DNA of 64,000 nt. Source: Sulfurospirillum sp. (GTDB lineage: Bacteria; Campylobacterota; Campylobacteria; Campylobacterales; Arcobacteraceae). A program made the translations under genes and the position numbers. The number at the start of each line of letters is the position of its first letter. Position 1 is the stretch's first letter. Positions 1 through 64,000 of this stretch are shown here, in pieces. The stretch is taken from positions 1 to 64,000 of the forward strand of contig JAKZMJ010000008.1 of assembly GCA_030491005.1 (NCBI GenBank), written 5' to 3'. The notes below the pieces were generated by a model, which was not told the DNA's origin, did no database searches, and worked only from the letters and a program-made list of their open reading frames with translations.

Positions 1-883
1 CTTTATAATCATTAGAAAATATTTTAATAATTTTATTTCCAAAAGTGTTTATACCTAAACCTAAGATAATTATACTACAAGCTAAAATTTTATATATTCC
101 TACTTCTTCATTAAAAAATACAAAAGACCCGAAAAGTCCAAATATAGGAATTAATAAACTCAAAGGTGATACAAGAGACACAGGGTATTTACTAAGTAAA
201 GAATTCCATACCCAATAACCAAATATTGTAGTTGGATAAACTTGAAAAACAATAGAAATTATAGCTTTTGTATCAATGTCTTGTATAAAATTAATAAAAA
301 CTATTTCACCTTGAGTAAAATATGCTAAAAAAAACAATGGTATTGGTGGAAAAAGAGTCGACCATATTAAAAAAGCAAATACTTCTTTTGTTTGTGCTTT
401 TTTTATAATGATATTTAACAAAGCCCACGAAATTGCTGATAATATTACTAAAAGCACACCTATTAGTGTAACTGTTCCATCACTTACTAAAAAGACTACA
501 AAAATACCAAATAAAGCACAAACAAAGCCTATTTTATTATAAATATTTATCTTCTCTTTTAAAATAAAATATGACAAAATTACTGTAAAAAATACACCTA
601 ATTGTAGAACAATAGAAGCCATTCCTGCTGATATTCCAAAATACATTCCTAGATATAATATTCCCCATAAACCAACACCAAAAAACAAACCATATGAAAT
701 AATATATTTAAACTGCACAGCTGGTTTTTTAATAAAAAACACTAAAGGTATAGCACAAGGGAAAAACCTTAAACCAGCTAACATAAATGGATTTAAGGAA
801 CCAAGTCCCATTTTAATAAATGAAAAATTAACTCCCCACATAAAAGTAATAAAAATTGCAATAATTAAATCTTTTTTTGTCAT
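1..883 (-). CDS. EamA/DMT-family transporter, C-terminus cut by window edge
   Basis: Reading leftward from an ATG at 883, an open frame of 294 codons runs off the left edge without a stop. The translation begins MTKKDLIIAIFITFMWGVNF and alternates about ten hydrophobic segments with short loops. It shows the two-fold EamA pattern: GVGLWGILYLGMYFGISAGMA in the first half and YWVWNSLLSKYPVSLVSPLS in the second. EamA proteins export small metabolites such as amino acids, or drugs; the substrate here is not known. AGGAGATAAT lies just before the start. It is divergent from the AraC-type regulator at 1023 across a 139-bp spacer, so that regulator is a plausible controller (inference). Confidence 0.85.
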   Translation of the reverse strand, partial: MTKKDLIIAIFITFMWGVNFSFIKMGLGSLNPFMLAGLRFFPCAIPLVFFIKKPAVQFKYIISYGLFFGVGLWGILYLGMYFGISAGMASIVLQLGVFFTVILSYFILKEKINIYNKIGFVCALFGIFVVFLVSDGTVTLIGVLLVILSAISWALLNIIIKKAQTKEVFAFLIWSTLFPPIPLFFLAYFTQGEIVFINFIQDIDTKAIISIVFQVYPTTIFGYWVWNSLLSKYPVSLVSPLSLLIPIFGLFGSFVFFNEEVGIYKILACSIIILGLGINTFGNKIIKIFSNDYK

Positions 884-957
884 ATTATCTCCTTTTTTAT
901 AATTCTAGCTATTAAAAAAAGTTTTTACTTTATAATTAGTGCTTTAATAGTTATCTA

Positions 958-997
958 TTTTTGCTAAGTATTTATACCTTTAGTGCTATAATTATTA
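958..997 (+). promoter_or_regulatory. Promoter/operator-like repeat, copy 1 (upstream of araC-type gene)
   Basis: This 40-bp segment recurs at 1908-1947 with one mismatch (982 A versus 1932 G). It contains TGCTATAAT, an extended -10 with TATAAT at 987-992, and a small palindrome GTATTTATAC around 968-977. The start codon of the regulator is 30 bp downstream of the -10, which suits a promoter. Function is inferred from the -10 and the repetition. Confidence 0.6.
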
Positions 998-1022
998 AAA
1001 TAAATTTTGAAAAGCTACAAAA

Positions 1023-1904
1023 ATGCATAAAAAAGAAACCTCTTTATTACATAGTAAAATAGCAAATGAAATGATGAATTATATTAATACCTATATTGAT
1101 ACTCCAATTAATATTGATCAAATGGCAATGGAGTTTAATATAAGCAAGTTTCATTTCCATCGTATTTTTAAAGAACAAATGGGTGAAAATATTTACGCAA
1201 GTATAAAATCAATTAGACTTCAAAAAGCTTCTAATTTATTAATAACAAATCAAGCATCAACTATTAGTAAAATAGCTTCCATGTGTGGGTATAGTTCTCA
1301 AACCTCTTTTTTACGAGCTTTTAAAGAACGCTTTTGCCAAACTCCAAAACAATGGAGAAAAGGAGGATATAAAGAATACTCAAATAAGATACTTAATCTT
1401 TGTCCTAAAATATCTTTAGTTACACAAAATTATTCTTGTATAGAGCCTGAGATTATTAAGATGGAAAAAAAAGTGGCTTATTATATTAGGCAAAAAGGTC
1501 ATGGAAATAATTCTAAAAAAACATGGCAAAAGTTAAAAGCTTGGGTTTATACTAATAATGTTACAGAATATTTTCAAATTGGAATATATCATGATAATCC
1601 AATTATTACTAAACCTCAAGATTGTCATTATGTGGCAGCTATTGTTTTAAATGAAGATGAAATTATAGAAAATACAAATTTACCTTATTTTAATTTATAC
1701 TCTGGTTTATGTGCAAAATTTTCTTTTGAAGGTCAGTATGAGGATATCTTAAAATTAATTCAATGGGTTTATCACTATTTTTTACCAAATAGTGCTTACG
1801 AAGCTACGACAATCCCATCATATATTAAATTTAAAAAAAATGATTTTTTTGATAATAGTGGGCAATTTGTAGCAAAATATTATGTACCTATTGCATTTTC
1901 TTAA
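1023..1904 (+). CDS. AraC-family regulator with GyrI-like ligand-binding domain
   Basis: The 293-aa protein has an N-terminal AraC/XylS double helix-turn-helix (about residues 10-112, with FNISKFHFHRIFKEQMG and IASMCGYSSQTSFLRAFKERF) followed by a C-terminal GyrI-like/effector-binding fold (about 148-290, beginning MEKKVAYYIRQKGHG). This domain order is that of Rob-type and BmrR-like drug or metabolite sensors, which bind small hydrophobic ligands. Its neighbours are a divergent EamA exporter and a downstream secreted-protein gene, and near-identical promoter-like repeats flank it. It probably controls both neighbours and itself. The ligand is unknown. Confidence 0.88.
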   Translation: MHKKETSLLHSKIANEMMNYINTYIDTPINIDQMAMEFNISKFHFHRIFKEQMGENIYASIKSIRLQKASNLLITNQASTISKIASMCGYSSQTSFLRAFKERFCQTPKQWRKGGYKEYSNKILNLCPKISLVTQNYSCIEPEIIKMEKKVAYYIRQKGHGNNSKKTWQKLKAWVYTNNVTEYFQIGIYHDNPIITKPQDCHYVAAIVLNEDEIIENTNLPYFNLYSGLCAKFSFEGQYEDILKLIQWVYHYFLPNSAYEATTIPSYIKFKKNDFFDNSGQFVAKYYVPIAFS

Positions 1905-1907
1905 TTT

Positions 1908-1947
1908 TTTTTGCTAAGTATTTATACCTTTGGTGCTATAATTATTA
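1908..1947 (+). promoter_or_regulatory. Promoter/operator-like repeat, copy 2 (upstream of secreted-protein gene)
   Basis: Near-exact second copy of 958-997, beginning 3 bp after the stop of the AraC-type gene. The extended -10 TGCTATAAT is kept (TATAAT at 1937-1942). It lies about 65 bp before the ATG at 2008. Two such copies suggest one regulon bound by the same protein; that binding is inference. Confidence 0.6.
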
Positions 1948-2007
1948 AGTTTAATTAGTATTTCAAGTTTTATCTTATTTTATAAATTACAATTATAAAG
2001 GAAATTA

Positions 2008-2528
2008 ATGAATAAAATCTTATTATTAATATTGTTTTCAATTTTTATTAATGCAGGTTATTTGGTAAATGGTAAAATTTCTTTAAATACTGAAAATTTA
2101 CAATCTACTAACAATTTATTCGTTCAATTGTGGCTAACAGATAAAGAATCAGAATTTTTTAATAATTGGAATACTCCGTCTATTGAGGTAAAAATCTCTT
2201 CAACAAATCAAATTAAAATCAATCAAACATTAACAAATTCATAGTTTTTAAAGCTTGTAAAACAAATTTAAAAAATCATTGTAATTTAACTATGGATATA
2301 AAAATATATCAACCTGATGGAAAAATATATGCTAAGTTTTATGATATGGAAGTTTGGGGAAATAAACCTATTCCTCCAAATAATAGTTTAGGTTTAAGTG
2401 TGGATTTCATAAGATTTATTATGGAAGCAGATGAACAAATGGGTATATATAAAATGGATGTAATAGTTACAGACCATTTTGATAATAAAAAAATTAAATT
2501 ATCTAAATCATTTAATGTATATAAATAA
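2008..2528 (+). pseudogene. Secreted small protein, split by a frameshift
   Basis: The first part (2008-2244) encodes a signal peptide (MNKILLLILFSIFINAGYLV) and about 55 further residues, ending at a TAG. The next frame is open from 2217 to 2528 and continues the protein: FKACKTNLKNHCNL, then IYQPDGKIYAKFYDMEVWGN and a C-terminal beta-rich tail. A one-base shift around 2217-2244 would join the two into one secreted protein of roughly 170 aa. I recognise the second half as resembling uncharacterised periplasmic proteins, but no function. The ATG at 2292 is probably not a real start because homologous-looking sequence extends upstream of it. It may be a true pseudogene or a sequencing error in an A/T-rich stretch. 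Confidence 0.6.
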
Positions 2529-2612
2529 AATAATTTATAGATTTAATAAAAATAAAAAGACATACTATTTTTATATAAAGGATTGAAATTATTAATAGTT
2601 TTTTAAAACCAC

Positions 2613-2637
2613 ACTAAGCTTATATTATTTGCTTAGT
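2613..2637 (+). terminator. Possible terminator hairpin
   Basis: ACTAAGC (2613-2619) and GCTTAGT (2631-2637) form a 7-bp stem with an 11-nt loop, followed on the plus strand by TTTTTATTTT. It sits between two converging genes and overlaps the end of the diguanylate cyclase gene. The stem is short and AT-rich, so the call is tentative. Confidence 0.4.
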
Positions 2638-3431
2638 TTTTTATTTTGATACATTAATTTATCAGCTTCAACTAAAGAAGTAGTTAAATTATCAAATTTC
2701 CTAAATTCTACTAAGCCAAAAGAAAATCCAAAGCTTAATGCTTCTATTGTTTTAGATTTAAGTTTTTGTTTTGATAATCTTTCTTGAGCCTCAAGCATTA
2801 ATTTTGATGCATCAAATTTTTTTTCAATATCATGGGTAAATAAAATAATAAACTCATCACCCGCATATCTTGCTACATTAATTCCTTCATATTTTGAAAA
2901 AGTTTTTTTTAAAAAATGTACTAAGTACTTTAATACTTGATCTCCTACAATATGACCATAAGTATCATTAATAATCTTAAATTTATTCAAATCTATAAAT
3001 GCCATTTCTCCATCATTTTGAAATAAATCTTCTTTTAAATAAGAATCCATAAGCCACTTTCTATTATAAGCTCCTGTTAATGGATCAGCAAAAAGTTCTA
3101 TTTTTAAAGATTTTATTTGTTCTTGTAATCGTCCTAGTTCATTATTAGCAACACTAAGCATTGTCTCATCTTTATTACCAATTGCAATTTGTGCTTTTTT
3201 TGTAGATTTATAAATATCATCCAAATTATTACTTGCTTTATTAATAATATTTTCAGCATGATCAACATCAAAATACAAATCTTTTAAAATCACATCTTCT
3301 TTCTCATAATCAATTTCTAAGTTTTTTGCATAAGAATCAAACTGCTCAGAATATGTACTTGGGAGTATAATATCTTTGGTTTTTAAGTTTTTAATAGTTA
3401 AATATGTTACTTCTTTTAATTTATTAGACAT
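2625..3431 (-). CDS. Diguanylate cyclase (GGDEF protein)
   Basis: A 268-aa soluble protein. The N-terminal half (about 1-110) is helical with no domain I recognise. The C-terminal GGDEF domain begins at FADPLTGAYNRKWL and contains the active-site loop RYAGDEFIILF near residue 190. The first glycine of the motif is alanine, a change tolerated by many active cyclases. I see no RxxD inhibitory site before it. Such enzymes make cyclic di-GMP from two GTP. The gene stands alone, divergent from argF, with GAGG upstream of its ATG. The input signal is unknown. Confidence 0.88.
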   Translation of the reverse strand: MSNKLKEVTYLTIKNLKTKDIILPSTYSEQFDSYAKNLEIDYEKEDVILKDLYFDVDHAENIINKASNNLDDIYKSTKKAQIAIGNKDETMLSVANNELGRLQEQIKSLKIELFADPLTGAYNRKWLMDSYLKEDLFQNDGEMAFIDLNKFKIINDTYGHIVGDQVLKYLVHFLKKTFSKYEGINVARYAGDEFIILFTHDIEKKFDASKLMLEAQERLSKQKLKSKTIEALSFGFSFGLVEFRKFDNLTTSLVEADKLMYQNKKLSK

Positions 3432-3597
3432 AGGAACCTCGAATTTTAATATTTGTTCTTAATTATAATGTATCCTACATTAATGTTAGCATAATAACTT
3501 TATAAATTTTGATGAGAAAATACTAGCTAATATTAAAATTTGAGTTTATATTAAGAGCATATTAGTTAGACTATTGTTTTTATAAGGACACTATGTT

Positions 3598-4521
3598 ATG
3601 AGACATTTTTTAACACTTCAAGATTATACAAAAGAAGAAATTCTTGAAATATTACAATTAGCAAAAAAAATAAAACAAGAAACAAAAAATAAAATTTTTA
3701 CAAAATATTTAAATATGCAAACTTTAGGTATGATTTTTGAAAAAAGTAGTACTAGAACAAGAGTTAGTTTTGAAACAGGTATTTATCAATTAGGAGGCAT
3801 TGGATTATTTTTATCTTCAAATGACTTGCAGTTAGGTCGAGGTGAGCCTTTAAAAGACACTTCAAGGGTTATTTCTAGTATGGTTGATATGCTTATGATT
3901 AGAACATTTGAACAATCTGGTTTGGAAGAATTTGCAAAATATTCCAAAGTTCCTGTAATAAATGGCTTAACAAATGAATATCATCCTATGCAGTTATTAG
4001 CAGATTATTTAACTATACAAGAAGCTAATTTAGATACAAACTTAAAAGTAGCATATATAGGAGATGGTAATAATTTAGCCCATTCATGGCTAATCTTAGC
4101 ATCTAAATTAGGCTTTGAACTATCAATTGCAAGTCCTAAAGGATATGAAGTAAATCAAGATATTTTAAACGATGCACAAGAATTTGCAAAAGTATCAGGT
4201 GCTAAAATTAGTATACAAAATGACCCTAAAATAGCAGTTAAAGATGCAAGTGTAATTACAACTGATACTTGGATTTCTATGGGGCAAGAAGATGAAAAAG
4301 AACAAAGAATAAAAGATTTTGATGGTTTTATTATTGATAAAAAAATGATGAGTTTAGCCAAAGAAAAAGCTATATTCTTGCACTGTTTACCTGCATATAG
4401 AAATTTTGAAGTTAGTGAAGAAGTATTTGAAAGTCCTTGCAGTTTAGTATTCGAAGAAGCCGAAAACAGATTACATGCACAAAAAGCTGTAATGGTTTGG
4501 TTAAACCAAAAGAGAGTGTAG
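3598..4521 (+). CDS. argF: Ornithine carbamoyltransferase
   Basis: The 307-aa length fits the family. It joins carbamoyl phosphate and ornithine to give citrulline in arginine synthesis. The carbamoyl-phosphate loop [10 protein letters not shown] is near residue 47, [11 protein letters not shown] near 128 and the catalytic HCLPAYR near 262. Those motifs, without an aspartate transcarbamoylase signature, separate it from PyrB. It is the first gene of a tight run: hemN begins on the very next base after its stop. AAGGACAC precedes the ATG, although spacing is somewhat long. Confidence 0.97.
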
Positions 4522-5889
4522 ATGATAGATTTTAAAAAATTTGAAAAATATTCAAAAGCTGGTCCACGATATACATCATATCCAACTGCACCAGAGTTTA
4601 AAGAAGAATTTAGTGAAAAAGATTTAATAAATTTATATAAAAAACAAGATAGTTCAAGAAAACTTTCATTATATATTCATCTTCCTTTTTGTAGATCTGC
4701 TTGTTATTTTTGTGGTTGTAATGTAATTTTTACTTCTAAAGAAGATAAAAAAGTTAGATATATAGAATATCTAAAAAAAGAATTAAAGTTATTAAAAAGA
4801 CATTTGGATACTTCAAGAATAGTTACTCAACTACATTTTGGTGGAGGAACACCTACTTTTTTTACTCCATCACAATTAGAGGATATTTTAATAAGTATTA
4901 AAGAAATATTTCCAGATTTTGCAAGTGATGCTGAAATTTCTTGTGAAGTTGATCCTAGATATTTTACAAAAGAACATATGGATATATTAAAAAAAGGTGG
5001 CTGTAATAGGTTAAGTTTTGGTGTTCAAGATTTAGATTTTCAAGTACAAAAAACAATACATAGGGTTCAATCTTTTGATTTGACTAAAAATGTAATATCA
5101 ATTGCTAGAAATGCAGGAATTAAGTCTATTAATACTGATTTAATTTATGGCTTACCTTATCAAACAAAAGATACTTTTCATAAAACATTAGAGAAAATGC
5201 TTACTTTAGATACAAATAGATTTGCTGTGTTTAATTATGCTCATGTTCCGTGGCTTATGAAGACTATGAGAAAATTTGATGAAACAACTTTTCCAAAGCC
5301 ATCAGAAAAACTTGAAATGTTAAAAGATACAATTGATTTTTTTACATCAAATGGATATAAAATGATAGGAATGGATCATTTTGCAAAGCCTGATGATGAA
5401 TTATTTAAAGCTATAAAAAAAGGTGAATTACATAGAAATTTTCAAGGATATACTACTAAGGGTGGGGCAGATTTAATAGGCATTGGAGTTTCATCTATTG
5501 GAAATGGAAGTAACTATTATGCACAAAACTTCAAAGATTTAAAACTTTATGAACAAGCTTTGGATAATGCACAACTGCCTATTTTTAAAGGTTATAAATT
5601 AAGTTTAGATGACGAATTAAGACAATTTGTAATTATGGAATTAATGAGTAATTTTTCATTAAATATTAAAAGAGTTGAAGAAAAATTTAATATAAACTTT
5701 AATAAATATTTTAAAGATGACTTAATTCAATTAGATGAATTTATAAATGCAGATTTAATTTCAATAAGTAATGATAATATAAATGTAAATCAAACAGGAA
5801 CAATGCTTATAAGAAATATCTGTATGCCTTTTGACGCATATTTAAAAAAGATTCCTGAAGAAAAAAGAAGGTTTAGTAAAACTATATAA
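4522..5889 (+). CDS. hemN: Oxygen-independent coproporphyrinogen III oxidase
   Basis: A 455-aa radical SAM enzyme that decarboxylates coproporphyrinogen III to protoporphyrinogen IX in anaerobic or microaerobic heme synthesis. The cluster motif CRSACYFCGC is at about residues 56-65, preceded by YIHLPF as in true HemN. HFGGGTPTF and the family's N-terminal YTSYPTAP are present, and the C-terminal HemN domain follows. Length and the extra cysteine after CxxxCxxC support HemN rather than HemW. The ATG directly abuts the argF stop, and the stop overlaps the next start as TAATG, so the genes are likely translationally coupled. The heme product feeds the cbb3 oxidase encoded later in the window. 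Confidence 0.96.
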   Translation: MIDFKKFEKYSKAGPRYTSYPTAPEFKEEFSEKDLINLYKKQDSSRKLSLYIHLPFCRSACYFCGCNVIFTSKEDKKVRYIEYLKKELKLLKRHLDTSRIVTQLHFGGGTPTFFTPSQLEDILISIKEIFPDFASDAEISCEVDPRYFTKEHMDILKKGGCNRLSFGVQDLDFQVQKTIHRVQSFDLTKNVISIARNAGIKSINTDLIYGLPYQTKDTFHKTLEKMLTLDTNRFAVFNYAHVPWLMKTMRKFDETTFPKPSEKLEMLKDTIDFFTSNGYKMIGMDHFAKPDDELFKAIKKGELHRNFQGYTTKGGADLIGIGVSSIGNGSNYYAQNFKDLKLYEQALDNAQLPIFKGYKLSLDDELRQFVIMELMSNFSLNIKRVEEKFNINFNKYFKDDLIQLDEFINADLISISNDNINVNQTGTMLIRNICMPFDAYLKKIPEEKRRFSKTI

Positions 5890-7184
5890 TGACAAATAAT
5901 AAATTCGATTTTACAAAAATAAATGATGATTGTATTAAATGTGGAAAATGCAAACCAGTTTGTACTATTTTTAATATTAATCAAGATGAGACAACTAGTC
6001 CACGAGGTTTTATTGATTTACTTGGAGCATATAAAGAAGATAAATTAGATCTTGATTTAAATGCAAAAAATATATTTGAATCATGTTTTTTATGTACAAA
6101 CTGTGTTGAAGTTTGTCCAAATGATTTGCCCGTTGATATGATTATTGAACAAGTACGCTTTGATATTGCCAAAAAATTTGGAATAAAGTGGTATAAAAGA
6201 TTTTTTTTCTTTTTATTAAAACACAGAAAGATTATGGATTTTATGTCAACTTTGGGTTGGGTATTTCAAACTTGTGCTTTAAAATTAGATGAAAATAAAC
6301 AATCAGGAGTACCAAGATTTTCACTTCCAATTATAAAAAAAGATAGAGCTTTACCATATGCGAATAGGGTAAGTTTTTTAAATAAATATCCCCAAGATAT
6401 AAAAGCTATTAATAAAGAAAAAAGTGAAATTAAAAAAAACAAAGTTGCTATTTTTATTGGTTGTATGAGTAATTATACATATACTAATACAGGTGATGCT
6501 TTAGTTACAATTTTAAAAAAATTAAATTTAGACATTATGATTCCAAGAGAACAATTATGTTGCGCTGCACCTGCTTATTTTACAGGTGCTTTTGATAGTG
6601 TTGATTATTTAGTTAAAAAAAATATTGAATATTTTGAAATATGGATAGATGAAGTAGATGCAGTTCTTATACCAGAAGCTACATGCTCAGCTATGATTAA
6701 TAAAGACTGGGAACATTATTTACACAATCAAAAAAAATGGCAAAAAAGAGCTAAAAAATTATCTTCAAAAATATTTATGGCTACAAAATGGCTAGACAAT
6801 AATAGTAATTTAGTAAGCTTATTACAAAAATCTAATAGAAAATTTGATGAGCTTGTAACTTATCACGATCCTTGTCATGCTAAAAAAATGCAAGGTATTT
6901 GGAAGGAACCACGAAATTTATTAAAACAAAATTATGTTTTAACAGAAATGAGTGATTCTAATAGATGTTGTGGTTTTGGAGGCCTTAGCATGCAAACTGA
7001 AAAATATGAACTAGCAAGAGCAGCTGGTTTACCAAAAGCTGCTATGATAAAACAAACAAAAGCACAAATAGTTAGTGCTGAGTGTTCTGCTTGTAGAATG
7101 CAAATTACAAATTCATTACATCTTAGTAATGTTGATGTAAAATTTCAAAATCCAATAGAATTAATAGCAAAGGCATTAGATTAA
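5889..7184 (+). CDS. Fe-S/CCG-domain oxidoreductase subunit (GlcF/HdrD-like)
   Basis: The 431-aa protein has two ferredoxin-type [4Fe-4S] motifs near the N-terminus (CIKCGKCKPVC and CFLCTNCVEVC) and two cysteine-rich CCG domains (around CCAAPAYFTG and CCGFGGLSM). This is the layout of GlcF, GlpC and HdrD-type electron-transfer subunits. No flavoprotein partner gene lies beside it. I recall a similar ferredoxin-type oxidoreductase next to hemN in C. jejuni, so the link to hemN may be functional, perhaps electron supply, but this is inference. It overlaps hemN by one base (TAATG) and lgt by one base. Confidence 0.85.
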   Translation: MTNNKFDFTKINDDCIKCGKCKPVCTIFNINQDETTSPRGFIDLLGAYKEDKLDLDLNAKNIFESCFLCTNCVEVCPNDLPVDMIIEQVRFDIAKKFGIKWYKRFFFFLLKHRKIMDFMSTLGWVFQTCALKLDENKQSGVPRFSLPIIKKDRALPYANRVSFLNKYPQDIKAINKEKSEIKKNKVAIFIGCMSNYTYTNTGDALVTILKKLNLDIMIPREQLCCAAPAYFTGAFDSVDYLVKKNIEYFEIWIDEVDAVLIPEATCSAMINKDWEHYLHNQKKWQKRAKKLSSKIFMATKWLDNNSNLVSLLQKSNRKFDELVTYHDPCHAKKMQGIWKEPRNLLKQNYVLTEMSDSNRCCGFGGLSMQTEKYELARAAGLPKAAMIKQTKAQIVSAECSACRMQITNSLHLSNVDVKFQNPIELIAKALD

Positions 7185-8005
7185 TGAAAGATTTTTGGCA
7201 AAATATATATTCAAACTTTGACCCTGTAGCATTTCACTTAGGTTCAATTTCTGTTCACTGGTATGGTATTATGTATGCGACTGCACTTTTAAGCGCGATT
7301 ATTGTTGCAAAAAATATTATAAAACATGATAAAATTTCTATTTCAAATGAACTTTTTGATTCATATATATGGTGGGTTGAAATTGGTGTAATTTTAGGTG
7401 CTAGAATAGGGTATGTTTTATTTTATGATACTCATACTATGTATTATCTAACTCATCCTTGGCAAATTTTTAATCCTTTTATTGATGGGGTTTATGCAGG
7501 AATTTCTGGAATGAGCTATCATGGTGCATTAATAGGTTTTATTATTGCTTCATTACTTTTTTGTAAGAAGAACAAAGTATCTTTTTGGTTTTTAAATGAT
7601 ATTGCAGTTTTAGGTATTTCTGCTGCTTATGTTTTTGGAAGAATTGGAAATTTCTTTAATCAAGAACTTGTAGGAAGAGTTACAGATGTACCTTGGGCAA
7701 TATATATCAATAATACTTTAAGACATCCCTCACAACTTTATGAAGCATTTTTAGAAGGTATTTTAATATTTATTATTCTATTTATAATAAGAAAGAAGAC
7801 TTCATTTGAAGGACAATTAGCCTTAAGCTATGGAATTTTATATTCTTGTATGCGTATATTTGCTGAATTTTTTAGACAACCAGATATACAGTTAGGATTT
7901 TTATATAGTAATTGGCTTACTATGGGTATTTTACAATCAGCATTTGTATTATTAATTTGTATAGTATTTTATAAAATAAGAATGAATAAACAAAAGACTA
8001 TTTAG
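7184..8005 (+). CDS. lgt: Prolipoprotein diacylglyceryl transferase
   Basis: A 273-aa inner-membrane enzyme that transfers diacylglycerol from phosphatidylglycerol to the lipobox cysteine of prolipoproteins. It has about seven membrane segments, the SVHWYGIMY opening, the YHGALIGF segment and the Lgt signature GRIGNFFNQELVGR near residue 160, followed by HPSQLYEAFLEG. Its start overlaps the stop of the Fe-S protein (TAATG), making it the last gene of the argF operon. It converges with, and overlaps by 4 bp, the next minus-strand gene. Confidence 0.96.
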   Translation: MKDFWQNIYSNFDPVAFHLGSISVHWYGIMYATALLSAIIVAKNIIKHDKISISNELFDSYIWWVEIGVILGARIGYVLFYDTHTMYYLTHPWQIFNPFIDGVYAGISGMSYHGALIGFIIASLLFCKKNKVSFWFLNDIAVLGISAAYVFGRIGNFFNQELVGRVTDVPWAIYINNTLRHPSQLYEAFLEGILIFIILFIIRKKTSFEGQLALSYGILYSCMRIFAEFFRQPDIQLGFLYSNWLTMGILQSAFVLLICIVFYKIRMNKQKTI

Positions 8006-8012
8006 TCTTTTG
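7991..8012. terminator. Perfect 10-bp palindrome spanning two convergent stop codons
   Basis: CAAAAGACTA (7991-8000) is followed by two T and its exact reverse complement (8003-8012). The palindrome contains the lgt stop (8003-8005) and the stop of the opposing gene (8002-8004). With A-rich and T-rich flanks it can act in both directions as a terminator, although the T tract is only four bases. Confidence 0.55.
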
Positions 8013-8262
8013 CAATATATCCGTGTTCCATAGCTAAATCATTAATCTTATTTTTAAGAAGATCCAATCTCCAACCATGCCTATTAGCAAAATTCTCTAT
8101 TTCTATTTCTCTTTCTTCTACTGAACAAAATATATAAATTCTTTTTAAAAAAGGTTTAGGTATTTGAATAGATATTAATTGAAAATAGTTTTCTTTACAG
8201 TTCCTAGAACAAAAAGCTTTACTCATAGCTATTTTTTTCTTGCAAAATGGACAGTGAGACAT
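8002..8262 (-). CDS. Small zinc-finger protein, function unknown
   Basis: An 86-aa protein starting MSHCPFCKKKIAMSKAFCSR. The cysteines CPFC and the later FCSRNC form a short treble-clef or zinc-ribbon site in the first 25 residues. The rest is charged and helical (ERHGWRLDLL-like stretch, here NRHGWRLDLLKNKIND). I do not recognise a named family. It is the last gene of a three-gene minus-strand set, 3 bp after the 63-aa gene. A role in nucleic-acid or protein binding is possible but unproven. Confidence 0.7.
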   Translation of the reverse strand: MSHCPFCKKKIAMSKAFCSRNCKENYFQLISIQIPKPFLKRIYIFCSVEEREIEIENFANRHGWRLDLLKNKINDLAMEHGYIAKD

Positions 8263-8265
8263 ATT

Positions 8266-8457
8266 TTAAAGATCCTTTATAATTATTTTATAAAATTTAG
8301 CATTTGTAATATCTTGTAAAAATTTAGGATCAACTTCATGCATAGCAATAATATCTACAATCTTATTATCCATTAACCAAGCTTTTCCAGAATCAATAAT
8401 TACTTTTTCTTCAAACATTTGAATTAATTCTGTTTTTGATACAATCAATTCATTCAT
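8266..8457 (-). CDS. Hypothetical 63-aa protein
   Basis: A short acidic and hydrophobic protein (MNELIVSKTELIQMFEEKVI...) with no signal peptide, membrane segment or recognisable motif. Its reality is supported by position: 31 bp after the response-regulator gene and 3 bp before the zinc-finger gene, all on one strand. Its mixed alpha/beta composition suggests a small folded domain. Function unknown. Confidence 0.6.
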   Translation of the reverse strand: MNELIVSKTELIQMFEEKVIIDSGKAWLMDNKIVDIIAMHEVDPKFLQDITNAKFYKIIIKDL

Positions 8458-8488
8458 AATTAATTCAAACTTATTCTATTTCTATTTA

Positions 8489-9184
8489 TTATTGAGGCTC
8501 TTCAATAATATAACCTCTATTTGAATTATTTTTGATAATTTCATAATATGTTTTTAACCTTATCTTATTTACTATATTTCGCATAGTATAAATAGACATA
8601 TTTTTACCTTTCCATACAACACTTTTTATAGTTTCATAATCTATAGTATCACCTCTTTTAGAAATCAGTAATTTTAAAAAACCTTTTTCTAATTTAGTAA
8701 ATTCAATCATACTTCCACCAGCTTTAAAAAACTGATCTCTATACTCATCAAAATAAAGTCCGTTTTGAAACTCTATTTTATCACCTCTTTTTGTTTGATT
8801 CAAAGACATAATAATAGCCAATCTAACATCTTTTGATTTTAATGGTTTAGATAATATTGCATAGGCACTATTGCCAATTGCTGTAACGATATTTGCGTTA
8901 TTATCATCATCTGTAACTATAATTTTAGGCAAAGATGGAGCTGCTTGAGTAATTTGAACACAAGTTTCTTCAAAGCTCGTACCTTCAACATTAGTATCAA
9001 TAATAATTATATCATAATTACTTTCATTTAATATCATTAGTGCTTCACTTACATCTGTACTAAATTTAAGTTCTTTAAAATATTCATCAAACTCTTTTGA
9101 AATTGATAATTTAACACTTTCATTATTTCCTAATAACAATACTTTAGCATTGTTTAGTTTTCGTATATTTTTTAATGTTTTCAT
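8489..9184 (-). CDS. OmpR-type response regulator with atypical receiver
   Basis: A 231-aa protein with an N-terminal receiver (about 14-130) and a C-terminal winged-helix DNA-binding domain (about 140-228, with FTKLEKGFLKLLISKRGDTI and TMRNIVNKIRLKT). The putative phosphorylation aspartate is in YDIIIIDTNVEG and the conserved lysine is in LSKPLK. The acidic pair that binds magnesium at the first strand is replaced by asparagines (LLLGNNES), so phosphorylation may be weak or absent. No kinase gene is adjacent; it heads a small operon with the 63-aa and zinc-finger genes. Its targets cannot be read from the sequence. Confidence 0.82.
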   Translation of the reverse strand: MKTLKNIRKLNNAKVLLLGNNESVKLSISKEFDEYFKELKFSTDVSEALMILNESNYDIIIIDTNVEGTSFEETCVQITQAAPSLPKIIVTDDDNNANIVTAIGNSAYAILSKPLKSKDVRLAIIMSLNQTKRGDKIEFQNGLYFDEYRDQFFKAGGSMIEFTKLEKGFLKLLISKRGDTIDYETIKSVVWKGKNMSIYTMRNIVNKIRLKTYYEIIKNNSNRGYIIEEPQ

Positions 9185-9278
9185 CTTTTTTCAATCCTTT
9201 TCTTATTTTTTGTATTGTAACAAATTTTCATACTTTTGTCAAAATAAAATTATTATAAAATAAAATTTATTTACACAA

Positions 9279-12008
9279 TTAATTTTTTTTTAAGTTTTTC
9301 CAATCATAACCTACCGAAACACTTACTTTTAAAGGTATTTCTAATTTATAAATATTTTCCATAATACTAAGTAGTTCCTTAGTTATAGACATAACTTTTT
9401 CGCTTTTTATTTCAAAAATCAGCTCATCATGTATTTGTAGTAATATATTTATATTTTTATTATTATTAAATTTTTTAAAAATTTCAATCATTGCTAATTT
9501 AATTAAATCAGCAGCACTACCTTGAAATCTTGTATTTACAGCTTCTCTTAAAAATGATGATTTAAACATATCATTTACATTTTCAAAATCAAATAATCTT
9601 CGTCTATTTAATAAAGTTTCAACATATCCATGTTTTAGAGTAAAATCTTCAATAGATGTTAAGTAACTTTTTACACTTGGAAATGCTTTAAAATAAGATT
9701 CTATATAAGTTTTAGCTTCTTTTGTAGAAATTTCAAGAGTTTGAGCTAGTTTCCTACTTCCCATTCCATATAGTAGTCCAAAATTAATTGATTTTGCAAA
9801 GGATCTTTTTTCTTTTGCTTGCTCTTTTCCAAATATTTTTACTGCTGTTTGATAATGAATATCTAAATTATTGTTAAAAGCATCAAGTAAGGCTTCATCT
9901 TTTGAAAAATGTGCTAATAAACGTAGTTCTATTTGTGAGTAATCTATTGCTACGAGTTTATAACCTTTTTGTGGAATAAAAGCTTGCCGTACTTGAGAAC
10001 CTATTTCACTCCTAACAGGAATATTTTGTAAGTTTGGATTTTTTGAACTAAGCCTTCCCGTTGCAGTTCCTGTTTGTAAAAAAGAAGTAAATATTTTGTG
10101 TTCTTTGTTATCTAAGCCAAGTTCTAATAATGGTATTATATATGTACTTTGTAATTTAAAAAGTTCTCTATATTGTAAAATTAAAGGAACTATTTCATGT
10201 GAGTTGTAAAGTTTTTGTAAAACTATTTCATTTGTACTATATCCCGTTTTAGTTTTCTTTGATGGGGGTAATTTTAATGTTTCAAATAATATTAATCCTA
10301 ATTGTTTTGGTGAATTAATATTAAACTCACCTCCTGCACTTTTGTGAATTTTTATAGTTAATTCTTGAATAAAACTATGATTTGTTTTTTTTAAATCTTG
10401 AAGAAATTCAATATCTACTTTTATTCCAATATTTTGCATATATATAAGCACATCAATAAATTTAAACTCCATATCAAAAGCTAAGTCCAATAAATGTTCA
10501 CATTTTTTTTCTTTAAAGTTAATAAGAAGTTCATAATAAAGTTTAAATGTAAAAAAGGCATCCTCACTTGCATATTCGCAGGCTTTTTTTATATCCACAT
10601 TTGAAAAATTTTCACCTTTTTTAACCGTATCTTTAAATGCTATCATATCATGATTAAAAAAAGTCTTTACCATAAAATCAAGTCCTACTTTTGAGCTTGG
10701 ATTTAATAGCCAAGACATAATCATAGTATCTGCATATAGTTGTAAATCAATGTTAAAATTTGATTTTATTATTTGATAATCATATTTAAAGTTTTGAAGT
10801 ACAAGTTTATGTTTATTTAATATATTAATAGCATCTTTTGCATCGCTTATTGATATTTGTTCTAAAGCACCTAAGTAAAAATGTCCGATGGGAACATAAT
10901 ATGCTTGCTTATTATTAAAACAAAAAGAAAAACCAACAATTTTGGCAAACCTTGTATCTATATTTGTAGTTTCTGTATCAAAAGCAATTATTGAGTTTTC
11001 TGGTATTGAATTAATAAGTTCAAATAATTTTATTTTTTCATTTAATAAAATATATTCGCAAGATAATTTTTCTTTTTCTTCAATTTTTTCTTTTTCATTT
11101 TTTTTATTTGCTATTATTTTATTTTTTGGAATGCTTGTTTTGTATAATAAACCATCTTTGTGTACTCTTTCAATAATATTATTTAAACCAAAGGATAATA
11201 AAGTTTCTTCTATTTTTAAAATTGGATTTTCTTTTGGAAGATTAAATTCTTCAATATTATCAATTAGACAACAAGTATTGTCCAAAGTAACTAATTTTTT
11301 TGAAATGTATGCTAAATCTTTTCCTTCATTTAATAATTTAACCCACCTTGGCTTTTCTATATTTTCTAAATTTGAATAAATATTATCTAAATTGTCAAAT
11401 TTCTCTATTAGTGCTTGGGCTGTTTTAGCTCCTACTCCTTTAACTCCAGGAATATTATCTGCACTATCACCTAATAAAGATTGATAGTTTGTAAATTGGG
11501 CAGGGTAAACTCCATATTTATCAAAACATTTTTCTTTGTTTATTACATTTTTTTTAATTGGATCAAATAGGAAAATATCTTCTTGGATTAATTGTAATAA
11601 ATCTTTATCATGAGATACAATTCTAACATTTAAACCTTTTTTCTTCGCATCTTTAGCTAAGGAGGCAATCACATCATCTGCTTCATATCCTACTTTAATA
11701 GCTGTCTTAAAGCCCATTTGTTCAATCCAAGAAATTGCAACAGGAAGTTGCTTTAATAAATCAGCAGGAACATCTGGTCTATGAGATTTGTATTCTTTAT
11801 ATAATTTATGCCTAAATGTATCACCTTTGGCATCTAGTGCAAATACAATATAATCTGTTTTAAAATCTTTTCCAATATTAAAGATTAAATTAATAAATCC
11901 TGTTAGTAATCCTGTGGGAAAACCTTCTTTTGATTTTAAAGGAGGAAGGGCATAGAAACTTCTAAATAAAAAACCAAAAGTATCTATAATGGTGATAGTT
12001 TTTTTCAT
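9279..12008 (-). CDS. polA: DNA polymerase I
   Basis: A 909-aa three-domain enzyme for Okazaki fragment maturation and repair. The 5'-nuclease domain (about 1-290) has DTFGFLFRSFYALPPL and DKDLLQL. The 3'-5' exonuclease domain (about 320-510) keeps FDTETTN, the NFKYD motif and YASEDAF, so proofreading looks intact. The polymerase domain has DYSQIELRLLAHF near residue 680 and QIHDELIFE near 860. It stands alone and is divergent from a histidine kinase gene at 12086. Confidence 0.97.
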   Translation of the reverse strand: MKKTITIIDTFGFLFRSFYALPPLKSKEGFPTGLLTGFINLIFNIGKDFKTDYIVFALDAKGDTFRHKLYKEYKSHRPDVPADLLKQLPVAISWIEQMGFKTAIKVGYEADDVIASLAKDAKKKGLNVRIVSHDKDLLQLIQEDIFLFDPIKKNVINKEKCFDKYGVYPAQFTNYQSLLGDSADNIPGVKGVGAKTAQALIEKFDNLDNIYSNLENIEKPRWVKLLNEGKDLAYISKKLVTLDNTCCLIDNIEEFNLPKENPILKIEETLLSFGLNNIIERVHKDGLLYKTSIPKNKIIANKKNEKEKIEEKEKLSCEYILLNEKIKLFELINSIPENSIIAFDTETTNIDTRFAKIVGFSFCFNNKQAYYVPIGHFYLGALEQISISDAKDAINILNKHKLVLQNFKYDYQIIKSNFNIDLQLYADTMIMSWLLNPSSKVGLDFMVKTFFNHDMIAFKDTVKKGENFSNVDIKKACEYASEDAFFTFKLYYELLINFKEKKCEHLLDLAFDMEFKFIDVLIYMQNIGIKVDIEFLQDLKKTNHSFIQELTIKIHKSAGGEFNINSPKQLGLILFETLKLPPSKKTKTGYSTNEIVLQKLYNSHEIVPLILQYRELFKLQSTYIIPLLELGLDNKEHKIFTSFLQTGTATGRLSSKNPNLQNIPVRSEIGSQVRQAFIPQKGYKLVAIDYSQIELRLLAHFSKDEALLDAFNNNLDIHYQTAVKIFGKEQAKEKRSFAKSINFGLLYGMGSRKLAQTLEISTKEAKTYIESYFKAFPSVKSYLTSIEDFTLKHGYVETLLNRRRLFDFENVNDMFKSSFLREAVNTRFQGSAADLIKLAMIEIFKKFNNNKNINILLQIHDELIFEIKSEKVMSITKELLSIMENIYKLEIPLKVSVSVGYDWKNLKKN

Positions 12009-12085
12009 ATATATATCTTTCGTTCATTTCATCAAATTTTAATTAAAATATAATATAATATTTATCCTAAAAAGAAGGTTTAAAT

Positions 12086-13582
12086 ATGGCATTAATTGAT
12101 ATTGAAAAATTACAACAAAATAATAAAGAGTTACAAGATATTATCAATAATTCTTGGGATGGAATAGGTATCATTGATACTAATACAAAATTAATTTATA
12201 TAAATAATGCATTTATTCCTTTGCTTGGATATGAAAAAAATGAATTACTTAAAATAAGTTTTATATCTTTAGTACAAGATAAATATAAAAAAGACTTTTT
12301 AAGTATTTTATTAAATAAAGATAATAAAACACATAATAATATTGATTTAGCTTGTACTAGAAAAGATAAAAAGACAGTTCACTTGCGAATTACTATATCA
12401 AAAATGAATAATAAAAACTTACTTGTTATTAATACCAAGGATATAACAAAACAAATTGCTAATGACGAGATTTTAAATGATTATGTTGTATCTATGAATA
12501 CAGATTTACATGGGCATATAAATGAGGTAAGCCAAGCATTTTGTAATTTATCAGGATATCCAAAAGAAGAATTAATAAATCAACATTTTAGTATCATAGG
12601 TCATGAAGATACTGAAGACATAATATACGACAATATACAAAAAAGTTTATTAAGTTCTAAAGAGTGGAGTGGAACAATAAAAGCAAAAGGAAAGAATAGT
12701 AATATTTTTTGGATAAGTATTATGATAAAGTCAATTTATAATAAATACGGAGATATAACTGCTTATACTATGTTAATGTTTGATATTACAAATGAAATAA
12801 GCTTAAATGATGAAGCATCTTTATTACAAGATCAAGTTCAAAATGCACAAAAAGAAATAAAACAAAAAGATAGTATATTAATGCAACAATCAAAACTAGC
12901 AATAATGACAGAAACATTACAAAAATTATCACATGAATGGAGACAACCCTTAAATATAATTTCTATGAAAGCCCAAAATTTAGGTCTTGATATTTCTATG
13001 GACAATACTCCTGCTTCATCTGATATAGTAAAAATATTAGACCATATTAAAAATGAAGCGAATGTCTTATCTCAAACAATTGAAAGTTTTCAAAGTTTTT
13101 TACACCCAAAAAATGAAATGGTTAAAGTAAATCCTAAAAGTATCATAGTAAATGCAATGAAATTCTTTAAAAGTGATACTAGTAATAAAAATATTGATAT
13201 AATAAAAGATATTTTAGATAGTTTTGAATTTAAAACATATGATGATGAATTAACTACTATTTTAGTAAATTTGCTTATAAATGCAAAAGAAGCAATTTTA
13301 AAAAATAAAATTAAAAATGGAGTTATTAAACTTAAACAATATCATATAAAAGATACAATCTTTTTTGAAGTAAGTGATAATGGAGGTGGAATAAATGATG
13401 ATATTATACATAAGATTTTTGAGCCATATTTTTCAACAAAAGATATTAAACACGGTGTTGGTTTAGGTTTATATACATGTAAAATCATTATTGAAATGCA
13501 CTTAAAAGGTATCATAAGTGTTAGGACTCATAGCACTGGTGCATTGTTTAAAATCTCAATACCTATAATAAAACTCAACTAA
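12086..13582 (+). CDS. PAS-containing histidine kinase
   Basis: A 498-aa soluble sensor with two PAS domains (about 10-130 and 135-250), a coiled linker and a kinase core. The phospho-acceptor box is LSHEWRQPLNIIS near residue 280, a form frequent in Campylobacterota. The N box is NLLINAKEAI, G1 is DNGGGI and G2 is GVGLGLY. There is no membrane segment, so it senses a cytoplasmic signal such as redox state or a ligand. RBS AAGAAGG precedes the ATG. It is the first of four closely packed genes, two of which carry receivers, so these may be its partners (inference). Confidence 0.9.
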   Translation: MALIDIEKLQQNNKELQDIINNSWDGIGIIDTNTKLIYINNAFIPLLGYEKNELLKISFISLVQDKYKKDFLSILLNKDNKTHNNIDLACTRKDKKTVHLRITISKMNNKNLLVINTKDITKQIANDEILNDYVVSMNTDLHGHINEVSQAFCNLSGYPKEELINQHFSIIGHEDTEDIIYDNIQKSLLSSKEWSGTIKAKGKNSNIFWISIMIKSIYNKYGDITAYTMLMFDITNEISLNDEASLLQDQVQNAQKEIKQKDSILMQQSKLAIMTETLQKLSHEWRQPLNIISMKAQNLGLDISMDNTPASSDIVKILDHIKNEANVLSQTIESFQSFLHPKNEMVKVNPKSIIVNAMKFFKSDTSNKNIDIIKDILDSFEFKTYDDELTTILVNLLINAKEAILKNKIKNGVIKLKQYHIKDTIFFEVSDNGGGINDDIIHKIFEPYFSTKDIKHGVGLGLYTCKIIIEMHLKGIISVRTHSTGALFKISIPIIKLN

Positions 13583-13590
13583 GGACTAAG

Positions 13591-14313
13591 ATGATTATTA
13601 TACCAGCTAGATTAAATTCAAGTAGATTTACTAATAAAGTTTTAGTAGATATTATTGGTTTACCTATGGTTATTAGAACAGCAAAACAAGTTGCCTCACT
13701 TGATGAAGTTGTAATAGCTACAGATTCGACAGAAGTTATGTCTTTGGCAAAACATTACAATATAAATGCTATTTTAACATCAACTGCGCATAAAAGTGGA
13801 ACAGATAGAATAAATGAAGCTGCTAATTTATTAAACTTAAATGATGATGAAATTATTATTAATGTACAAGCTGATGAACCATTTATAGAACATCATGTAA
13901 TACAAGCTATTATAAATAAAGTTAAAAGTATTAAAAAAAATAATGAAAATGTTATGATCACAAGTTGTTATAAAGAAATAAATTCTAACTTAGCTGATGA
14001 TCCAAATCATGTTAAGGTTATTTTAGATACAAATTCAAATGCAATATACTTTTCAAGAGTTAAAATACCTTATCATAGAGATCATTACGAAACATCAGTA
14101 TTTTATGGTCATTTAGGAATTTATGGGTTTACAAAAAAATCATTAAATACTTTTTGTAATTTAAAACCATCAAAATTAGAACAAATAGAAAAATTAGAAC
14201 AATTAAGAGCAATAGAGAATAATTATACTATTGCTATGGTACAAGTTGAGTCAAAATCTTTTGGTATAGATACTCAAGAAGATTTAGATAATTCTTTAAG
14301 CTTATTTAAATAG
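13591..14313 (+). CDS. kdsB: 3-deoxy-manno-octulosonate cytidylyltransferase
   Basis: A 240-aa nucleotidyltransferase that activates Kdo with CTP to give CMP-Kdo for lipopolysaccharide synthesis. The N-terminal signature MIIIPARLNSSRF is followed by KVLVDIIGLPMVIRT, and NVQADEPFI near residue 92 and FGIDTQEDL near the end are typical. Length fits the family. It starts 8 bp after the kinase stop and is followed by two c-di-GMP genes, an unusual setting. The Kdo transferase gene waaA is elsewhere in the window. Confidence 0.95.
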   Translation: MIIIPARLNSSRFTNKVLVDIIGLPMVIRTAKQVASLDEVVIATDSTEVMSLAKHYNINAILTSTAHKSGTDRINEAANLLNLNDDEIIINVQADEPFIEHHVIQAIINKVKSIKKNNENVMITSCYKEINSNLADDPNHVKVILDTNSNAIYFSRVKIPYHRDHYETSVFYGHLGIYGFTKKSLNTFCNLKPSKLEQIEKLEQLRAIENNYTIAMVQVESKSFGIDTQEDLDNSLSLFK

Positions 14314-14353
14314 AAAATGATATATCATCTTCAATAAAGCTTGGGATTAAATT

Positions 14354-16324
14354 ATGCTATTTAACGTTCTTATTATTGATCAAGAGTATAATTATAAATC
14401 AACAATGAATAATATCATTGAAAAATACTATAAAGATATTAGTATTGATTTTTATGATTATAACAATTTCATAAATTGTGAAGACTATGCTTTACTTATA
14501 ATTGATGAAAAACTAATAAATCATAAAAAAATATTAACGATAATAGAATCGTTTACAAAAAATATCATTTTTATCATAAATGACCATAGCGATGCTCTTC
14601 TAAAAAATAATACTGATTATATATTGAAGCCTTTAGATATAAATAATTTGATTTTAAAAATACAAGATATTAAAAATACACAAAATGATATTTTAAATTT
14701 TAAAGAAGAAGAAATATTAATTAATATAGTTAATGGTATGACAAATCCGTCTTTTCTTACAAATGGTTATAATTTAATATATGGAAATAATGAATTTTAT
14801 GATTTACTATCTTGCTCATCAATTTCAGAAATTAACAATAAATATAATAATATAGGTGATATTTTTAATAAAAAAGATGACTTTATTTTTAATGAAAATG
14901 ATAATTTATGGCTTGATCAATATGACAATAAAAAATTAAATAAAGTTTGTATTACTGATAAAAATAATATAGAAGAAAACTTTGATATTCGTAATATATA
15001 TAAAGCAAAGAACAATATAAATATCATTTTACTAAGTAAAATATCAGAGCAATTTAATTGTGATATTCAATTAAACAATTTATTATTTATAGATGATTTA
15101 ACAAAACTTCCAAATAGAACAAACTTAATTAGTAAATTTAAAAATGATAATTTAATTTTAAAATCAATTGCTTTAATAGATATTAAGGGTTTTAGAGAAA
15201 TAAATGATTTCTTTGGAAATGATATTGGAGATAAGCTTCTTATTGCAATTACAAAATTGATTTCAAAATATTGTACGAATGAGAATAATCTAATATTGTA
15301 TAAATTTCCATCAGATATATATTGTCTTACTAATATAAGTTTGAACAATACATTATTCCTAAGAATTATTAAAAAAATTATTTTTAGAATTTATTCTAAA
15401 GTATTTAATTTTGATAATTACGAAATTGATACTAGAATAGTAGCTGGAATATCATTTTCAGAGAAAAAAAATAAACTAATTACTGCATCTTTTGCCCTGC
15501 AAGCTGCAAAAAAAGATAATAAGAGTTATCTAGTCTTTTATGATGAACTTGACAATATGGAAGAGTATAAAAATAATATTTTATGGGCAAAAAAATTGAA
15601 ATATGCATTAAATAATAATAATATTGTCCCTTATTTTCAGGCAATTGTTGATAATGAAACATTAAAAATAAATAAATATGAATGTTTAGTTCGAATGATT
15701 GATAATGATGATGTTATATCTCCATATTTTTTTATAAATATATCTAAAAAAACTAATCAGTATATTAAAATTACAAAAATTATGATAGAAAAAAGTTTTA
15801 AAGCATTTGATAAACTTTCTTATGAATTTTCAATTAATATTTCTTATGAAGATATAGAAGATGGTTCAATTTTTGAATGTATAAAAACTAATTTAAAAAA
15901 ATATGATGTTAAAAATCAAGTAGTATTTGAAATATTAGAAGATGAAAATATTAAAAATTATGATATTTTATTAACATTTATCAATAAAATTAAAAAACTA
16001 GGTTGTAAAGTCGCTATTGATGACTTTGGTACTGGTTATTCAAATTTTGAAAGACTACTAAAGATGAATATAGATTATTTAAAAATTGATGCTTCTATTA
16101 TAAAAAATATCGCAAAAGATAAAAATTCATATAAAATTGCAAAAACAATAACTCAATTTGCAAAAAACCTACAAATGAAAACAATAGCAGAGTTTGTAGA
16201 AAATGAAGAAATTTTTAAAATTGTTAAAAAGTTTAAAATTGATTATTCTCAAGGGTATTACTTTGCTAAGCCAATTTCTAAACCAAATGCTACATTAGAA
16301 TATAAAGATATGGATAAAGGTTAA
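14354..16324 (+). CDS. Receiver-GGDEF(degenerate)-EAL protein, probable c-di-GMP phosphodiesterase
   Basis: A 656-aa protein: receiver-like domain (about 1-115, phospho-site in LLIIDEKL, lysine in YILKPLD), a PAS-like region (about 120-215), GGDEF (about 240-385) and EAL (about 400-645). The GGDEF loop reads KFPSDIYCL, so cyclase activity is not expected. The EAL domain keeps its catalytic parts: ECLVR in place of EALLR, the IDDFGTGYS loop, LKIDASI, AEFVE and QGYYFAKP. The expected activity is hydrolysis of c-di-GMP, possibly regulated by GTP binding at the dead GGDEF. It is very A/T-rich and lies 3 bp before the next cyclase gene. Confidence 0.87.
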   Translation: MLFNVLIIDQEYNYKSTMNNIIEKYYKDISIDFYDYNNFINCEDYALLIIDEKLINHKKILTIIESFTKNIIFIINDHSDALLKNNTDYILKPLDINNLILKIQDIKNTQNDILNFKEEEILINIVNGMTNPSFLTNGYNLIYGNNEFYDLLSCSSISEINNKYNNIGDIFNKKDDFIFNENDNLWLDQYDNKKLNKVCITDKNNIEENFDIRNIYKAKNNINIILLSKISEQFNCDIQLNNLLFIDDLTKLPNRTNLISKFKNDNLILKSIALIDIKGFREINDFFGNDIGDKLLIAITKLISKYCTNENNLILYKFPSDIYCLTNISLNNTLFLRIIKKIIFRIYSKVFNFDNYEIDTRIVAGISFSEKKNKLITASFALQAAKKDNKSYLVFYDELDNMEEYKNNILWAKKLKYALNNNNIVPYFQAIVDNETLKINKYECLVRMIDNDDVISPYFFINISKKTNQYIKITKIMIEKSFKAFDKLSYEFSINISYEDIEDGSIFECIKTNLKKYDVKNQVVFEILEDENIKNYDILLTFINKIKKLGCKVAIDDFGTGYSNFERLLKMNIDYLKIDASIIKNIAKDKNSYKIAKTITQFAKNLQMKTIAEFVENEEIFKIVKKFKIDYSQGYYFAKPISKPNATLEYKDMDKG

Positions 16325-16326
16325 AA

Positions 16327-17652
16327 ATGAACAAAGAATTATTGAAAAGTATATCCCTTTTGTATGTTGAAGATGAAGATGATATTAGAGAATTTACTGC
16401 AAAAACGCTTAAATCTCTTGTGAAAAATATTGTACTTGCAGTTGATGGAGAAGATGGTTTAAAAAAAATGAAAGAAAATCCTTGTATTAATATAATACTT
16501 ACAGATATTAATATGCCTAAAATGAATGGCTTAGAAATGTGTGAAGAAATAAGAAAATATAATAAAGATATACCAATTGTAATTACAAGTGCACATAGAG
16601 ACTCAGCTTTTTTTAAACAAGCTATTGAAGTTGGAGTTACTGCTTATGCTTTAAAACCCATCGATTTATATCAGTTAATTAATTCTTTAGTTAAAGCTAT
16701 TGAACCTATTTTTTTACGACAAAAACTTGAAAAAGTAAATGGTGTTTTGGAGCATAGAATAGAAGAAGCTGTTAAAGAAATAAAATCTATTTTAGATGCT
16801 CAAGATAATATAGTTTTTGTTGCTACAGCAGATCGTATAATGGATGTTAATAAAAAATTTTTACACTTTTTTAATGTTGAAACTCTTGAGGATTTTATTA
16901 ACAAAAATAAAAATATTTATGACTACTTTAAAAATGAAATAGGTTTTTTCAATATTGATTTAGTTAAAAATAATTCAACTTGGATTAAATACTTAGCTAA
17001 TATTGCAGAAGTAGATAGAATTGTTAAAATGACAAATGAAGATGGTATTAATAGAATATTCACTATTAATATTGATGAATATAATCATAAAAGTGAACAT
17101 TATGTTATTTCATTAACAGATATAACTGAAATAAAAGAAAAATCAAATTTATTAGAATATCAAGCAAATCACGATTCCTTAACTGGACTACATAATAGAA
17201 AAAAATTCTATGAAATATTTGGTAAAGAAGTAAGAAGAGATGCCAGATATAATAATTACTTATCATTATTAATGTTTGATATAGATAATTTTAAAAGTTT
17301 TAATGATGACTTTGGACATAATATTGGAGATGAAGTTCTAAGAATTATTTCTAAAATAATATTAGAAAGTATTAGGGAACACGATATAGCTGTTAGATGG
17401 GGTGGTGAAGAATTTATTATATTAACACCAGAGACAAATATAAAAGGTGCTAAAATAGTTGCTGAGAAAATTAGATCAACTATTGAGAGTTTTAAAAATG
17501 ATAAAATAAAGCGACAAATAACAGTGAGTTGTGGAATTACTGGTTTTTCAAATAGTGACTCTCAAGAAGATATCATAGAAAGAGCAGATATTGCTTTATA
17601 TAAAGCAAAAAAACTTGGTAAAAATAATATCGTTTTATTTGAAAAAAGCTAA
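16327..17652 (+). CDS. Response regulator diguanylate cyclase (REC-PAS-GGDEF)
   Basis: A 441-aa protein with a full receiver (acidic pair in YVEDEDD, phospho-aspartate in LTDINMPKMNG, lysine in ALKPID), a central PAS-like segment (about 145-265) and a GGDEF domain (about 275-437). The active site is RWGGEEFIIL, and REHD five residues before it matches the RxxD product-inhibition site, so an active, feedback-regulated cyclase is expected. It starts 2 bp after the phosphodiesterase gene. A kinase for its receiver may be the one encoded at 12086. Confidence 0.93.
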   Translation: MNKELLKSISLLYVEDEDDIREFTAKTLKSLVKNIVLAVDGEDGLKKMKENPCINIILTDINMPKMNGLEMCEEIRKYNKDIPIVITSAHRDSAFFKQAIEVGVTAYALKPIDLYQLINSLVKAIEPIFLRQKLEKVNGVLEHRIEEAVKEIKSILDAQDNIVFVATADRIMDVNKKFLHFFNVETLEDFINKNKNIYDYFKNEIGFFNIDLVKNNSTWIKYLANIAEVDRIVKMTNEDGINRIFTINIDEYNHKSEHYVISLTDITEIKEKSNLLEYQANHDSLTGLHNRKKFYEIFGKEVRRDARYNNYLSLLMFDIDNFKSFNDDFGHNIGDEVLRIISKIILESIREHDIAVRWGGEEFIILTPETNIKGAKIVAEKIRSTIESFKNDKIKRQITVSCGITGFSNSDSQEDIIERADIALYKAKKLGKNNIVLFEKS

Positions 17653-17806
17653 CTTTATTTTATTTATTCTTTAAAATAGCAATATATCGACAATTATATT
17701 AACAAAATACACAAATTTCAAAATTTACTTAAAAATGAAACAAAAATAAATTTTAATAAAGCTTTATTTTAATAAAATGTTTTGTAATAATAAATCAGGG
17801 AGCAAT

Positions 17807-18049
17807 ATGGAAGTAGACTTAATTAGTGAAGCATTTAAATTTATGCTTTTAGGAATGGGAAATGTGTTTATTTTTTTAATTGTAATGATATTTTCAATTA
17901 AAATTCAAGCTTTTATTATTGCTAAGTACTTTGCTAAAAAAGAAGTAAATACAAAATCAAAAAATAAAACACTTGATATAAGTAATACTTCAAAAAAAAT
18001 TGCTGCCATTAGTGCTGCTATTGAACATCATAATAATATTAAAGGTTAA
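17807..18049 (+). CDS. oadG: Oxaloacetate decarboxylase gamma subunit (OadG family)
   Basis: An 80-aa protein with one N-terminal membrane helix (GMGNVFIFLIVMIFSIKIQ), then a charged tail rich in lysine, and AAISAAIEHH near the C-terminus, as in OadG/sodium pump gamma subunits. OadG anchors the carboxyltransferase to the membrane pump. I chose the ATG at 17807 rather than one at 17777 because AGGGAG (17797-17802) is well spaced from it and OadG proteins start just before the helix. It is 5 bp upstream of oadA. Confidence 0.82.
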   Translation: MEVDLISEAFKFMLLGMGNVFIFLIVMIFSIKIQAFIIAKYFAKKEVNTKSKNKTLDISNTSKKIAAISAAIEHHNNIKG

Positions 18050-18054
18050 TAAAA

Positions 18055-19869
18055 ATGTCGAAAAAATACATTGATATAATGGATACCACTTTTAGAGATG
18101 GTTTTCAATCAGTTTTTGGTGGACGTGTGTTAATGGAAGACTTCTTGCCAGCAGTTGAATCTGCAAAAGAAGCTGGAATTAATCACTTTGAATTTGGTGG
18201 GGGTGCAAGGTTTCAATCTTTGTTTTTTTATTTAAAAGAAAATGCTTTTGATATGATGGATAAATTTAGAGACATAGTTGGTTCAGAGGCTAATTTACAA
18301 ACATTAGCACGTGGAATTAATACAGTTATGCTTGATACTGGTTCAAGAGAACTAGTAGATTTACATGCAAAAATGTTTGCTAAGCATGGAACAACAACTA
18401 TTAGGAATTTTGATGCTTTAAATGATGTTCAGAATTTAGAATATTCTGCTCAGTGTATTAAAAAATATGGATTAAAACATGAAGTTGTGGTAACTTTGAT
18501 GGATTTACCACCAGGGTGTGTTGGTGCTCATGATGTTGAGTTTTATGAAAAAACACTAAGAGCTATTTTGGATAAAGGTATTCCTTATGATTCAATTTGT
18601 TTTAAAGATGCATCTGGTACATCTTCTCCACATAAAGTTTATGAAACTATTAAAATGGCTAGAAAGCTTTTAGGTGAAGATACTCATATAAGACTACACA
18701 CTCATGAAACAGCAGGTGTTTCTGTTTCTTCATATTTAGCAGCACTTGATGCAGGGGCAAATGGAATTGATTTAGCTTGTGATCCAGTTTCAGGTGGAAC
18801 TTCACAGCCTGATATATTAACCATGATGCATGCAGTAAAAGGTATGAATTATGACTTAGGTGCTTTGGAAATTGATAAAATTTTAAAACATCAAGAAGTT
18901 TTAAAAGACCAACTAAAAGATTATTTTATTCCACCTGAGGCTACACGTGTTTCTCCACTAATTCCATTCTCACCAATGCCAGGAGGTGCATTAACTGCTA
19001 ATACTCAAATGATGAGAGATAATAACACTTTACATAGATTTCCAGAAGTAATACAAGCTATGAGAGAAGTTGTACAAAAAGGTGGATATGGTACATCTGT
19101 AACACCAGTATCACAATTTTACTGGCAACAAGCATATGCAAATGTTATGTTTGGTCCATGGAAACAAATAGCACCTGGTTATGGAAAAATGGTTCTTGGA
19201 TATTTTGGAAAAACTCCTGTTAGACCTGATGAAGATATTATTGCTTTTGCAAGTAAAAAGTTAAAATTAGAACCAACAAATGAAAACCCTTTAGATATAG
19301 CAGACAGAGATGAGAAAAAAACTATTAAGTACTGGAAGAATAGGTTAATTGATGAAAAAATTGAAACAAGTGAAGAAAATATTTTTATTGCAGCAGCTTG
19401 TGATGAAAAAGGAATTTCATTTTTAAAAGGTGAAAGTCCACTTAATATTAGAAAAAATAATCAAAATGATACATTGTGTGAAGATAATATAGATTGTAAA
19501 TTAGGAGAAAATAAAGGTATGAATAATTCAAGTGGAAATTATACAGTAATTGTAGATGGTCAAAAATTTAATGTAACAGTTGCTAAAGGTGATGTTGATG
19601 TTAAAGTTGTAAATGAAGTAAATGAAAGTTCAAGTAAAACTAGTAATAAAGCAGAAGAAAAAAATGTCTTAGCTACTGTTAGTGGTAATGTTTGGAAACT
19701 TTTAGTTAAAGTTGGCGATAAAGTTGAAAAGGGTCAAGTTGTAGCTATTTTAGAAGCTATGAAAATGGAAATTGATGTTGAGTCTCCTTGTGCTGGAGTA
19801 ATTTCAGAAATTCCTGTTTCACAAAGTGATCCAATTGAAGAAGGTGATACAATTGCTACGATTAGTTAA
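18055..19869 (+). CDS. oadA: Oxaloacetate decarboxylase alpha subunit / PycB-like biotin carboxyltransferase
   Basis: A 604-aa carboxyltransferase. The TIM-barrel domain opens with DIMDTTFRDGFQS and has the metal-binding HTHETAG near 222 and the carboxylated-lysine region SICFKDASGT. A PYC/OADA conserved domain follows, then an acidic linker and a C-terminal biotinyl domain with EAMKMEID near 570. The same architecture serves as pyruvate carboxylase subunit B in related bacteria. Here oadG and oadB flank it and no biotin carboxylase gene is near, which favours the sodium-pumping decarboxylase: oxaloacetate to pyruvate and CO2. Confidence 0.9.
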   Translation: MSKKYIDIMDTTFRDGFQSVFGGRVLMEDFLPAVESAKEAGINHFEFGGGARFQSLFFYLKENAFDMMDKFRDIVGSEANLQTLARGINTVMLDTGSRELVDLHAKMFAKHGTTTIRNFDALNDVQNLEYSAQCIKKYGLKHEVVVTLMDLPPGCVGAHDVEFYEKTLRAILDKGIPYDSICFKDASGTSSPHKVYETIKMARKLLGEDTHIRLHTHETAGVSVSSYLAALDAGANGIDLACDPVSGGTSQPDILTMMHAVKGMNYDLGALEIDKILKHQEVLKDQLKDYFIPPEATRVSPLIPFSPMPGGALTANTQMMRDNNTLHRFPEVIQAMREVVQKGGYGTSVTPVSQFYWQQAYANVMFGPWKQIAPGYGKMVLGYFGKTPVRPDEDIIAFASKKLKLEPTNENPLDIADRDEKKTIKYWKNRLIDEKIETSEENIFIAAACDEKGISFLKGESPLNIRKNNQNDTLCEDNIDCKLGENKGMNNSSGNYTVIVDGQKFNVTVAKGDVDVKVVNEVNESSSKTSNKAEEKNVLATVSGNVWKLLVKVGDKVEKGQVVAILEAMKMEIDVESPCAGVISEIPVSQSDPIEEGDTIATIS

Positions 19870-19902
19870 TAAATTAATTATGACATTTCAGGAGAACATT
19901 AA

Positions 19903-21231
19903 ATGAATAAAAAAATACTTTTTTCAATATTGATTATGCTTTTTGGTATGTTTAGTGTAAATTCTTTTGCTTCAACGAATACGATTGATAAGGCTCCACC
20001 TCTTGAAAATACAAAAAAAGAATATAAATCTAAAACTTTAAATGAATTGTTAAGTTCTTTTTATAAAACAACAGGATTATACGCTTTTATAACTCCAAGA
20101 GATAATATTTTAACATCAGAATCTCACTCTGAAGATGCAAGATTAATGACAGCATTTGAACAAACTACTGGAAGACTTATTATGTTTGCTATTTGTTTAT
20201 TATTGTTTTATCTAGCAATTGCTAAAGGATTTGAACCTTTATTATTGCTACCCATTGCTTTTGGAGGATTATTAGCAAATATTCCCTTAGCTGGAATTGG
20301 TGGAGAAGATGGAATGTTGGGAATTATTTATAATATGGGAATAGCCAATGGTTTCTTTCCTCTTCTTATTTTTATGGGTGTTGGAGCAATGACTGATTTT
20401 ACATCCTTACTTGCTAATCCTAAGGCAGCTATCTTAGGAGCAGCTGCTCAGTTTGGTATTTTTGGATCTTTAATTGGTGCTGTTATGATTGGTTTTGATA
20501 TTCAAACTGCATCAGCAATTTCTATTATTGGTGGTGCTGATGGTCCTACATCTATTTTTATTGCAAATAGACTAGCTCCTGAATTACTTGGAGCAATTGC
20601 CGTTGCTGCTTATTCATATATGGCTTTAGTTCCTGTTATTCAACCTCCTATTATGAAGGCATTAACAACACTTGAAGAGAGAAAAATAAGAATGCCAAAA
20701 TTAAGAAAGGTGCATAAGTTAGAAAATTTGCTTTTACCTATTTTAATTTTATTTTTGTCTATTTTATTTTTACCTGAATCAACACCTTTAATTGGCGCTT
20801 TTGCTATGGGGAACTTCTTTAAACAATCAGGTGTTGTTGAGCGACTTAGTGATACTATGCAAAATTCTTTAATTAATATTGTAACGATATTCTTAGGACT
20901 TGGAGTTGGCTCTAAATTAGCAGCTGATAAGTTTTTAGTATTAGATACATTAGGAATTATGATTATTGGTTTACTAGCATTTTCAGCAGGAACAGCTGCA
21001 GGTGTTCTTATGGCAAAACTTATGAATAAATTAAGTTCAAAAGACAATCAAATCAATCCTTTAATTGGAGCAGCTGGTGTTTCAGCTGTACCAATGTCAG
21101 CACGAGTTGTAAGTAAAGTAGGACAAGAATATGACAAATCAAATGTCTTATTAATGCATGCAATGGGTCCAAATGTTGCTGGTGTTATTGGTTCAGCTGT
21201 TGCAGCTGGTGTACTTTTATCAATATTTTAA
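19903..21231 (+). CDS. oadB: Na+-pumping oxaloacetate decarboxylase beta subunit
   Basis: A 442-aa polytopic membrane protein that couples decarboxylation of carboxybiotin to sodium export. It has the OadB family segments [32 protein letters not shown] and the C-terminal [16 protein letters not shown]. It carries an N-terminal signal-like helix ([19 protein letters not shown]) and a periplasmic stretch of about 60 residues before the first family helix. AGGAG precedes the ATG. The gene follows oadA by 33 bp and precedes pckA by 22 bp. Confidence 0.95.
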
Positions 21232-21253
21232 ATTAATTAGGAAATAGTAAATT

Positions 21254-22843
21254 ATGTTAGATATTAAAAATTCTTTAAACTTAGAAAATGTAGGTGATAT
21301 ATATAGAAACCTTGATACAGGTTCTTTAATAAAATATGCAGTTAAAAATGAAAAAGCAAAAGTTTCTTCAACTGGTGCTTTGATGATTGATACAGGTATT
21401 TTTACAGGTAGAAGTCCTAAGGATAAATTTTTTGTAAATCAAGATCCTTCAAATAAATTTATAGCATGGGGTGATATAAATAGAAAAGTTTCAAAACAAG
21501 TTTATGAAGATTTGTTTAAAATAACACAAAAACAATTAAGTAATAAAAATCTTTTTGTTACAGATGTTTATTGTGGAGCTAGCTTGGACAGTAGAAGATC
21601 CATAAGATTTATAACTGAAGTTGCGTGGCAGGCACATTTTGTAAAAAATATGTTTATTTTGCCTAAAACACAAAAAGAACTAGATGAATTTGTTCCTGAT
21701 TTTACTATATATAATGCTTGTAAGACTGTTGATATGGCTTATGCAAGTCATAAACTACATTCTGAAGTTTATGTAGTATTTAATATTGAAGAAAACACTG
21801 CGATTATTGGTGGTACTTGGTATGCTGGTGAGATGAAAAAAGGTGTTTTTTCTATGATGAATTATTGGCTTCCATTAGAAGGTAAACTAGCCATGCATTG
21901 TTCTGCTAATATTGGAGAAAAAGGTGATACTGCTTTATTTTTTGGATTAAGTGGAACAGGAAAAACAACTCTATCAACAGACCCTAAGAGAAAATTAATT
22001 GGTGATGATGAACACGGTTGGGATGAAGAAGGTATTTTTAATTTTGAAGGTGGTTGTTATGCAAAAGTTATTAATCTTGATAAGAATTCAGAACCTGAAA
22101 TTTTTGATGCTATAAGAGAAGGTGCAATTTTAGAAAATGTTATTGCCGATGAAAATGGAGTTGTCGATTATAAAGATGCTTCAAAAACAGAAAACACAAG
22201 AGTATCTTATCCTTTAGATCATATTCCAAATCATACACCAAATATGAAAGGTGGTCACCCTAATAATATAATATTTTTATGTGCTGATGCTTTTGGTATT
22301 TTACCTCCTGTTGCAAAATTAACAAAACAACAAGCTATGTATTATTTTTTAAGTGGGTATACTGCAAAAGTTGCAGGAACAGAAAGAGGTATTACAGAAC
22401 CAGTTGCTACATTTAGCTCTTGTTTTGGTGAAGCTTTTTTACCATTAAATCCTACAGTGTATGCAAAACTATTAGGTGAAAAGATTGATTTACATAAGGT
22501 AAGTGTTTATCTTGTAAATACTGGTTGGACAGGTGGTCCTTATGGAGTTGGTACAAGAATGAGTATAAAAAACACAAGAGCTTGTATTAATAGTATCTTA
22601 GATGGTTCAATTAATGACTCAAAGTTTGATACATTGCCAATTTTTAATTTAAAAATTCCAAAAACATTAAATAATGTTGAAACAAAAGTTTTAAATCCTA
22701 GAAATACTTGGGAAGATAAAGAATCATATGATGAGATGTCTAAAAAACTTGCAGGTATGTATATTAAAAACTTTTTTAAATATATTACTTTAGAAAGTGA
22801 ATATGACTTTACACCTGCTGGTCCTAGTCTTGAGAATACATAA
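21254..22843 (+). CDS. pckA: Phosphoenolpyruvate carboxykinase (ATP)
   Basis: A 529-aa enzyme converting oxaloacetate and ATP to PEP and CO2 for gluconeogenesis. The P-loop [13 protein letters not shown] is near residue 236, [10 protein letters not shown] near 56 and the metal site [10 protein letters not shown] just after the P-loop; these identify the ATP-dependent form. It ends the oadGAB run, so the operon handles oxaloacetate by two exits: pyruvate plus a sodium gradient, or PEP. The RBS is AGGAAAT. It converges with rimM. Confidence 0.97.
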
Positions 22844-22847
22844 AGAG

Positions 22848-22886
22848 ATAAACTCATATAAAGATTATAAAATCAAATGAGTTTAT
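22848..22886 (+). terminator. Inverted repeat downstream of pckA
   Basis: ATAAACTCAT and ATGAGTTTAT make a 10-bp stem with a 19-nt loop, 5 bp after the pckA stop. No strong T tract follows. It may be a terminator or RNA-stabilising hairpin. The rest of the 168-bp gap to rimM is AT-rich and shows nothing else. Confidence 0.4.
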
Positions 22887-23011
22887 ATCGTAAAAGTTCA
22901 AAAATAAATAATTTGAATTATAATAAATTACTTCAAATTGTGGAATAAGATAGTAAATTTAATACAAGTTAAGATTTAGCTATAATTATATTTACTTCTT
23001 GTGATATTATA

Positions 23012-23542
23012 TTATGAATTATATAAAATATCTAAACAATTATTAGTTGTAATATGTTTATTTTTTATATCAACTTGAAGTATATAATCATTCATTACAT
23101 AAGGAATTAAAAAAGTTTTTGGTAAGTTTTTATCTAATAGATCTATGTTGGTTGTAATTTCTAAATAATCATTTAATGGATATCTATGTACTTCTTTTAC
23201 TTTTCCCAAAATCATATTATTTTCAACTACAATACAATTAGCAATATCAAACCAAAAAAATTGATCTTTGTTTAAAGTACAATTATCTTTTGTATTTTGT
23301 GCATCCACATATAATTCTTGATTAATTAATATTTTAGATTGATTTATATCATCATAATTATCAAATAAAACTGATTGTTGAGTTTTGTTGAATTCTTTTA
23401 TACTCAATAAAATATTTTTATTGGTGATAAATGTAGAGCCTTTTTTAAATTGTTCAGGAAAATCAGAAGATATATGAAGTTTTAAGTGACCTTTTAAACC
23501 AATGGATTTACCTATTTTTGCTACAAAAATTTCTTTCTTCAT
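23012..23542 (-). CDS. rimM: Ribosome maturation factor RimM
   Basis: A 176-aa protein that assists 30S head assembly. The N-terminal RimM domain begins VAKIGKSIGLKGHLKLH, and a C-terminal PRC-barrel region contains FWFDIANCIVV and the late LIPYVMNDYI segment. It follows khpA and rpsP on the same strand, the conserved order. The usual downstream genes trmD and rplS are not here; instead pckA converges on it. Confidence 0.93.
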   Translation of the reverse strand: MKKEIFVAKIGKSIGLKGHLKLHISSDFPEQFKKGSTFITNKNILLSIKEFNKTQQSVLFDNYDDINQSKILINQELYVDAQNTKDNCTLNKDQFFWFDIANCIVVENNMILGKVKEVHRYPLNDYLEITTNIDLLDKNLPKTFLIPYVMNDYILQVDIKNKHITTNNCLDILYNS

Positions 23543-23552
23543 AAGCTTCTTC

Positions 23553-23792
23553 TTAATGTGCTATAACTTGTATTCTATAAGATACTCCATCTTTAGCCTT
23601 ACAAGCATTTACCATTGTTTTTAAAGCATTAATCATATTTCCATTTTTACCTATTAGTTTTCCTACATCATTAGTATTTACTTTAATAATTAATTCCGAA
23701 AATGTATCATTAATACTATTTAATGATACATCAACTTCATTAGGAAAATCTACAATAAGTTTTGCATAATTTTCAATGAATTGTATAACCAT
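23553..23792 (-). CDS. khpA: KH-domain RNA-binding protein KhpA
   Basis: A 79-aa protein that is a single KH domain, with the signature loop GKLIGKNGNMINALKTMV near residue 43. KhpA-type proteins bind RNA, often with a Jag/KhpB partner, and are typically encoded between rpsP and rimM, as here (6 bp after rpsP, 10 bp before rimM). Confidence 0.92.
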   Translation of the reverse strand: MVIQFIENYAKLIVDFPNEVDVSLNSINDTFSELIIKVNTNDVGKLIGKNGNMINALKTMVNACKAKDGVSYRIQVIAH

Positions 23793-23798
23793 TTTAAT

Positions 23799-24032
23799 TT
23801 ATGAAATTAACTTTGCTAATTTTTGAACTTTTTCACTAGGTTTTGCCCCAACGCTAAGCCAATAATTATATCTTTCTTGATCAAGTTTTATAACTTTTTC
23901 TTTTAGTATTGGATTAAAATATCCAATAGATTCTATCCATCCTGAATCTCTTCTTTTTCTTGAGTCAGTTACAACTATTCTATAAAATGGCTTTTTATTT
24001 CTACCCATTCTCGTTAATCTAATTACTGTCAT
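23799..24032 (-). CDS. rpsP: 30S ribosomal protein S16
   Basis: A 77-aa ribosomal protein. The N-terminus [20 protein letters not shown] and the following [14 protein letters not shown] are the S16 signature, and the length fits. It lies between ffh and khpA in the usual order, with AAAGGGAAAT before the start. Confidence 0.97.
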
Positions 24033-24115
24033 TATTTCCCTTTTATTGTTTTTAGTACTAAATTATAAACTTTTAATAAAGTTCATAATTTAATAATAAA
24101 TATTATATTAAAATA

Positions 24116-25483
24116 TCATCTAGGTATATTTGGATTAAATCCTGCATTACCTCCACCTTGAAGTTGAGACATCATATTAGTTAATCCTTTCATTCCACCT
24201 TTTCCTGATAGTTTTTTTGCCATTTTTGATGCACTTTTAAATTGTTTTAAAATTTTATTAATTTGCATATCAGAAAGTCCAGAACCTTTTGCTATTCTTT
24301 GTTTCCTACTTAAGTTTAACAAAGATGGACTTTTCCTTTCTTTTAATGTCATAGAACCTATTAAGGCTTTTATTCTTTTAATTTCATCAGAATTTTCAAA
24401 ATCCATATCTTTTAATTGTCCTGTCATTTGAGATAAACCAGGTATCATACCAATAATAGATTTCATCGAACCTAATTTACTCATCATAGAAAGTTGTTCT
24501 AAGAAATCATTAAAATCAAATTCACCTTTTCTAATCTTTTTACTTACTTCTTTAGCTTTCTTTTCATCAATTATAGCCGATGTTTTTTCAGCAAGTCCTT
24601 CAATATCTCCAGCCCCTAATAATCTTGAAACAATTCTATCAGGAATAAAGACTTCAAAATCTGGCATTTTTTCACCATTTCCAATAAATCGCAAAGGAAC
24701 ACCAACTTGATCTGCAAGGGAAATCGCAACTCCACCTTTTGTATCACCATCATATTTAGATAGTATCACACCATCAATTCCTATTTTATCTTTAAAGGTA
24801 CTAGCAGTTCTTGTAGCATCATGCCCTGTTAAAGAATCAGCTACATAAAAAATTTCATCTGGTTTTATTGTTTGTTTTATTTTAGCAAGTTCGCTCATTA
24901 ACTCATTATCAATTGCCAAGCGTCCTGCTGTATCAATTAATACTACATCATATAATTCTTCTTGTGCTTTTCTTTGACCATCTAATGCTACTTTTATAGG
25001 ATCACTTGTATTATCATCAAAATATAAATCAACTTCAATTTGTGAACAGATTTGTTTTAACTGCTCAACTGCTGCTAGTCTTTGTAAATCTGAAGCAACT
25101 ATTAAAACTTTCTTTTTTCTAGTTTTTAAATAATTTGCTAGTTTTCCAGTTGTTGTTGTTTTTCCAGAACCTTGTAAACCAGTCATGAGTATAGTTGTAG
25201 GTGGTTTATTTGAAAAAATAAAACCTTGATTACCACTTGTTGTTAATATATTAGTTAATTGATTTTTTAAAGCTCTTAAAAAGCTATCTTGTCCTATTCC
25301 ATTTTGTTTAGTTTCTAGTTCAATTTCATTAATAAGGTTTTTTGTAGTTTTATGATGAACATCAGCTTTTAGAAAAGATTTCTTTAATTCAGTTAATGCT
25401 TTTTTTAAAGACACGATATCATCTTTATGTCTAATTTTATTTACTGCATTTTTAATTGAACCTGTAATTACATCAAACAACAA
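24116..25483 (-). CDS. ffh: Signal recognition particle protein Ffh
   Basis: A 455-aa SRP54 GTPase that, with 4.5S RNA, targets membrane proteins to FtsY. The N helical bundle (1-90) is followed by the G domain with GLQGSGKTTTTGKLA, DTAGRLAID and SKYDGDTKGG, and a methionine-rich M domain (about 300-430) with RIAKGSG for RNA binding. The C-terminal tail is GGMKGL and glycine-rich. It precedes rpsP by 83 bp. No SRP RNA gene is seen nearby. Confidence 0.97.
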   Translation of the reverse strand: MLFDVITGSIKNAVNKIRHKDDIVSLKKALTELKKSFLKADVHHKTTKNLINEIELETKQNGIGQDSFLRALKNQLTNILTTSGNQGFIFSNKPPTTILMTGLQGSGKTTTTGKLANYLKTRKKKVLIVASDLQRLAAVEQLKQICSQIEVDLYFDDNTSDPIKVALDGQRKAQEELYDVVLIDTAGRLAIDNELMSELAKIKQTIKPDEIFYVADSLTGHDATRTASTFKDKIGIDGVILSKYDGDTKGGVAISLADQVGVPLRFIGNGEKMPDFEVFIPDRIVSRLLGAGDIEGLAEKTSAIIDEKKAKEVSKKIRKGEFDFNDFLEQLSMMSKLGSMKSIIGMIPGLSQMTGQLKDMDFENSDEIKRIKALIGSMTLKERKSPSLLNLSRKQRIAKGSGLSDMQINKILKQFKSASKMAKKLSGKGGMKGLTNMMSQLQGGGNAGFNPNIPR

Positions 25484-25660
25484 TAAAACCTTTTAATTTA
25501 ATTTTAGAGATTATATATAAATTATTCTTTATTTTACTTTAAACAATGTATATATTAAGTAGTATTTAAGCAAAAAATTAAATATCTTTTATGTTTTATT
25601 TAAGAGAAGTACCATTTAAAGCACTTTTTAAATTAAAATTATAGTTTCTAAACTTAAATT

Positions 25661-26410
25661 TTATTTAAACCCAAACACAAAAAATTCCCTAGGTTCTGGT
25701 GCTTCAAAAGTATAATCAAATATTTTTGTCTTTCTTGAATGTAATAATACCCTTGCCACATTACTTACAACTTTACCATATACGCTATCTCCAATAATTG
25801 GCATAGCAATAGAATTTAAATGTACTCTAATTTGATGTGTTCTTCCTGTATCAATTGTTATTTTTATTTTTGATTTATTTCCCTCAACAAACATAGGATA
25901 GATTCTTGTTGTAGCAGGTTTACCTTTTTTGGCACTTATTTTTGATTTAGCATTTGAATTGTTTCTTACAGTTAAAATAGCTGTATCAACGATTTGCTCT
26001 TCTATTACTTTTCCATCAACAATTGCAATATATTCTTTATACACTCTATTTGCTTTAAACTCATTTATAGCTTTTTGTTGAAAATCTTCATTTTTTGCAA
26101 AAAGAATAACCCCACTAGTTTCTTTATCAAGTCTATTTAATAATATATAATTTGGAAATTTTTTTATTAAATCATCACTTGTAAGAAAAGCTGGTTTATT
26201 AAGTGCTAATATATCATTGTCTTGAAAAATTACTTTAATACTATCTAGTTTTTTAATAGTAAAAATTACTTCACTACTAATTTCGCCACGTGCAATTAAT
26301 ACTTTTTTACCATCAGCTTTAACTAAGCCCTTATCTATTAAATCTTTTGCTTTAGAATTAGAAATTCCTTCTTGCTTGGCTAATACTTTATACGCTTTAT
26401 CATAACTCAT
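25661..26410 (-). CDS. RluA-family 23S rRNA pseudouridine synthase
   Basis: A 249-aa enzyme. A short S4-like N-terminal region (about 1-60, YDKAYKVLAKQEGISNSKAK) precedes the pseudouridine synthase domain. The catalytic motif LLNRLDKETSGVILFAKN, with the active aspartate, is near residue 95, and GRTHQIRVHL near 190. The target uridine cannot be assigned from sequence. Its start overlaps the end of waaA by 11 bp, so it is in the waaA operon. Confidence 0.9.
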   Translation of the reverse strand: MSYDKAYKVLAKQEGISNSKAKDLIDKGLVKADGKKVLIARGEISSEVIFTIKKLDSIKVIFQDNDILALNKPAFLTSDDLIKKFPNYILLNRLDKETSGVILFAKNEDFQQKAINEFKANRVYKEYIAIVDGKVIEEQIVDTAILTVRNNSNAKSKISAKKGKPATTRIYPMFVEGNKSKIKITIDTGRTHQIRVHLNSIAMPIIGDSVYGKVVSNVARVLLHSRKTKIFDYTFEAPEPREFFVFGFK

Positions 26411-27545
26411 TTAATTCCTTTATAATTACAGATATATCACCTATTTTTTGTAATGAAGATTTTTTTAACTTTTCTACATTATCTAAAGTTTCTTTCAAAT
26501 CTTCACTTTTTACTATATAAAAATCATTAATTGCCTCAAATAAAGCTTTTTGATTAAATATATGTTCACCACTAATTAAAGTACATCCAAAATATGCTAC
26601 TTCCACAGGATTATGTCCTCCTATATTTTCAAATGACCCACCTAATATAACAGCATCACTAATGCAATATATATTAAGCAATTCTCCCATTTTATCAACT
26701 AAAACTATATCACTATCAAAATTTTGTTTTTGTGAAAACTTATGATAAGAAAGTTTATTTTTTTTAGAAAAGTTTTTTAAAAGTAAATCAACTCTATCAA
26801 ATCTTTCTGGATGTCTTGGAACAAAAATTAATTTACCTAATTTTTGATTATATGCTTGTAAAATCAACTCTTCTTCTTTTTCATGCGTACTAGCAGCTGT
26901 TAGTACAAAGGTACTTGGTTTTTCATATTGTTTTGATATTTTAGGTAATTGTGCTAATTTTATATTTCCAATAACTTCTATATTTGTAGCACCTAGTTCT
27001 TCTAACCTTTGCTTATCAATTTTGCTTTGAGCAAATATTCTGTCAATATTTTTAAATATTTTTTTATAAAACCAAGAAAATCGTTTGTATGACTTATATG
27101 ATTTATCAGATATTCTAGCATTAATTAAAAAAGTTTTAATATTTTGACGCTTAGCAAATAAAAAAAGCATATACCAAAGTTCAGCTTCCATAACTACTAA
27201 TGCTTTTTGTTTTGTAATCCAAAATGGCAAAAATATCTCATAAGGTAAATATCTACTATTTGAAGTGATTTTTTTTGCTTCTTCATATCCTGTATTTGTT
27301 ACAACACTTAAATTAACTTCTTGCTTTAATTTATCTATAATTACTTTTAAAGCTTTTGTTTCACCCATAGAACAAGAATGAAACCAAATAGAATTACTCT
27401 TAAATTTTTTATTATTTTTTAAAAAAAATCTTGCTGGTATTGCTTCTTTATATTTTAATTTTCTTGATTTAAAAAATAAAAAAGGTAAAAATATAAGATA
27501 TAAAAATAATGCAAGAATATAATATAAAATACTAAAGAGGGACAA
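26400..27545 (-). CDS. waaA: 3-deoxy-D-manno-octulosonic acid transferase
   Basis: A 381-aa inner-membrane glycosyltransferase that adds Kdo to lipid A precursor. It has an N-terminal membrane anchor (ILYYILALFLYLIFLPFLFF), the WFHSCSMGETKA motif of the GT30 family near residue 53, EAELWYMLF, and a late GGSFENIGGHNPVE nucleotide-sugar site. The start is a TTG at 27545 with a strong GAGGAG six bases upstream; no nearby ATG fits. It uses the CMP-Kdo made by KdsB, encoded earlier. Confidence 0.94.
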   Translation of the reverse strand: MSLFSILYYILALFLYLIFLPFLFFKSRKLKYKEAIPARFFLKNNKKFKSNSIWFHSCSMGETKALKVIIDKLKQEVNLSVVTNTGYEEAKKITSNSRYLPYEIFLPFWITKQKALVVMEAELWYMLFLFAKRQNIKTFLINARISDKSYKSYKRFSWFYKKIFKNIDRIFAQSKIDKQRLEELGATNIEVIGNIKLAQLPKISKQYEKPSTFVLTAASTHEKEEELILQAYNQKLGKLIFVPRHPERFDRVDLLLKNFSKKNKLSYHKFSQKQNFDSDIVLVDKMGELLNIYCISDAVILGGSFENIGGHNPVEVAYFGCTLISGEHIFNQKALFEAINDFYIVKSEDLKETLDNVEKLKKSSLQKIGDISVIIKELNEL

Positions 27546-27547
27546 TA

Positions 27548-28267
27548 TTACTCCTCTTTAGTTTCAACTTCTTTATATAAAATTCGTCCACAATGAGAAC
27601 AATTTACAATTTCATCAGCTTTGATAACTTCAGCATAACTTTTATCACTAATTTTCATATAACAACCATAGCATGCTTGATCAATAACAGGAACAACAGA
27701 TGTATCTTTTGCCCATCTTCGTATTTTTTCATAAAATACTAAAAGTTTATTATCAAATTTTTCTAACAATAAGCCTCTACTCTCAGAAACTTTATTTCTT
27801 AATGATTTTATTTTTCCAATTTCTTTATCAACTGTAGCTTTAGTTTCTTTTATATTCTCTTCTTCTTTATTTAATTTTTCTTCAAACTCTTCTAATTCAC
27901 CCTGCTTTAAATTCATAAGCTTATCTAATCTAATAAGTTCCTCATTCACAAATGAAATCTGCTCTTTTGCTATTTCATCTTCTAACTGTAAGGCTTTTAA
28001 TTCTTTTTCTGTTTTAATTGCACCTTGTTTTTTAGATATTCCATCTAATTTGGTTTTCAATTCACCTAAATGAATATTGTTTTTTGACTTTTTTGATCTT
28101 ACATCCTCAATAAAATTGGATGCGTCATCAAAAGACTTTTTAAGCTTTAAAGCTTTATTTTCAAATTCAGATAATTTTTCTTCTTCTTTTTGTATTTCTG
28201 GTTCAAACATACTTATTTGTTTATCATATTTTGATAACTTTACTAAACCTTCTAAATGCTTATTCAA
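27548..28267 (-). CDS. Zinc-ribbon coiled-coil protein (C4-type, CdsZ/DUF164-like)
   Basis: A 239-aa protein with a long coiled coil (about 20-175, Lys/Glu-rich) and a C-terminal zinc ribbon, CYGCYMKI and CSHCGRIL, near 198-230. This build is that of the zf-RING_7/DUF164 family; some members are reported to act in translation or flagellar regulation, but the role here is not established. A TTG start at 28267 has GGAG six bases upstream and overlaps the nif3-like gene by 8 bp. Confidence 0.88.
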   Translation of the reverse strand: MNKHLEGLVKLSKYDKQISMFEPEIQKEEEKLSEFENKALKLKKSFDDASNFIEDVRSKKSKNNIHLGELKTKLDGISKKQGAIKTEKELKALQLEDEIAKEQISFVNEELIRLDKLMNLKQGELEEFEEKLNKEEENIKETKATVDKEIGKIKSLRNKVSESRGLLLEKFDNKLLVFYEKIRRWAKDTSVVPVIDQACYGCYMKISDKSYAEVIKADEIVNCSHCGRILYKEVETKEE

Positions 28268-29015
28268 TAGCTTCTCCTTTTATATAAAATTCAAATGGAT
28301 TATTTGAATTCATAATTATAGCTTGTAATTTATTTTTTTTCAAATATTTTTCTAAAAGTCCCTTTAGAAGAAGGCTAAAGTGCTGTTCACTTTCATAATG
28401 TCTTATGTCAATTAAAGAAATATTTCTGGTCTTTGCATCCATTGCTTCATGATATTTAATATCACCTGTCATAAAACAATCAGCTTTTACATTATCAAGT
28501 AAAGACATACCAGCTCCAGTTACTAATGCAACTTTTTTAATAAATTGATTACATTTTACATATTTTACATATTTTAATCCAAGTTTAATTGAAATTTTTT
28601 CTAAAAAATCATCAAATTTCATATTAACATTTGCATAAATAATATATTCACTGCTTTGAATTATATCTAAATCTAAAATATTTTTAGCAATATATTTATT
28701 TAAATGTGTTTTATCAATATTCGTGTGCATTGATATTAAAGAAATGTCTTTTTTTATTAATATTTGTAATAGTTTTGTACTATATACATCAAAATTAACT
28801 TTTTTAATAGAAGAAAAAATTAAAGGATGATGTGTGATTATTAAAGAGTTTGGCTTAATTTTTTCTAACATTTTTTCATCTAAATCAATAGATAGATACA
28901 CTTCTTCAATATTAGTATCATAATTTCCAACTATTAAACCAGCATTATCCCATTTTTCTTGTAGGCTAAAAGGTGATAATTCATCTAAATAATCATAAAT
29001 ATCTCTTAATTTCAT
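28260..29015 (-). CDS. Nif3-like dinuclear metal-centre protein
   Basis: A 251-aa member of the Nif3/YbgI (DUF34) family. It has [11 protein letters not shown] near residue 20, [10 protein letters not shown] (metal-binding histidines) near 58, SMHTNIDK near 96 and a late [11 protein letters not shown] segment. The family forms hexameric rings and has been linked to GTP cyclohydrolase and metal handling, without a settled function. Its start overlaps the glyQ stop (ATGA). Confidence 0.92.
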
Positions 29016-29896
29016 TTTTGACTTATTCTTTTTAATCTATCTTTTTCTTGTGATTTATATAAAATAGCACAAGCTTGAGATAATTCACGAACTCTTAAAA
29101 TAAAATTTTGTCTTTGTGTTACTGAAATTGCTTTTCTTGCATCAAGGGTATTAAATATATTTGAAGCTAGCATACACTGATCGTATGCAGGAAGAGGAAG
29201 AGAAGCTTCAATACAAACTTTGCACTCATTAAAAGCATCATCAAAATGTCTAAATAGCATATCAACATTAGCAATTTCAAAATTATATTTAGAAAACTGA
29301 TATTCACTTTCTTTGTGAACATCTGCATATGTAGTTTTGCCAAATTTATTTTTATTCCAAGTTATATCAAAAATAGAATCAACACCTTGTAAATACATAG
29401 CTAATCTTTCAGTTCCGTAAGTAATTTCAACTGAAACTAAATCGCAAGCTATTCCTCCAACTTGTTGAAAGTATGTGAATTGAGTAACTTCCATACCATC
29501 AAGCCATACTTCCCAACCTAAACCCCAAGCTCCCAAAGTTGGAGATTCCCAGTTATCTTCTACAAATCTTATATCATGTTTTGATAAGTCCAAGCCTAAA
29601 AATTCTAAAGATTGTAAATATAAATCTTGAATATTATCAGGACTTGGTTTGATTAAAACTTGAAACTGATAATAAGAACCAAGTCTATTTGGATTTTCTC
29701 CATATCTTCCATCCGTAGGTCTTCTACAAGGAGCCACATATGCTGTTCTCCAAGGAGTTGAGTCTAAGCTTCTTAATAAAGTAGCAGGGTGAAATGTACC
29801 TGCTCCTGCTGGTATATCATAAGCTTGAACAATTGTGCAATCATTATTAGCCCAAAATTCTTGCAGTTTTAATAGAATTTGAGAAAAAGTTAGCAT
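29012..29896 (-). CDS. glyQ: Glycyl-tRNA synthetase alpha subunit
   Basis: A 294-aa class II synthetase subunit that activates glycine. The opening [20 protein letters not shown], then [12 protein letters not shown] and [14 protein letters not shown], are diagnostic of the bacterial alpha2beta2 type. The beta subunit (glyS) is not in the window. It sits 27 bp downstream of purE. Confidence 0.97.
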
Positions 29897-29923
29897 TATA
29901 TTTTTATCCTAATATTTAATTTT

Positions 29924-30421
29924 TTATGAAAGAAGTACTTCAATGTTTTTTGAATCTTCTTCTACTATTTTTGCTTTCATAGTCCTATCTTCTTTTAGTT
30001 TTACTGCTAGTTCTTTATCTGTAATTGCTAGAACTTGCATAGATAAAAATGCCGCATTAATCGCTCCTGCTTTACCAAGTGCAACTGTAGCAACTGGCAT
30101 ACCTGCTGGCATCTGTACAGTTGAAAGCATAGCATCCATACCATCCATTGCCCCACCTTTCATAGGAACACCAATAACTGGTTTTGTTGTTTGAGCAGCC
30201 ATTGCTCCAGCTAAATGTGCAGCCATTCCAGCAGCTGCAATAAAAACAACAGCTCCCCTTTCTTCTGCTTGTTTCACATAATCACTAGTTCTTTTAGGAC
30301 TTCTATGTGCTGATGAAATAATCATCTCATATCTTACATTAAACTTATCAAGTGTATTTGCACAGTTTTGCATAATTTCATAATCTGATTTACTACCCAT
30401 TATTATGGAAATAAAATTCAT
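29924..30421 (-). CDS. purE: N5-carboxyaminoimidazole ribonucleotide mutase
   Basis: A 165-aa enzyme of purine synthesis that rearranges N5-CAIR to CAIR. MGSKSDYEIM near the start, SAHRSPKRT near 41 and AAAGMAAHLAGAMAA near 70 are the family signatures. AGGAG is well placed before the ATG. The genes for later steps (purC, purS, purQ) are in the window's final 1.5 kb, not adjacent. Confidence 0.96.
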   Translation of the reverse strand: MNFISIIMGSKSDYEIMQNCANTLDKFNVRYEMIISSAHRSPKRTSDYVKQAEERGAVVFIAAAGMAAHLAGAMAAQTTKPVIGVPMKGGAMDGMDAMLSTVQMPAGMPVATVALGKAGAINAAFLSMQVLAITDKELAVKLKEDRTMKAKIVEEDSKNIEVLLS

Positions 30422-30459
30422 TTGTTCTCCTAGATTTTATTTAAATTTTACGCATTATA

Positions 30460-31770
30460 TCAAAAGTTTTCTAATAATTTTATAATTCTTTTAGCTTTTA
30501 ATTTTTTCCAAGTATTCATATTTTTTATACTCAATAAATCATCTTCAAAAATAAATTTACTAAGATTTTTTATTTTATTATTTATATAGATGCCTTTTAT
30601 CATAGAATAATATTTTAAATATTTTTTTGGATTTTCATCAATAAAAATAACAATTGTTGGTATTAAAAATGAATCAGAGATATGATAAATAGAATTATTA
30701 ACAGTTAAGATACAATTCATTTGTGAAATTATATATGAAAAATCAAGAAAATTCTTTGAGTATGAAGATAAATTAATATAATTATCATAGCTAATATTTC
30801 TATCAATAGTTGTTGTACTTACAACTATATATTCATTATTTAAAGATAAAAAATCTTTTAAAAGCTTTACTGCTATATCTTTGGGTATTGATTTATCATT
30901 AGAATTAGAATAAGGATTATAAAGTAATAATTTTCCTTTTAATTTCAATTTATCAATAAGTTTTTTTAAGTCTATATCTACTTTATATGAATCAATATTA
31001 ATAGTATTATATTTTTCGTTATTATTAATCTTTTTATAGTCTATTCCAAATTTGACTAACCATTTATCAATTTTACTTAAACAATTATAATAACTTTGAT
31101 TTAAAACAAAACTAGTATCAATATAAAAATCATATTCGCAAATTTTTTTTATGTTAATAGATAAGGGATATACATTATTAACAAATATTTGATTTGTGCA
31201 AATCAATTTATCTCTTAAGTAATTAGAGTTTTTTGAAGAATCTAAAAATATATCAAGTTTAGTAATATTAAATTTCTTATTTATCGTTTCAACAAAAATT
31301 CTAAGAGCACTTAAGGCACATAATATATCAGAAATACTTGAACCAAATTTTCCTATTATTACAATAGAAATATTATTTTTAGAGGTATAAGATATTTGTT
31401 CATTCAAATTAACTATCGTGATATCGTCATCTAAGACATCTAATTCTTTAGCAATGTCTTTATTAAAATTAAGTTTTTTCTTATATTCATAAAAATTATC
31501 TGTACTATATAAACTTTTAGTCTTATTTAAAATACCTAAGTGCTTAGGAAATTTATGTAAATTATCAATACAAGAATTAGAAATAATCCTTGTTTTATAT
31601 TTTTTGCCAATACTAGAAAATATTTTCTTTAGATTATTAAAATCATCTAAAGTACTAAGATATACTAGTTCATCATTTAAGTGTGATTTATTTAATGCTT
31701 TAGAATACCTAACAACAGAACCATCCATTAATTTAACATTTACATCTTGATTTACTGAAAAAAATATCAT
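30460..31770 (-). CDS. GT9/heptosyltransferase-like protein, function unknown
   Basis: A 436-aa, very Asn/Lys/Ile-rich protein. The first 150 residues have no recognisable domain. The rest resembles the GT-B fold of glycosyltransferase family 9: GSSISDILCALSALR near residue 150 matches the glycine-rich N-terminal loop, YNPYSNSNDKSIP near 290 the start of the second Rossmann half, and VNNSIYHISDSFLIPTIVIF near 375 the sugar-nucleotide site. The usual Asp of that last site is Asn. It starts 1 bp after the trhP stop. A role in surface glycan synthesis is likely but the substrate is unknown, and it may be inactive. Confidence 0.65.
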   Translation of the reverse strand: MIFFSVNQDVNVKLMDGSVVRYSKALNKSHLNDELVYLSTLDDFNNLKKIFSSIGKKYKTRIISNSCIDNLHKFPKHLGILNKTKSLYSTDNFYEYKKKLNFNKDIAKELDVLDDDITIVNLNEQISYTSKNNISIVIIGKFGSSISDILCALSALRIFVETINKKFNITKLDIFLDSSKNSNYLRDKLICTNQIFVNNVYPLSINIKKICEYDFYIDTSFVLNQSYYNCLSKIDKWLVKFGIDYKKINNNEKYNTINIDSYKVDIDLKKLIDKLKLKGKLLLYNPYSNSNDKSIPKDIAVKLLKDFLSLNNEYIVVSTTTIDRNISYDNYINLSSYSKNFLDFSYIISQMNCILTVNNSIYHISDSFLIPTIVIFIDENPKKYLKYYSMIKGIYINNKIKNLSKFIFEDDLLSIKNMNTWKKLKAKRIIKLLENF

Positions 31771-31771
31771 T

Positions 31772-33055
31772 CTAATCTTTTTTAAAATCTATATTTTGCT
31801 TTCTTAACATCGTTAAGTAAGGAAGTTTAGATGGTAGTTTTATTTTATTAATATTACCACTATGAACTGAGTCTAATTCTTTATTATTAAATGTTATTAT
31901 TTTTTTAAATTTAATATGATATATACCATTACTATTTTTATATATTTCACCCAAATCATTATTTACTTCATTAATCTTTGAATTTTTTGGTGCAAATATC
32001 TCTATTTCTTCATTAGGAAAAGTTTGATATTTACATAAAAAGTGTTCTTCATCTTGTGTTACCATTCCACTAACTTCATAAGAACCCTTTGATAAGGTAT
32101 AGTCATAATTTTGTGTATCGTTTTTATTGAAAGGTTTATGAATTAAATAAGCATCAGAAAACCCTCTATTTTTTGTAGTATGAAGTTCTTTTTGATATTT
32201 ACTTGCATTAAATGTATTATTATAAAAATCATCAATTGCCATTTTATAAGCATTGGTAGTAACTGCTACATAATAAGATGACTTAGTTCTTCCTTCTATT
32301 TTTAAAGAATCAACTGCACCTGAAGCTAAAATCTCATCTATATGAGAAGCTAAATTCATATCTTTTGCATTAAATATATATGTTCCAACTCCTGGTTCTT
32401 CTTCAAGACGAAAAAGTGAGCTATGGTCTTCATTTGCAGCATATAAAGTATATTCAAATCTACAATCATTTGCACAAGAACCTCTATTTGGTACTCTTCC
32501 CATTTGTACAGCAGATACTAAACAGCGACCTGAATATGCAAAACACATGGAACCGTGTACAAATATTTCAAGTTCCATATCTGGCAAATGTTTTTTAATT
32601 TCTATTACATCTTTTAGTGAAATTTCACGCGCAACGATAATTCTTTTTACTCCCATATCCCAAAAAACTTGTGCATCTAAATAGTTTAATACATTAGCTT
32701 GAGTTGATAAGTGAATATCAATATTAGGAGCTAATTGTTTACAAAGTCTTACTACTCCAGGAGCTGCAACTATAAAAGCGTCTGGATTTAAACTTGCCAT
32801 TTTTAATATATGTTTTTTCAATAATTCAATTTGAGAATTAAAAGGAAAGCCATTTATTGTAACATATATTTTTTTGCCTCTTTCGTGAGCATATTGTATT
32901 CCTTCTTGAAAATCTTCAAAAGTGAATTCTTTGCCAGAACGAATTCGTAAAGAAAAATGAGACACTCCTGCATAAACAGCATCTGCACCATAAGAAAATG
33001 CAATTTTAAGCTTTTCTAAATTACCTGCTGGACTTAATAACTCTACTTTATTCAT
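31772..33055 (-). CDS. trhP: U32-family tRNA hydroxylation protein (TrhP-like)
   Basis: A 427-aa U32 peptidase-family protein. It opens with VELLSPAGNLEKLKIAF, has YAGVSHFSLR near 32, HGSMCFAYSGRCL near 165 and the cysteine-containing GSCANDCRFEY near 192, plus the C-terminal U32 domain. The length matches TrhP (YegQ), which hydroxylates U34 of some tRNAs using prephenate, rather than the shorter YhbU/V pair. The peptidase name is historical. It is the first gene of the purE-glyQ block. Confidence 0.85.
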   Translation of the reverse strand: MNKVELLSPAGNLEKLKIAFSYGADAVYAGVSHFSLRIRSGKEFTFEDFQEGIQYAHERGKKIYVTINGFPFNSQIELLKKHILKMASLNPDAFIVAAPGVVRLCKQLAPNIDIHLSTQANVLNYLDAQVFWDMGVKRIIVAREISLKDVIEIKKHLPDMELEIFVHGSMCFAYSGRCLVSAVQMGRVPNRGSCANDCRFEYTLYAANEDHSSLFRLEEEPGVGTYIFNAKDMNLASHIDEILASGAVDSLKIEGRTKSSYYVAVTTNAYKMAIDDFYNNTFNASKYQKELHTTKNRGFSDAYLIHKPFNKNDTQNYDYTLSKGSYEVSGMVTQDEEHFLCKYQTFPNEEIEIFAPKNSKINEVNNDLGEIYKNSNGIYHIKFKKIITFNNKELDSVHSGNINKIKLPSKLPYLTMLRKQNIDFKKD

Positions 33056-33145
33056 AACATACCTTAAGTATAAAAAATTAGTTTAAAAGATACTTACTAT
33101 ATCTAATTTACCATGTTATTGGTTTTAAGCAATTTTTTTAATATT

Positions 33146-36133
33146 TTAAAAGCTTTCCCATTCATCATCACTACTTGTTGCTTTTATAGTTTTACTACTC
33201 ATTTTTTGTTTTATTTCTATTTTTGGTCTTGGAATACTAGATTTTGTATTACTTGAATACGAATTAGTTTTATTTTTTTGTAAATCTATTTGTTTATTGC
33301 TAATAGATGCACTATTTATCTTTCTTTTTTGTGTGGATATACTCTTTACATTTGCTTGTCTTTTTACAATAGGTATATTGTGTTGTTCTTTTATGGTGTC
33401 AGTTTTTTTTGTTTCACAAAAATCAATCTTAAGTTGGTCTATACAAATAAATAAAGAAGTAGTAGATTCTTCAAGTTTTTTGGATATATTTTCTAATGTT
33501 TCATTTGAAGTATTAGAAGCATTTTGATTAATATAGTCTTGAACACCAAAATGTACATCTTCGTGATGTTGTTTTAGTATTTTCCAGTTTGAAGATTTTA
33601 TTATTATATTATCTTCATCTTCTTGTTTTTTTAGCCATTTACCAAAAGCACATTGTGTGGGTAATGTTACATTCCATTTAGTTTTTTCTCCTACTTTTGA
33701 AAGGTTTGTATTTTTAAAAACTATGTGATCATTTTTCAATTTTGACATCATAAATACTAAGTCAACATCACATATTTGTGTTTTTTTATTTTTATCAAAC
33801 TTTGCTCTATCTGCAATATTTAATAAATCACCAGATAAAACTGTAACATCTTGTGCTAAATTATCAATATCATTACTTGATTTAAGATTTTTTTGACTAA
33901 CATCATCTAAAATATCAACAGATTCTTTAATTTGGACAATACCTAGCTCTTGTTCTTTACTAGCCTTACTTGCATAACTAATTAAATCAATAGTTTCATT
34001 AACCTTAGAAGTTAGTTCATGATAACCATTAATCATATCATTTGCTATAGTCTTACCTTCATTTGCTTTTAAAGTTGCACCTTGAACAAGATTTTTAATT
34101 TCTTTTGCAGCATCAGCTGATCTTGAAGCTAAGTTTCTAACTTCTTGGGCAACCACAGCAAAACCTTTTCCAGCTTCACCAGCAGTTGCTGCTTCAACTG
34201 CTGCATTTAGGCTTAAAATATTTGTTTGAAATGCAATTTGATCTATAACTGTAATTGCATCGTTAATCGAAGTTACTTGAGTATTAATATCTTCCATTGC
34301 CTGTGTTGTTTTACTAGCTAGTTTTTCTCCATCATGTGCTGAATTATTTAATTCTTGTGCTAGAATTGACATTTTAGTTATTTTTTCATTTGATGATTTT
34401 ATTGCAGATATAATTTGTTCAATCGAAGTTGTTGTTTTCTCAAGTGAATTTGCTTGTTCTGTAGCTGAAAGTGTAAGTTGTTGTGATGAATTAGACAAAA
34501 CTTGTGTATTGGAATTTAATTTATCTCCACTTAGAGTTATTAATGATAAAAGTTCTGAAATAGATCCACCTAATAAATGTGTGCTTGTTATAATTGAGCC
34601 AATAATTCCATTTGAGGATTCTAAACGAGAAGATACTCTTGTATCAAAATTTGATTTTCCATATTCTAATAATTGACTATTAATTTCTTCAAGTTTTTCA
34701 TTTGTCTGAAAAATCATAGAATTAATAGAGTTTTTTAATTTTTGAACTTGTGGATTTGATGAATTGTGATGAACTTTATATACGTAAAAACCATTATTGA
34801 CTTTTTGTATTACATCTTCTACTTCTTCAATTACTTTTAAATCTTCCTTAGCCATCATTTGTAATTTTTGTAAATAATTATTAAAGCTATCGATTACATT
34901 TCCAACTTCATCATTAGCTTGTTTATGGATTTTATTATCTAAGCTATCTAATGAGATATTGTTAATAGCAAGTTCTAAGTCTTCTAAAGGTCTTGAAATT
35001 GTTCTTTTAATAAAATATGAATATATAAAATATACTATTAATATACTGATAAAAGTAAGTAAGATAATTGATACAATAATATTATAAATTTCTTCTTGGG
35101 TTTCTTTTTTCATAATAATAATACTTTTTTCAATATCTTCAATATATGTACCAGTACCTATTATCCAATCCCATTTTTCAAATTTTTGAACATAAGAAAA
35201 TTTTGTTTGTGGTTTTTCTTTATTGGGTCTAGTCCACATATATTTAACCAAGCCACCTTCTTTTTTAGCATTTGAAATTTCAACCATATCTTGAAATAAA
35301 AATTTACCATTTGGATCTTGAAAAGTACCTAAATCTTTATTGTTTAATGCTGGTTTAATAGGATGCATAATCATCACTGCTTTTGAATCATTAATCCAAA
35401 AATAACCATCTTTACCATATCTCATATTAGAAATTGTATTTAGTGCTTCTTTTTTTAAATTAGCTGATACATCAGATACATACTCGCCCGTACCAATGAC
35501 CCAATTATATGGCTTAAATAATTTAACATAGGAAACTTTTTGTTGAGCTTGTTCAAATCCTGGTTTTGGCCAGAAATAATCAACAAAACCTTGACCCTTA
35601 GTCTTTCCTTTTAAAGCAAATTCTTTAAAAAAATATTTTCCGTTTTTATCTTTTAAATTTGTTAAATCTTTACCATCAAGAGATGGTTTAATAGGATGCA
35701 TTATCATTCTTGCTTCTAAATCATTTATCCAAAAATATCCATGTTTACCATATCTACTTCCTTGAACGATATTAATTAAAATATTTTTTAATTCATCTTC
35801 AGGAATAGTATGTTTAAGTTTATTATATTGAAAATTTAGAATTGAAAATATAAAATTTGTTTGTTTTTTCAAATCTTCTTCAACTTCATGTTTAATTTTA
35901 TCACTAGATGTTCTTTTATAAAATGAATCAATTATTTTAATTGCTAAAGAAACATAATTTTTTAGTTCATTTTCTTTTTCAAAATAAGCTTCATGTTTGA
36001 AATTTTCTATATCACTTTGAGAAATAAGCTTAAGTGAATAAATGGACTTTGCAGATATTAAAATTGAAATAATTATTATTGTAAGTAATGACATAAATAA
36101 TAATTTAGTCTTTATTGTTAATTTTGAAAACAT
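33146..36133 (-). CDS. Chemoreceptor with tandem Cache, MCP signalling and CZB domains
   Basis: A 995-aa methyl-accepting protein. After an N-terminal helix there are two homologous Cache units (each with [15 protein letters not shown] and WIIGTG/WVIGTG) forming the periplasmic sensor, a second helix ([20 protein letters not shown]), HAMP, and the MCP hairpin with [24 protein letters not shown] domain follows ([23 protein letters not shown]: the 3His/1Cys zinc site), then a long Lys/Ser-rich tail ending EWESF. I chose the ATG at 36133, preceded by AGGAGCGTTT, over one 13 codons earlier without a ribosome site. CZB domains are linked to zinc or hypochlorous acid sensing. Confidence 0.92.
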
Positions 36134-36250
36134 AAACGCTCCTAGTAAATTATTACTTAGCATTCTAGCCATTCAAAGATATGTTGTCAATAAAAATTAA
36201 CTTATTAAATGATATTTTAAGAAATAATTTAAAAATATTATTTTAAAATA

Positions 36251-36289
36251 TTATTTGATAATATTATTTGATAATATTATTTGATAATA
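36251..36289. repeat. Three tandem 13-bp repeats after recN
   Basis: TTATTTGATAATA is repeated three times exactly (36251-36263, 36264-36276, 36277-36289), ending at the recN stop codon. A related AT-rich stretch (AAATATTATTTTAAAATATTATTT) precedes it. Copy number may vary between strains. Confidence 0.9.
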
Positions 36290-37825
36290 TTACTGCTCAT
36301 TTAAAATGTTTTTAGCAAAATTATATGCTTCATTCGTAATATTATTTCCACTTATCATTCTTGATATTTCATCAATTCTTTCATTTTTATTAAGTTCTTT
36401 TACGAAAGATTTATTATTTTTTTTATCTACTAAAAAATGTTGATTTGCTTTTGCTGTTAACTGAGCTTGATGTGATATTGCAAAAATTTGATATGTATTT
36501 GAAAGTTCATTTAATACTTGTGCAATTGATGCACTTTCTTTACCACTTAAATTTGCATCAATTTCATCTAAAAATAATATTCCATTATCAACAAGCTCAA
36601 ATTCACTCATGGCTGTTAATAGTGCTAGTCTTAATCTATTAAATTCACCACTACTTATAGTATCTAAGTTTGTTCCATTTAATTTTATTAATACTTCATC
36701 ATATCTATTGTTATTTAATATATTAAATGATAATTGAATTGAAACACTTTCTAAATATAGTAACTTTGAATAATTATTGATTTTTTCTTCTAAAATTTTT
36801 GAGGATTTTTCCCTAAGTATAAATATCTCTTGGGCTAAATTATCAACAATTACTTGAAGTTTTAATATATTCTTTTCCTTAATTGCTTTTTCAAAGGAAA
36901 TATTTTCATACTTTTCTAATTCTACTTCTTTTTCTTTTTTATAATCTAAAGCATTTTGAATTGAGCCAAATCGTTTATTTAAAGATGACAATATTTCTAT
37001 TCTATCAAGGGTACTTTCAATATCCAAGTCTTCAATTTCATTTAAAGAGTCTTTTGATAATTCAAATATATTATGTAACTCATTTATTGTTTCATCAAAA
37101 AAAGAACTATTAACTTGCATTAGATTTAAGACTTTAACAATGTGGGCTTCATAATCAAAGAAACCTTGTGCTAATTTTACTGCAACTTCAAGCTTTTCTT
37201 TTTGAGATAATTGTCTTTTTAATTCATTTAATTGTTCATATTCGTCAATTTTAGGATTAATTAAAGCAATTTTTTGAATTTCAAACTTTGTATATTCTTT
37301 TAAGTCTTCAATTTCTTTTTCATCATCATTTAATTTTTTTAATTCTTTTTTAAGAATTTGTAATTTTTTAAATGATATATCATAGTTGTTTTTTATATCT
37401 TTAAAGCTAGTAAATTTTTCAATAGATAACTTATCTAAAAATTCAATAATCTTATCATTATTAAAATCACTGGTATCTTTTAAATGTAAATGTCGAACTA
37501 ATTTAGAAGAAAATATTTTCAAACTTTTTTTTGAAATTGTTTGATTATTTAAAAAATATCTAACTTTTTCTTTTTTTATTTCTTTGATAATAATTTCATC
37601 ACCTTTAGAAATATCAAAACTTTCATCAAAAATATTATGATTGTCTATAATGATTTCAGCCAAACTAGACTTACATTCTTCAATACCAAAAAGTGATAAA
37701 AATGCCTGCATTAATATAGATTTTCCAGAACCACTTGGCCCTGAAAATACTATTAATCCTTTTTTAAATTCAAGACTTACATCTTCAAACGAAAGAAGGT
37801 CATTTAAATATATTCTACTTATCAT
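36290..37825 (-). CDS. recN: DNA repair ATPase RecN
   Basis: A 511-aa SMC-like protein for double-strand break repair. Walker A is GPSGSGKSILMQ near residue 30, a long coiled coil occupies about 150-370, and the C-terminal ABC half has SSGEFNRLRLAL (signature) and LFLDEIDANLSG (Walker B). RecN starts close to the first strand, so I chose the ATG at 37825 (MISRIYLNDLLSF) over the one at 37843; GGGGA lies upstream, at a long spacing. The upstream reading would overlap nadK. Confidence 0.93.
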   Translation of the reverse strand: MISRIYLNDLLSFEDVSLEFKKGLIVFSGPSGSGKSILMQAFLSLFGIEECKSSLAEIIIDNHNIFDESFDISKGDEIIIKEIKKEKVRYFLNNQTISKKSLKIFSSKLVRHLHLKDTSDFNNDKIIEFLDKLSIEKFTSFKDIKNNYDISFKKLQILKKELKKLNDDEKEIEDLKEYTKFEIQKIALINPKIDEYEQLNELKRQLSQKEKLEVAVKLAQGFFDYEAHIVKVLNLMQVNSSFFDETINELHNIFELSKDSLNEIEDLDIESTLDRIEILSSLNKRFGSIQNALDYKKEKEVELEKYENISFEKAIKEKNILKLQVIVDNLAQEIFILREKSSKILEEKINNYSKLLYLESVSIQLSFNILNNNRYDEVLIKLNGTNLDTISSGEFNRLRLALLTAMSEFELVDNGILFLDEIDANLSGKESASIAQVLNELSNTYQIFAISHQAQLTAKANQHFLVDKKNNKSFVKELNKNERIDEISRMISGNNITNEAYNFAKNILNEQ

Positions 37826-37830
37826 AAAAG

Positions 37831-38697
37831 TTAATTTCCCCATCCAAGTTTTTGATTTAAAATTTTAAAGAAATTTCTCTCTTCTCTATGAATTAGTTTT
37901 ATTTTGTGTGATGAAATTTTTATTTTCACACAAGCATTTTGTTTGATTTCATAAGTATCTTGACCATCAATTATTAAAACAGCACCTTGCTTATCTAAAA
38001 TTGTAAATTCAATTTCAAAATTTGCAGGCAAGACTAAGGGTCTTTGTCTTAATGAATGAGGAGCAATAGGCGTTAGAATAAATGCTTCAGTTAAAGGATA
38101 AACAATTGGACCACCAACAGATAAATTATAAGCAGTTGAACCAGCAGGTGTTGATAAAATAATCCCATCACCATAATAAGAATTAAATGGAACATTATCA
38201 ATCTTCGCATTAATTTTAATCATAGATGATATAGATTTTTTTGATATTACAATATCATTAAAAGCAATACATACCTTATTGTCTACAAATGCTTCAATTA
38301 ACATTCTATTATCTATTTTATATAAATCATTTTTAAAATCTTCTAAAAAATGTAAAATATCATCAAAAATAATATCAGTTAAAAAACCTAAAGTACCTAA
38401 ATGTATTCCTAAAATTGCTTTTTTATACATATAAGTTTTTCTAACAACAGATAATAAAGTTCCATCTCCTCCAAGTGAGATTAAAAAATCTGATTCTAGG
38501 CATAATTGTTTTAATAAAACACCATCTTCATTTATCATATCTGCACTATTTTTTTCTAAAATAATATCAATATTATATTCTTTAAAGTATTGTTTAACTT
38601 TAAAAAAATCTTTTTTAATTTCTGGTGCATTTGGTTTTAGAATTACACCAGCTACTTTACATTTATCTAACTTTTCATCACAAGTAATAATTTTCAA
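37831..38697 (-). CDS. nadK: NAD kinase
   Basis: A 288-aa enzyme that phosphorylates NAD to NADP. ISLGGDGTLLSVVR near residue 77 is the catalytic motif, and TPAGSTAYNLSVGGP near 185 the NAD-binding loop, followed by APHSLRQRPLVLP. The only sensible start is a TTG at 38697, one base after the stop of the SPOR-like gene. It is in the order addB, SPOR-like, nadK, recN. Confidence 0.95.
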   Translation of the reverse strand: MKIITCDEKLDKCKVAGVILKPNAPEIKKDFFKVKQYFKEYNIDIILEKNSADMINEDGVLLKQLCLESDFLISLGGDGTLLSVVRKTYMYKKAILGIHLGTLGFLTDIIFDDILHFLEDFKNDLYKIDNRMLIEAFVDNKVCIAFNDIVISKKSISSMIKINAKIDNVPFNSYYGDGIILSTPAGSTAYNLSVGGPIVYPLTEAFILTPIAPHSLRQRPLVLPANFEIEFTILDKQGAVLIIDGQDTYEIKQNACVKIKISSHKIKLIHREERNFFKILNQKLGWGN

Positions 38698-38698
38698 T

Positions 38699-40045
38699 TT
38701 AATTCTTAATTATGATTTTATCATGAGATTTTTTATATCTATTATTATGCTCTTTAATATTTGATATTTTTGTATCTTGTTTTATATTTAATAACTCTCT
38801 TGAAGCTTTTGCTTCTTCTTCATTTTCATAAGCTCCTACAATTATTCTTGCAAGATTGTTGTTTTTTCCATATCTGTAAAGTAAAACATCATTATTAATA
38901 TTTTGTTGTTTTAAAAAATCATTCATATTTATATTTTTTAAATTAATTTCACCTAAATCAATAGAATAAAAACTACTCTCATTTTTCAAAAAAACTTCTT
39001 CAAGAATGTTCACATCCTCAAGATTTTGTATATAGTAGACATCTTTGATATAAGAAGATTGAAAGTTTTTTGGTAAAGAAATTACAACTTTCTCTTTTGT
39101 ATTTATGCTTTTATTCTCTTGTTTAATGTCTTGTTTAATGTCTAGTTTTTGAATATCTGATTTTAATTCAGGTTTTAATTCAGGTTTTAATTCAGGTTTT
39201 ACTTCTTGATTTTTAATTTTTAATACAACATTTTTAGGAGATACAATATTAATATTTTGTTTTAGAAAAAAACTTTGAAATTTACTTAATTTTAAAGAAA
39301 TAGGCTTTGTTCTTTTTAAACTAGTACTTAAAAAAGAAATTGCATTATTGGCTTCTTTTTTTGTTTTATAAATTCCATATATTACTCTTGTGTATTTTTT
39401 GTTTTTCCCAAAAGCGTGAAATATAATTTCTTTTCCTAATTTATGTCTTTTTATATACTTAGCAAAACCATTTTTACTAGATGGAATAGTTGCAAGTGCA
39501 ATTGCATAATAGTTAGTATTGGTATTTAAAAATTCATATTTTAATTTACTATTTTCATTGAAATAAATATTTTTATTCATATCAATATTTATAATTTTCT
39601 TTGGAGTTTTATTATTATCTTTTTTAGATTTTTTATTTTGATTGTAATTGTATTTTTTATATAAAAATTGTTGTTTAGCTAATTTTGATATATAAGGCTT
39701 AGATTTTAATAAAGTTTCATGTAAACCATTTACTCCAACTTGTGCCTTGCTATAAGTATCAAATAAACCATATAATACAACAGAATATTTATGATTAAAT
39801 CCATATTTATAAACTAAAGCATTAGAGTTTATATTAAATTCATCTAAATACCCAAGGTTTATTTTTTCAGATGTTGCAAGTGTGCCTAATACAATTGTAT
39901 ATTTAGAAGTATTTAAAGATAAAAATTCTTCTAATAAAACATTTGAGTTAATATTATTTTCCAAATATTTAATATTTTGTATTTCTTTTGCATTTATTGT
40001 CAAAATAACTAGTATAAATATAAATAAGTATTTATATAAACTCAT
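38699..40045 (-). CDS. Secreted protein with three SPOR-like repeats
   Basis: A 448-aa protein with a signal peptide (MSLYKYLFIFILVILTINA). Three related units of about 85 residues occur near 47-131, 181-265 and 350-435; each has a YxIxL strand, a central YKYG/HAFG/YRYG and a R/VxIYG-A/I-Y motif followed by a helix. This is the SPOR pattern (cell-wall glycan binding), although diverged. Two low-complexity linkers, with PELK repeats and DIKQ repeats, precede the third unit. It is likely periplasmic and may act at the septum or wall. It has no catalytic domain. It is cotranscribed with nadK and recN. Confidence 0.7.
   Translation of the reverse strand: MSLYKYLFIFILVILTINAKEIQNIKYLENNINSNVLLEEFLSLNTSKYTIVLGTLATSEKINLGYLDEFNINSNALVYKYGFNHKYSVVLYGLFDTYSKAQVGVNGLHETLLKSKPYISKLAKQQFLYKKYNYNQNKKSKKDNNKTPKKIINIDMNKNIYFNENSKLKYEFLNTNTNYYAIALATIPSSKNGFAKYIKRHKLGKEIIFHAFGKNKKYTRVIYGIYKTKKEANNAISFLSTSLKRTKPISLKLSKFQSFFLKQNINIVSPKNVVLKIKNQEVKPELKPELKPELKSDIQKLDIKQDIKQENKSINTKEKVVISLPKNFQSSYIKDVYYIQNLEDVNILEEVFLKNESSFYSIDLGEINLKNINMNDFLKQQNINNDVLLYRYGKNNNLARIIVGAYENEEEAKASRELLNIKQDTKISNIKEHNNRYKKSHDKIIIKN
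39119..39142. repeat. Two 12-bp in-frame repeats in SPOR-like gene
   Basis: TTGTTTAATGTC occurs twice in tandem (39119-39130, 39131-39142). On the coding strand this gives DIKQDIKQ. Because 12 bp is a multiple of three, changes in copy number keep the frame. Confidence 0.85.
39161..39196. repeat. Three 12-bp in-frame repeats in SPOR-like gene
   Basis: TTTTAATTCAGG is repeated three times exactly and encodes (PELK)n on the minus strand. It lies 18 bp from the other 12-bp array. Both are in the linker before the third SPOR-like unit. Confidence 0.9.
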
Positions 40046-40121
40046 AGTTGAACCCCTTAAAATATTAACTTTTTATTATAATAAAAATTATCAAAATATC
40101 ATATAGACTATATTTATATTT

Positions 40122-42485
40122 TTAATTTCTATTGCAAATATGTATATATGAACAATACATACATTGCATTCTATCTTCACACTTATTAAAGTTTACTTTT
40201 TTTGTTTTTAATTCTTCAAATATCTTCTCTAATAAGTCTATTTTCACATCTAGTTGTATCTCTTCTAATAATTTAATATTATTAAGATCATAATAATATG
40301 CTTTAATATCTTTTGTCTTATACATATATGAAGTAGCTATATAATAAAATTCTAATTGAAAGTCACTAGATTTTTCATATGTTCTTTTTGTATCTACTTT
40401 AAGTGAATTTGAAGTTTTATAATCAATTACTTCATAAGTATTATCTACTTTATCAATTCTATCAATTGTACCTTTAAGCTTAATGTTTTTATACTTAAAA
40501 CTAAAAGATTTCTCCAAGTTTAAAATCAATCTTCTTTGCTTAAATAAATTTTCTTCATGGAGAAAAAAATTATATAGATTTTTTTTAAAAACTTCTAAAT
40601 CTAATATTAAAAAAGTATTATCTACTTCTATATTATCAAAAATTTGTTTTAATTTTTCAAATGTTAGTATATCTTGCTTGTAATATAATTCTAATGCCTT
40701 ATGAACAATATTACCTAATTCATAAGCTTTTGGTTTTAAACTTATATCATGTTCTTTTATATTAGCAATATATTTTAAATAATATTTGCGTTTACATTGT
40801 AAAAAATATTTTAATGAACTAGCTGACCATATATTTTGCGATAAATCAATATCTAATATAATATCTTTATTAAAATGATGTAAGTTATGTTGTGTATATA
40901 AGATATGTCTATAATTATCATCATAAGCTTGATCATCATTTGAAGAATCTATATGTTTAGAAAAAAGTTCATTTGCAAACCTTGAAATTTGATTTGTATC
41001 ATTTTTGACATAAGAGATATAAACTTCTTTAGCTTGATTAATCAGTCTATCATAATAATATTTTTGTAAATTTTCCCTATCATATGAAGTTGGAAGTTTA
41101 ACAGCTTGCTTTAAACTTGTAGATAAAAACTTATCTTTTATATTTCTCTTTGGTATTAAATGTTCGTTAAAATCACATATTATAACTGTATCAAATGAAA
41201 CTTTTCTACATTCTAGTAAACCTAAGACTGTTATCTTTCCTGAAGAAATATCATCTAATGTTATTGTTGAAATTTGTTCAAATAAAATCTTGTAAGCATC
41301 TTTTAATAAAATTGTATTTTTTATTGAAAAAAATATTTTATTTAACTTATATATTATTTCAGAAAATTTTTGTATTAATTCTTTATTTGTTTCCAAAGAA
41401 ATGAAGTATTGACATATTTCTTTAAATATCTTTATGCTAAATACTTTATTCCAATTTTGCACAAATAAGTTATTAATAATATTCATATCTAAATTTAAAA
41501 ATTCTATATTGTTCTTATTTTTAATCTCATCTTGACTTATAAATAAATATATAGCTTCTATTATTTTATAAAGTTTTGTATTAAAAATATCTAAACCCAT
41601 TGCAAAATTAAAATATTTTTCATAATCAAATAATTTTAATAAATTTACAAATTTTTCATCTGGTAATACAAGTACTATTTTTGAAGCTTCAATACCATTA
41701 CTAATAGAATTTACTATTGATGTTTTTATATATGCAATTTGATTTATTCTTGATGAAAAGGCTTTTATATCAAAATTTTTAACTTGTGATATTATTTTTT
41801 TAGACTCTAAGAATGTCTTATTTGTAAAATCTATTTTATATTCACAGTCTAAATTAAAAGACATATTTACATTAGAAAATTTTTCAATTGACTTTTGGTT
41901 ATATTTAGTAGAGATAAAATTTATTTTCAATAATATTTTCTTTGAAATCATTTCTATGAAATCAAATTCTTGTTTAGTAAAGTATCCTTCAAAATAAATT
42001 TCAATATCCAAAAATTTATTAATATACTCTGTATTTAAAATAGCATATTTATCTATATTAAGCTTATCAATTGCATTATTAAAATCAAGTATATTAAGAT
42101 AATTTTTTTTAATTTTTTTTAAAATTTGTAAGTGTTCAGTATAATACTCATAAGTATCGTATTTAAGTAAAGTATCAATATCAACTTTCTCACTTGCTAA
42201 CTCTAAAAAGAATCTATATATATAGTCACTTTGTTTTAAAAATGCAGTAAATGTTGAAGAAATACCTAATTTATGAAGTTCTATATCACAAACAGCTTCT
42301 CTTAAATATAAAAATCTTTCTTCTTCATCAATATATTTTTTATTCTTAAAATAAAGTACTTTTTTAAAAAATTCATCAATACTTACAATAGAAGGAAGTA
42401 AAGTATTTTCTACTTGTGATTTAGATATATAATCTCTAATTGAGCGAGAACTTGGAAATACTACAAGTGTTGTATTATTGAGCAT
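40122..42485 (-). CDS. addB: AddB-like PD-(D/E)XK nuclease/helicase-like protein
   Basis: A 787-aa protein of the AddB family, the partner of AddA in processing double-strand breaks for recombination. The N-terminal helicase-like part has no good Walker A. The C-terminal nuclease has LGNIVHKALELYY, GTIDRIDKV and VIDYKTS (catalytic D and K). An iron-sulfur site is suggested by one cysteine in FLQCKRKYY and by CMYCSYIHIC at the end. Its start overlaps the fixH stop by 11 bp. addA, adjacent to addB in C. jejuni as I recall, is not next to it. Confidence 0.85.
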   Translation of the reverse strand: MLNNTTLVVFPSSRSIRDYISKSQVENTLLPSIVSIDEFFKKVLYFKNKKYIDEEERFLYLREAVCDIELHKLGISSTFTAFLKQSDYIYRFFLELASEKVDIDTLLKYDTYEYYTEHLQILKKIKKNYLNILDFNNAIDKLNIDKYAILNTEYINKFLDIEIYFEGYFTKQEFDFIEMISKKILLKINFISTKYNQKSIEKFSNVNMSFNLDCEYKIDFTNKTFLESKKIISQVKNFDIKAFSSRINQIAYIKTSIVNSISNGIEASKIVLVLPDEKFVNLLKLFDYEKYFNFAMGLDIFNTKLYKIIEAIYLFISQDEIKNKNNIEFLNLDMNIINNLFVQNWNKVFSIKIFKEICQYFISLETNKELIQKFSEIIYKLNKIFFSIKNTILLKDAYKILFEQISTITLDDISSGKITVLGLLECRKVSFDTVIICDFNEHLIPKRNIKDKFLSTSLKQAVKLPTSYDRENLQKYYYDRLINQAKEVYISYVKNDTNQISRFANELFSKHIDSSNDDQAYDDNYRHILYTQHNLHHFNKDIILDIDLSQNIWSASSLKYFLQCKRKYYLKYIANIKEHDISLKPKAYELGNIVHKALELYYKQDILTFEKLKQIFDNIEVDNTFLILDLEVFKKNLYNFFLHEENLFKQRRLILNLEKSFSFKYKNIKLKGTIDRIDKVDNTYEVIDYKTSNSLKVDTKRTYEKSSDFQLEFYYIATSYMYKTKDIKAYYYDLNNIKLLEEIQLDVKIDLLEKIFEELKTKKVNFNKCEDRMQCMYCSYIHICNRN

Positions 42486-43038
42486 TTGATTTTATATAAA
42501 AATAAGCTTTGTCTGTGTTTATTTTGAATTTTGCTATTAAATTCCAATTTCCTTTTAATGGTAAATTAAAATCAGCAGTATGAGCATTGTTTTTATAAAT
42601 AAAATTTGTATTTGTGAGGTTCATTGTATTTTTATGATTTGTAGGTCGTGATATCTGAACATCTATTTTAATATTTTTTATCAATTTATTTGATTTTTTA
42701 TTTTTAATAGTAATAAAAACTGTATTTAAACCTTTTTTAAAAGTATTTTTATGTTTTGAATATTTTTCTATTACTCTTTGAGCTAGTAAAATATCTTTTG
42801 TAACTAAAGCAAATATTTGCTTATTTATTTCCATTTTAAAATCATATTTTTTTCTAAATTTTTCATTATTATGAATAATATCATTATATGTTTTATCCAA
42901 ATCATGATAAGAGTCTAAAAATGTTCTATCTTCATGTACTGGTGTTTTAATTGCCCAATAAATAGTCCATACAATCATAAAAAATGTGAAAAGGAATATC
43001 CCTATAAATAATAAAGGCCAATAGTTCTTTTTTGTCAA
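42475..43038 (-). CDS. FixH-family protein
   Basis: A 187-aa protein with one N-terminal membrane helix (WPLLFIGIFLFTFFMIVWTIYWAI) and a periplasmic beta-rich domain ending in NLPLKGNWNLIAKFKI, as in FixH proteins involved in cbb3 oxidase maturation or copper supply. It starts with TTG at 43038; no nearby ATG fits, and AGAAGG lies upstream. It belongs to the cco operon and precedes addB. Confidence 0.8.
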   Translation of the reverse strand: MTKKNYWPLLFIGIFLFTFFMIVWTIYWAIKTPVHEDRTFLDSYHDLDKTYNDIIHNNEKFRKKYDFKMEINKQIFALVTKDILLAQRVIEKYSKHKNTFKKGLNTVFITIKNKKSNKLIKNIKIDVQISRPTNHKNTMNLTNTNFIYKNNAHTADFNLPLKGNWNLIAKFKINTDKAYFYIKSNAQ

Positions 43039-43042
43039 TGTT

Positions 43043-43675
43043 TTATACCTTCTTTCTTCTTAACATAGCATAAATATACACCAACAGTCCAAAAACTACC
43101 AAAGTATAAATAAATACTCTCCATATCGTACTTGCTACCTTGCTTGAACTACCAATACTACTGGTTAATTCAATATTTTTTGCTTCTGCAATGCTATCTG
43201 CTATTGCAGCATAACCATTTAAAACAGCAGCACTAGTTTTTGAAAAAACTGTATTTTTATCTTTTGATGCAAGTAAAGGAACAACATAATCATCTAATAT
43301 ATCATCTTTATTTATGATATTCTTTAGGCTTTTAGATGTATATAAATTTACATGAATATCATTAATAGACATTGTTAATAAAACATATGGTTTTGTAAGA
43401 TTTTTTAAAATTTTATCTTCATATTGTTTAATATATTTAAGTTTATTTTTTATTGAAATACTCTTTTTAAAACCAAGGTTTTTTTTAACATATAAATAAA
43501 TATTTACACCTAGTTTTTCTTTTGTTTCTTTTCCTATCTCATTTATCTTATTAATTGCCCTTATGTCAATAATGCCACTACTACTTAAAATAAATTCACT
43601 AGCAAAGATACTATAAGGAAAAGACAATAAAAGTAAAAATAATATTTTTACTTTTATTAATTTAAATTTTATCAT
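43043..43675 (-). CDS. TPM-domain membrane protein
   Basis: A 210-aa protein with a signal peptide (ILFLLLLSFPYSIFA), a TPM-fold periplasmic domain (about 27-165, with GVNIYLYVKK and PYVLLTMSINDIHVNLYTS) and a C-terminal membrane helix (FIYTLVVFGLLVYIYAML) followed by RRKK. TPM domains are found in photosystem repair and in assembly factors. Its ATG overlaps the stop of a 30-aa gene (TAATG), and it precedes fixH by 4 bp. A role in cbb3 oxidase assembly is inferred from position only. Confidence 0.75.
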   Translation of the reverse strand: MIKFKLIKVKILFLLLLSFPYSIFASEFILSSSGIIDIRAINKINEIGKETKEKLGVNIYLYVKKNLGFKKSISIKNKLKYIKQYEDKILKNLTKPYVLLTMSINDIHVNLYTSKSLKNIINKDDILDDYVVPLLASKDKNTVFSKTSAAVLNGYAAIADSIAEAKNIELTSSIGSSSKVASTIWRVFIYTLVVFGLLVYIYAMLRRKKV

Positions 43676-43767
43676 TATCCAACAAAAATTTTTGATGAAT
43701 CAAAAAAAGATAGATATAAAGTCAACACGGCTGTAGCTACTAATAAAAGTCCAATAATTTTATCCAT
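43675..43767 (-). CDS. 30-aa membrane microprotein in the cco operon
   Basis: A short open frame reads MDKIIGLLLVATAVLTLYLS and then FFDSSKIFVG before a TAA. It is a single hydrophobic helix with an N-terminal charge and a short polar tail. AAAGGAAT is 8 bp before the ATG, and its TAA overlaps the start of the TPM gene as TAATG, so it looks translated and coupled. It lies 13 bp after the DUF4006 gene. Its size and topology resemble small oxidase subunits such as CydX or CcoQ/CcoH-type, but no homology is claimed. Confidence 0.7.
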   Translation of the reverse strand: MDKIIGLLLVATAVLTLYLSFFDSSKIFVG

Positions 43768-43780
43768 TATATCAATTCCT

Positions 43781-44053
43781 TTATTTTTTACTATCAATTA
43801 GAAGATAGTGTTTTCGTTGTTCTTCGTTAGTATTTTGTTTCATTGGTGAAAATATACTTCCTGAAGTTAATCCATTAATATCTCTGTTAATTGTATAAAA
43901 ATTTCTTGCTTCTCTTTGTTGAACATCAATAGAAAAAAAAGTTAAAATTCCTAATATACTTAATAAAAGTACAACGGCAACTAACATGCCTGTGATACCA
44001 TGAAGAAAGCTAAAGATTCCTCTTTCTTCATCAGTCATTTGAGTATTCTTCAT
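43781..44053 (-). CDS. DUF4006 membrane protein
   Basis: A 90-aa protein with one membrane helix (GMLVAVVLLLSILGILTFFSI) and a C-terminal polar domain. The opening MTDEERGIFSFLHGITGMLV matches DUF4006, a family I know from Campylobacterota next to ccoP. Its start overlaps the ccoP stop (ATGA). Probably a cbb3 oxidase accessory or assembly protein; the function is not established. Confidence 0.85.
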   Translation of the reverse strand: MKNTQMTDEERGIFSFLHGITGMLVAVVLLLSILGILTFFSIDVQQREARNFYTINRDINGLTSGSIFSPMKQNTNEEQRKHYLLIDSKK

Positions 44054-44946
44054 TGTGTGTCTCCTAAACTTCTGATATATACAGCAAGAGCTTTTTCTTG
44101 AGTTTTATTTAATGTACCTTTAAAACTTAACATTGTTCCAATATTAGCTTTTTTTCCATTTTCTAAAACTGCTAAAATTAAAGCATCATCATATTCTACA
44201 AGATTAGGACCAGCAAAGGCTATCCCTTTCCCATCAACTCCATGACATCCTGCACAAACCATATAAGAAGATGGTTGTTTACCTTTAAAGCCACCTGCTA
44301 CATAAGAAGAAACTTCATCAATATCATTGGCATCACTTAACATCATAGGAGGCATTCCACCTGGATATGCTGTTTTAAAGTTATATGCACCATTTCTAAT
44401 CACATATTGCACAGAAGATTTTAAAATTCTTATAGTTAAATCTTTAGATTTACCATCAATTCCTTCTGCATCAACACCATGACAAGGAGCACATTGAACT
44501 AAGAAAATAGACTCACCCATAGCTCTTAATGTTTCTTGCGATGGATTATCCCATTTAGATGCAAATTTTTCATTGTATTCTAGGGTTTCTTCATTCCATT
44601 GACCAATTTGAGAGAAACTATTTGTAGGATATCCAATTAACATATACCACATAGCCCAAACAATCATGGCAATAAATGCAATCCCCCAACCTTTAGGAAT
44701 CTCATTAGCATACTCACCAATACCATCCCAACTACCGTCTAATAAGTCACCACTAACAGTGTCATTTTTTATTTGATTAATATATTTAATCACAACAAAT
44801 ACAGTAATTGCAATAATTGCAAAAGCACCAAGCATTGTTAAACTATTAATATAATCACCACTAACAAAGGCATCCCCTGCAACAAAGTAAGTTCCTGCCA
44901 TCAAAGCGATAACAAGAATAATCCCACCTATAACCATAGATTTCAT
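44050..44946 (-). CDS. ccoP: cbb3 cytochrome oxidase subunit III (diheme)
   Basis: A 298-aa protein with two N-terminal membrane helices and two cytochrome c domains; heme sites are CAPCHG near residue 153 and CAGCHG near 231, with axial methionines likely in GGMPPMM and GTMLSF. CcoP passes electrons from cytochrome c to CcoO and CcoN. AAGGAG precedes the ATG, which overlaps the ccoQ stop. Confidence 0.96.
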   Translation of the reverse strand: MKSMVIGGIILVIALMAGTYFVAGDAFVSGDYINSLTMLGAFAIIAITVFVVIKYINQIKNDTVSGDLLDGSWDGIGEYANEIPKGWGIAFIAMIVWAMWYMLIGYPTNSFSQIGQWNEETLEYNEKFASKWDNPSQETLRAMGESIFLVQCAPCHGVDAEGIDGKSKDLTIRILKSSVQYVIRNGAYNFKTAYPGGMPPMMLSDANDIDEVSSYVAGGFKGKQPSSYMVCAGCHGVDGKGIAFAGPNLVEYDDALILAVLENGKKANIGTMLSFKGTLNKTQEKALAVYIRSLGDTQ

Positions 44947-45173
44947 ACTGTTTCTCCTTGTTCTTTATTCTTTTTTTCTTTCGTTTGTTCTTCAAATGGA
45001 GTAGATTCTATTAAATCATTATGCACAAGATCTGTATATTTTTCATAATTTTTTGTACCATTTTTATCTCTTTTATACATAGAATAAGCATAAGAATAAA
45101 ATACAATAAATACAATAAGTATTAAAAAAAATTTCAAATAACCTTGTAGCGTTAATAAAGTTTCATAATCCAT
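44943..45173 (-). CDS. ccoQ: cbb3 oxidase small subunit CcoQ
   Basis: A 76-aa protein with one membrane helix (FFLILIVFIVFYSYAYSMY), then DKNGTKNYEKY and a charged tail, as in Campylobacterota CcoQ. It stabilises the oxidase. A GTG at 45182 would overlap the ccoO stop, but the ATG at 45173 fits family length better; no clear ribosome site exists for either, so coupling to ccoO is likely. Confidence 0.88.
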   Translation of the reverse strand: MDYETLLTLQGYLKFFLILIVFIVFYSYAYSMYKRDKNGTKNYEKYTDLVHNDLIESTPFEEQTKEKKNKEQGETV

Positions 45174-45181
45174 CGTATACA

Positions 45182-45865
45182 CTATTTTAAAGAATTTAAA
45201 TATGCAATTAAAGCAACAATTTCAGGTATAACACCATTTTTTACTTTATCTTTTACTGCTTGACTTTTCATATCAGCTACTATTTCTCTTGCTTGTTTTT
45301 TAGCCAAAGAAATAGCATCTTTATATTCACCAAGAGGCACATCTATCTTACCATCACCATTTAAATCAACATCATATGGTGTTTTAAATATCTTTTTAAC
45401 TGTATATGCTTCAGCATAAGCTGTATCTAAATCAGCAATATTATCAAACATATATGCATACGATGGCATTATTGAACCAGGTACAACTGATGGTGCATCA
45501 AGCATATGATTTTCATGCCAATCTGTAGTTCTATAATTTCCAACTCTCATTAAATCAGGTCCTGTTCTTTTAGAACCCCATAAAAATGGTCTATCATAAG
45601 CAAATTCACCTGAAAGTGAATACATACCATATCTATCAGTTTCACTTTTAAAAGGTCTTATTAACTGAGAATGACAAGAATTACAAGAATCTTTTATATA
45701 AACCTGTCTTCCAGCTAACTCTAAAACTGTGTACGGTTTAGTACCAACACTTGGTCTAGCTTGTTTAGCAAAATCAGGAATAACTTCTATAATTCCTGCA
45801 AACGCAACAACAATAAATACTAACACTGCAAAGAAAAACGGTCTTTGCTCAAACCAATGAAACAT
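45182..45865 (-). CDS. ccoO: cbb3 cytochrome oxidase subunit II
   Basis: A 227-aa membrane-anchored monoheme cytochrome c. The N-terminal helix (FFFAVLVFIVVAFAGIIEV) is followed by the heme motif CNSCHSQ near residue 61 and VPGSIMPSYAYMF with the methionine ligand. It follows ccoN by 15 bp. Confidence 0.96.
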   Translation of the reverse strand: MFHWFEQRPFFFAVLVFIVVAFAGIIEVIPDFAKQARPSVGTKPYTVLELAGRQVYIKDSCNSCHSQLIRPFKSETDRYGMYSLSGEFAYDRPFLWGSKRTGPDLMRVGNYRTTDWHENHMLDAPSVVPGSIMPSYAYMFDNIADLDTAYAEAYTVKKIFKTPYDVDLNGDGKIDVPLGEYKDAISLAKKQAREIVADMKSQAVKDKVKNGVIPEIVALIAYLNSLK

Positions 45866-45880
45866 ATTTAACCCTCCTTC

Positions 45881-47347
45881 TTATGGTGCTACAGGTGTAG
45901 CATTAATAGGTTCTTTATCTAAAATTCTACCACACACTATGGTTTTATACATATTATATGAAAAGATTAAAAAACCAACAAGATATAATAATCCACCAAC
46001 AGCTCTAATTGTATAATATGGTTGTAATACAGTAACTGTATCTATAAATGAATAAACTAAAGATCCATATTCATCATAAGCTCTCCACATCATTCCTTGC
46101 GTAATACCAGCTACCCACATCGATGTGAAATATAATACAATCCCAGTTGTTTGTAACCAAAACTGAGTATCCATTAAAGATTTTGAATATAATTCTCTTT
46201 TGAAAATCCTAGGTGCCATATGAAATAATGCTGCCATTATTACAAATACAACCCAACCTAAAGTACCATCATGAACATGTCCTGGAATCCAATCAGTAAA
46301 GTGAGCAATAGCATTAACTGATTTAATAGATTGTATGGGACCTTCAATGGTAGATAACATATAAAAAGTTGATGCTAAAACCATAAATTTAATTAAAGTA
46401 TTTGATTGTAGCTGTTGCCATTCACCTTTCATAGTTAAAAGCATATTAATAGCAGATCCCCAAGATGGTATAATTAAAACAATAGACATAACAGAACCCA
46501 TAGTTTGCATCCAGTCAGGAACTGTTGAATAAATTAAGTGATGCCCACCTGCCCATAAATAAACAAACAATAATCCCCAAAAAGCTAAAATAGAAAGCTT
46601 ATATGAATAAATATTTTGTCCAGATTCTTTTGGTAAAAAATAATAAATTATTCCAATAATAGGTACAGTTAATACAAAGCCAACTGCATTATGTGCAAAC
46701 CACCACTGCACTAAGGCATCATTTGTACCAGCATATACTGATACTGAATGCATCCAAGAACCATATCCTGATACAAAATATGTAGGTATTTCTATATTAT
46801 TAAATAAATATAAAGTTGCTACTGTTAAAAAACATGCAATGAAATACCATAAAGATATATATAAAGTTCGCTCTCTTCTAATACCAATTAAACCAAAAAT
46901 AGAAACACCCCATAAAACCCACCATACAACAATTAAAATATCTAAAGGCCATTCTAGTTCCGCATATTCTTTTGAAGTTGTATATCCCATAAGTAATGTT
47001 ACAACTGCTAAGAGTATAGTAATAAAGTAAAGAACAAAATGCAATTTAGCTATAAACATTAAAAAAGGTGATTCTCTTAAGGAAACTTTTAGAACTCTTT
47101 GTCCTATATAATACCACGAAGCAAAAATACCACTTAAAGTAAAACCAAATATTGCACCGTTTGTGTGTAAAGGTCTTAATCTTCCAAAAGTACCGTATTC
47201 TCCAGCTAAGTTATTTAACTGTGGATATGCTAATTGAAATGCTAAAATTACACCAACAAGCATACCTATAATACCAAATAAAATTGTTGTGTATGTAAAT
47301 GCTTTTACAATTGTATAATCATATTCAATTTTTACACCATCTTGCAT
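45881..47347 (-). CDS. ccoN: cbb3 cytochrome oxidase catalytic subunit
   Basis: A 488-aa, twelve-helix heme-copper oxidase subunit that reduces oxygen and pumps protons with high oxygen affinity. Heme and copper ligands are seen in HTNGAIFGF, HNAVGFVL, AGGHHLIYSTVPDW and GHVHDGTLGW. I chose the ATG at 47347, six bases after GGAGG, over a TTG one codon upstream. It is the promoter-proximal gene of ccoNOQP. Confidence 0.97.
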   Translation of the reverse strand: MQDGVKIEYDYTIVKAFTYTTILFGIIGMLVGVILAFQLAYPQLNNLAGEYGTFGRLRPLHTNGAIFGFTLSGIFASWYYIGQRVLKVSLRESPFLMFIAKLHFVLYFITILLAVVTLLMGYTTSKEYAELEWPLDILIVVWWVLWGVSIFGLIGIRRERTLYISLWYFIACFLTVATLYLFNNIEIPTYFVSGYGSWMHSVSVYAGTNDALVQWWFAHNAVGFVLTVPIIGIIYYFLPKESGQNIYSYKLSILAFWGLLFVYLWAGGHHLIYSTVPDWMQTMGSVMSIVLIIPSWGSAINMLLTMKGEWQQLQSNTLIKFMVLASTFYMLSTIEGPIQSIKSVNAIAHFTDWIPGHVHDGTLGWVVFVIMAALFHMAPRIFKRELYSKSLMDTQFWLQTTGIVLYFTSMWVAGITQGMMWRAYDEYGSLVYSFIDTVTVLQPYYTIRAVGGLLYLVGFLIFSYNMYKTIVCGRILDKEPINATPVAP

Positions 47348-47372
47348 CAACTTCCTCCTTTAAATTTTATGT

Positions 47373-47391
47373 ACAAACCAAAATAGTTTGT
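47373..47391 (-). promoter_or_regulatory. Inverted repeat in the ccoN leader
   Basis: ACAAAC and GTTTGT are separated by 7 bp, 25 bp upstream of the ccoN start and next to its ribosome site. It is not an FNR box (no TTGAT/ATCAA pair). It could be an operator or a leader hairpin. Function unproven. Confidence 0.35.
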
Positions 47392-47504
47392 CAAAATATA
47401 TAAAATCTTAACACAAAAGTAATAAATTAAAGCTTAAAACTTAATTTATTTTTTAATATTTAAAATAAAGCTATTCTTAAGATTTATAACAAAATATTAT
47501 AAGT

Positions 47505-47969
47505 TTAATAACTTTTTAATGCAAGTTGTGTTTCTCTTTTTAATGTTTTTTCTTTTAAATCTTGTCTTTTATCATATAGTTTTTTACCCTTGGCACTTGC
47601 TATTTGCACTTTCGCAATATTTCTTTTATTAAAATATAACTTTAAAGGTACAACACTAATTCCTTTTTTCATAACTTGTTCATTTAATTTGTTAATTTCT
47701 TTTTTATGCAATAACAATTTTCTTTCTCTTTTTTCGTCTGGTTTATATGTAGCATGTGCAGTATTTAAATGTGAAATATGCATATTAAATATAAAAGCTT
47801 CATCTTTAATAATTCTTATAAAAGAATCTTTTAGATTTATTCTACCTTCTCTTAAAGCTTTTACTTCACTTCCTTCAAGTACAATTCCAGCTTCTAGCGT
47901 TTCTAATATAAAATAATCATGATATGCTTTTTTATTTTTAAAAGTTAGATTTATTTTTGTATTTTTCAT
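47505..47969 (-). CDS. smpB: SsrA-binding protein
   Basis: A 154-aa protein that brings tmRNA to stalled ribosomes. [19 protein letters not shown] and [18 protein letters not shown] are diagnostic, and the C-terminal [14 protein letters not shown] tail is that which enters the mRNA channel. It starts one base after the ispE stop. No ssrA gene is in the window. Confidence 0.97.
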
Positions 47970-48731
47970 CTAGTTCCTTATTCTAAAAAATGTACTTCCT
48001 GAGCCTGAAAAAAACAAATTGTCTTTTGAATATTTTTCAAGTTCATTATATTCTTCTAATGCTGGGGGATAAAGGTCATTTAAATATTCTTTATTAAAAT
48101 TCGCAAGAATATCTTTTGATTTTGATTTTAACAAAAACTCTTCATCTTTCGCAAGAACTTCTTTATAAAACTTCTTTCTAAATAATTCAAAAATTTTTTT
48201 AGTTGAACATTGAACATTAGGAGTAAAAATCTCTATGTTTAATTGCTCTTCATTAAATTCTTCAACTATTTCACCAATTCCACTAACATTTGCACTATTA
48301 AATTCATAAATAAAAAAAGGCACATCAGCACCTATTCTTATACCCCTTTTGGCTAATTCATCTTTAGATAAATTCAATTTACATACTTTATTAATCATTA
48401 ACATAAATACAGCTACATTAGAACTTCCACCACCAAGTCCTGAATACTCAGGTATATTTTTTATAACTTTTACACAATGTGTGTTAAAAAAAGTCTCCAC
48501 AGCTTTAAATTCATTTTTTAAAAGAATATAGGCTTTATAAATAGTATTGTCTTTTAAAGTACAAGAAAAATTTCCATAAAGTTCAAAAGTAGTACATTCT
48601 TTTTTTTTTAAAAATATTTCATCATATAAATTATTCACTTTTACAAAACGAGATACTATTTCATGATACTCATTTCTTGAAGATTTTATTTTCAAAAATA
48701 TATTTACTTTTGCATATGATTTTTCTTTCAT
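47970..48731 (-). CDS. ispE: 4-diphosphocytidyl-2-C-methyl-D-erythritol kinase
   Basis: A 253-aa GHMP kinase of the MEP isoprenoid pathway. It opens with KSYAKVNIFLKI and has the ATP loop IPEYSGLGGGSSNVAVF near residue 90 and a C-terminal FFSGSGSTFFRI. The start overlaps the truB stop by 4 bp. I recall csrA between these two in C. jejuni; there is no room for it here. Confidence 0.93.
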   Translation of the reverse strand: MKEKSYAKVNIFLKIKSSRNEYHEIVSRFVKVNNLYDEIFLKKKECTTFELYGNFSCTLKDNTIYKAYILLKNEFKAVETFFNTHCVKVIKNIPEYSGLGGGSSNVAVFMLMINKVCKLNLSKDELAKRGIRIGADVPFFIYEFNSANVSGIGEIVEEFNEEQLNIEIFTPNVQCSTKKIFELFRKKFYKEVLAKDEEFLLKSKSKDILANFNKEYLNDLYPPALEEYNELEKYSKDNLFFSGSGSTFFRIRN

Positions 48732-49579
48732 TTTAGCATTACCTTATTTAATACATACTTTACAAGCAAATTTTCAATTTCGATTATACTAAAAAAATTA
48801 TCAAAAATTATCAAATATTTTCCATTAGATTTATTTTCTAAGTATTCTAGTGAAATTTTTTTTCCATCTTCAAGCCACTCTTTACTTCCTGTATAGATAT
48901 TTTGTTCTAAATCTAAATAATCTAAAGGATTTAAAGAATTTAAATTATCATAGAAAAATTCACCTTCATTTAATCTTTCAAGATAAGATAAGGTGCCTAC
49001 ACGGTTTAATCTTTTTACTAAAATCTGCCCTAAACTTCTTATATAGCTTCCTTCACTAACACTTGCTTCAAAGGTTATAAAAGGGTGAGAATAAGAAATA
49101 AATTTTATTTTTGATATATTCATAATCTCATCTTTTAAAGTAAAAACCTCTCCATTTCTAGCTAAAGTATATGCTCTTACTCCATTTATTTTTTTGGCAC
49201 AATAAATAGGAGGCTTATAAGTAATAGAGGTTTGTAATTTTTGAAGCTCTTCTTTTATAAAATGTATATTTAATTTTTCTGCATTATTAATATCAATTAT
49301 ATTTTCAGTATCATCAGAATAAGATCTAGCTCCTAACCATAAAACTGCCCTATATGTTTTTGGAGTTTTTTTTAAGTATTTAAATAATTTTGTATATTGT
49401 CCAAAAGCAACTATTAAACATCCACAAGCAAAAGGGTCAAGAGTACCTGAAAAACCAGCTTTTTTATTTTTATACATTCTTTTTATTTTATTTAAAAAAG
49501 AATTAGAACTAATATATATAGGCTTATGAACTACTAATAACTTATTTAATTTGTCTTTATTATAAAGTCTTTTTTGCAA
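48728..49579 (-). CDS. truB: tRNA pseudouridine-55 synthase
   Basis: A 283-aa enzyme that makes pseudouridine 55 in tRNA. LLVVHKPIYISSNSF near residue 14 and the catalytic GFSGTLDPFACGCLIVAFG near 38, with the active aspartate in TLDPFA, identify it; CAKKINGVRAYTLAR follows near 118. The start is a TTG at 49579 with only a weak ribosome site, so the true start may differ by a few codons. Confidence 0.93.
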   Translation of the reverse strand: MQKRLYNKDKLNKLLVVHKPIYISSNSFLNKIKRMYKNKKAGFSGTLDPFACGCLIVAFGQYTKLFKYLKKTPKTYRAVLWLGARSYSDDTENIIDINNAEKLNIHFIKEELQKLQTSITYKPPIYCAKKINGVRAYTLARNGEVFTLKDEIMNISKIKFISYSHPFITFEASVSEGSYIRSLGQILVKRLNRVGTLSYLERLNEGEFFYDNLNSLNPLDYLDLEQNIYTGSKEWLEDGKKISLEYLENKSNGKYLIIFDNFFSIIEIENLLVKYVLNKVMLK

Positions 49580-49605
49580 GTTTATTCTTAAATTATATTT
49601 TGTAT

Positions 49606-51660
49606 TTAAATTTTTTCTACAAAAGAAGAAAGTATATCTCTTTTTGTTCCACCAAAATTAATGGTCAATTTATAATCTTTGGCAACATTTACCGATTTTT
49701 GTACTCTTCCCATACCAAAAATTTTATGTTTTATTAAATCACCTGTTCTAAAAGTACTTTGTTTTTGAATTCTTAAATGTCCTTTTATCAAACCACTTTC
49801 ACATAAAAATCTACTTTTTGATAATAAAGCTCTTTTTCCTTTATAAAACCTTGAATGAGAATAAGAAAGTGTTAGATTATCCATAGCTCTTGTAAGTGCG
49901 ACATAAGCTAAACGGCGTTCTTCTTCAATATCATTACCATCTCCTGTTAAAGGAAAAAAACCTTCTTCTAATCCTATGATAAAAATATTCTTATATTCTA
50001 GTCCTTTTGCAGAATGAATACTCATAAAAGAAACAGATTCTTCATATAAAGCATTTTTATCACTTGTTAAAGAAATCTCATTTAAAAAATCTTCTAAGTT
50101 AAGATCTGGTTTTTGAATAAAATAATCTTTAATATAAGCATAAAACTCATCAATATTAGCTTGTCTTTCAACCCCATCTGGAAGATTGTTATAAGAAGCT
50201 CTATAATCAAAAGTATCTTCAAATAAATCTAAAAATTTCATCTTAGATTCTTCTAATATATCAATTAAATCCATAATGGAAGCCACAAATACTTTTAATG
50301 TTCTTGCATTTTTTTTACCAACAATAAGAGCTAAGTCATCAAAAGAAAATGTTTCTAATATATGAAAAATTGATTGTTTTATTTCAATAGATTTACTTTT
50401 AAGTTTGTCAACTGTAGCTTTGCCTATACCTCTTTTTGGTTTATTAACTATTCTTTCAATTGAAAAATTATCATTTACATTACTTATTAATCTAAAAAAA
50501 GCTATTAAGTCTTTTATCTCAGATCTTTCATAAAATTTAATTCCACCAACTAATTTATAAGAAATATTTGCTCTGCTAAAGCCTTCTTCTAAAGATCTTG
50601 ATAAGGCATTTACTCTAAATAATATTGCAATATCTTTTGCACTTACATTGTTAGCAAAAAGTTTTTTAATATCATCAATGATTTTTCTTGTTTCATCATT
50701 TTCATCTCTTGATTCATAAACTTTTATTGCATTTCCCTTTAATCTAGTACCTATTAATTTTTTTCCTAATCTATTTCTATTGTGTTCTATTAATTCATTT
50801 GCATGATGTAAAATTGTATGTGTTGATCTATAATTCTTTTCAAGTTTAATAATCTTAGTATTTTCAAAACATTGATCAAAATTCAAAATATTCCTAACAT
50901 TCGCACCTCTCCAGCCATAAATACTTTGATCATCATCTCCAACAACACAAAGATTATTATGAGTTGAACAAAGAAGTTTTAATAATTTATATTGAAGTTC
51001 ATTCGTATCTTGATATTCATCAACCATAATGTATTGATATTTTTGACTTGTAAGTTTCGCAAGTTCTTCGTTTTGTTCTAATATTTTATATGGCAAAAGT
51101 ATTAAATCATCAAAATCTACTAAGTTATTTTTAGTTAAATACAATTCATACTTTTCATAAACATCTGCAATTTGTTGATATAGTTTTAACTCGGCCGCTT
51201 TTTTAGCATCAAATGGAGTTAATAATGTATTTTTGTATTTTGATATTTCACTAACTAGAATAGATGTGGTAGTTTCTTTATCAATTGATCTTAAAATTCG
51301 CTTTTTATCATCGTTGTCAATTATTACAAAGTTGTTTTTTCTATTTAATTCATTCATATTAAATTTTAAAAATAATAAACCAAATTTATGAAATGTACAC
51401 AATAATGGGGGAGTGTTAACTAGTGTATTATCCAAAATAGCAAATGCTCTTGTTCTCATTTCTAATGCAGCTTTGTTTGTAAATGTAAGAGTTAAAATAG
51501 ATTTGGGATCAATTCCTATAGATATTAAATATGCAAGTCTAGCTGTTATTGTTTTAGTTTTTCCAGAACCAGCTCCTGCTAAAATGAGCAAAGCACCATC
51601 AACATAATTTGCAGCTTCTTTTTGTGATTCATTTAATTTTGATAAAAATTTTTCAATCAT
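49606..51660 (-). CDS. uvrD: UvrD/Rep/PcrA-family DNA helicase
   Basis: A 684-aa superfamily 1A helicase for repair and replication. LNESQKEAANYVDG, Walker A LAGAGSGKTKTIT near residue 27, DEYQDTNELQYKLL, VGDDDQSIYGWRGA and VALTRAMDNLTLSYS are the helicase motifs. I chose the ATG at 51660, which has GGAG six bases upstream, instead of an ATG 28 codons earlier. Rep, UvrD and PcrA cannot be told apart from sequence alone here. Confidence 0.93.
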   Translation of the reverse strand: MIEKFLSKLNESQKEAANYVDGALLILAGAGSGKTKTITARLAYLISIGIDPKSILTLTFTNKAALEMRTRAFAILDNTLVNTPPLLCTFHKFGLLFLKFNMNELNRKNNFVIIDNDDKKRILRSIDKETTTSILVSEISKYKNTLLTPFDAKKAAELKLYQQIADVYEKYELYLTKNNLVDFDDLILLPYKILEQNEELAKLTSQKYQYIMVDEYQDTNELQYKLLKLLCSTHNNLCVVGDDDQSIYGWRGANVRNILNFDQCFENTKIIKLEKNYRSTHTILHHANELIEHNRNRLGKKLIGTRLKGNAIKVYESRDENDETRKIIDDIKKLFANNVSAKDIAILFRVNALSRSLEEGFSRANISYKLVGGIKFYERSEIKDLIAFFRLISNVNDNFSIERIVNKPKRGIGKATVDKLKSKSIEIKQSIFHILETFSFDDLALIVGKKNARTLKVFVASIMDLIDILEESKMKFLDLFEDTFDYRASYNNLPDGVERQANIDEFYAYIKDYFIQKPDLNLEDFLNEISLTSDKNALYEESVSFMSIHSAKGLEYKNIFIIGLEEGFFPLTGDGNDIEEERRLAYVALTRAMDNLTLSYSHSRFYKGKRALLSKSRFLCESGLIKGHLRIQKQSTFRTGDLIKHKIFGMGRVQKSVNVAKDYKLTINFGGTKRDILSSFVEKI

Positions 51661-52082
51661 TCTGTCTCCATGTCCTAATATTATATTATTATAACATATT
51701 TTACAAAAAATAATAATCTTATTTAAGCAAATAAAATTTATCATAATTAACTACCATGATGAAAATATATTTGATATTCTCTTCAATTATAAATACAAAT
51801 TTAATTGTAAGTAATTAAATATTTAGATATAAGGAGTTTTATTTTTACCTGATTTATGTAACAACGTTATACTTAATTTTACCTCATGATTTTCGATTTA
51901 GTAATATATTGCTGATCCAGTCGCCACTCAAATTTTTAGTATAACTATCTGACGAGGAAAGAAACTAACTAATTTTTCTATTTAAGTTACATTTTGTCCA
52001 ATATATTATATTAACTTACTCTGTTATTTATGATAGTTAATTTGCTATTGGTTTATAATATGAGGCTTTGATAGATGTTTCA
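51661..52082. other. Gene-free 422-bp stretch, origin unknown
   Basis: AT-rich sequence upstream of uvrD and before the methyltransferase remnant. The first 90 bp should carry the uvrD promoter on the minus strand. A patch around 51908-51962 is richer in G and C than its surroundings and on the minus strand encodes about 27 codons between stops (with SGDWISNILLNRKS), perhaps debris of a lost gene. I see no full gene or RNA that I can name. Confidence 0.5.
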
Positions 52083-52307
52083 CTACAGTAATGCTAATCT
52101 TTTTTCAGATGCTTTAAAGTATGTTTCATCAATTTCAATACCTATAAATTTTCTATTTAATTCTAATGTTGCTACACCTGTTGATTCAACTCCCATAAAT
52201 GGGTCAAAGATTACATCATTTTTATTTGTTGCCATTTGAATTATTTGTTTTAATAATTTAACTGGTTTTTGGGTCGGATGTTTTGGGTCTTTTAATCTAA
52301 AAAAGGG
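52083..52307 (-). pseudogene. DNA methyltransferase remnant (C-terminal 75 codons)
   Basis: The minus-strand frame reads KDPKHPTQKPVKLLKQII, then DVIFDPFMGVESTGVATLEL and FIGIEIDETYFKASEKRL up to a TAG at 52083. HPTQKP and the DPFMG SAM-binding loop are those of a type II N6-adenine or N4-cytosine methyltransferase. The glycine of the usual GxG/GST loop is changed to Glu (GVEST). An in-frame stop at 52308-52310 and the IS200-type element cut off the rest of the gene. No restriction enzyme gene is visible. It marks a lost restriction-modification locus. Confidence 0.85.
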
Positions 52308-52840
52308 TTAATTCCCCGTACCCTTGGGTCGTTAACAAGTTAGCTATAATAGAGATATGAGAGATGAACATATATATAAAAGTCATAATAAGACTTTACT
52401 ACTATATCATTTGGTATTTCCAGCTAAATATAGAAAAAAAGTATTTGATAATAAAATAGATAAAAAACTTAGAGAAGTATGTATTGATATATCTCAAAGA
52501 TATGAAATTGTATTTGTAGAAATTGGTAATGATGAAGATCATGTACATTTTTTAGTTCAAAGTGTACCAACAATATCTGTAACTAAACTAGTAACTACAA
52601 TAAAAAGTATAACAGCAAGAGAGATATTTAAACAATTTCCTCAATTAAAAAAAGAAATGTGGGGTTCAAGTCTTTGGACAAGTGGATATTATGTAAATAC
52701 AGTTGGACTCTACGCAAGTAAAGATACAATTAAAAATTATATTAAAAATCAAGGCTCAAATGAAAAAGAATATGTCAAAATATATGATGGACAATTAAAG
52801 TTTGATTTATAGAAAAAGATACCCCGTACCCTTGGGTCGG
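52308..52840 (+). mobile_element. IS200/IS605-type single-transposase element
   Basis: The outer limits are approximate. The 18-bp CCCCGTACCCTTGGGTCG occurs in the same orientation at 52314-52331 and 52822-52839, one on each side of a Y1 transposase gene. Each can form an ACCC-TT-GGGT hairpin. IS200/IS605 elements have such same-strand subterminal hairpins, no inverted repeats and no target duplication. It sits exactly between a methyltransferase remnant and an IS481-type fragment. Confidence 0.75.
52357..52812 (+). CDS. tnpA: IS200/IS605-family Y1 transposase TnpA
   Basis: A 151-aa single-strand transposase of the HUH type. HVHFLVQ near residue 66 is the metal-binding His-hydrophobic-His site and YVNTVGLYASKDTIKNYI near 110 carries the nucleophile tyrosine. 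YHLVFPAKYRKKVF near the start is typical. A -10-like TATAAT (52345-52350) lies just before the ATG, which is too close to be its promoter if the ATG is right. The gene looks intact. No TnpB gene accompanies it. Confidence 0.9.
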   Translation: MRDEHIYKSHNKTLLLYHLVFPAKYRKKVFDNKIDKKLREVCIDISQRYEIVFVEIGNDEDHVHFLVQSVPTISVTKLVTTIKSITAREIFKQFPQLKKEMWGSSLWTSGYYVNTVGLYASKDTIKNYIKNQGSNEKEYVKIYDGQLKFDL

Positions 52841-53396
52841 TGGAGCATCATTAAACAAAAGTTTTATCTATTTGTAGCAATAGACAGAGCTACAAGGCTA
52901 CTATATTACAAAGTATATGAAAACAAATCATCTAATAATGCAGTTGAATTTCTAAAAGTTTGTAAAGAGTTTTTTCCTTTTTACTTAACTCATATTTTAA
53001 CAGATAATGGATTAGAATTTACAGACAAATGGGCAAGAGGTAAAGGAATTGTAAGTGGTAATCACAAGTTTGATGTAGAATGTAAAGAAGATAGTATAGA
53101 ACATAGACTAACAGCTCCATATACACCACAAACCAATGGAATGGTAGAAAGAGTAAACGGAACTATTAAAAATGCTACAATCAAAGCCCAAGACTATGAA
53201 AATATAGATGATGTTAAAAAAGATTTAAATAAATTTTTGATATACTACAACTTCAATAGAAGACATGGTTCTTTAAGAAAAGAATTAAAAGTCAGAACTC
53301 CATTTAATGCAGTTCAAAGTTGGTTTCAAACGAAGCCTGAAATATTTAAGATTTTACCAGATGTGTTTCAAGATATTGTTTTTGGAATGGTACAAC
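52841..53396 (+). pseudogene. IS481-type integrase-core transposase fragment
   Basis: An open frame containing the rve core of IS481/IS3-like transposases: KFYLFVAIDRATRLLYY, LTDNGLEFTDKW and YTPQTNGMVERVNGTIKNA carry the DDE residues. The N-terminal helix-turn-helix part is missing; the frame upstream is IS200 end sequence. The C-terminus is also foreign: after FGMVQR the last residues QQF and the stop are encoded by the inverted repeat of the next element. It is therefore cut on both sides and unlikely to act. Confidence 0.85.
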
Positions 53397-54406
53397 GTCA
53401 GCAATTCTAAGTGAAAATTTATATAGCTAAAATCTTCCAAAATAATATCAAAAATCACTACTAAGCAAATTCACTAAAACCCTTTATTTAAAGGCTTTAT
53501 CAAGCTTTTTAATACCTAACTTTAGCTATAATATATCCTATAAAAGCCCATAAACAGGAGTGTTTAAACAAATGAGACAGACAAATATTTTCGATTTTTT
53601 AATAGAATCATTTACAGATAATATATCAAATATAGAAGATACTAGAAAACAAAGAACAAATCTAGTTTATAGTTTAAAAGATATTATATTATCAGCATTT
53701 AGTGTATTTTATTTTCAAAATAAATCTTGCTTAAGTTTTCAAAGGGATATTGATACAAGAAAAGGTATCAGTAATGCACAAACTATGTTTGGAATATCTG
53801 ATATACCAAGTGATAATCATATACGAAACATGTTGGATAAAATAACACCCAATAGTTTTAAAAAAGTATATGAAATAATACTTGATAAGTTAAGAGATAT
53901 AGGAATATTAGATAAATTTTATTTTAAAGATGATTATATGCTTGTAGCATTAGATGGTACTCATTATCATTCAAGTAAAAATATATCTTGTAAATGTTGT
54001 CAAAGTAAAACTAATAGTGATACAGGTGAAGTACATTACTATCATAGTGTTATAACTCCAACAATAGTACATCCTGATATAAAAAAAGTTATACCATTGA
54101 TGCAAGAGTTTATATCAAATAATGATGGTAAAGATAAACAAGATTGTGAAGTAAATGCTTCTAAAAGATGGCTAGATAGTTTTAATAATCCAACTAATAA
54201 AAAACTTATTATTTTAGGTGATGATTTATATTCAAGAGAACCTATGATAAAAAAAGTATTAGATAAGAGCCATTCATATATATTTGTAGCTAAACCAACA
54301 TCACATAAATACTTATATGAACAAATAGAAATGATAAAAAATCTAAATACTATTGATACAAAAATAATATCCAAAATGATTAATGGTAAAAAGCAAATTT
54401 TTACAT

Positions 54407-54410
54407 ATAA
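54407..54410. repeat. Target-site duplication ATAA (left copy; right copy 55904-55907)
   Basis: ATAA stands immediately before the nested element and again immediately after it. The uninterrupted copy 2 has it once, which proves the duplication. Confidence 0.9.
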
Positions 54411-55903
54411 GAGCCACTTGCAAATCAGCAAATAAGTTCATAATTTAGGTTTTTATTTGTAAAAAAAGTTGAATCAAATTTCAAATAAGTTATAATTTTA
54501 TATCCTAAAATTTAACAGAAAAGAGATTCAACTTATGAAAAATATTATACCAAAATTATCTTCAAATCTTTCAAAAATGTGGCTTAGGATTATAAACCAT
54601 GAAAATTGTTTATTTCCTGAGATAAAAGAACAACTAGGAACACTAAGCACTAAAGAAGAAAAATTAATAAAAATATTAGATTTTGCACAAATAGAAAAGC
54701 ATGTTACAATTGTAACAATTACAAACACTCCAAAAGATAGAGAAGAAATAGCAAGGGCATTTATTGCTAAATCAGTTTATAATATACAAACAACAAGAGA
54801 TTTAATTCATAGACTGCATAGGGATAGAATATTGCGAGTATTATGTGGATGGAGATATAAAATAGATATTCCTAGTGAATCTAAATTTAGTAGAGTGTTT
54901 GAACAACTTAGTGATATGAAAATAGCTGAGAAAACTCATCAAAAATTCATAGAAGAGTATTTGTCAGATACTATATTTATGTACAATGCAAGTGATGCTA
55001 CTAAAATACCACTTAGGGAAAAACCTGTAAAAGTTGAGAAAAAAGAGAAAGCAAAAAATAAGGTTGGAAGACCTAAAAAAGGTGAGAAAAGAGAAGCTAT
55101 AAAACCAAAGATTCTTGAACTTCAAAAAGATATGAAAACTACTAATGATATGTTATCACTTGTATCAACATCATGTGGAGTTGGTATTAAACAAAATTCA
55201 AAAGGTAATAGAGAAGTTTGGATAGGTGGTAAACTTCATATTAGTGTTGTTGATGGAGATATACCAGTAGTTGCATTTTATAGTGGTGCAAATGTTCATG
55301 ATAGTTCTGTAGCACTTCCACTTATAAATGAAACTAGCAAAAGAGTAATGTATCTTCATGATTTACTTGATGCTGGATATGATAGTGATATTATTGCAGA
55401 GTATTCTGAAGAGTTAAATCATAAACCAATCATAGATATAAATCCTAAAAACTCTAAAGTGCTAAAAGAAAAAATAGCTTTAGCAAAAGAGGAAAAAGAA
55501 AAATTTGAATATTTAAATTTGACTCAAGCATCAGATAAACATCACTACAAGCAAAGAAGTATGGTAGAGCGAGTAAATAAATACTTAAAAGATGACTTTG
55601 GATGTGATAAAATATACTATCAAGGGGCAAATAAGGTAGCTTGTGTTTTAGCATTTGGAATTTTATCTATTTGTATACATCAAAGTTTAAAACTTATTAC
55701 ATGACCATTAATAGAAATTTATATAAAAATACTGAATTTTACAATTTAACCATAAGGAATGGAGAAAAAATGTGATTTTTTAATAAATTTGATAAATATA
55801 TTGTAAATTATGCAAGTTAGAAATAATAACTATTTTTTTAAAGCTTAAAATAGTTACTATTAAGAATTATATATTTGATTGTGATTGAATTTGCAAGTAG
55901 CTC
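54411..55903 (+). mobile_element. Nested IS4/IS5-superfamily element, 1,493 bp
   Basis: The ends GAGCCACTTGCAAAT (54411-54425) and ATTTGCAAGTAGCTC (55889-55903) are inverted repeats with 14 of 15 matches. It is flanked by ATAA on both sides. Comparison with the intact copy 2 fixes both boundaries to the base. It carries one transposase gene. Confidence 0.93.
54535..55704 (+). CDS. IS5-like DDE transposase of the nested element
   Basis: A 389-aa transposase that looks intact. The likely catalytic residues are Asp in YNASDATKI, Asp in LLDAGYDSD and Glu in QRSMVERVNKYLKD. A basic hinge (KVEKKEKAKNKVGRPKKG) lies in the middle. The family is probably IS5 or a relative such as IS1182; I cannot decide. 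AAAAGAGA precedes the ATG. About 200 bp of non-coding sequence follows before the right end. Confidence 0.82.
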   Translation: MKNIIPKLSSNLSKMWLRIINHENCLFPEIKEQLGTLSTKEEKLIKILDFAQIEKHVTIVTITNTPKDREEIARAFIAKSVYNIQTTRDLIHRLHRDRILRVLCGWRYKIDIPSESKFSRVFEQLSDMKIAEKTHQKFIEEYLSDTIFMYNASDATKIPLREKPVKVEKKEKAKNKVGRPKKGEKREAIKPKILELQKDMKTTNDMLSLVSTSCGVGIKQNSKGNREVWIGGKLHISVVDGDIPVVAFYSGANVHDSSVALPLINETSKRVMYLHDLLDAGYDSDIIAEYSEELNHKPIIDINPKNSKVLKEKIALAKEEKEKFEYLNLTQASDKHHYKQRSMVERVNKYLKDDFGCDKIYYQGANKVACVLAFGILSICIHQSLKLIT

Positions 55904-56445
55904 ATAACTATATTAATAATTTAGCAATTAAAAATCCACAAGGAGATACACAACATCCACCACAAGAAGTAAACTGGTGTGAAGTTATAGTTACTAATGC
56001 TACGGGTAAGAAACTATATCATAATAGCTTTGTTACTGATATATCTTTGAATGTAAATAATGTTATAGATATAGCAACAGCAGGACGAAGTAGATGGAAA
56101 ATCGAAAATGAAAATAACAATACTTTAAAAACTAAAGGCTATCATTTAGACCACAACTTTGGTCATGGAAAAGAAAATCTATCTAAAACACTTTGTAGCC
56201 TTAATATATTAGCTTTCTTATTTCATACAGTACAAGAACTTGATGATGATTTATATATGGAACTTCGTGATAATATTGGTACCAGAGAAGAGTTCTTTGT
56301 AGGTATTAATTTTTTAACAACAATGTTTAATTTTAAAAGCTTTAATAAAATGTTGGAATATATACTTATTGCTCGCCAGACCGAAGAGAATGTAGATATG
56401 AAAGGATATATTATGTAGTTTTATTTTTGGGTTAGAATTCCTGAC

Positions 56446-56450
56446 ATTAA
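56446..56450. repeat. 5-bp ATTAA between the two copies (repeat at 58003-58007)
   Basis: ATTAA separates copy 1 from copy 2 and appears again directly after copy 2. It is the target duplication of copy 2 and also the right flank of copy 1. Confidence 0.88.
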
Positions 56451-58002
56451 GTCAGCAATTCTAAGTGAAAATTTATATAGCTAAAATCTTCCAAAATAAT
56501 ATCAAAAATCACTACTAAGCAAATTCACTAAAACCCTTTATTTAAAGGCTTTATCAAGCTTTTTAATACCTAATTTTAGCTATAATATATCCTATAAAAG
56601 CCCATAAACAGGAGTGTTTAAACAAATGAGACAGACAAATATTTTCGATTTTTTAATAGAATCATTTACAGATAATATATCAAATGTAGAAGATACTAGA
56701 AAACAAAGAACAAATCTAGTTTATAGTTTAAAAGATATTATATTATCAGCATTTAGTGTATTTTATTTTCAAAATAAATCTTGCTTAAGTTTTCAAAGGG
56801 ATATTGATACAAGAAAAGGTATCAGTAATGCACAAACTATGTTTGGAATATCTGATATACCAAGTGATAATCATATACGAAACATGTTGGATAAAATAAC
56901 ACCCAATAGTTTTAAAAAAGTATATGAAATAATACTTGATAAGTTAAGAGATATAGGAATATTAGATAAATTTTATTTTAAAGATGATTATATGCTTGTA
57001 GCATTAGATGGTACTCATTATCATTCAAGTAAAAATATATCTTGTAAATGTTGTCAAAGTAAAACTAATAGTGATACAGGTGAAGTACATTACTATCATA
57101 GTGTTATAACTCCAACAATAGTACATCCTGATATAAAAAAAGTTATACCATTGATGCAAGAGTTTATATCAAATAATGATGGTAAAGATAAACAAGATTG
57201 TGAAGTAAATGCTTCTAAAAGATGGCTAGATAGTTTTAATAATCCAACTAATAAAAAACTTATTATTTTAGGTGATGATTTATATTCAAGAGAACCTATG
57301 ATAAAAAAAGTATTAGATAAGAGCCATTCATATATATTTGTAGCTAAACCAACATCACATAAATACTTATATGAACAAATAGAAATGATAAAAAATCTAA
57401 ATACTATTGATACAAAAATAATATCCAAAATGATTAATGGTAAAAAGCAAATTTTTACATATAACTATATTAATAATTTAGCAATTAAAAATCCACAAGG
57501 AGATACACAACATCCACCACAAGAAGTAAACTGGTGTGAAGTTATAGTTACTAATGCTACGGGTAATAAACTATATCATAATAGCTTTGTTACTGATATA
57601 TCTTTGAATGTAAATAATGTTATAGATATAGCAACAGCAGGACGAAGTAGATGGAAAATCGAAAATGAAAATAACAATACTTTAAAAACTAAAGGCTATC
57701 ATTTAGACCACAACTTTGGTCATGGAAAAGAAAATCTATCTAAAACACTTTGTAGCCTTAATATATTAGCTTTCTTATTTCATACAGTACAAGAACTTGA
57801 TGATGATTTATATATGGAACTTCGTGATAATATTGGTACCAGAGAAGAGTTCTTTGTAGGTATTAATTTTTTAACAACAATGTTTAATTTTAAAAGCTTT
57901 AATAAAATGTTGGAATATATACTTATTGCTCGCCAGACCGAAGAGAATGTAGATATGAAAGGATATATTATGTAGTTTTATTTTTGGGTTAGAATTGCTG
58001 AC
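56451..58002 (+). mobile_element. DDE element copy 2 (1,552 bp), intact
   Basis: Perfect 14-bp inverted repeats GTCAGCAATTCTAA (56451-56464) and TTAGAATTGCTGAC (57989-58002) bound the element, flanked by ATTAA on both sides. It encodes one complete transposase with its promoter-like leader (TATAAT near 56581). Confidence 0.94.
56626..57975 (+). CDS. DDE transposase of the tandem element
   Basis: A 449-aa transposase of the IS4 superfamily; the exact family is uncertain (possibly a group listed as ISNCY). Likely catalytic residues are Asp in VALDGTHYHS, Asp in LGDDLYSREP and Glu in RSRWKIENENNNTLK, with HLDHNFGHGKENL after it. Conserved cysteines KNISCKCCQSK may bind zinc. I chose the ATG at 56626, after AGGAG, over a GTG at 56614 that overlaps the ribosome site. 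It is probably active, given the near-identical second copy. Confidence 0.88.
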   Translation: MRQTNIFDFLIESFTDNISNVEDTRKQRTNLVYSLKDIILSAFSVFYFQNKSCLSFQRDIDTRKGISNAQTMFGISDIPSDNHIRNMLDKITPNSFKKVYEIILDKLRDIGILDKFYFKDDYMLVALDGTHYHSSKNISCKCCQSKTNSDTGEVHYYHSVITPTIVHPDIKKVIPLMQEFISNNDGKDKQDCEVNASKRWLDSFNNPTNKKLIILGDDLYSREPMIKKVLDKSHSYIFVAKPTSHKYLYEQIEMIKNLNTIDTKIISKMINGKKQIFTYNYINNLAIKNPQGDTQHPPQEVNWCEVIVTNATGNKLYHNSFVTDISLNVNNVIDIATAGRSRWKIENENNNTLKTKGYHLDHNFGHGKENLSKTLCSLNILAFLFHTVQELDDDLYMELRDNIGTREEFFVGINFLTTMFNFKSFNKMLEYILIARQTEENVDMKGYIM

Positions 58003-58017
58003 ATTAAGTCCATTTTA

Positions 58018-58046
58018 TTGACAAACAAATAAATAACTACTATAAT
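58018..58046 (+). promoter_or_regulatory. Perfect consensus sigma-70 promoter of rho
   Basis: TTGACA (58018-58023) and TATAAT (58041-58046) are separated by exactly 17 bp. It lies about 95 bp before the rho start and 10 bp after the ATTAA flank of the IS copy, outside the element. Confidence 0.8.
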
Positions 58047-58141
58047 ACACACTAAGATTAAAATTCGTATATCTACACAACTTCAAAATCTGCATAATAT
58101 AATAAATAATATGTAAAATATTCTAAAGGTCAAACTACAAT

Positions 58142-59476
58142 ATGGAAGACTCAAAAACTCAAATTAAACCCAAAAAAACAAGACATAGTTCTACTAAACC
58201 TAGAACTCATATACCTGTTGAAGGTTATAAAATAGAACACTTACGTTCTTTACCTTTAGAAGATCTTCTAGTAATAGCAAAAGAGCTAAATGTAGAAAAT
58301 CCTCAAGAGTTAATGCGTCAAGACTTGATGTTTAATATACTAAAATCACAAATTGATGCAGGAGGCTTTATACTTTTTACAGGTATTTTAGAGATTAAAG
58401 ATGGTGGTTTTGGATTTTTAAGAGCCATTGATGGTAATTTTTCTGATACATCAAATGATTCTTATGTAAGTGCAACGCAAATTAGAAAGTTTGCACTTAG
58501 AACAGGAGATATTGTTTCAGGACAAGTTAGACCTCCTAATAAGGATAGTGAAAAATATAATGCTTTATTAAAAATAGAAGCTATTAATTATTTGCCTATT
58601 AGAGAATCTAAAAATAGACCTTTATTTGATAATCTTACCCCCTTATATGCTACTGATAAATATACATTTGAATATGATTCAACAAGAATGACAGGAAGAA
58701 TGCTAGATTTATTTGCACCTATGGGAAAAGGTCAAAGAGGTTTAATAGTTGCCCCTCCAAAAACTGGGAAAACAGAATTATTAAAAGAGTTAGCTCATGG
58801 TATTTCAAGAAATCATCCAGAAGCTCACTTGATGGTTTTATTAATAGATGAAAGACCAGAAGAAGTAACAGATATGCAAAGAAGCGTTAAAGGTGAAGTT
58901 TATAGTTCTACTTTTGATCTTCCTGCAAATAATCATGTAAGAGTTGCTGAGATAGTAATTGAAAAAGCAAAAAGATTAGTTGAGATGAAAAAAGATGTTG
59001 TTATTTTACTTGATTCTATTACAAGACTAGCAAGGGCTTACAATACTGTAACACCAAGTAGTGGAAAAGTATTAAGTGGTGGAGTTGATGCAAATGCTTT
59101 ACATAAGCCAAAAAGATTTTTTGGAGCTGCTAGAAATATAGAAGAGGGTGGTTCTTTAACTATTATTTCTACTGCTTTAATTGAAACTGGTTCTAAAATG
59201 GATGAAGTTATTTTTGAAGAATTTAAAGGGACAGGAAATAGTGAAGTTGTTCTTAGTAGAAATGCAGCAAATAAAAGAGTGTATCCAACAATTGATATTG
59301 TAAAATCAGGTACTAGAAAAGAAGAGTTATTATTAGACCCAGATATTTTACAAAAAACATGGATATTAAGAAATGCAATAGCATCTATGGATGTAGTTGA
59401 AGCATTGAAATTTTTATATTCAAAAATGCAAAGAACACAAAACAATGAAGAATTTTTTAAATCAATGAACGAGTAG
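58142..59476 (+). CDS. rho: Transcription termination factor Rho
   Basis: A 444-aa hexameric RNA helicase. A lysine-rich N-terminus precedes the Rho N domain (about 30-75), the cold-shock-like RNA-binding domain with DGGFGFLRA near 88, and the ATPase domain with [15 protein letters not shown] near 205, [13 protein letters not shown] and [27 protein letters not shown] is the Q/R-loop region. Length and motifs are complete, so the IS insertion upstream left the gene whole. Confidence 0.97.
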
Positions 59477-59528
59477 TTTATATAAAGTTATAATCTTAAG
59501 CTAGTGTGACTTTATTATAAGTGTATTC

Positions 59529-59556
59529 CAATATCTTAGGGTAAAGTAAGATATTG
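59529..59556. terminator. Hairpin between rho and the bamB-like gene
   Basis: CAATATCTTA and TAAGATATTG form a perfect 10-bp stem with an 8-nt loop. It overlaps the stop codon of the minus-strand gene and lies 52 bp after the rho stop. It has no long T tract on either strand, so it is only a possible bidirectional terminator. Confidence 0.4.
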
Positions 59557-60516
59557 ATTATCGTAGTATATTTTATTTCCAATTGAAATAACTTTTTTAG
59601 AGTTATCAAAAGAAAAATCATAAATTTTATCTTTTTTAAAATCATTTGATATGTTTATTAAATAACCTTGTGATTCCAAAGCATATAAAGATGTTCCAAA
59701 TGCCAGAGCATAAAATTTTGCAAATTTATATTTTTTCCTACTAATGATATTTAAAGAAATATCAGTTTTTATAATTTGACCATCAATACTTGCCAAATAA
59801 ATATTGTCACCATTTGTAATAATATCTCTAATATGATAAGCCTTAAGATTTAATAAGCCATCTCCTACTGTTATGACTTTATTAGCTGTTGCTGCAACTA
59901 AAGTATCTTTTATAACATCTAAAAATATTATATTGTTAAATTGTCCATCAACATCAACAACAATATTTTTGATAATTTTTTTGTCAAGTGCTGATATGAT
60001 AACTATTCTTCCATTTAATGTTGGAAATAAAATGATTTTACCCATAAAATATGGATTTGCAATTCTAGTATCATTTACAAAAGAATGAGTAAAATATTCT
60101 TTTAATACAGTTTTCTTTCTTTTTAAATCATAAAGTTCAATAGAATTATTTGAAAATAGTAGTGCCAATAAATTAGACTTAAGACTAGCTGCAATTGCTA
60201 CCCCACTAACTTTAATAACTTTATCATTAAGCATAACCTTATCTTTATAATTAGATGAGATAACAATATTATTATTAATATTTAAAAATTTAAAACCAGT
60301 TTTTAATTTTATTTTTGAAATACCATCTTTTGTGATAATACTTTTATCTTCTAATGTTGCCCCATCTTTATTGATAGAAACTATACTTGAGCTTAAATTA
60401 TGCTCACTTGCATTAAACCGACCTTTAGAATTATTTGCTTCAAAATATTCTTTTGTTGAACAAGCTGTGAAGAAAATTAAAATAGAAGATATAGCTATAT
60501 AATTAATGTATTTCAT
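59536..60516 (-). CDS. BamB-like beta-propeller lipoprotein
   Basis: A 326-aa protein with a lipoprotein signal (ILIFFTACSTKEYF, cysteine at about residue 19) and a repeat-rich beta-strand body with motifs such as KTGFKFLNIN, GVAIAASLKSNLLALLF and GDNIYLASIDGQI, as in PQQ/WD40-like propellers. BamB scaffolds the outer-membrane protein assembly machine. The upstream partner gene resembles YfgM, as beside bamB in E. coli, which supports the call. Homology is weak, so it is tentative. Confidence 0.65.
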   Translation of the reverse strand: MKYINYIAISSILIFFTACSTKEYFEANNSKGRFNASEHNLSSSIVSINKDGATLEDKSIITKDGISKIKLKTGFKFLNINNNIVISSNYKDKVMLNDKVIKVSGVAIAASLKSNLLALLFSNNSIELYDLKRKKTVLKEYFTHSFVNDTRIANPYFMGKIILFPTLNGRIVIISALDKKIIKNIVVDVDGQFNNIIFLDVIKDTLVAATANKVITVGDGLLNLKAYHIRDIITNGDNIYLASIDGQIIKTDISLNIISRKKYKFAKFYALAFGTSLYALESQGYLINISNDFKKDKIYDFSFDNSKKVISIGNKIYYDNQYLTLP

Positions 60517-60526
60517 TTTGTTTGCC

Positions 60527-61108
60527 TTATTTGCTTAATAAGTAATGATTTAAAATTTTTGCTAAATCATTAACTTTTGATGTTTTTGGAATTAGTTTTA
60601 ATGCTAATTTTGCATCATTGAATTTTTGTTGATCTGTTAGTATTAGTGCTTTATTAAATATTGCAAATTCTTTTAATAAAAAATTTTTCTGCATTGATAC
60701 TTGATTTAAAGCATTAATATTTTTTGAGCTTAATGCTTTTTCATAAGATAACAATTCTTTTAAATATTTTAAAGTAATATCAGATTTTTTATTGTTTTCT
60801 TTTACATTTAAATACTCAAAGATTTGATATAGCTTTTGATTTTTTTCTTTTAATACTTTAATAGATGCTAAATCTTTTGGGGATTTAATAAGTTTATTAA
60901 AAGCTACATTTGCTTGAACTTTATTATCATTTTGTACATATCTGATACTAAGATATGAAATTATGGAAACAACAATAAGCCCTGCAACACTTAAAATGAT
61001 TATTTTGTATTTTTTATAAAATCTTTCTAACTTTATAAAACTCTCAAGAAACTTTTCTTCACTATTTAATTCATTTTTGACTGAACTTATATCATCTTTT
61101 ATACTCAT
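60527..61108 (-). CDS. YfgM-like tetratricopeptide membrane protein
   Basis: A 193-aa protein with one helix (IIILSVAGLIVVSIISYLSI) after a cytoplasmic segment and a helical periplasmic part with TPR-like repeats (FNKALILTDQQKFNDAKLAL near the end). This is the YfgM/TPR_21 layout; YfgM binds SecYEG and periplasmic chaperones. I chose the ATG at 61108, preceded by GAAGG, over upstream ATG codons. It precedes the bamB-like gene by 10 bp. Confidence 0.7.
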   Translation of the reverse strand: MSIKDDISSVKNELNSEEKFLESFIKLERFYKKYKIIILSVAGLIVVSIISYLSIRYVQNDNKVQANVAFNKLIKSPKDLASIKVLKEKNQKLYQIFEYLNVKENNKKSDITLKYLKELLSYEKALSSKNINALNQVSMQKNFLLKEFAIFNKALILTDQQKFNDAKLALKLIPKTSKVNDLAKILNHYLLSK

Positions 61109-61225
61109 AAACATACCTTCATAAAATTTAAAGTTAATCATACAAAAAAAATCATAAAACCTTACTTTTATAAAGAATTGAATATAATACTTTTTTTAAA
61201 ATGAATTTTAAATAAGGGTAATTTT

Positions 61226-62515
61226 ATGAATAAAATTTTATCAATAATATTTGTATCTGTGATTTTAATACAAATAAGTTTTGCAAAAGATACTAAGGAA
61301 AAAACACCTACAAGGTTTGAATCCTTATCTAAATTAACACAAGTAATTGGCATTGTAGAGAGATATTATGTAGATGATATTAAATTGCATGAAATAGTTA
61401 ATAAAACATTAAAAGGTTTAATGCAAGAATTAGATGCTCACTCTTCTTTTTTAGATAAAAAATCTTCTAATGAAATGAAAATACAAACTACTGGAGAATT
61501 TGGAGGTTTAGGCATTACTATTGGGTTAAGAAAAGGTGCTTTAACCATTATCTCACCAATAGATGATACTCCTGCTTTTCATGCAGGAGTAAAAGCTGGT
61601 GATATAATTTTAAAAATCAATAACTTATCAACTCTAAGTATGACTTTAGATGAAGCAGTTAGTTTAATGAGAGGTAAGCCTAAAACTTCACTCGTTCTAA
61701 CAATTGTTAGAAAAAAAGAAGCAAAACCTTTAAAAATAAAAATTGTTCGTGATATAATTAAAATTCAATCTGTTTTTGCAAAGAAAATTGAAGATACAAA
61801 TTTACTTTATTTAAGAATTTCTAGTTTTGATACAAAAGTTGTTTCAAGTTTAAAAAAAGAAATAAAAAATAGACCCAAAATAAGTGGCTTAATTTTAGAT
61901 TTAAGAAATAATCCTGGTGGTTTATTATCTCAAGCTATTGGTGTTAGTGATCTTTTTATTAATAAAGGTGTGATAGTTTCCCAAAAAGGTAGAGATGAAT
62001 TAAAAGAAGAAAAATTTTATGCTAAAACGATAACTACTATTACAAATATTCCTATTGTTGTCTTAATAAATGCAGGATCAGCATCAGCATCTGAAATCGT
62101 AAGTGGTGCTTTACAAGACCATAAAAGGGCTATCTTAGTAGGTGAACAAACATTTGGTAAAGGTTCTGTTCAAGCTATTTTACCTATTGTAAAAGATAAA
62201 AGTGAAAGTATTAAGATAACTATTGCAAAATACTATTTACCAAGTGGAAGAACTATACAAGCAAAAGGAATAATTCCAGATGTTATTATATATCCTGGTA
62301 AAGTTATAAGTGAAGTAAATTCTGAATTTAAAATAAAAGAAGCAGATTTAAAGAAACACTTGAAAGTTGAACTAGACAAAGATAATGGGATAAAAAAATC
62401 AAAAATAATACCAAAGAGTAAAAAAAATATTTCAAAACAAGAAATTTCAAAAGATAATCAATTGAATGCTGCAATAGGTATTTTAAAGAGTTTGATAATA
62501 ATAAATAATAAATAA
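61226..62515 (+). CDS. ctpA: Carboxyl-terminal processing protease (S41)
   Basis: A 429-aa exported serine protease. A signal peptide (ILSIIFVSVILIQISFAKD) is followed by a PDZ domain (about 85-165, EFGGLGITIGLRKG) and the S41 domain with the nucleophile serine in NAGSASASEIVSG and the lysine in GEQTFGKGSVQ. LRNNPGGLLSQAIGVSDLF is typical. The C-terminus is a Lys-rich tail. It precedes purC by 19 bp. Confidence 0.94.
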   Translation: MNKILSIIFVSVILIQISFAKDTKEKTPTRFESLSKLTQVIGIVERYYVDDIKLHEIVNKTLKGLMQELDAHSSFLDKKSSNEMKIQTTGEFGGLGITIGLRKGALTIISPIDDTPAFHAGVKAGDIILKINNLSTLSMTLDEAVSLMRGKPKTSLVLTIVRKKEAKPLKIKIVRDIIKIQSVFAKKIEDTNLLYLRISSFDTKVVSSLKKEIKNRPKISGLILDLRNNPGGLLSQAIGVSDLFINKGVIVSQKGRDELKEEKFYAKTITTITNIPIVVLINAGSASASEIVSGALQDHKRAILVGEQTFGKGSVQAILPIVKDKSESIKITIAKYYLPSGRTIQAKGIIPDVIIYPGKVISEVNSEFKIKEADLKKHLKVELDKDNGIKKSKIIPKSKKNISKQEISKDNQLNAAIGILKSLIIINNK

Positions 62516-62534
62516 TAAATAAAGAGGAACTAAA

Positions 62535-63245
62535 GTGGAAAAAACTAAACTTTTATACGAAGGTAAAGCAAAAAAAATATGGAATACACAGGATAAAAAT
62601 TTTTTAATCTCTGAGTTTAAAGATGATTTAACTGCATTGAATGGTGAAAAAAAATCAAGTGAAAAAGGAAAAGGTGCTTTAAATAATAAGATATCAACAG
62701 AATTATTTAAATTGTTAAATGATAAAGGAATTCCTACTCATTTTATAAAAAAATTAGATGATAATAATATGTTACATAAAGCTTGTGAAGTTATTTTAAT
62801 AGAAGTAATTGTACGAAATATAGCAACTGGTTCTTTAACAAGAACCTTAAATATAAAAGATGGAACAGTTCTACCATTTACTTTAGTTGAGTTTGATTAC
62901 AAAGATGATGATTTAGGTGATCCTAAGTTAAATGATCAACATTGTTTGATTTTAAATTTAGTTCATCATCAAGATGAATTAGATGAGCTAAGAAGAATGG
63001 CTAGAAAAATCAATAATATTTTAAAACCATATTTTTTTGAAAAAGGCTTAAAACTGGTTGATTTTAAATTAGAATTTGGAAGAGATTTAAACGGAAATAT
63101 AATTTTAATTGATGAATTAAGTCCTGATAATTGTAGATTTTGGGATATTGAGTCTGGTGAATCTTTTGATAAAGATAGGTTTAGACAAGGTAAGGGTGGT
63201 ATCAAAGTCGCCTATGAAAATGTATTAAATAGAATTTTATCATAA
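62535..63245 (+). CDS. purC: SAICAR synthetase
   Basis: A 236-aa ATP-dependent ligase that joins aspartate to CAIR in purine synthesis. [13 protein letters not shown] at the start, [10 protein letters not shown] near 98 and [14 protein letters not shown] near 195 are family motifs. The start is a GTG at 62535 with GAGGAA upstream. purS begins 9 bp after it. Confidence 0.96.
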
Positions 63246-63254
63246 GGAAATAAC

Positions 63255-63500
63255 TTGAAAGCAATTATAAATATAGGACTAAAAAAAGGTGTATTAGATG
63301 ACCAAGGAAAAGCTACTCATCATGCTTTAGATACCTTAGGGTTTAAAGATATTATTAAAGATGTACGAATTGCTAAGCAGATTATTATTGAATTAAATAC
63401 TACTTCTAAAGAAGAAGCACATAAGGAAACAATAAAAATGTGTGAAAAACTTCTAGCTAATACAGTTATTGAAGATTATGCAATTGAAATTTTAGTTTAG
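63255..63500 (+). CDS. purS: Phosphoribosylformylglycinamidine synthase subunit PurS
   Basis: An 81-aa subunit of the PurLQS complex, with the family's VLDDQGKATHHALDTLGF segment and a C-terminal TVIEDYAIEI. The start is a TTG at 63255, preceded by AAGGAAA; no ATG is close enough. It lies between purC and purQ, the conserved order. Confidence 0.94.
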   Translation: MKAIINIGLKKGVLDDQGKATHHALDTLGFKDIIKDVRIAKQIIIELNTTSKEEAHKETIKMCEKLLANTVIEDYAIEILV

Positions 63501-64000
63501 ATGATTAAGATGAATGTAAGTATATTACAATTTCCTGGGACTAATAGTGAATATGATGCTAAATATGCTTTTGAAAAATTAGGAGCTAAGGTTAGTATTA
63601 TTTGGCATAAAGAAACAGTCATTCCAAAAAATACTGACCTTATAGTTATACCTGGTGGTTTTTCTTATGGTGATTATTTAAGAGCAGGGGCAATTGCTAG
63701 ATTTGCACCTATTATAAAAGAAGTTCAAATATATGCAAATAATGGTGGAAAAGTATTAGGTATTTGTAATGGTTTTCAAATCTTACTTGAAGCCTCATTG
63801 CTTCCAGGAGCAATGAAGAGAAATGATAGTCTTAACTTTATTTCAAAGTTTACTAAATTAAAAGTTATTAATAATAAAAATTGTTTTTTACAAAAACTAA
63901 AAGTCAATGATATTGTAAATATTCCTATATCTCATCATGATGGAAATTACTATATAGATGAAAATGGATTAAAAGAATTAGAAGATAATAATCAAATTTT
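63501..64000 (+). CDS. purQ: FGAM synthase glutaminase subunit PurQ, cut by window edge
   Basis: An open frame from just after the purS stop to the right edge. It reads VSILQFPGTNSEYDAKYAFE, then IPGGFSYGDYLRAGAIARF and VLGICNGFQIL with the nucleophile cysteine, and later PISHHDGNYY. PurQ supplies ammonia to PurL. The start may be the ATG at 63501 or, more like other PurQ, the ATG at 63510. Only the first ~165 codons are present. Confidence 0.95.
   Translation, partial: MIKMNVSILQFPGTNSEYDAKYAFEKLGAKVSIIWHKETVIPKNTDLIVIPGGFSYGDYLRAGAIARFAPIIKEVQIYANNGGKVLGICNGFQILLEASLLPGAMKRNDSLNFISKFTKLKVINNKNCFLQKLKVNDIVNIPISHHDGNYYIDENGLKELEDNNQI

Follow-up and report, generated by a model that had tools for sequence, protein, structure and literature searches.

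The 30-codon gene that lies between the DUF4006 and TPM genes of a cbb3 oxidase operon in the analysed DNA is almost certainly the Arcobacteraceae form of ccoY, known as cj1485c in Campylobacter jejuni. It is thus not new in kind but a relative of an already named gene, and its reading frame is under purifying selection. On the reading as a whole, which we consider likely, this form of ccoY would encode a single-pass membrane protein acting as a small structural subunit that binds the oxidase core together with CcoX. In the phylum to which Campylobacter and Helicobacter belong, the cbb3 oxidase serves as the high-affinity terminal oxidase.

The ccoY gene and its operon

The window, that is, the whole stretch of 64,000 nucleotides that was analysed, carries the operon on its minus strand, with ccoN, ccoO, ccoQ and ccoP directly upstream of the ccoX-ccoY-ccoZ-ccoH set (Table 1). 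A sequence-only reading had described a 30-codon gene with a good ribosome site and a TAATG overlap, and the gene proved to be real. The sequence AAAGGA stands 9 nt ahead of its ATG start codon, and the last A of its TAA stop codon is the first base of the ccoZ ATG. The encoded protein, MDKIIGLLLVATAVLTLYLSFFDSSKIFVG, forms a helix over residues 2-22 in the structure model and so shows the two features of CcoY, a length of about 30 residues and one transmembrane helix. Neither Pfam nor NCBIfam contains a curated family for CcoY. A promoter and terminator scan gave counts that were not above those of shuffled sequence.

Table 1. Genes of the cbb3 oxidase operon in the window, in order of transcription
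Gene	Product	Position	Strand	Evidence
ccoN	catalytic subunit	45881..47350	minus	phmmer to solved CcoN 3mk7, E 2e-143; TIGR00780 over cut-off
ccoO		45182..45865	minus	FixO E 1.7e-81; TIGR00781 over cut-off
ccoQ	start codon uncertain: GTG 45182 or ATG 45173	44943..45182	minus	TIGR02736 E 1.3e-13 and FixQ E 7.4e-6, both below curated cut-offs
ccoP	dihaem cytochrome c subunit	44050..44946	minus	FixP_N and Cytochrome_CBB3 domains; TIGR00782 E 1.4e-31, below its cut-off
ccoX	DUF4006 protein, 90 aa	43781..44053	minus	PF13179 E 2.8e-20, 72.4 bits vs cut-off 22
ccoY	predicted single-helix membrane microprotein, 30 aa	43675..43767	minus	ORF, ribosome site, conservation, selection, profile match
ccoZ	TPM-fold protein with membrane anchor, 210 aa; start in TAATG junction	43043..43675	minus	homology and fold
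ccoH	FixH, 187 aa	42475..43038	minus	PF05751 25.6 bits vs cut-off 23

The accessory set of DUF4006, TPM and FixH proteins that the same reading had placed after ccoNOQP was also borne out, the first and the last by Pfam and the TPM protein by the members of its alignment and its fold. The window CcoZ alone had no Pfam match at E<=1. The TPM label holds because 15 of the 24 members of the CcoZ alignment matched TPM_phosphatase (PF04536; best 8.4e-9) and because the best Foldseek matches of the predicted structure were TPM proteins, including the mycobacterial supercomplex subunit 8ovc_V and 6hwh_O. Compared with the C. jejuni proteins, CcoX showed 44% identity over 50 aa (E 5e-11) and CcoZ 32% identity (E 2e-28), while CcoH showed 26% identity to the neighbouring C. 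jejuni ORF (E 1e-14).

Relation to CcoY of Campylobacter jejuni

According to PMC8267372, Cj1485c was named CcoY in 2021 and is encoded among CcoX (DUF4006), CcoZ (TPM) and CcoH (FixH) in the same gene order as in the window. BLASTP gave no match between the window CcoY and Cj1485. The primers given in that paper flank a 33-aa ORF in locus L052 with zero mismatches, and the Arcobacter-type and C. jejuni-type CcoY profiles aligned end to end over 29 columns with 97.1% probability, whereas control comparisons against CcoX reached 3.8% and 18.1%. On the strength of the primers and the profile match, the window gene was assigned as the homologue of Cj1485c. The two share their place between ccoX and ccoZ, a similar size (33 aa in C. 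jejuni, 30 aa in the window), the single helix and homology along the entire profile. They differ in their tails (..FFDSSKIFVG in C. jejuni, ..VLTVNHLHIG in the window) and in that ccoY overlaps ccoX in C. jejuni but not in the window. The description of the protein as unlisted was wrong for the phylum, as PMC8267372 reports an oxidase phenotype for cj1485c/ccoY.

Conservation and selection

The sequence-only reading had named conservation of the frame in relatives as the test that could refute it, and this test, once run, found the frame conserved. CcoY was detected in 33 of the 37 genomes of the window family at E<1e-3, and a one-helix ORF of 27-40 codons stood downstream of ccoX in 173 of 176 ccoX-bearing loci (167 by an automatic rule for a downstream one-helix ORF of 27-40 aa and six by eye). 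The three remaining loci carried ccoG after ccoX and had ccoY elsewhere in the same genomes; in one family (f18) ccoY was relocated behind ccoG, still inside the operon. Genomes without ccoX mostly lacked ccoN too (14/16), and one genome (G017) had ccoN and no CcoY match. An apparent absence of ccoY from Helicobacteraceae, where the first profile left family f13 almost empty, was discarded, as an ORF of 33-36 aa with one helix stands after ccoX there; this Helicobacter-type ccoY is linked to the other forms by position only. As to the reach of the set beyond the phylum, DUF4006 was found in none of 14 control genomes at E<=0.01, and among the best 80 of 297 ccoX relatives the titles name Campylobacterota or only "bacterium".

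The median dN/dS of ccoY was 0.33, 0.21 and 0.14 in three groups, and the two alternative frames contained stops in most sequences. This purifying selection indicates that CcoY does something in its own right. Conservation along one side of the helix was not supported in the two large groups (p 0.21 and 0.41); the p value of 0.034 from eight Helicobacter-type sequences was given no weight. Matches of single members to Pfam families (PsbN and others, E 0.0058 or weaker) were taken as chance resemblances between short hydrophobic proteins.

Proposed role of CcoY in the oxidase

The ccoY gene shares the cco operon with the oxidase, and CcoY would be a single-pass inner-membrane protein whose helix spans some 21 residues. 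Its basic N-terminus is probably inside and its short conserved C-terminal tail probably periplasmic. CcoY and CcoX most likely bind the CcoNOP(Q) core, CcoY as a small stabilising structural subunit, much as is reported for CcoM of Pseudomonas and for CydX of the bd oxidases. Second oxidase operons speak to this role: three of them have the order N-O-(Q)-P-X-Y, with ccoX and ccoY kept but neither ccoZ nor ccoH present, a pattern in favour of a structural role, and two of these three also lack ccoQ. Against it stand three other second ccoN copies that had neither X nor Y, one being cut off after ccoQ and two being divergent N-O-P copies. We lean slightly towards CcoY being a subunit rather than a transient assembly factor. 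Tentatively, CcoX and CcoY may even be constitutive structural subunits of the Campylobacterota enzyme, bound more firmly than CcoQ, so that this enzyme would have an N-O-P-X-Y core that differs from those with solved structures; CcoY would then have been missed biochemically as trypsin leaves no useful peptide.

It is rather unlikely that CcoY is instead a transient assembly factor, one that helps with cofactor loading or the joining of subunits but is absent from the mature oxidase. The partial loss of cbb3 oxidase activity on deletion of ccoY in C. jejuni, as described in PMC8267372, would fit such a factor, as would ccoH in the same operon, ccoG adjoining in some genomes, and the fact that CcoY is not among the nine oxidase and Qcr proteins named in the blue-native bands. 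This last absence says little, because poor tryptic fragments are expected from the CcoY sequence. The second operons that keep ccoY without ccoZ and ccoH also argue against an assembly factor, yet such a factor might be supplied in trans by the first operon. Loading of copper in particular is disfavoured, as excess copper did not rescue the activity of the C. jejuni ccoY strain in the same study.

Somewhat less probable again is that the published phenotype reflects the neighbours of ccoY, with CcoY itself being minor or helping CcoZ to link the oxidase with the cytochrome bc complex. The C. jejuni ccoY frame overlaps ccoX and ccoZ by 4 nt each, and for this reason the published deletion arms, judged by their positions, include neither the stop codon of ccoX nor the start codon of ccoZ. 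The deletion phenotype is therefore not cleanly that of CcoY, and the published genetics are weakened; moreover, the ccoY and ccoZ strains share a partial phenotype (PMC8267372). Against an effect of the neighbours stand the purifying selection on ccoY, its presence without ccoZ in the three second operons and the ends of the cassette, which may supply a start or a stop. Cj1484-Cj1486 are not mentioned in the main text of the ribosome profiling paper PMC11955535. The possibility that the frame has no function as a protein, being a chance ORF, a leader or a translational coupler for ccoZ, was rejected as extremely improbable, for although it is short and runs into the start of ccoZ (in the window by the TAATG, in C. 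jejuni by 4 nt), its dN/dS medians, the full-length profile match across families and the ccoY copies with no ccoZ behind them all speak for a protein.

Being conserved, travelling with the cbb3 oxidase, having no curated family and having been the subject of one published experiment that also touched both neighbours, CcoY plainly deserves an experiment that affects it alone. In operons of this type, short overlapping genes should be inactivated by point changes and not by replacing the entire frame.

Comparison with other small oxidase proteins

CcoQ, too, is a small membrane protein encoded in the cbb3 operon, but it has a separate gene in the window, and ccoY persists in two second operons that lack ccoQ. 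CcoM of the Pseudomonas stutzeri cbb3 oxidase (36 aa; PMC10433244) resembles CcoY in its small size, its one helix and its link with a cbb3 oxidase, and PMC10433244 and PMC9264385 report it as a small stabilising structural subunit of the Pseudomonas enzyme; CcoM is thus a demonstrated subunit, whereas CcoY is a predicted one. Among PDB sequences, a set that may not include the CcoM chain, the CcoY profile gave one unrelated match (E 1.5) and no sequence link to CcoM or to another small subunit of known structure. CcoN had five matches in the PDB, whose source organisms were not shown, and none was recognised as a Campylobacterota cbb3 entry. CydX of the bd oxidases and C. jejuni CioY (PMC11955535) are likewise microproteins that serve a terminal oxidase and are encoded beside it; they belong to another oxidase family, and their likeness to CcoY is one of kind only. 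In that sense the earlier comparison with CydX, a single-helix microprotein in the service of an oxidase, is supported, together with the gene and the operon.

The cbb3 oxidase operon of the window and its C. jejuni counterpart

The sequence-only reading had described a 30-codon gene with a good ribosome site and a TAATG overlap, encoding a one-helix microprotein. This gene was confirmed: the motif AAAGGA precedes its ATG at nine bases and TAATG forms the junction with the next gene. The proposed surroundings also held, with ccoN, ccoO, ccoQ and ccoP in this order upstream of the accessory genes, and the DUF4006 (ccoX) and FixH (ccoH) neighbours both recognised by Pfam. The window TPM gene (ccoZ) alone gave no Pfam match; 15 of the 24 aligned members of its family matched TPM_phosphatase, and the predicted structure of its product (mean pLDDT 85.7) matched PDB entries of TPM proteins, among them Psb32, AtTLP18.3 and a mycobacterial supercomplex subunit. 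Elsewhere in the window, a protein of 448 aa, matched by the SPOR domain (PF05036) over two stretches, carries a short repeated run, PELKPELKPELK, mid-protein.

Coordinates of the ccoY gene and of other features discussed in the text
Feature	Location	Strand
ccoY ORF, 30 codons, flanked by the DUF4006 gene and the TPM-like gene	window 43767-43675	minus
SPOR-domain protein	window 38699-40045	minus
ccoX/ccoY and ccoY/ccoZ overlaps, C. jejuni-type locus L052	1498-2416	reverse
Second copy L197	G014:C1:3080000-3088500	
Divergent second operon L199	G024:C6	
Divergent second operon L200	G457:C87	
Operon L201	G024:C8:19000-27500	

The suggestion that the microprotein could be unlisted did not hold. PMC8267372 already names it ccoY in C. 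jejuni (cj1485c; 33 residues, one helix) and reports that its deletion significantly decreased oxidase activity, yet some was left, and that copper gave no rescue. Deletion of either cj1486c (ccoX, DUF4006) or cj1483c (ccoH) left no activity, and cj1484c (ccoZ) encodes a TPM protein resembling MSMEG_4692. These four C. jejuni genes form the same operon, in the same order, as ccoX, ccoY, ccoZ and ccoH of the window. Judged by title, no other papers treating ccoX, ccoY and ccoZ as oxidase factors were found.

Three primers from PMC8267372, used for the cj1486c and cj1485c deletions, were present with zero mismatches in the C. jejuni-type locus L052, where they flank a 33-aa ORF (MSKALEYLIVIGLVAAAAITAWSVLTVNHLHIG). 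BLASTP found no match between this ORF and the window CcoY. When profiles of 13 Arcobacter-type (the window form) and 15 C. jejuni-type CcoY sequences were compared, they aligned end to end with 97.1% probability; control comparisons of each CcoY type with CcoX gave 3.8% and 18.1%. Pairwise comparisons between the window and C. jejuni-type proteins gave identities of 44% for CcoX (E 5e-11), 32% for CcoZ (E 2e-28) and 26% for CcoH (E 1e-14).

Conservation of ccoY in the phylum

The conservation check in relatives supported the gene, as ccoY was present in 33 out of 37 genomes of the window's family, which we take from the sequences to be Arcobacteraceae (E<1e-3). Among the four genomes without a match, G013 and G027 had no over-threshold ccoN, G024 carried CcoY in a C. 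jejuni-like form, and G017 had ccoN and no CcoY match. Phylum-wide, ccoX was found in 381 out of 397 genomes at E<=0.01 (380 over the cut-off) and a 35-sequence CcoY profile matched 280, the shortfall coming mainly from family f13, which we take to be Helicobacteraceae. In this family, a second CcoY profile matched 71 out of 121, and eight loci missed by both profiles (L171, L172, L175-L180) presented a one-helix ORF of 33-36 aa after ccoX; it follows immediately in seven of them and after 451 nt in L179.

ORFs downstream of ccoX were surveyed in 176 loci having ccoX and at least 200 nt behind it, with some genomes counted twice; loci with undetected ccoX (L009, L018, L029, L076) and eight sub-threshold DUF4006 matches (L181-L188) were excluded before the count. 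An automatic filter for ORFs of 27-40 aa with a hydrophobic stretch, at most 700 nt from ccoX, was passed by 167 loci, representing 136 distinct proteins, and six others (L068, L088, L114, L121, L167, L174) carried the ORF with a different last residue. In the remaining three, ccoG came next after ccoX; ccoY lay behind ccoG in L071 and L072, and on a separate contig in the genome of L075. Three Sulfurimonas-type loci (L046, L117, L120) showed the CcoY tail TIGQAVLVG in place of the usual TPNHLFVG.

Considering only pairs with pS<0.6, median pairwise dN/dS was 0.33 for 30 Arcobacter-type, 0.21 for 90 NHL-tail and 0.14 for 8 Helicobacter-type DNA sequences. The two alternative frames contained stops in 29 and 27 of the 30, in 90 and 59 of the 90 and in all 8 sequences, respectively.

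Association with ccoN and second operons

No ccoX match was obtained in 16 genomes of the phylum, and ccoN was likewise lacking from 14 of them; the exceptions, G268 (ccoN) and G413 (partial ccoN), were both draft assemblies. G090, whose only ccoX match was below the cut-off, lacked ccoN too, and all seven ccoX-bearing genomes in the same search had it. Two genomes of family f18 showed the order N-O-Q-P-X-G-Y-Z-H, in which ccoY is separated from ccoX and retained in the operon. In these f18 loci (L195, L196), the operon contains ccoG, flanked by ccoX and ccoY; PMC8267372 places C. jejuni ccoG elsewhere in the genome.

Two ccoN matches occurred in 7 out of 104 genomes of the window's family, and six were compared, leaving out G456 (both matches at contig ends). 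In G034, G366 and G399, the second operon read N-O-(Q)-P-X-Y, without ccoZ or ccoH and, in two of them, without ccoQ; a 524-codon gene, putatively a sulfite/nitrite reductase from its look, came next. The G014 copy ended after ccoN-ccoO-ccoQ, and the following frames resemble the antisense of an rRNA operon; it looks like a broken duplication or assembly fault. G024 and G457 carried divergent N-O-P operons without ccoX, ccoY, ccoZ or ccoH, whose CcoN was 52-53% identical to that of the window. Thus, ccoX and ccoY accompany the core in three out of six second operons and are absent from three, the former perhaps reflecting one shared event. L201, also in G024, presented a C. jejuni-like CcoY within an otherwise Arcobacter-type family; its CcoN was 75% identical to that of the window (87-88% for the other main copies examined), and transfer of the whole operon is possible.

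Published genetics and possible role of CcoY

Mapping the deletion primers on L052 showed that ccoX/ccoY and ccoY/ccoZ both overlap by 4 nt, and that, in the ccoY deletion, the upstream arm runs up to the base preceding the ccoY ATG and the downstream arm starts with the base following the ccoY stop. Because of these overlaps and arm ends, both the stop codon of ccoX and the start codon of ccoZ are missing from the ccoY deletion as designed; from the ccoX deletion, the start codon of ccoY is missing. The cassette promoter deals with transcription (PMC8267372) and leaves the missing codons unaddressed, for which a stop or start supplied by the ends of the cassette could partially compensate. 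The consulted sections of that paper yielded no mention of genetic complementation of the deletion strains, and a single cause could underlie the partial phenotype common to the strains deleted for ccoY and ccoZ. Nor is CcoY among the proteins named there from gel bands, which says little because the tryptic products predicted for C. jejuni CcoY are of 3 and 30 residues, and those for the window CcoY of 3, 23 and 4.

Altogether, ccoY is a real, conserved and already named kind of gene. As far as our searches go, the profile link of the Arcobacter form, the phylum-wide count, the second operons and the deletion-design caveat are new.

Membrane protein topology generally follows the positive-inside rule. 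Lys/Arg occurred near the N-terminus in 133 out of 136 CcoY proteins and near the C-terminus in 35, which suggests an N-in, C-out topology. The structure model placed the helix at residues 2-22, with a less certain tail. V20 and T22 were invariant in all 83 distinct NHL-group proteins, as were N, H, L and the last G, which had served to select the group. A conserved tail on a drifting helix may reflect docking on the haem-bearing periplasmic side. CcoY may well be an oxidase subunit, a reading that draws on the second operons and on the precedents of CcoM and CydX.
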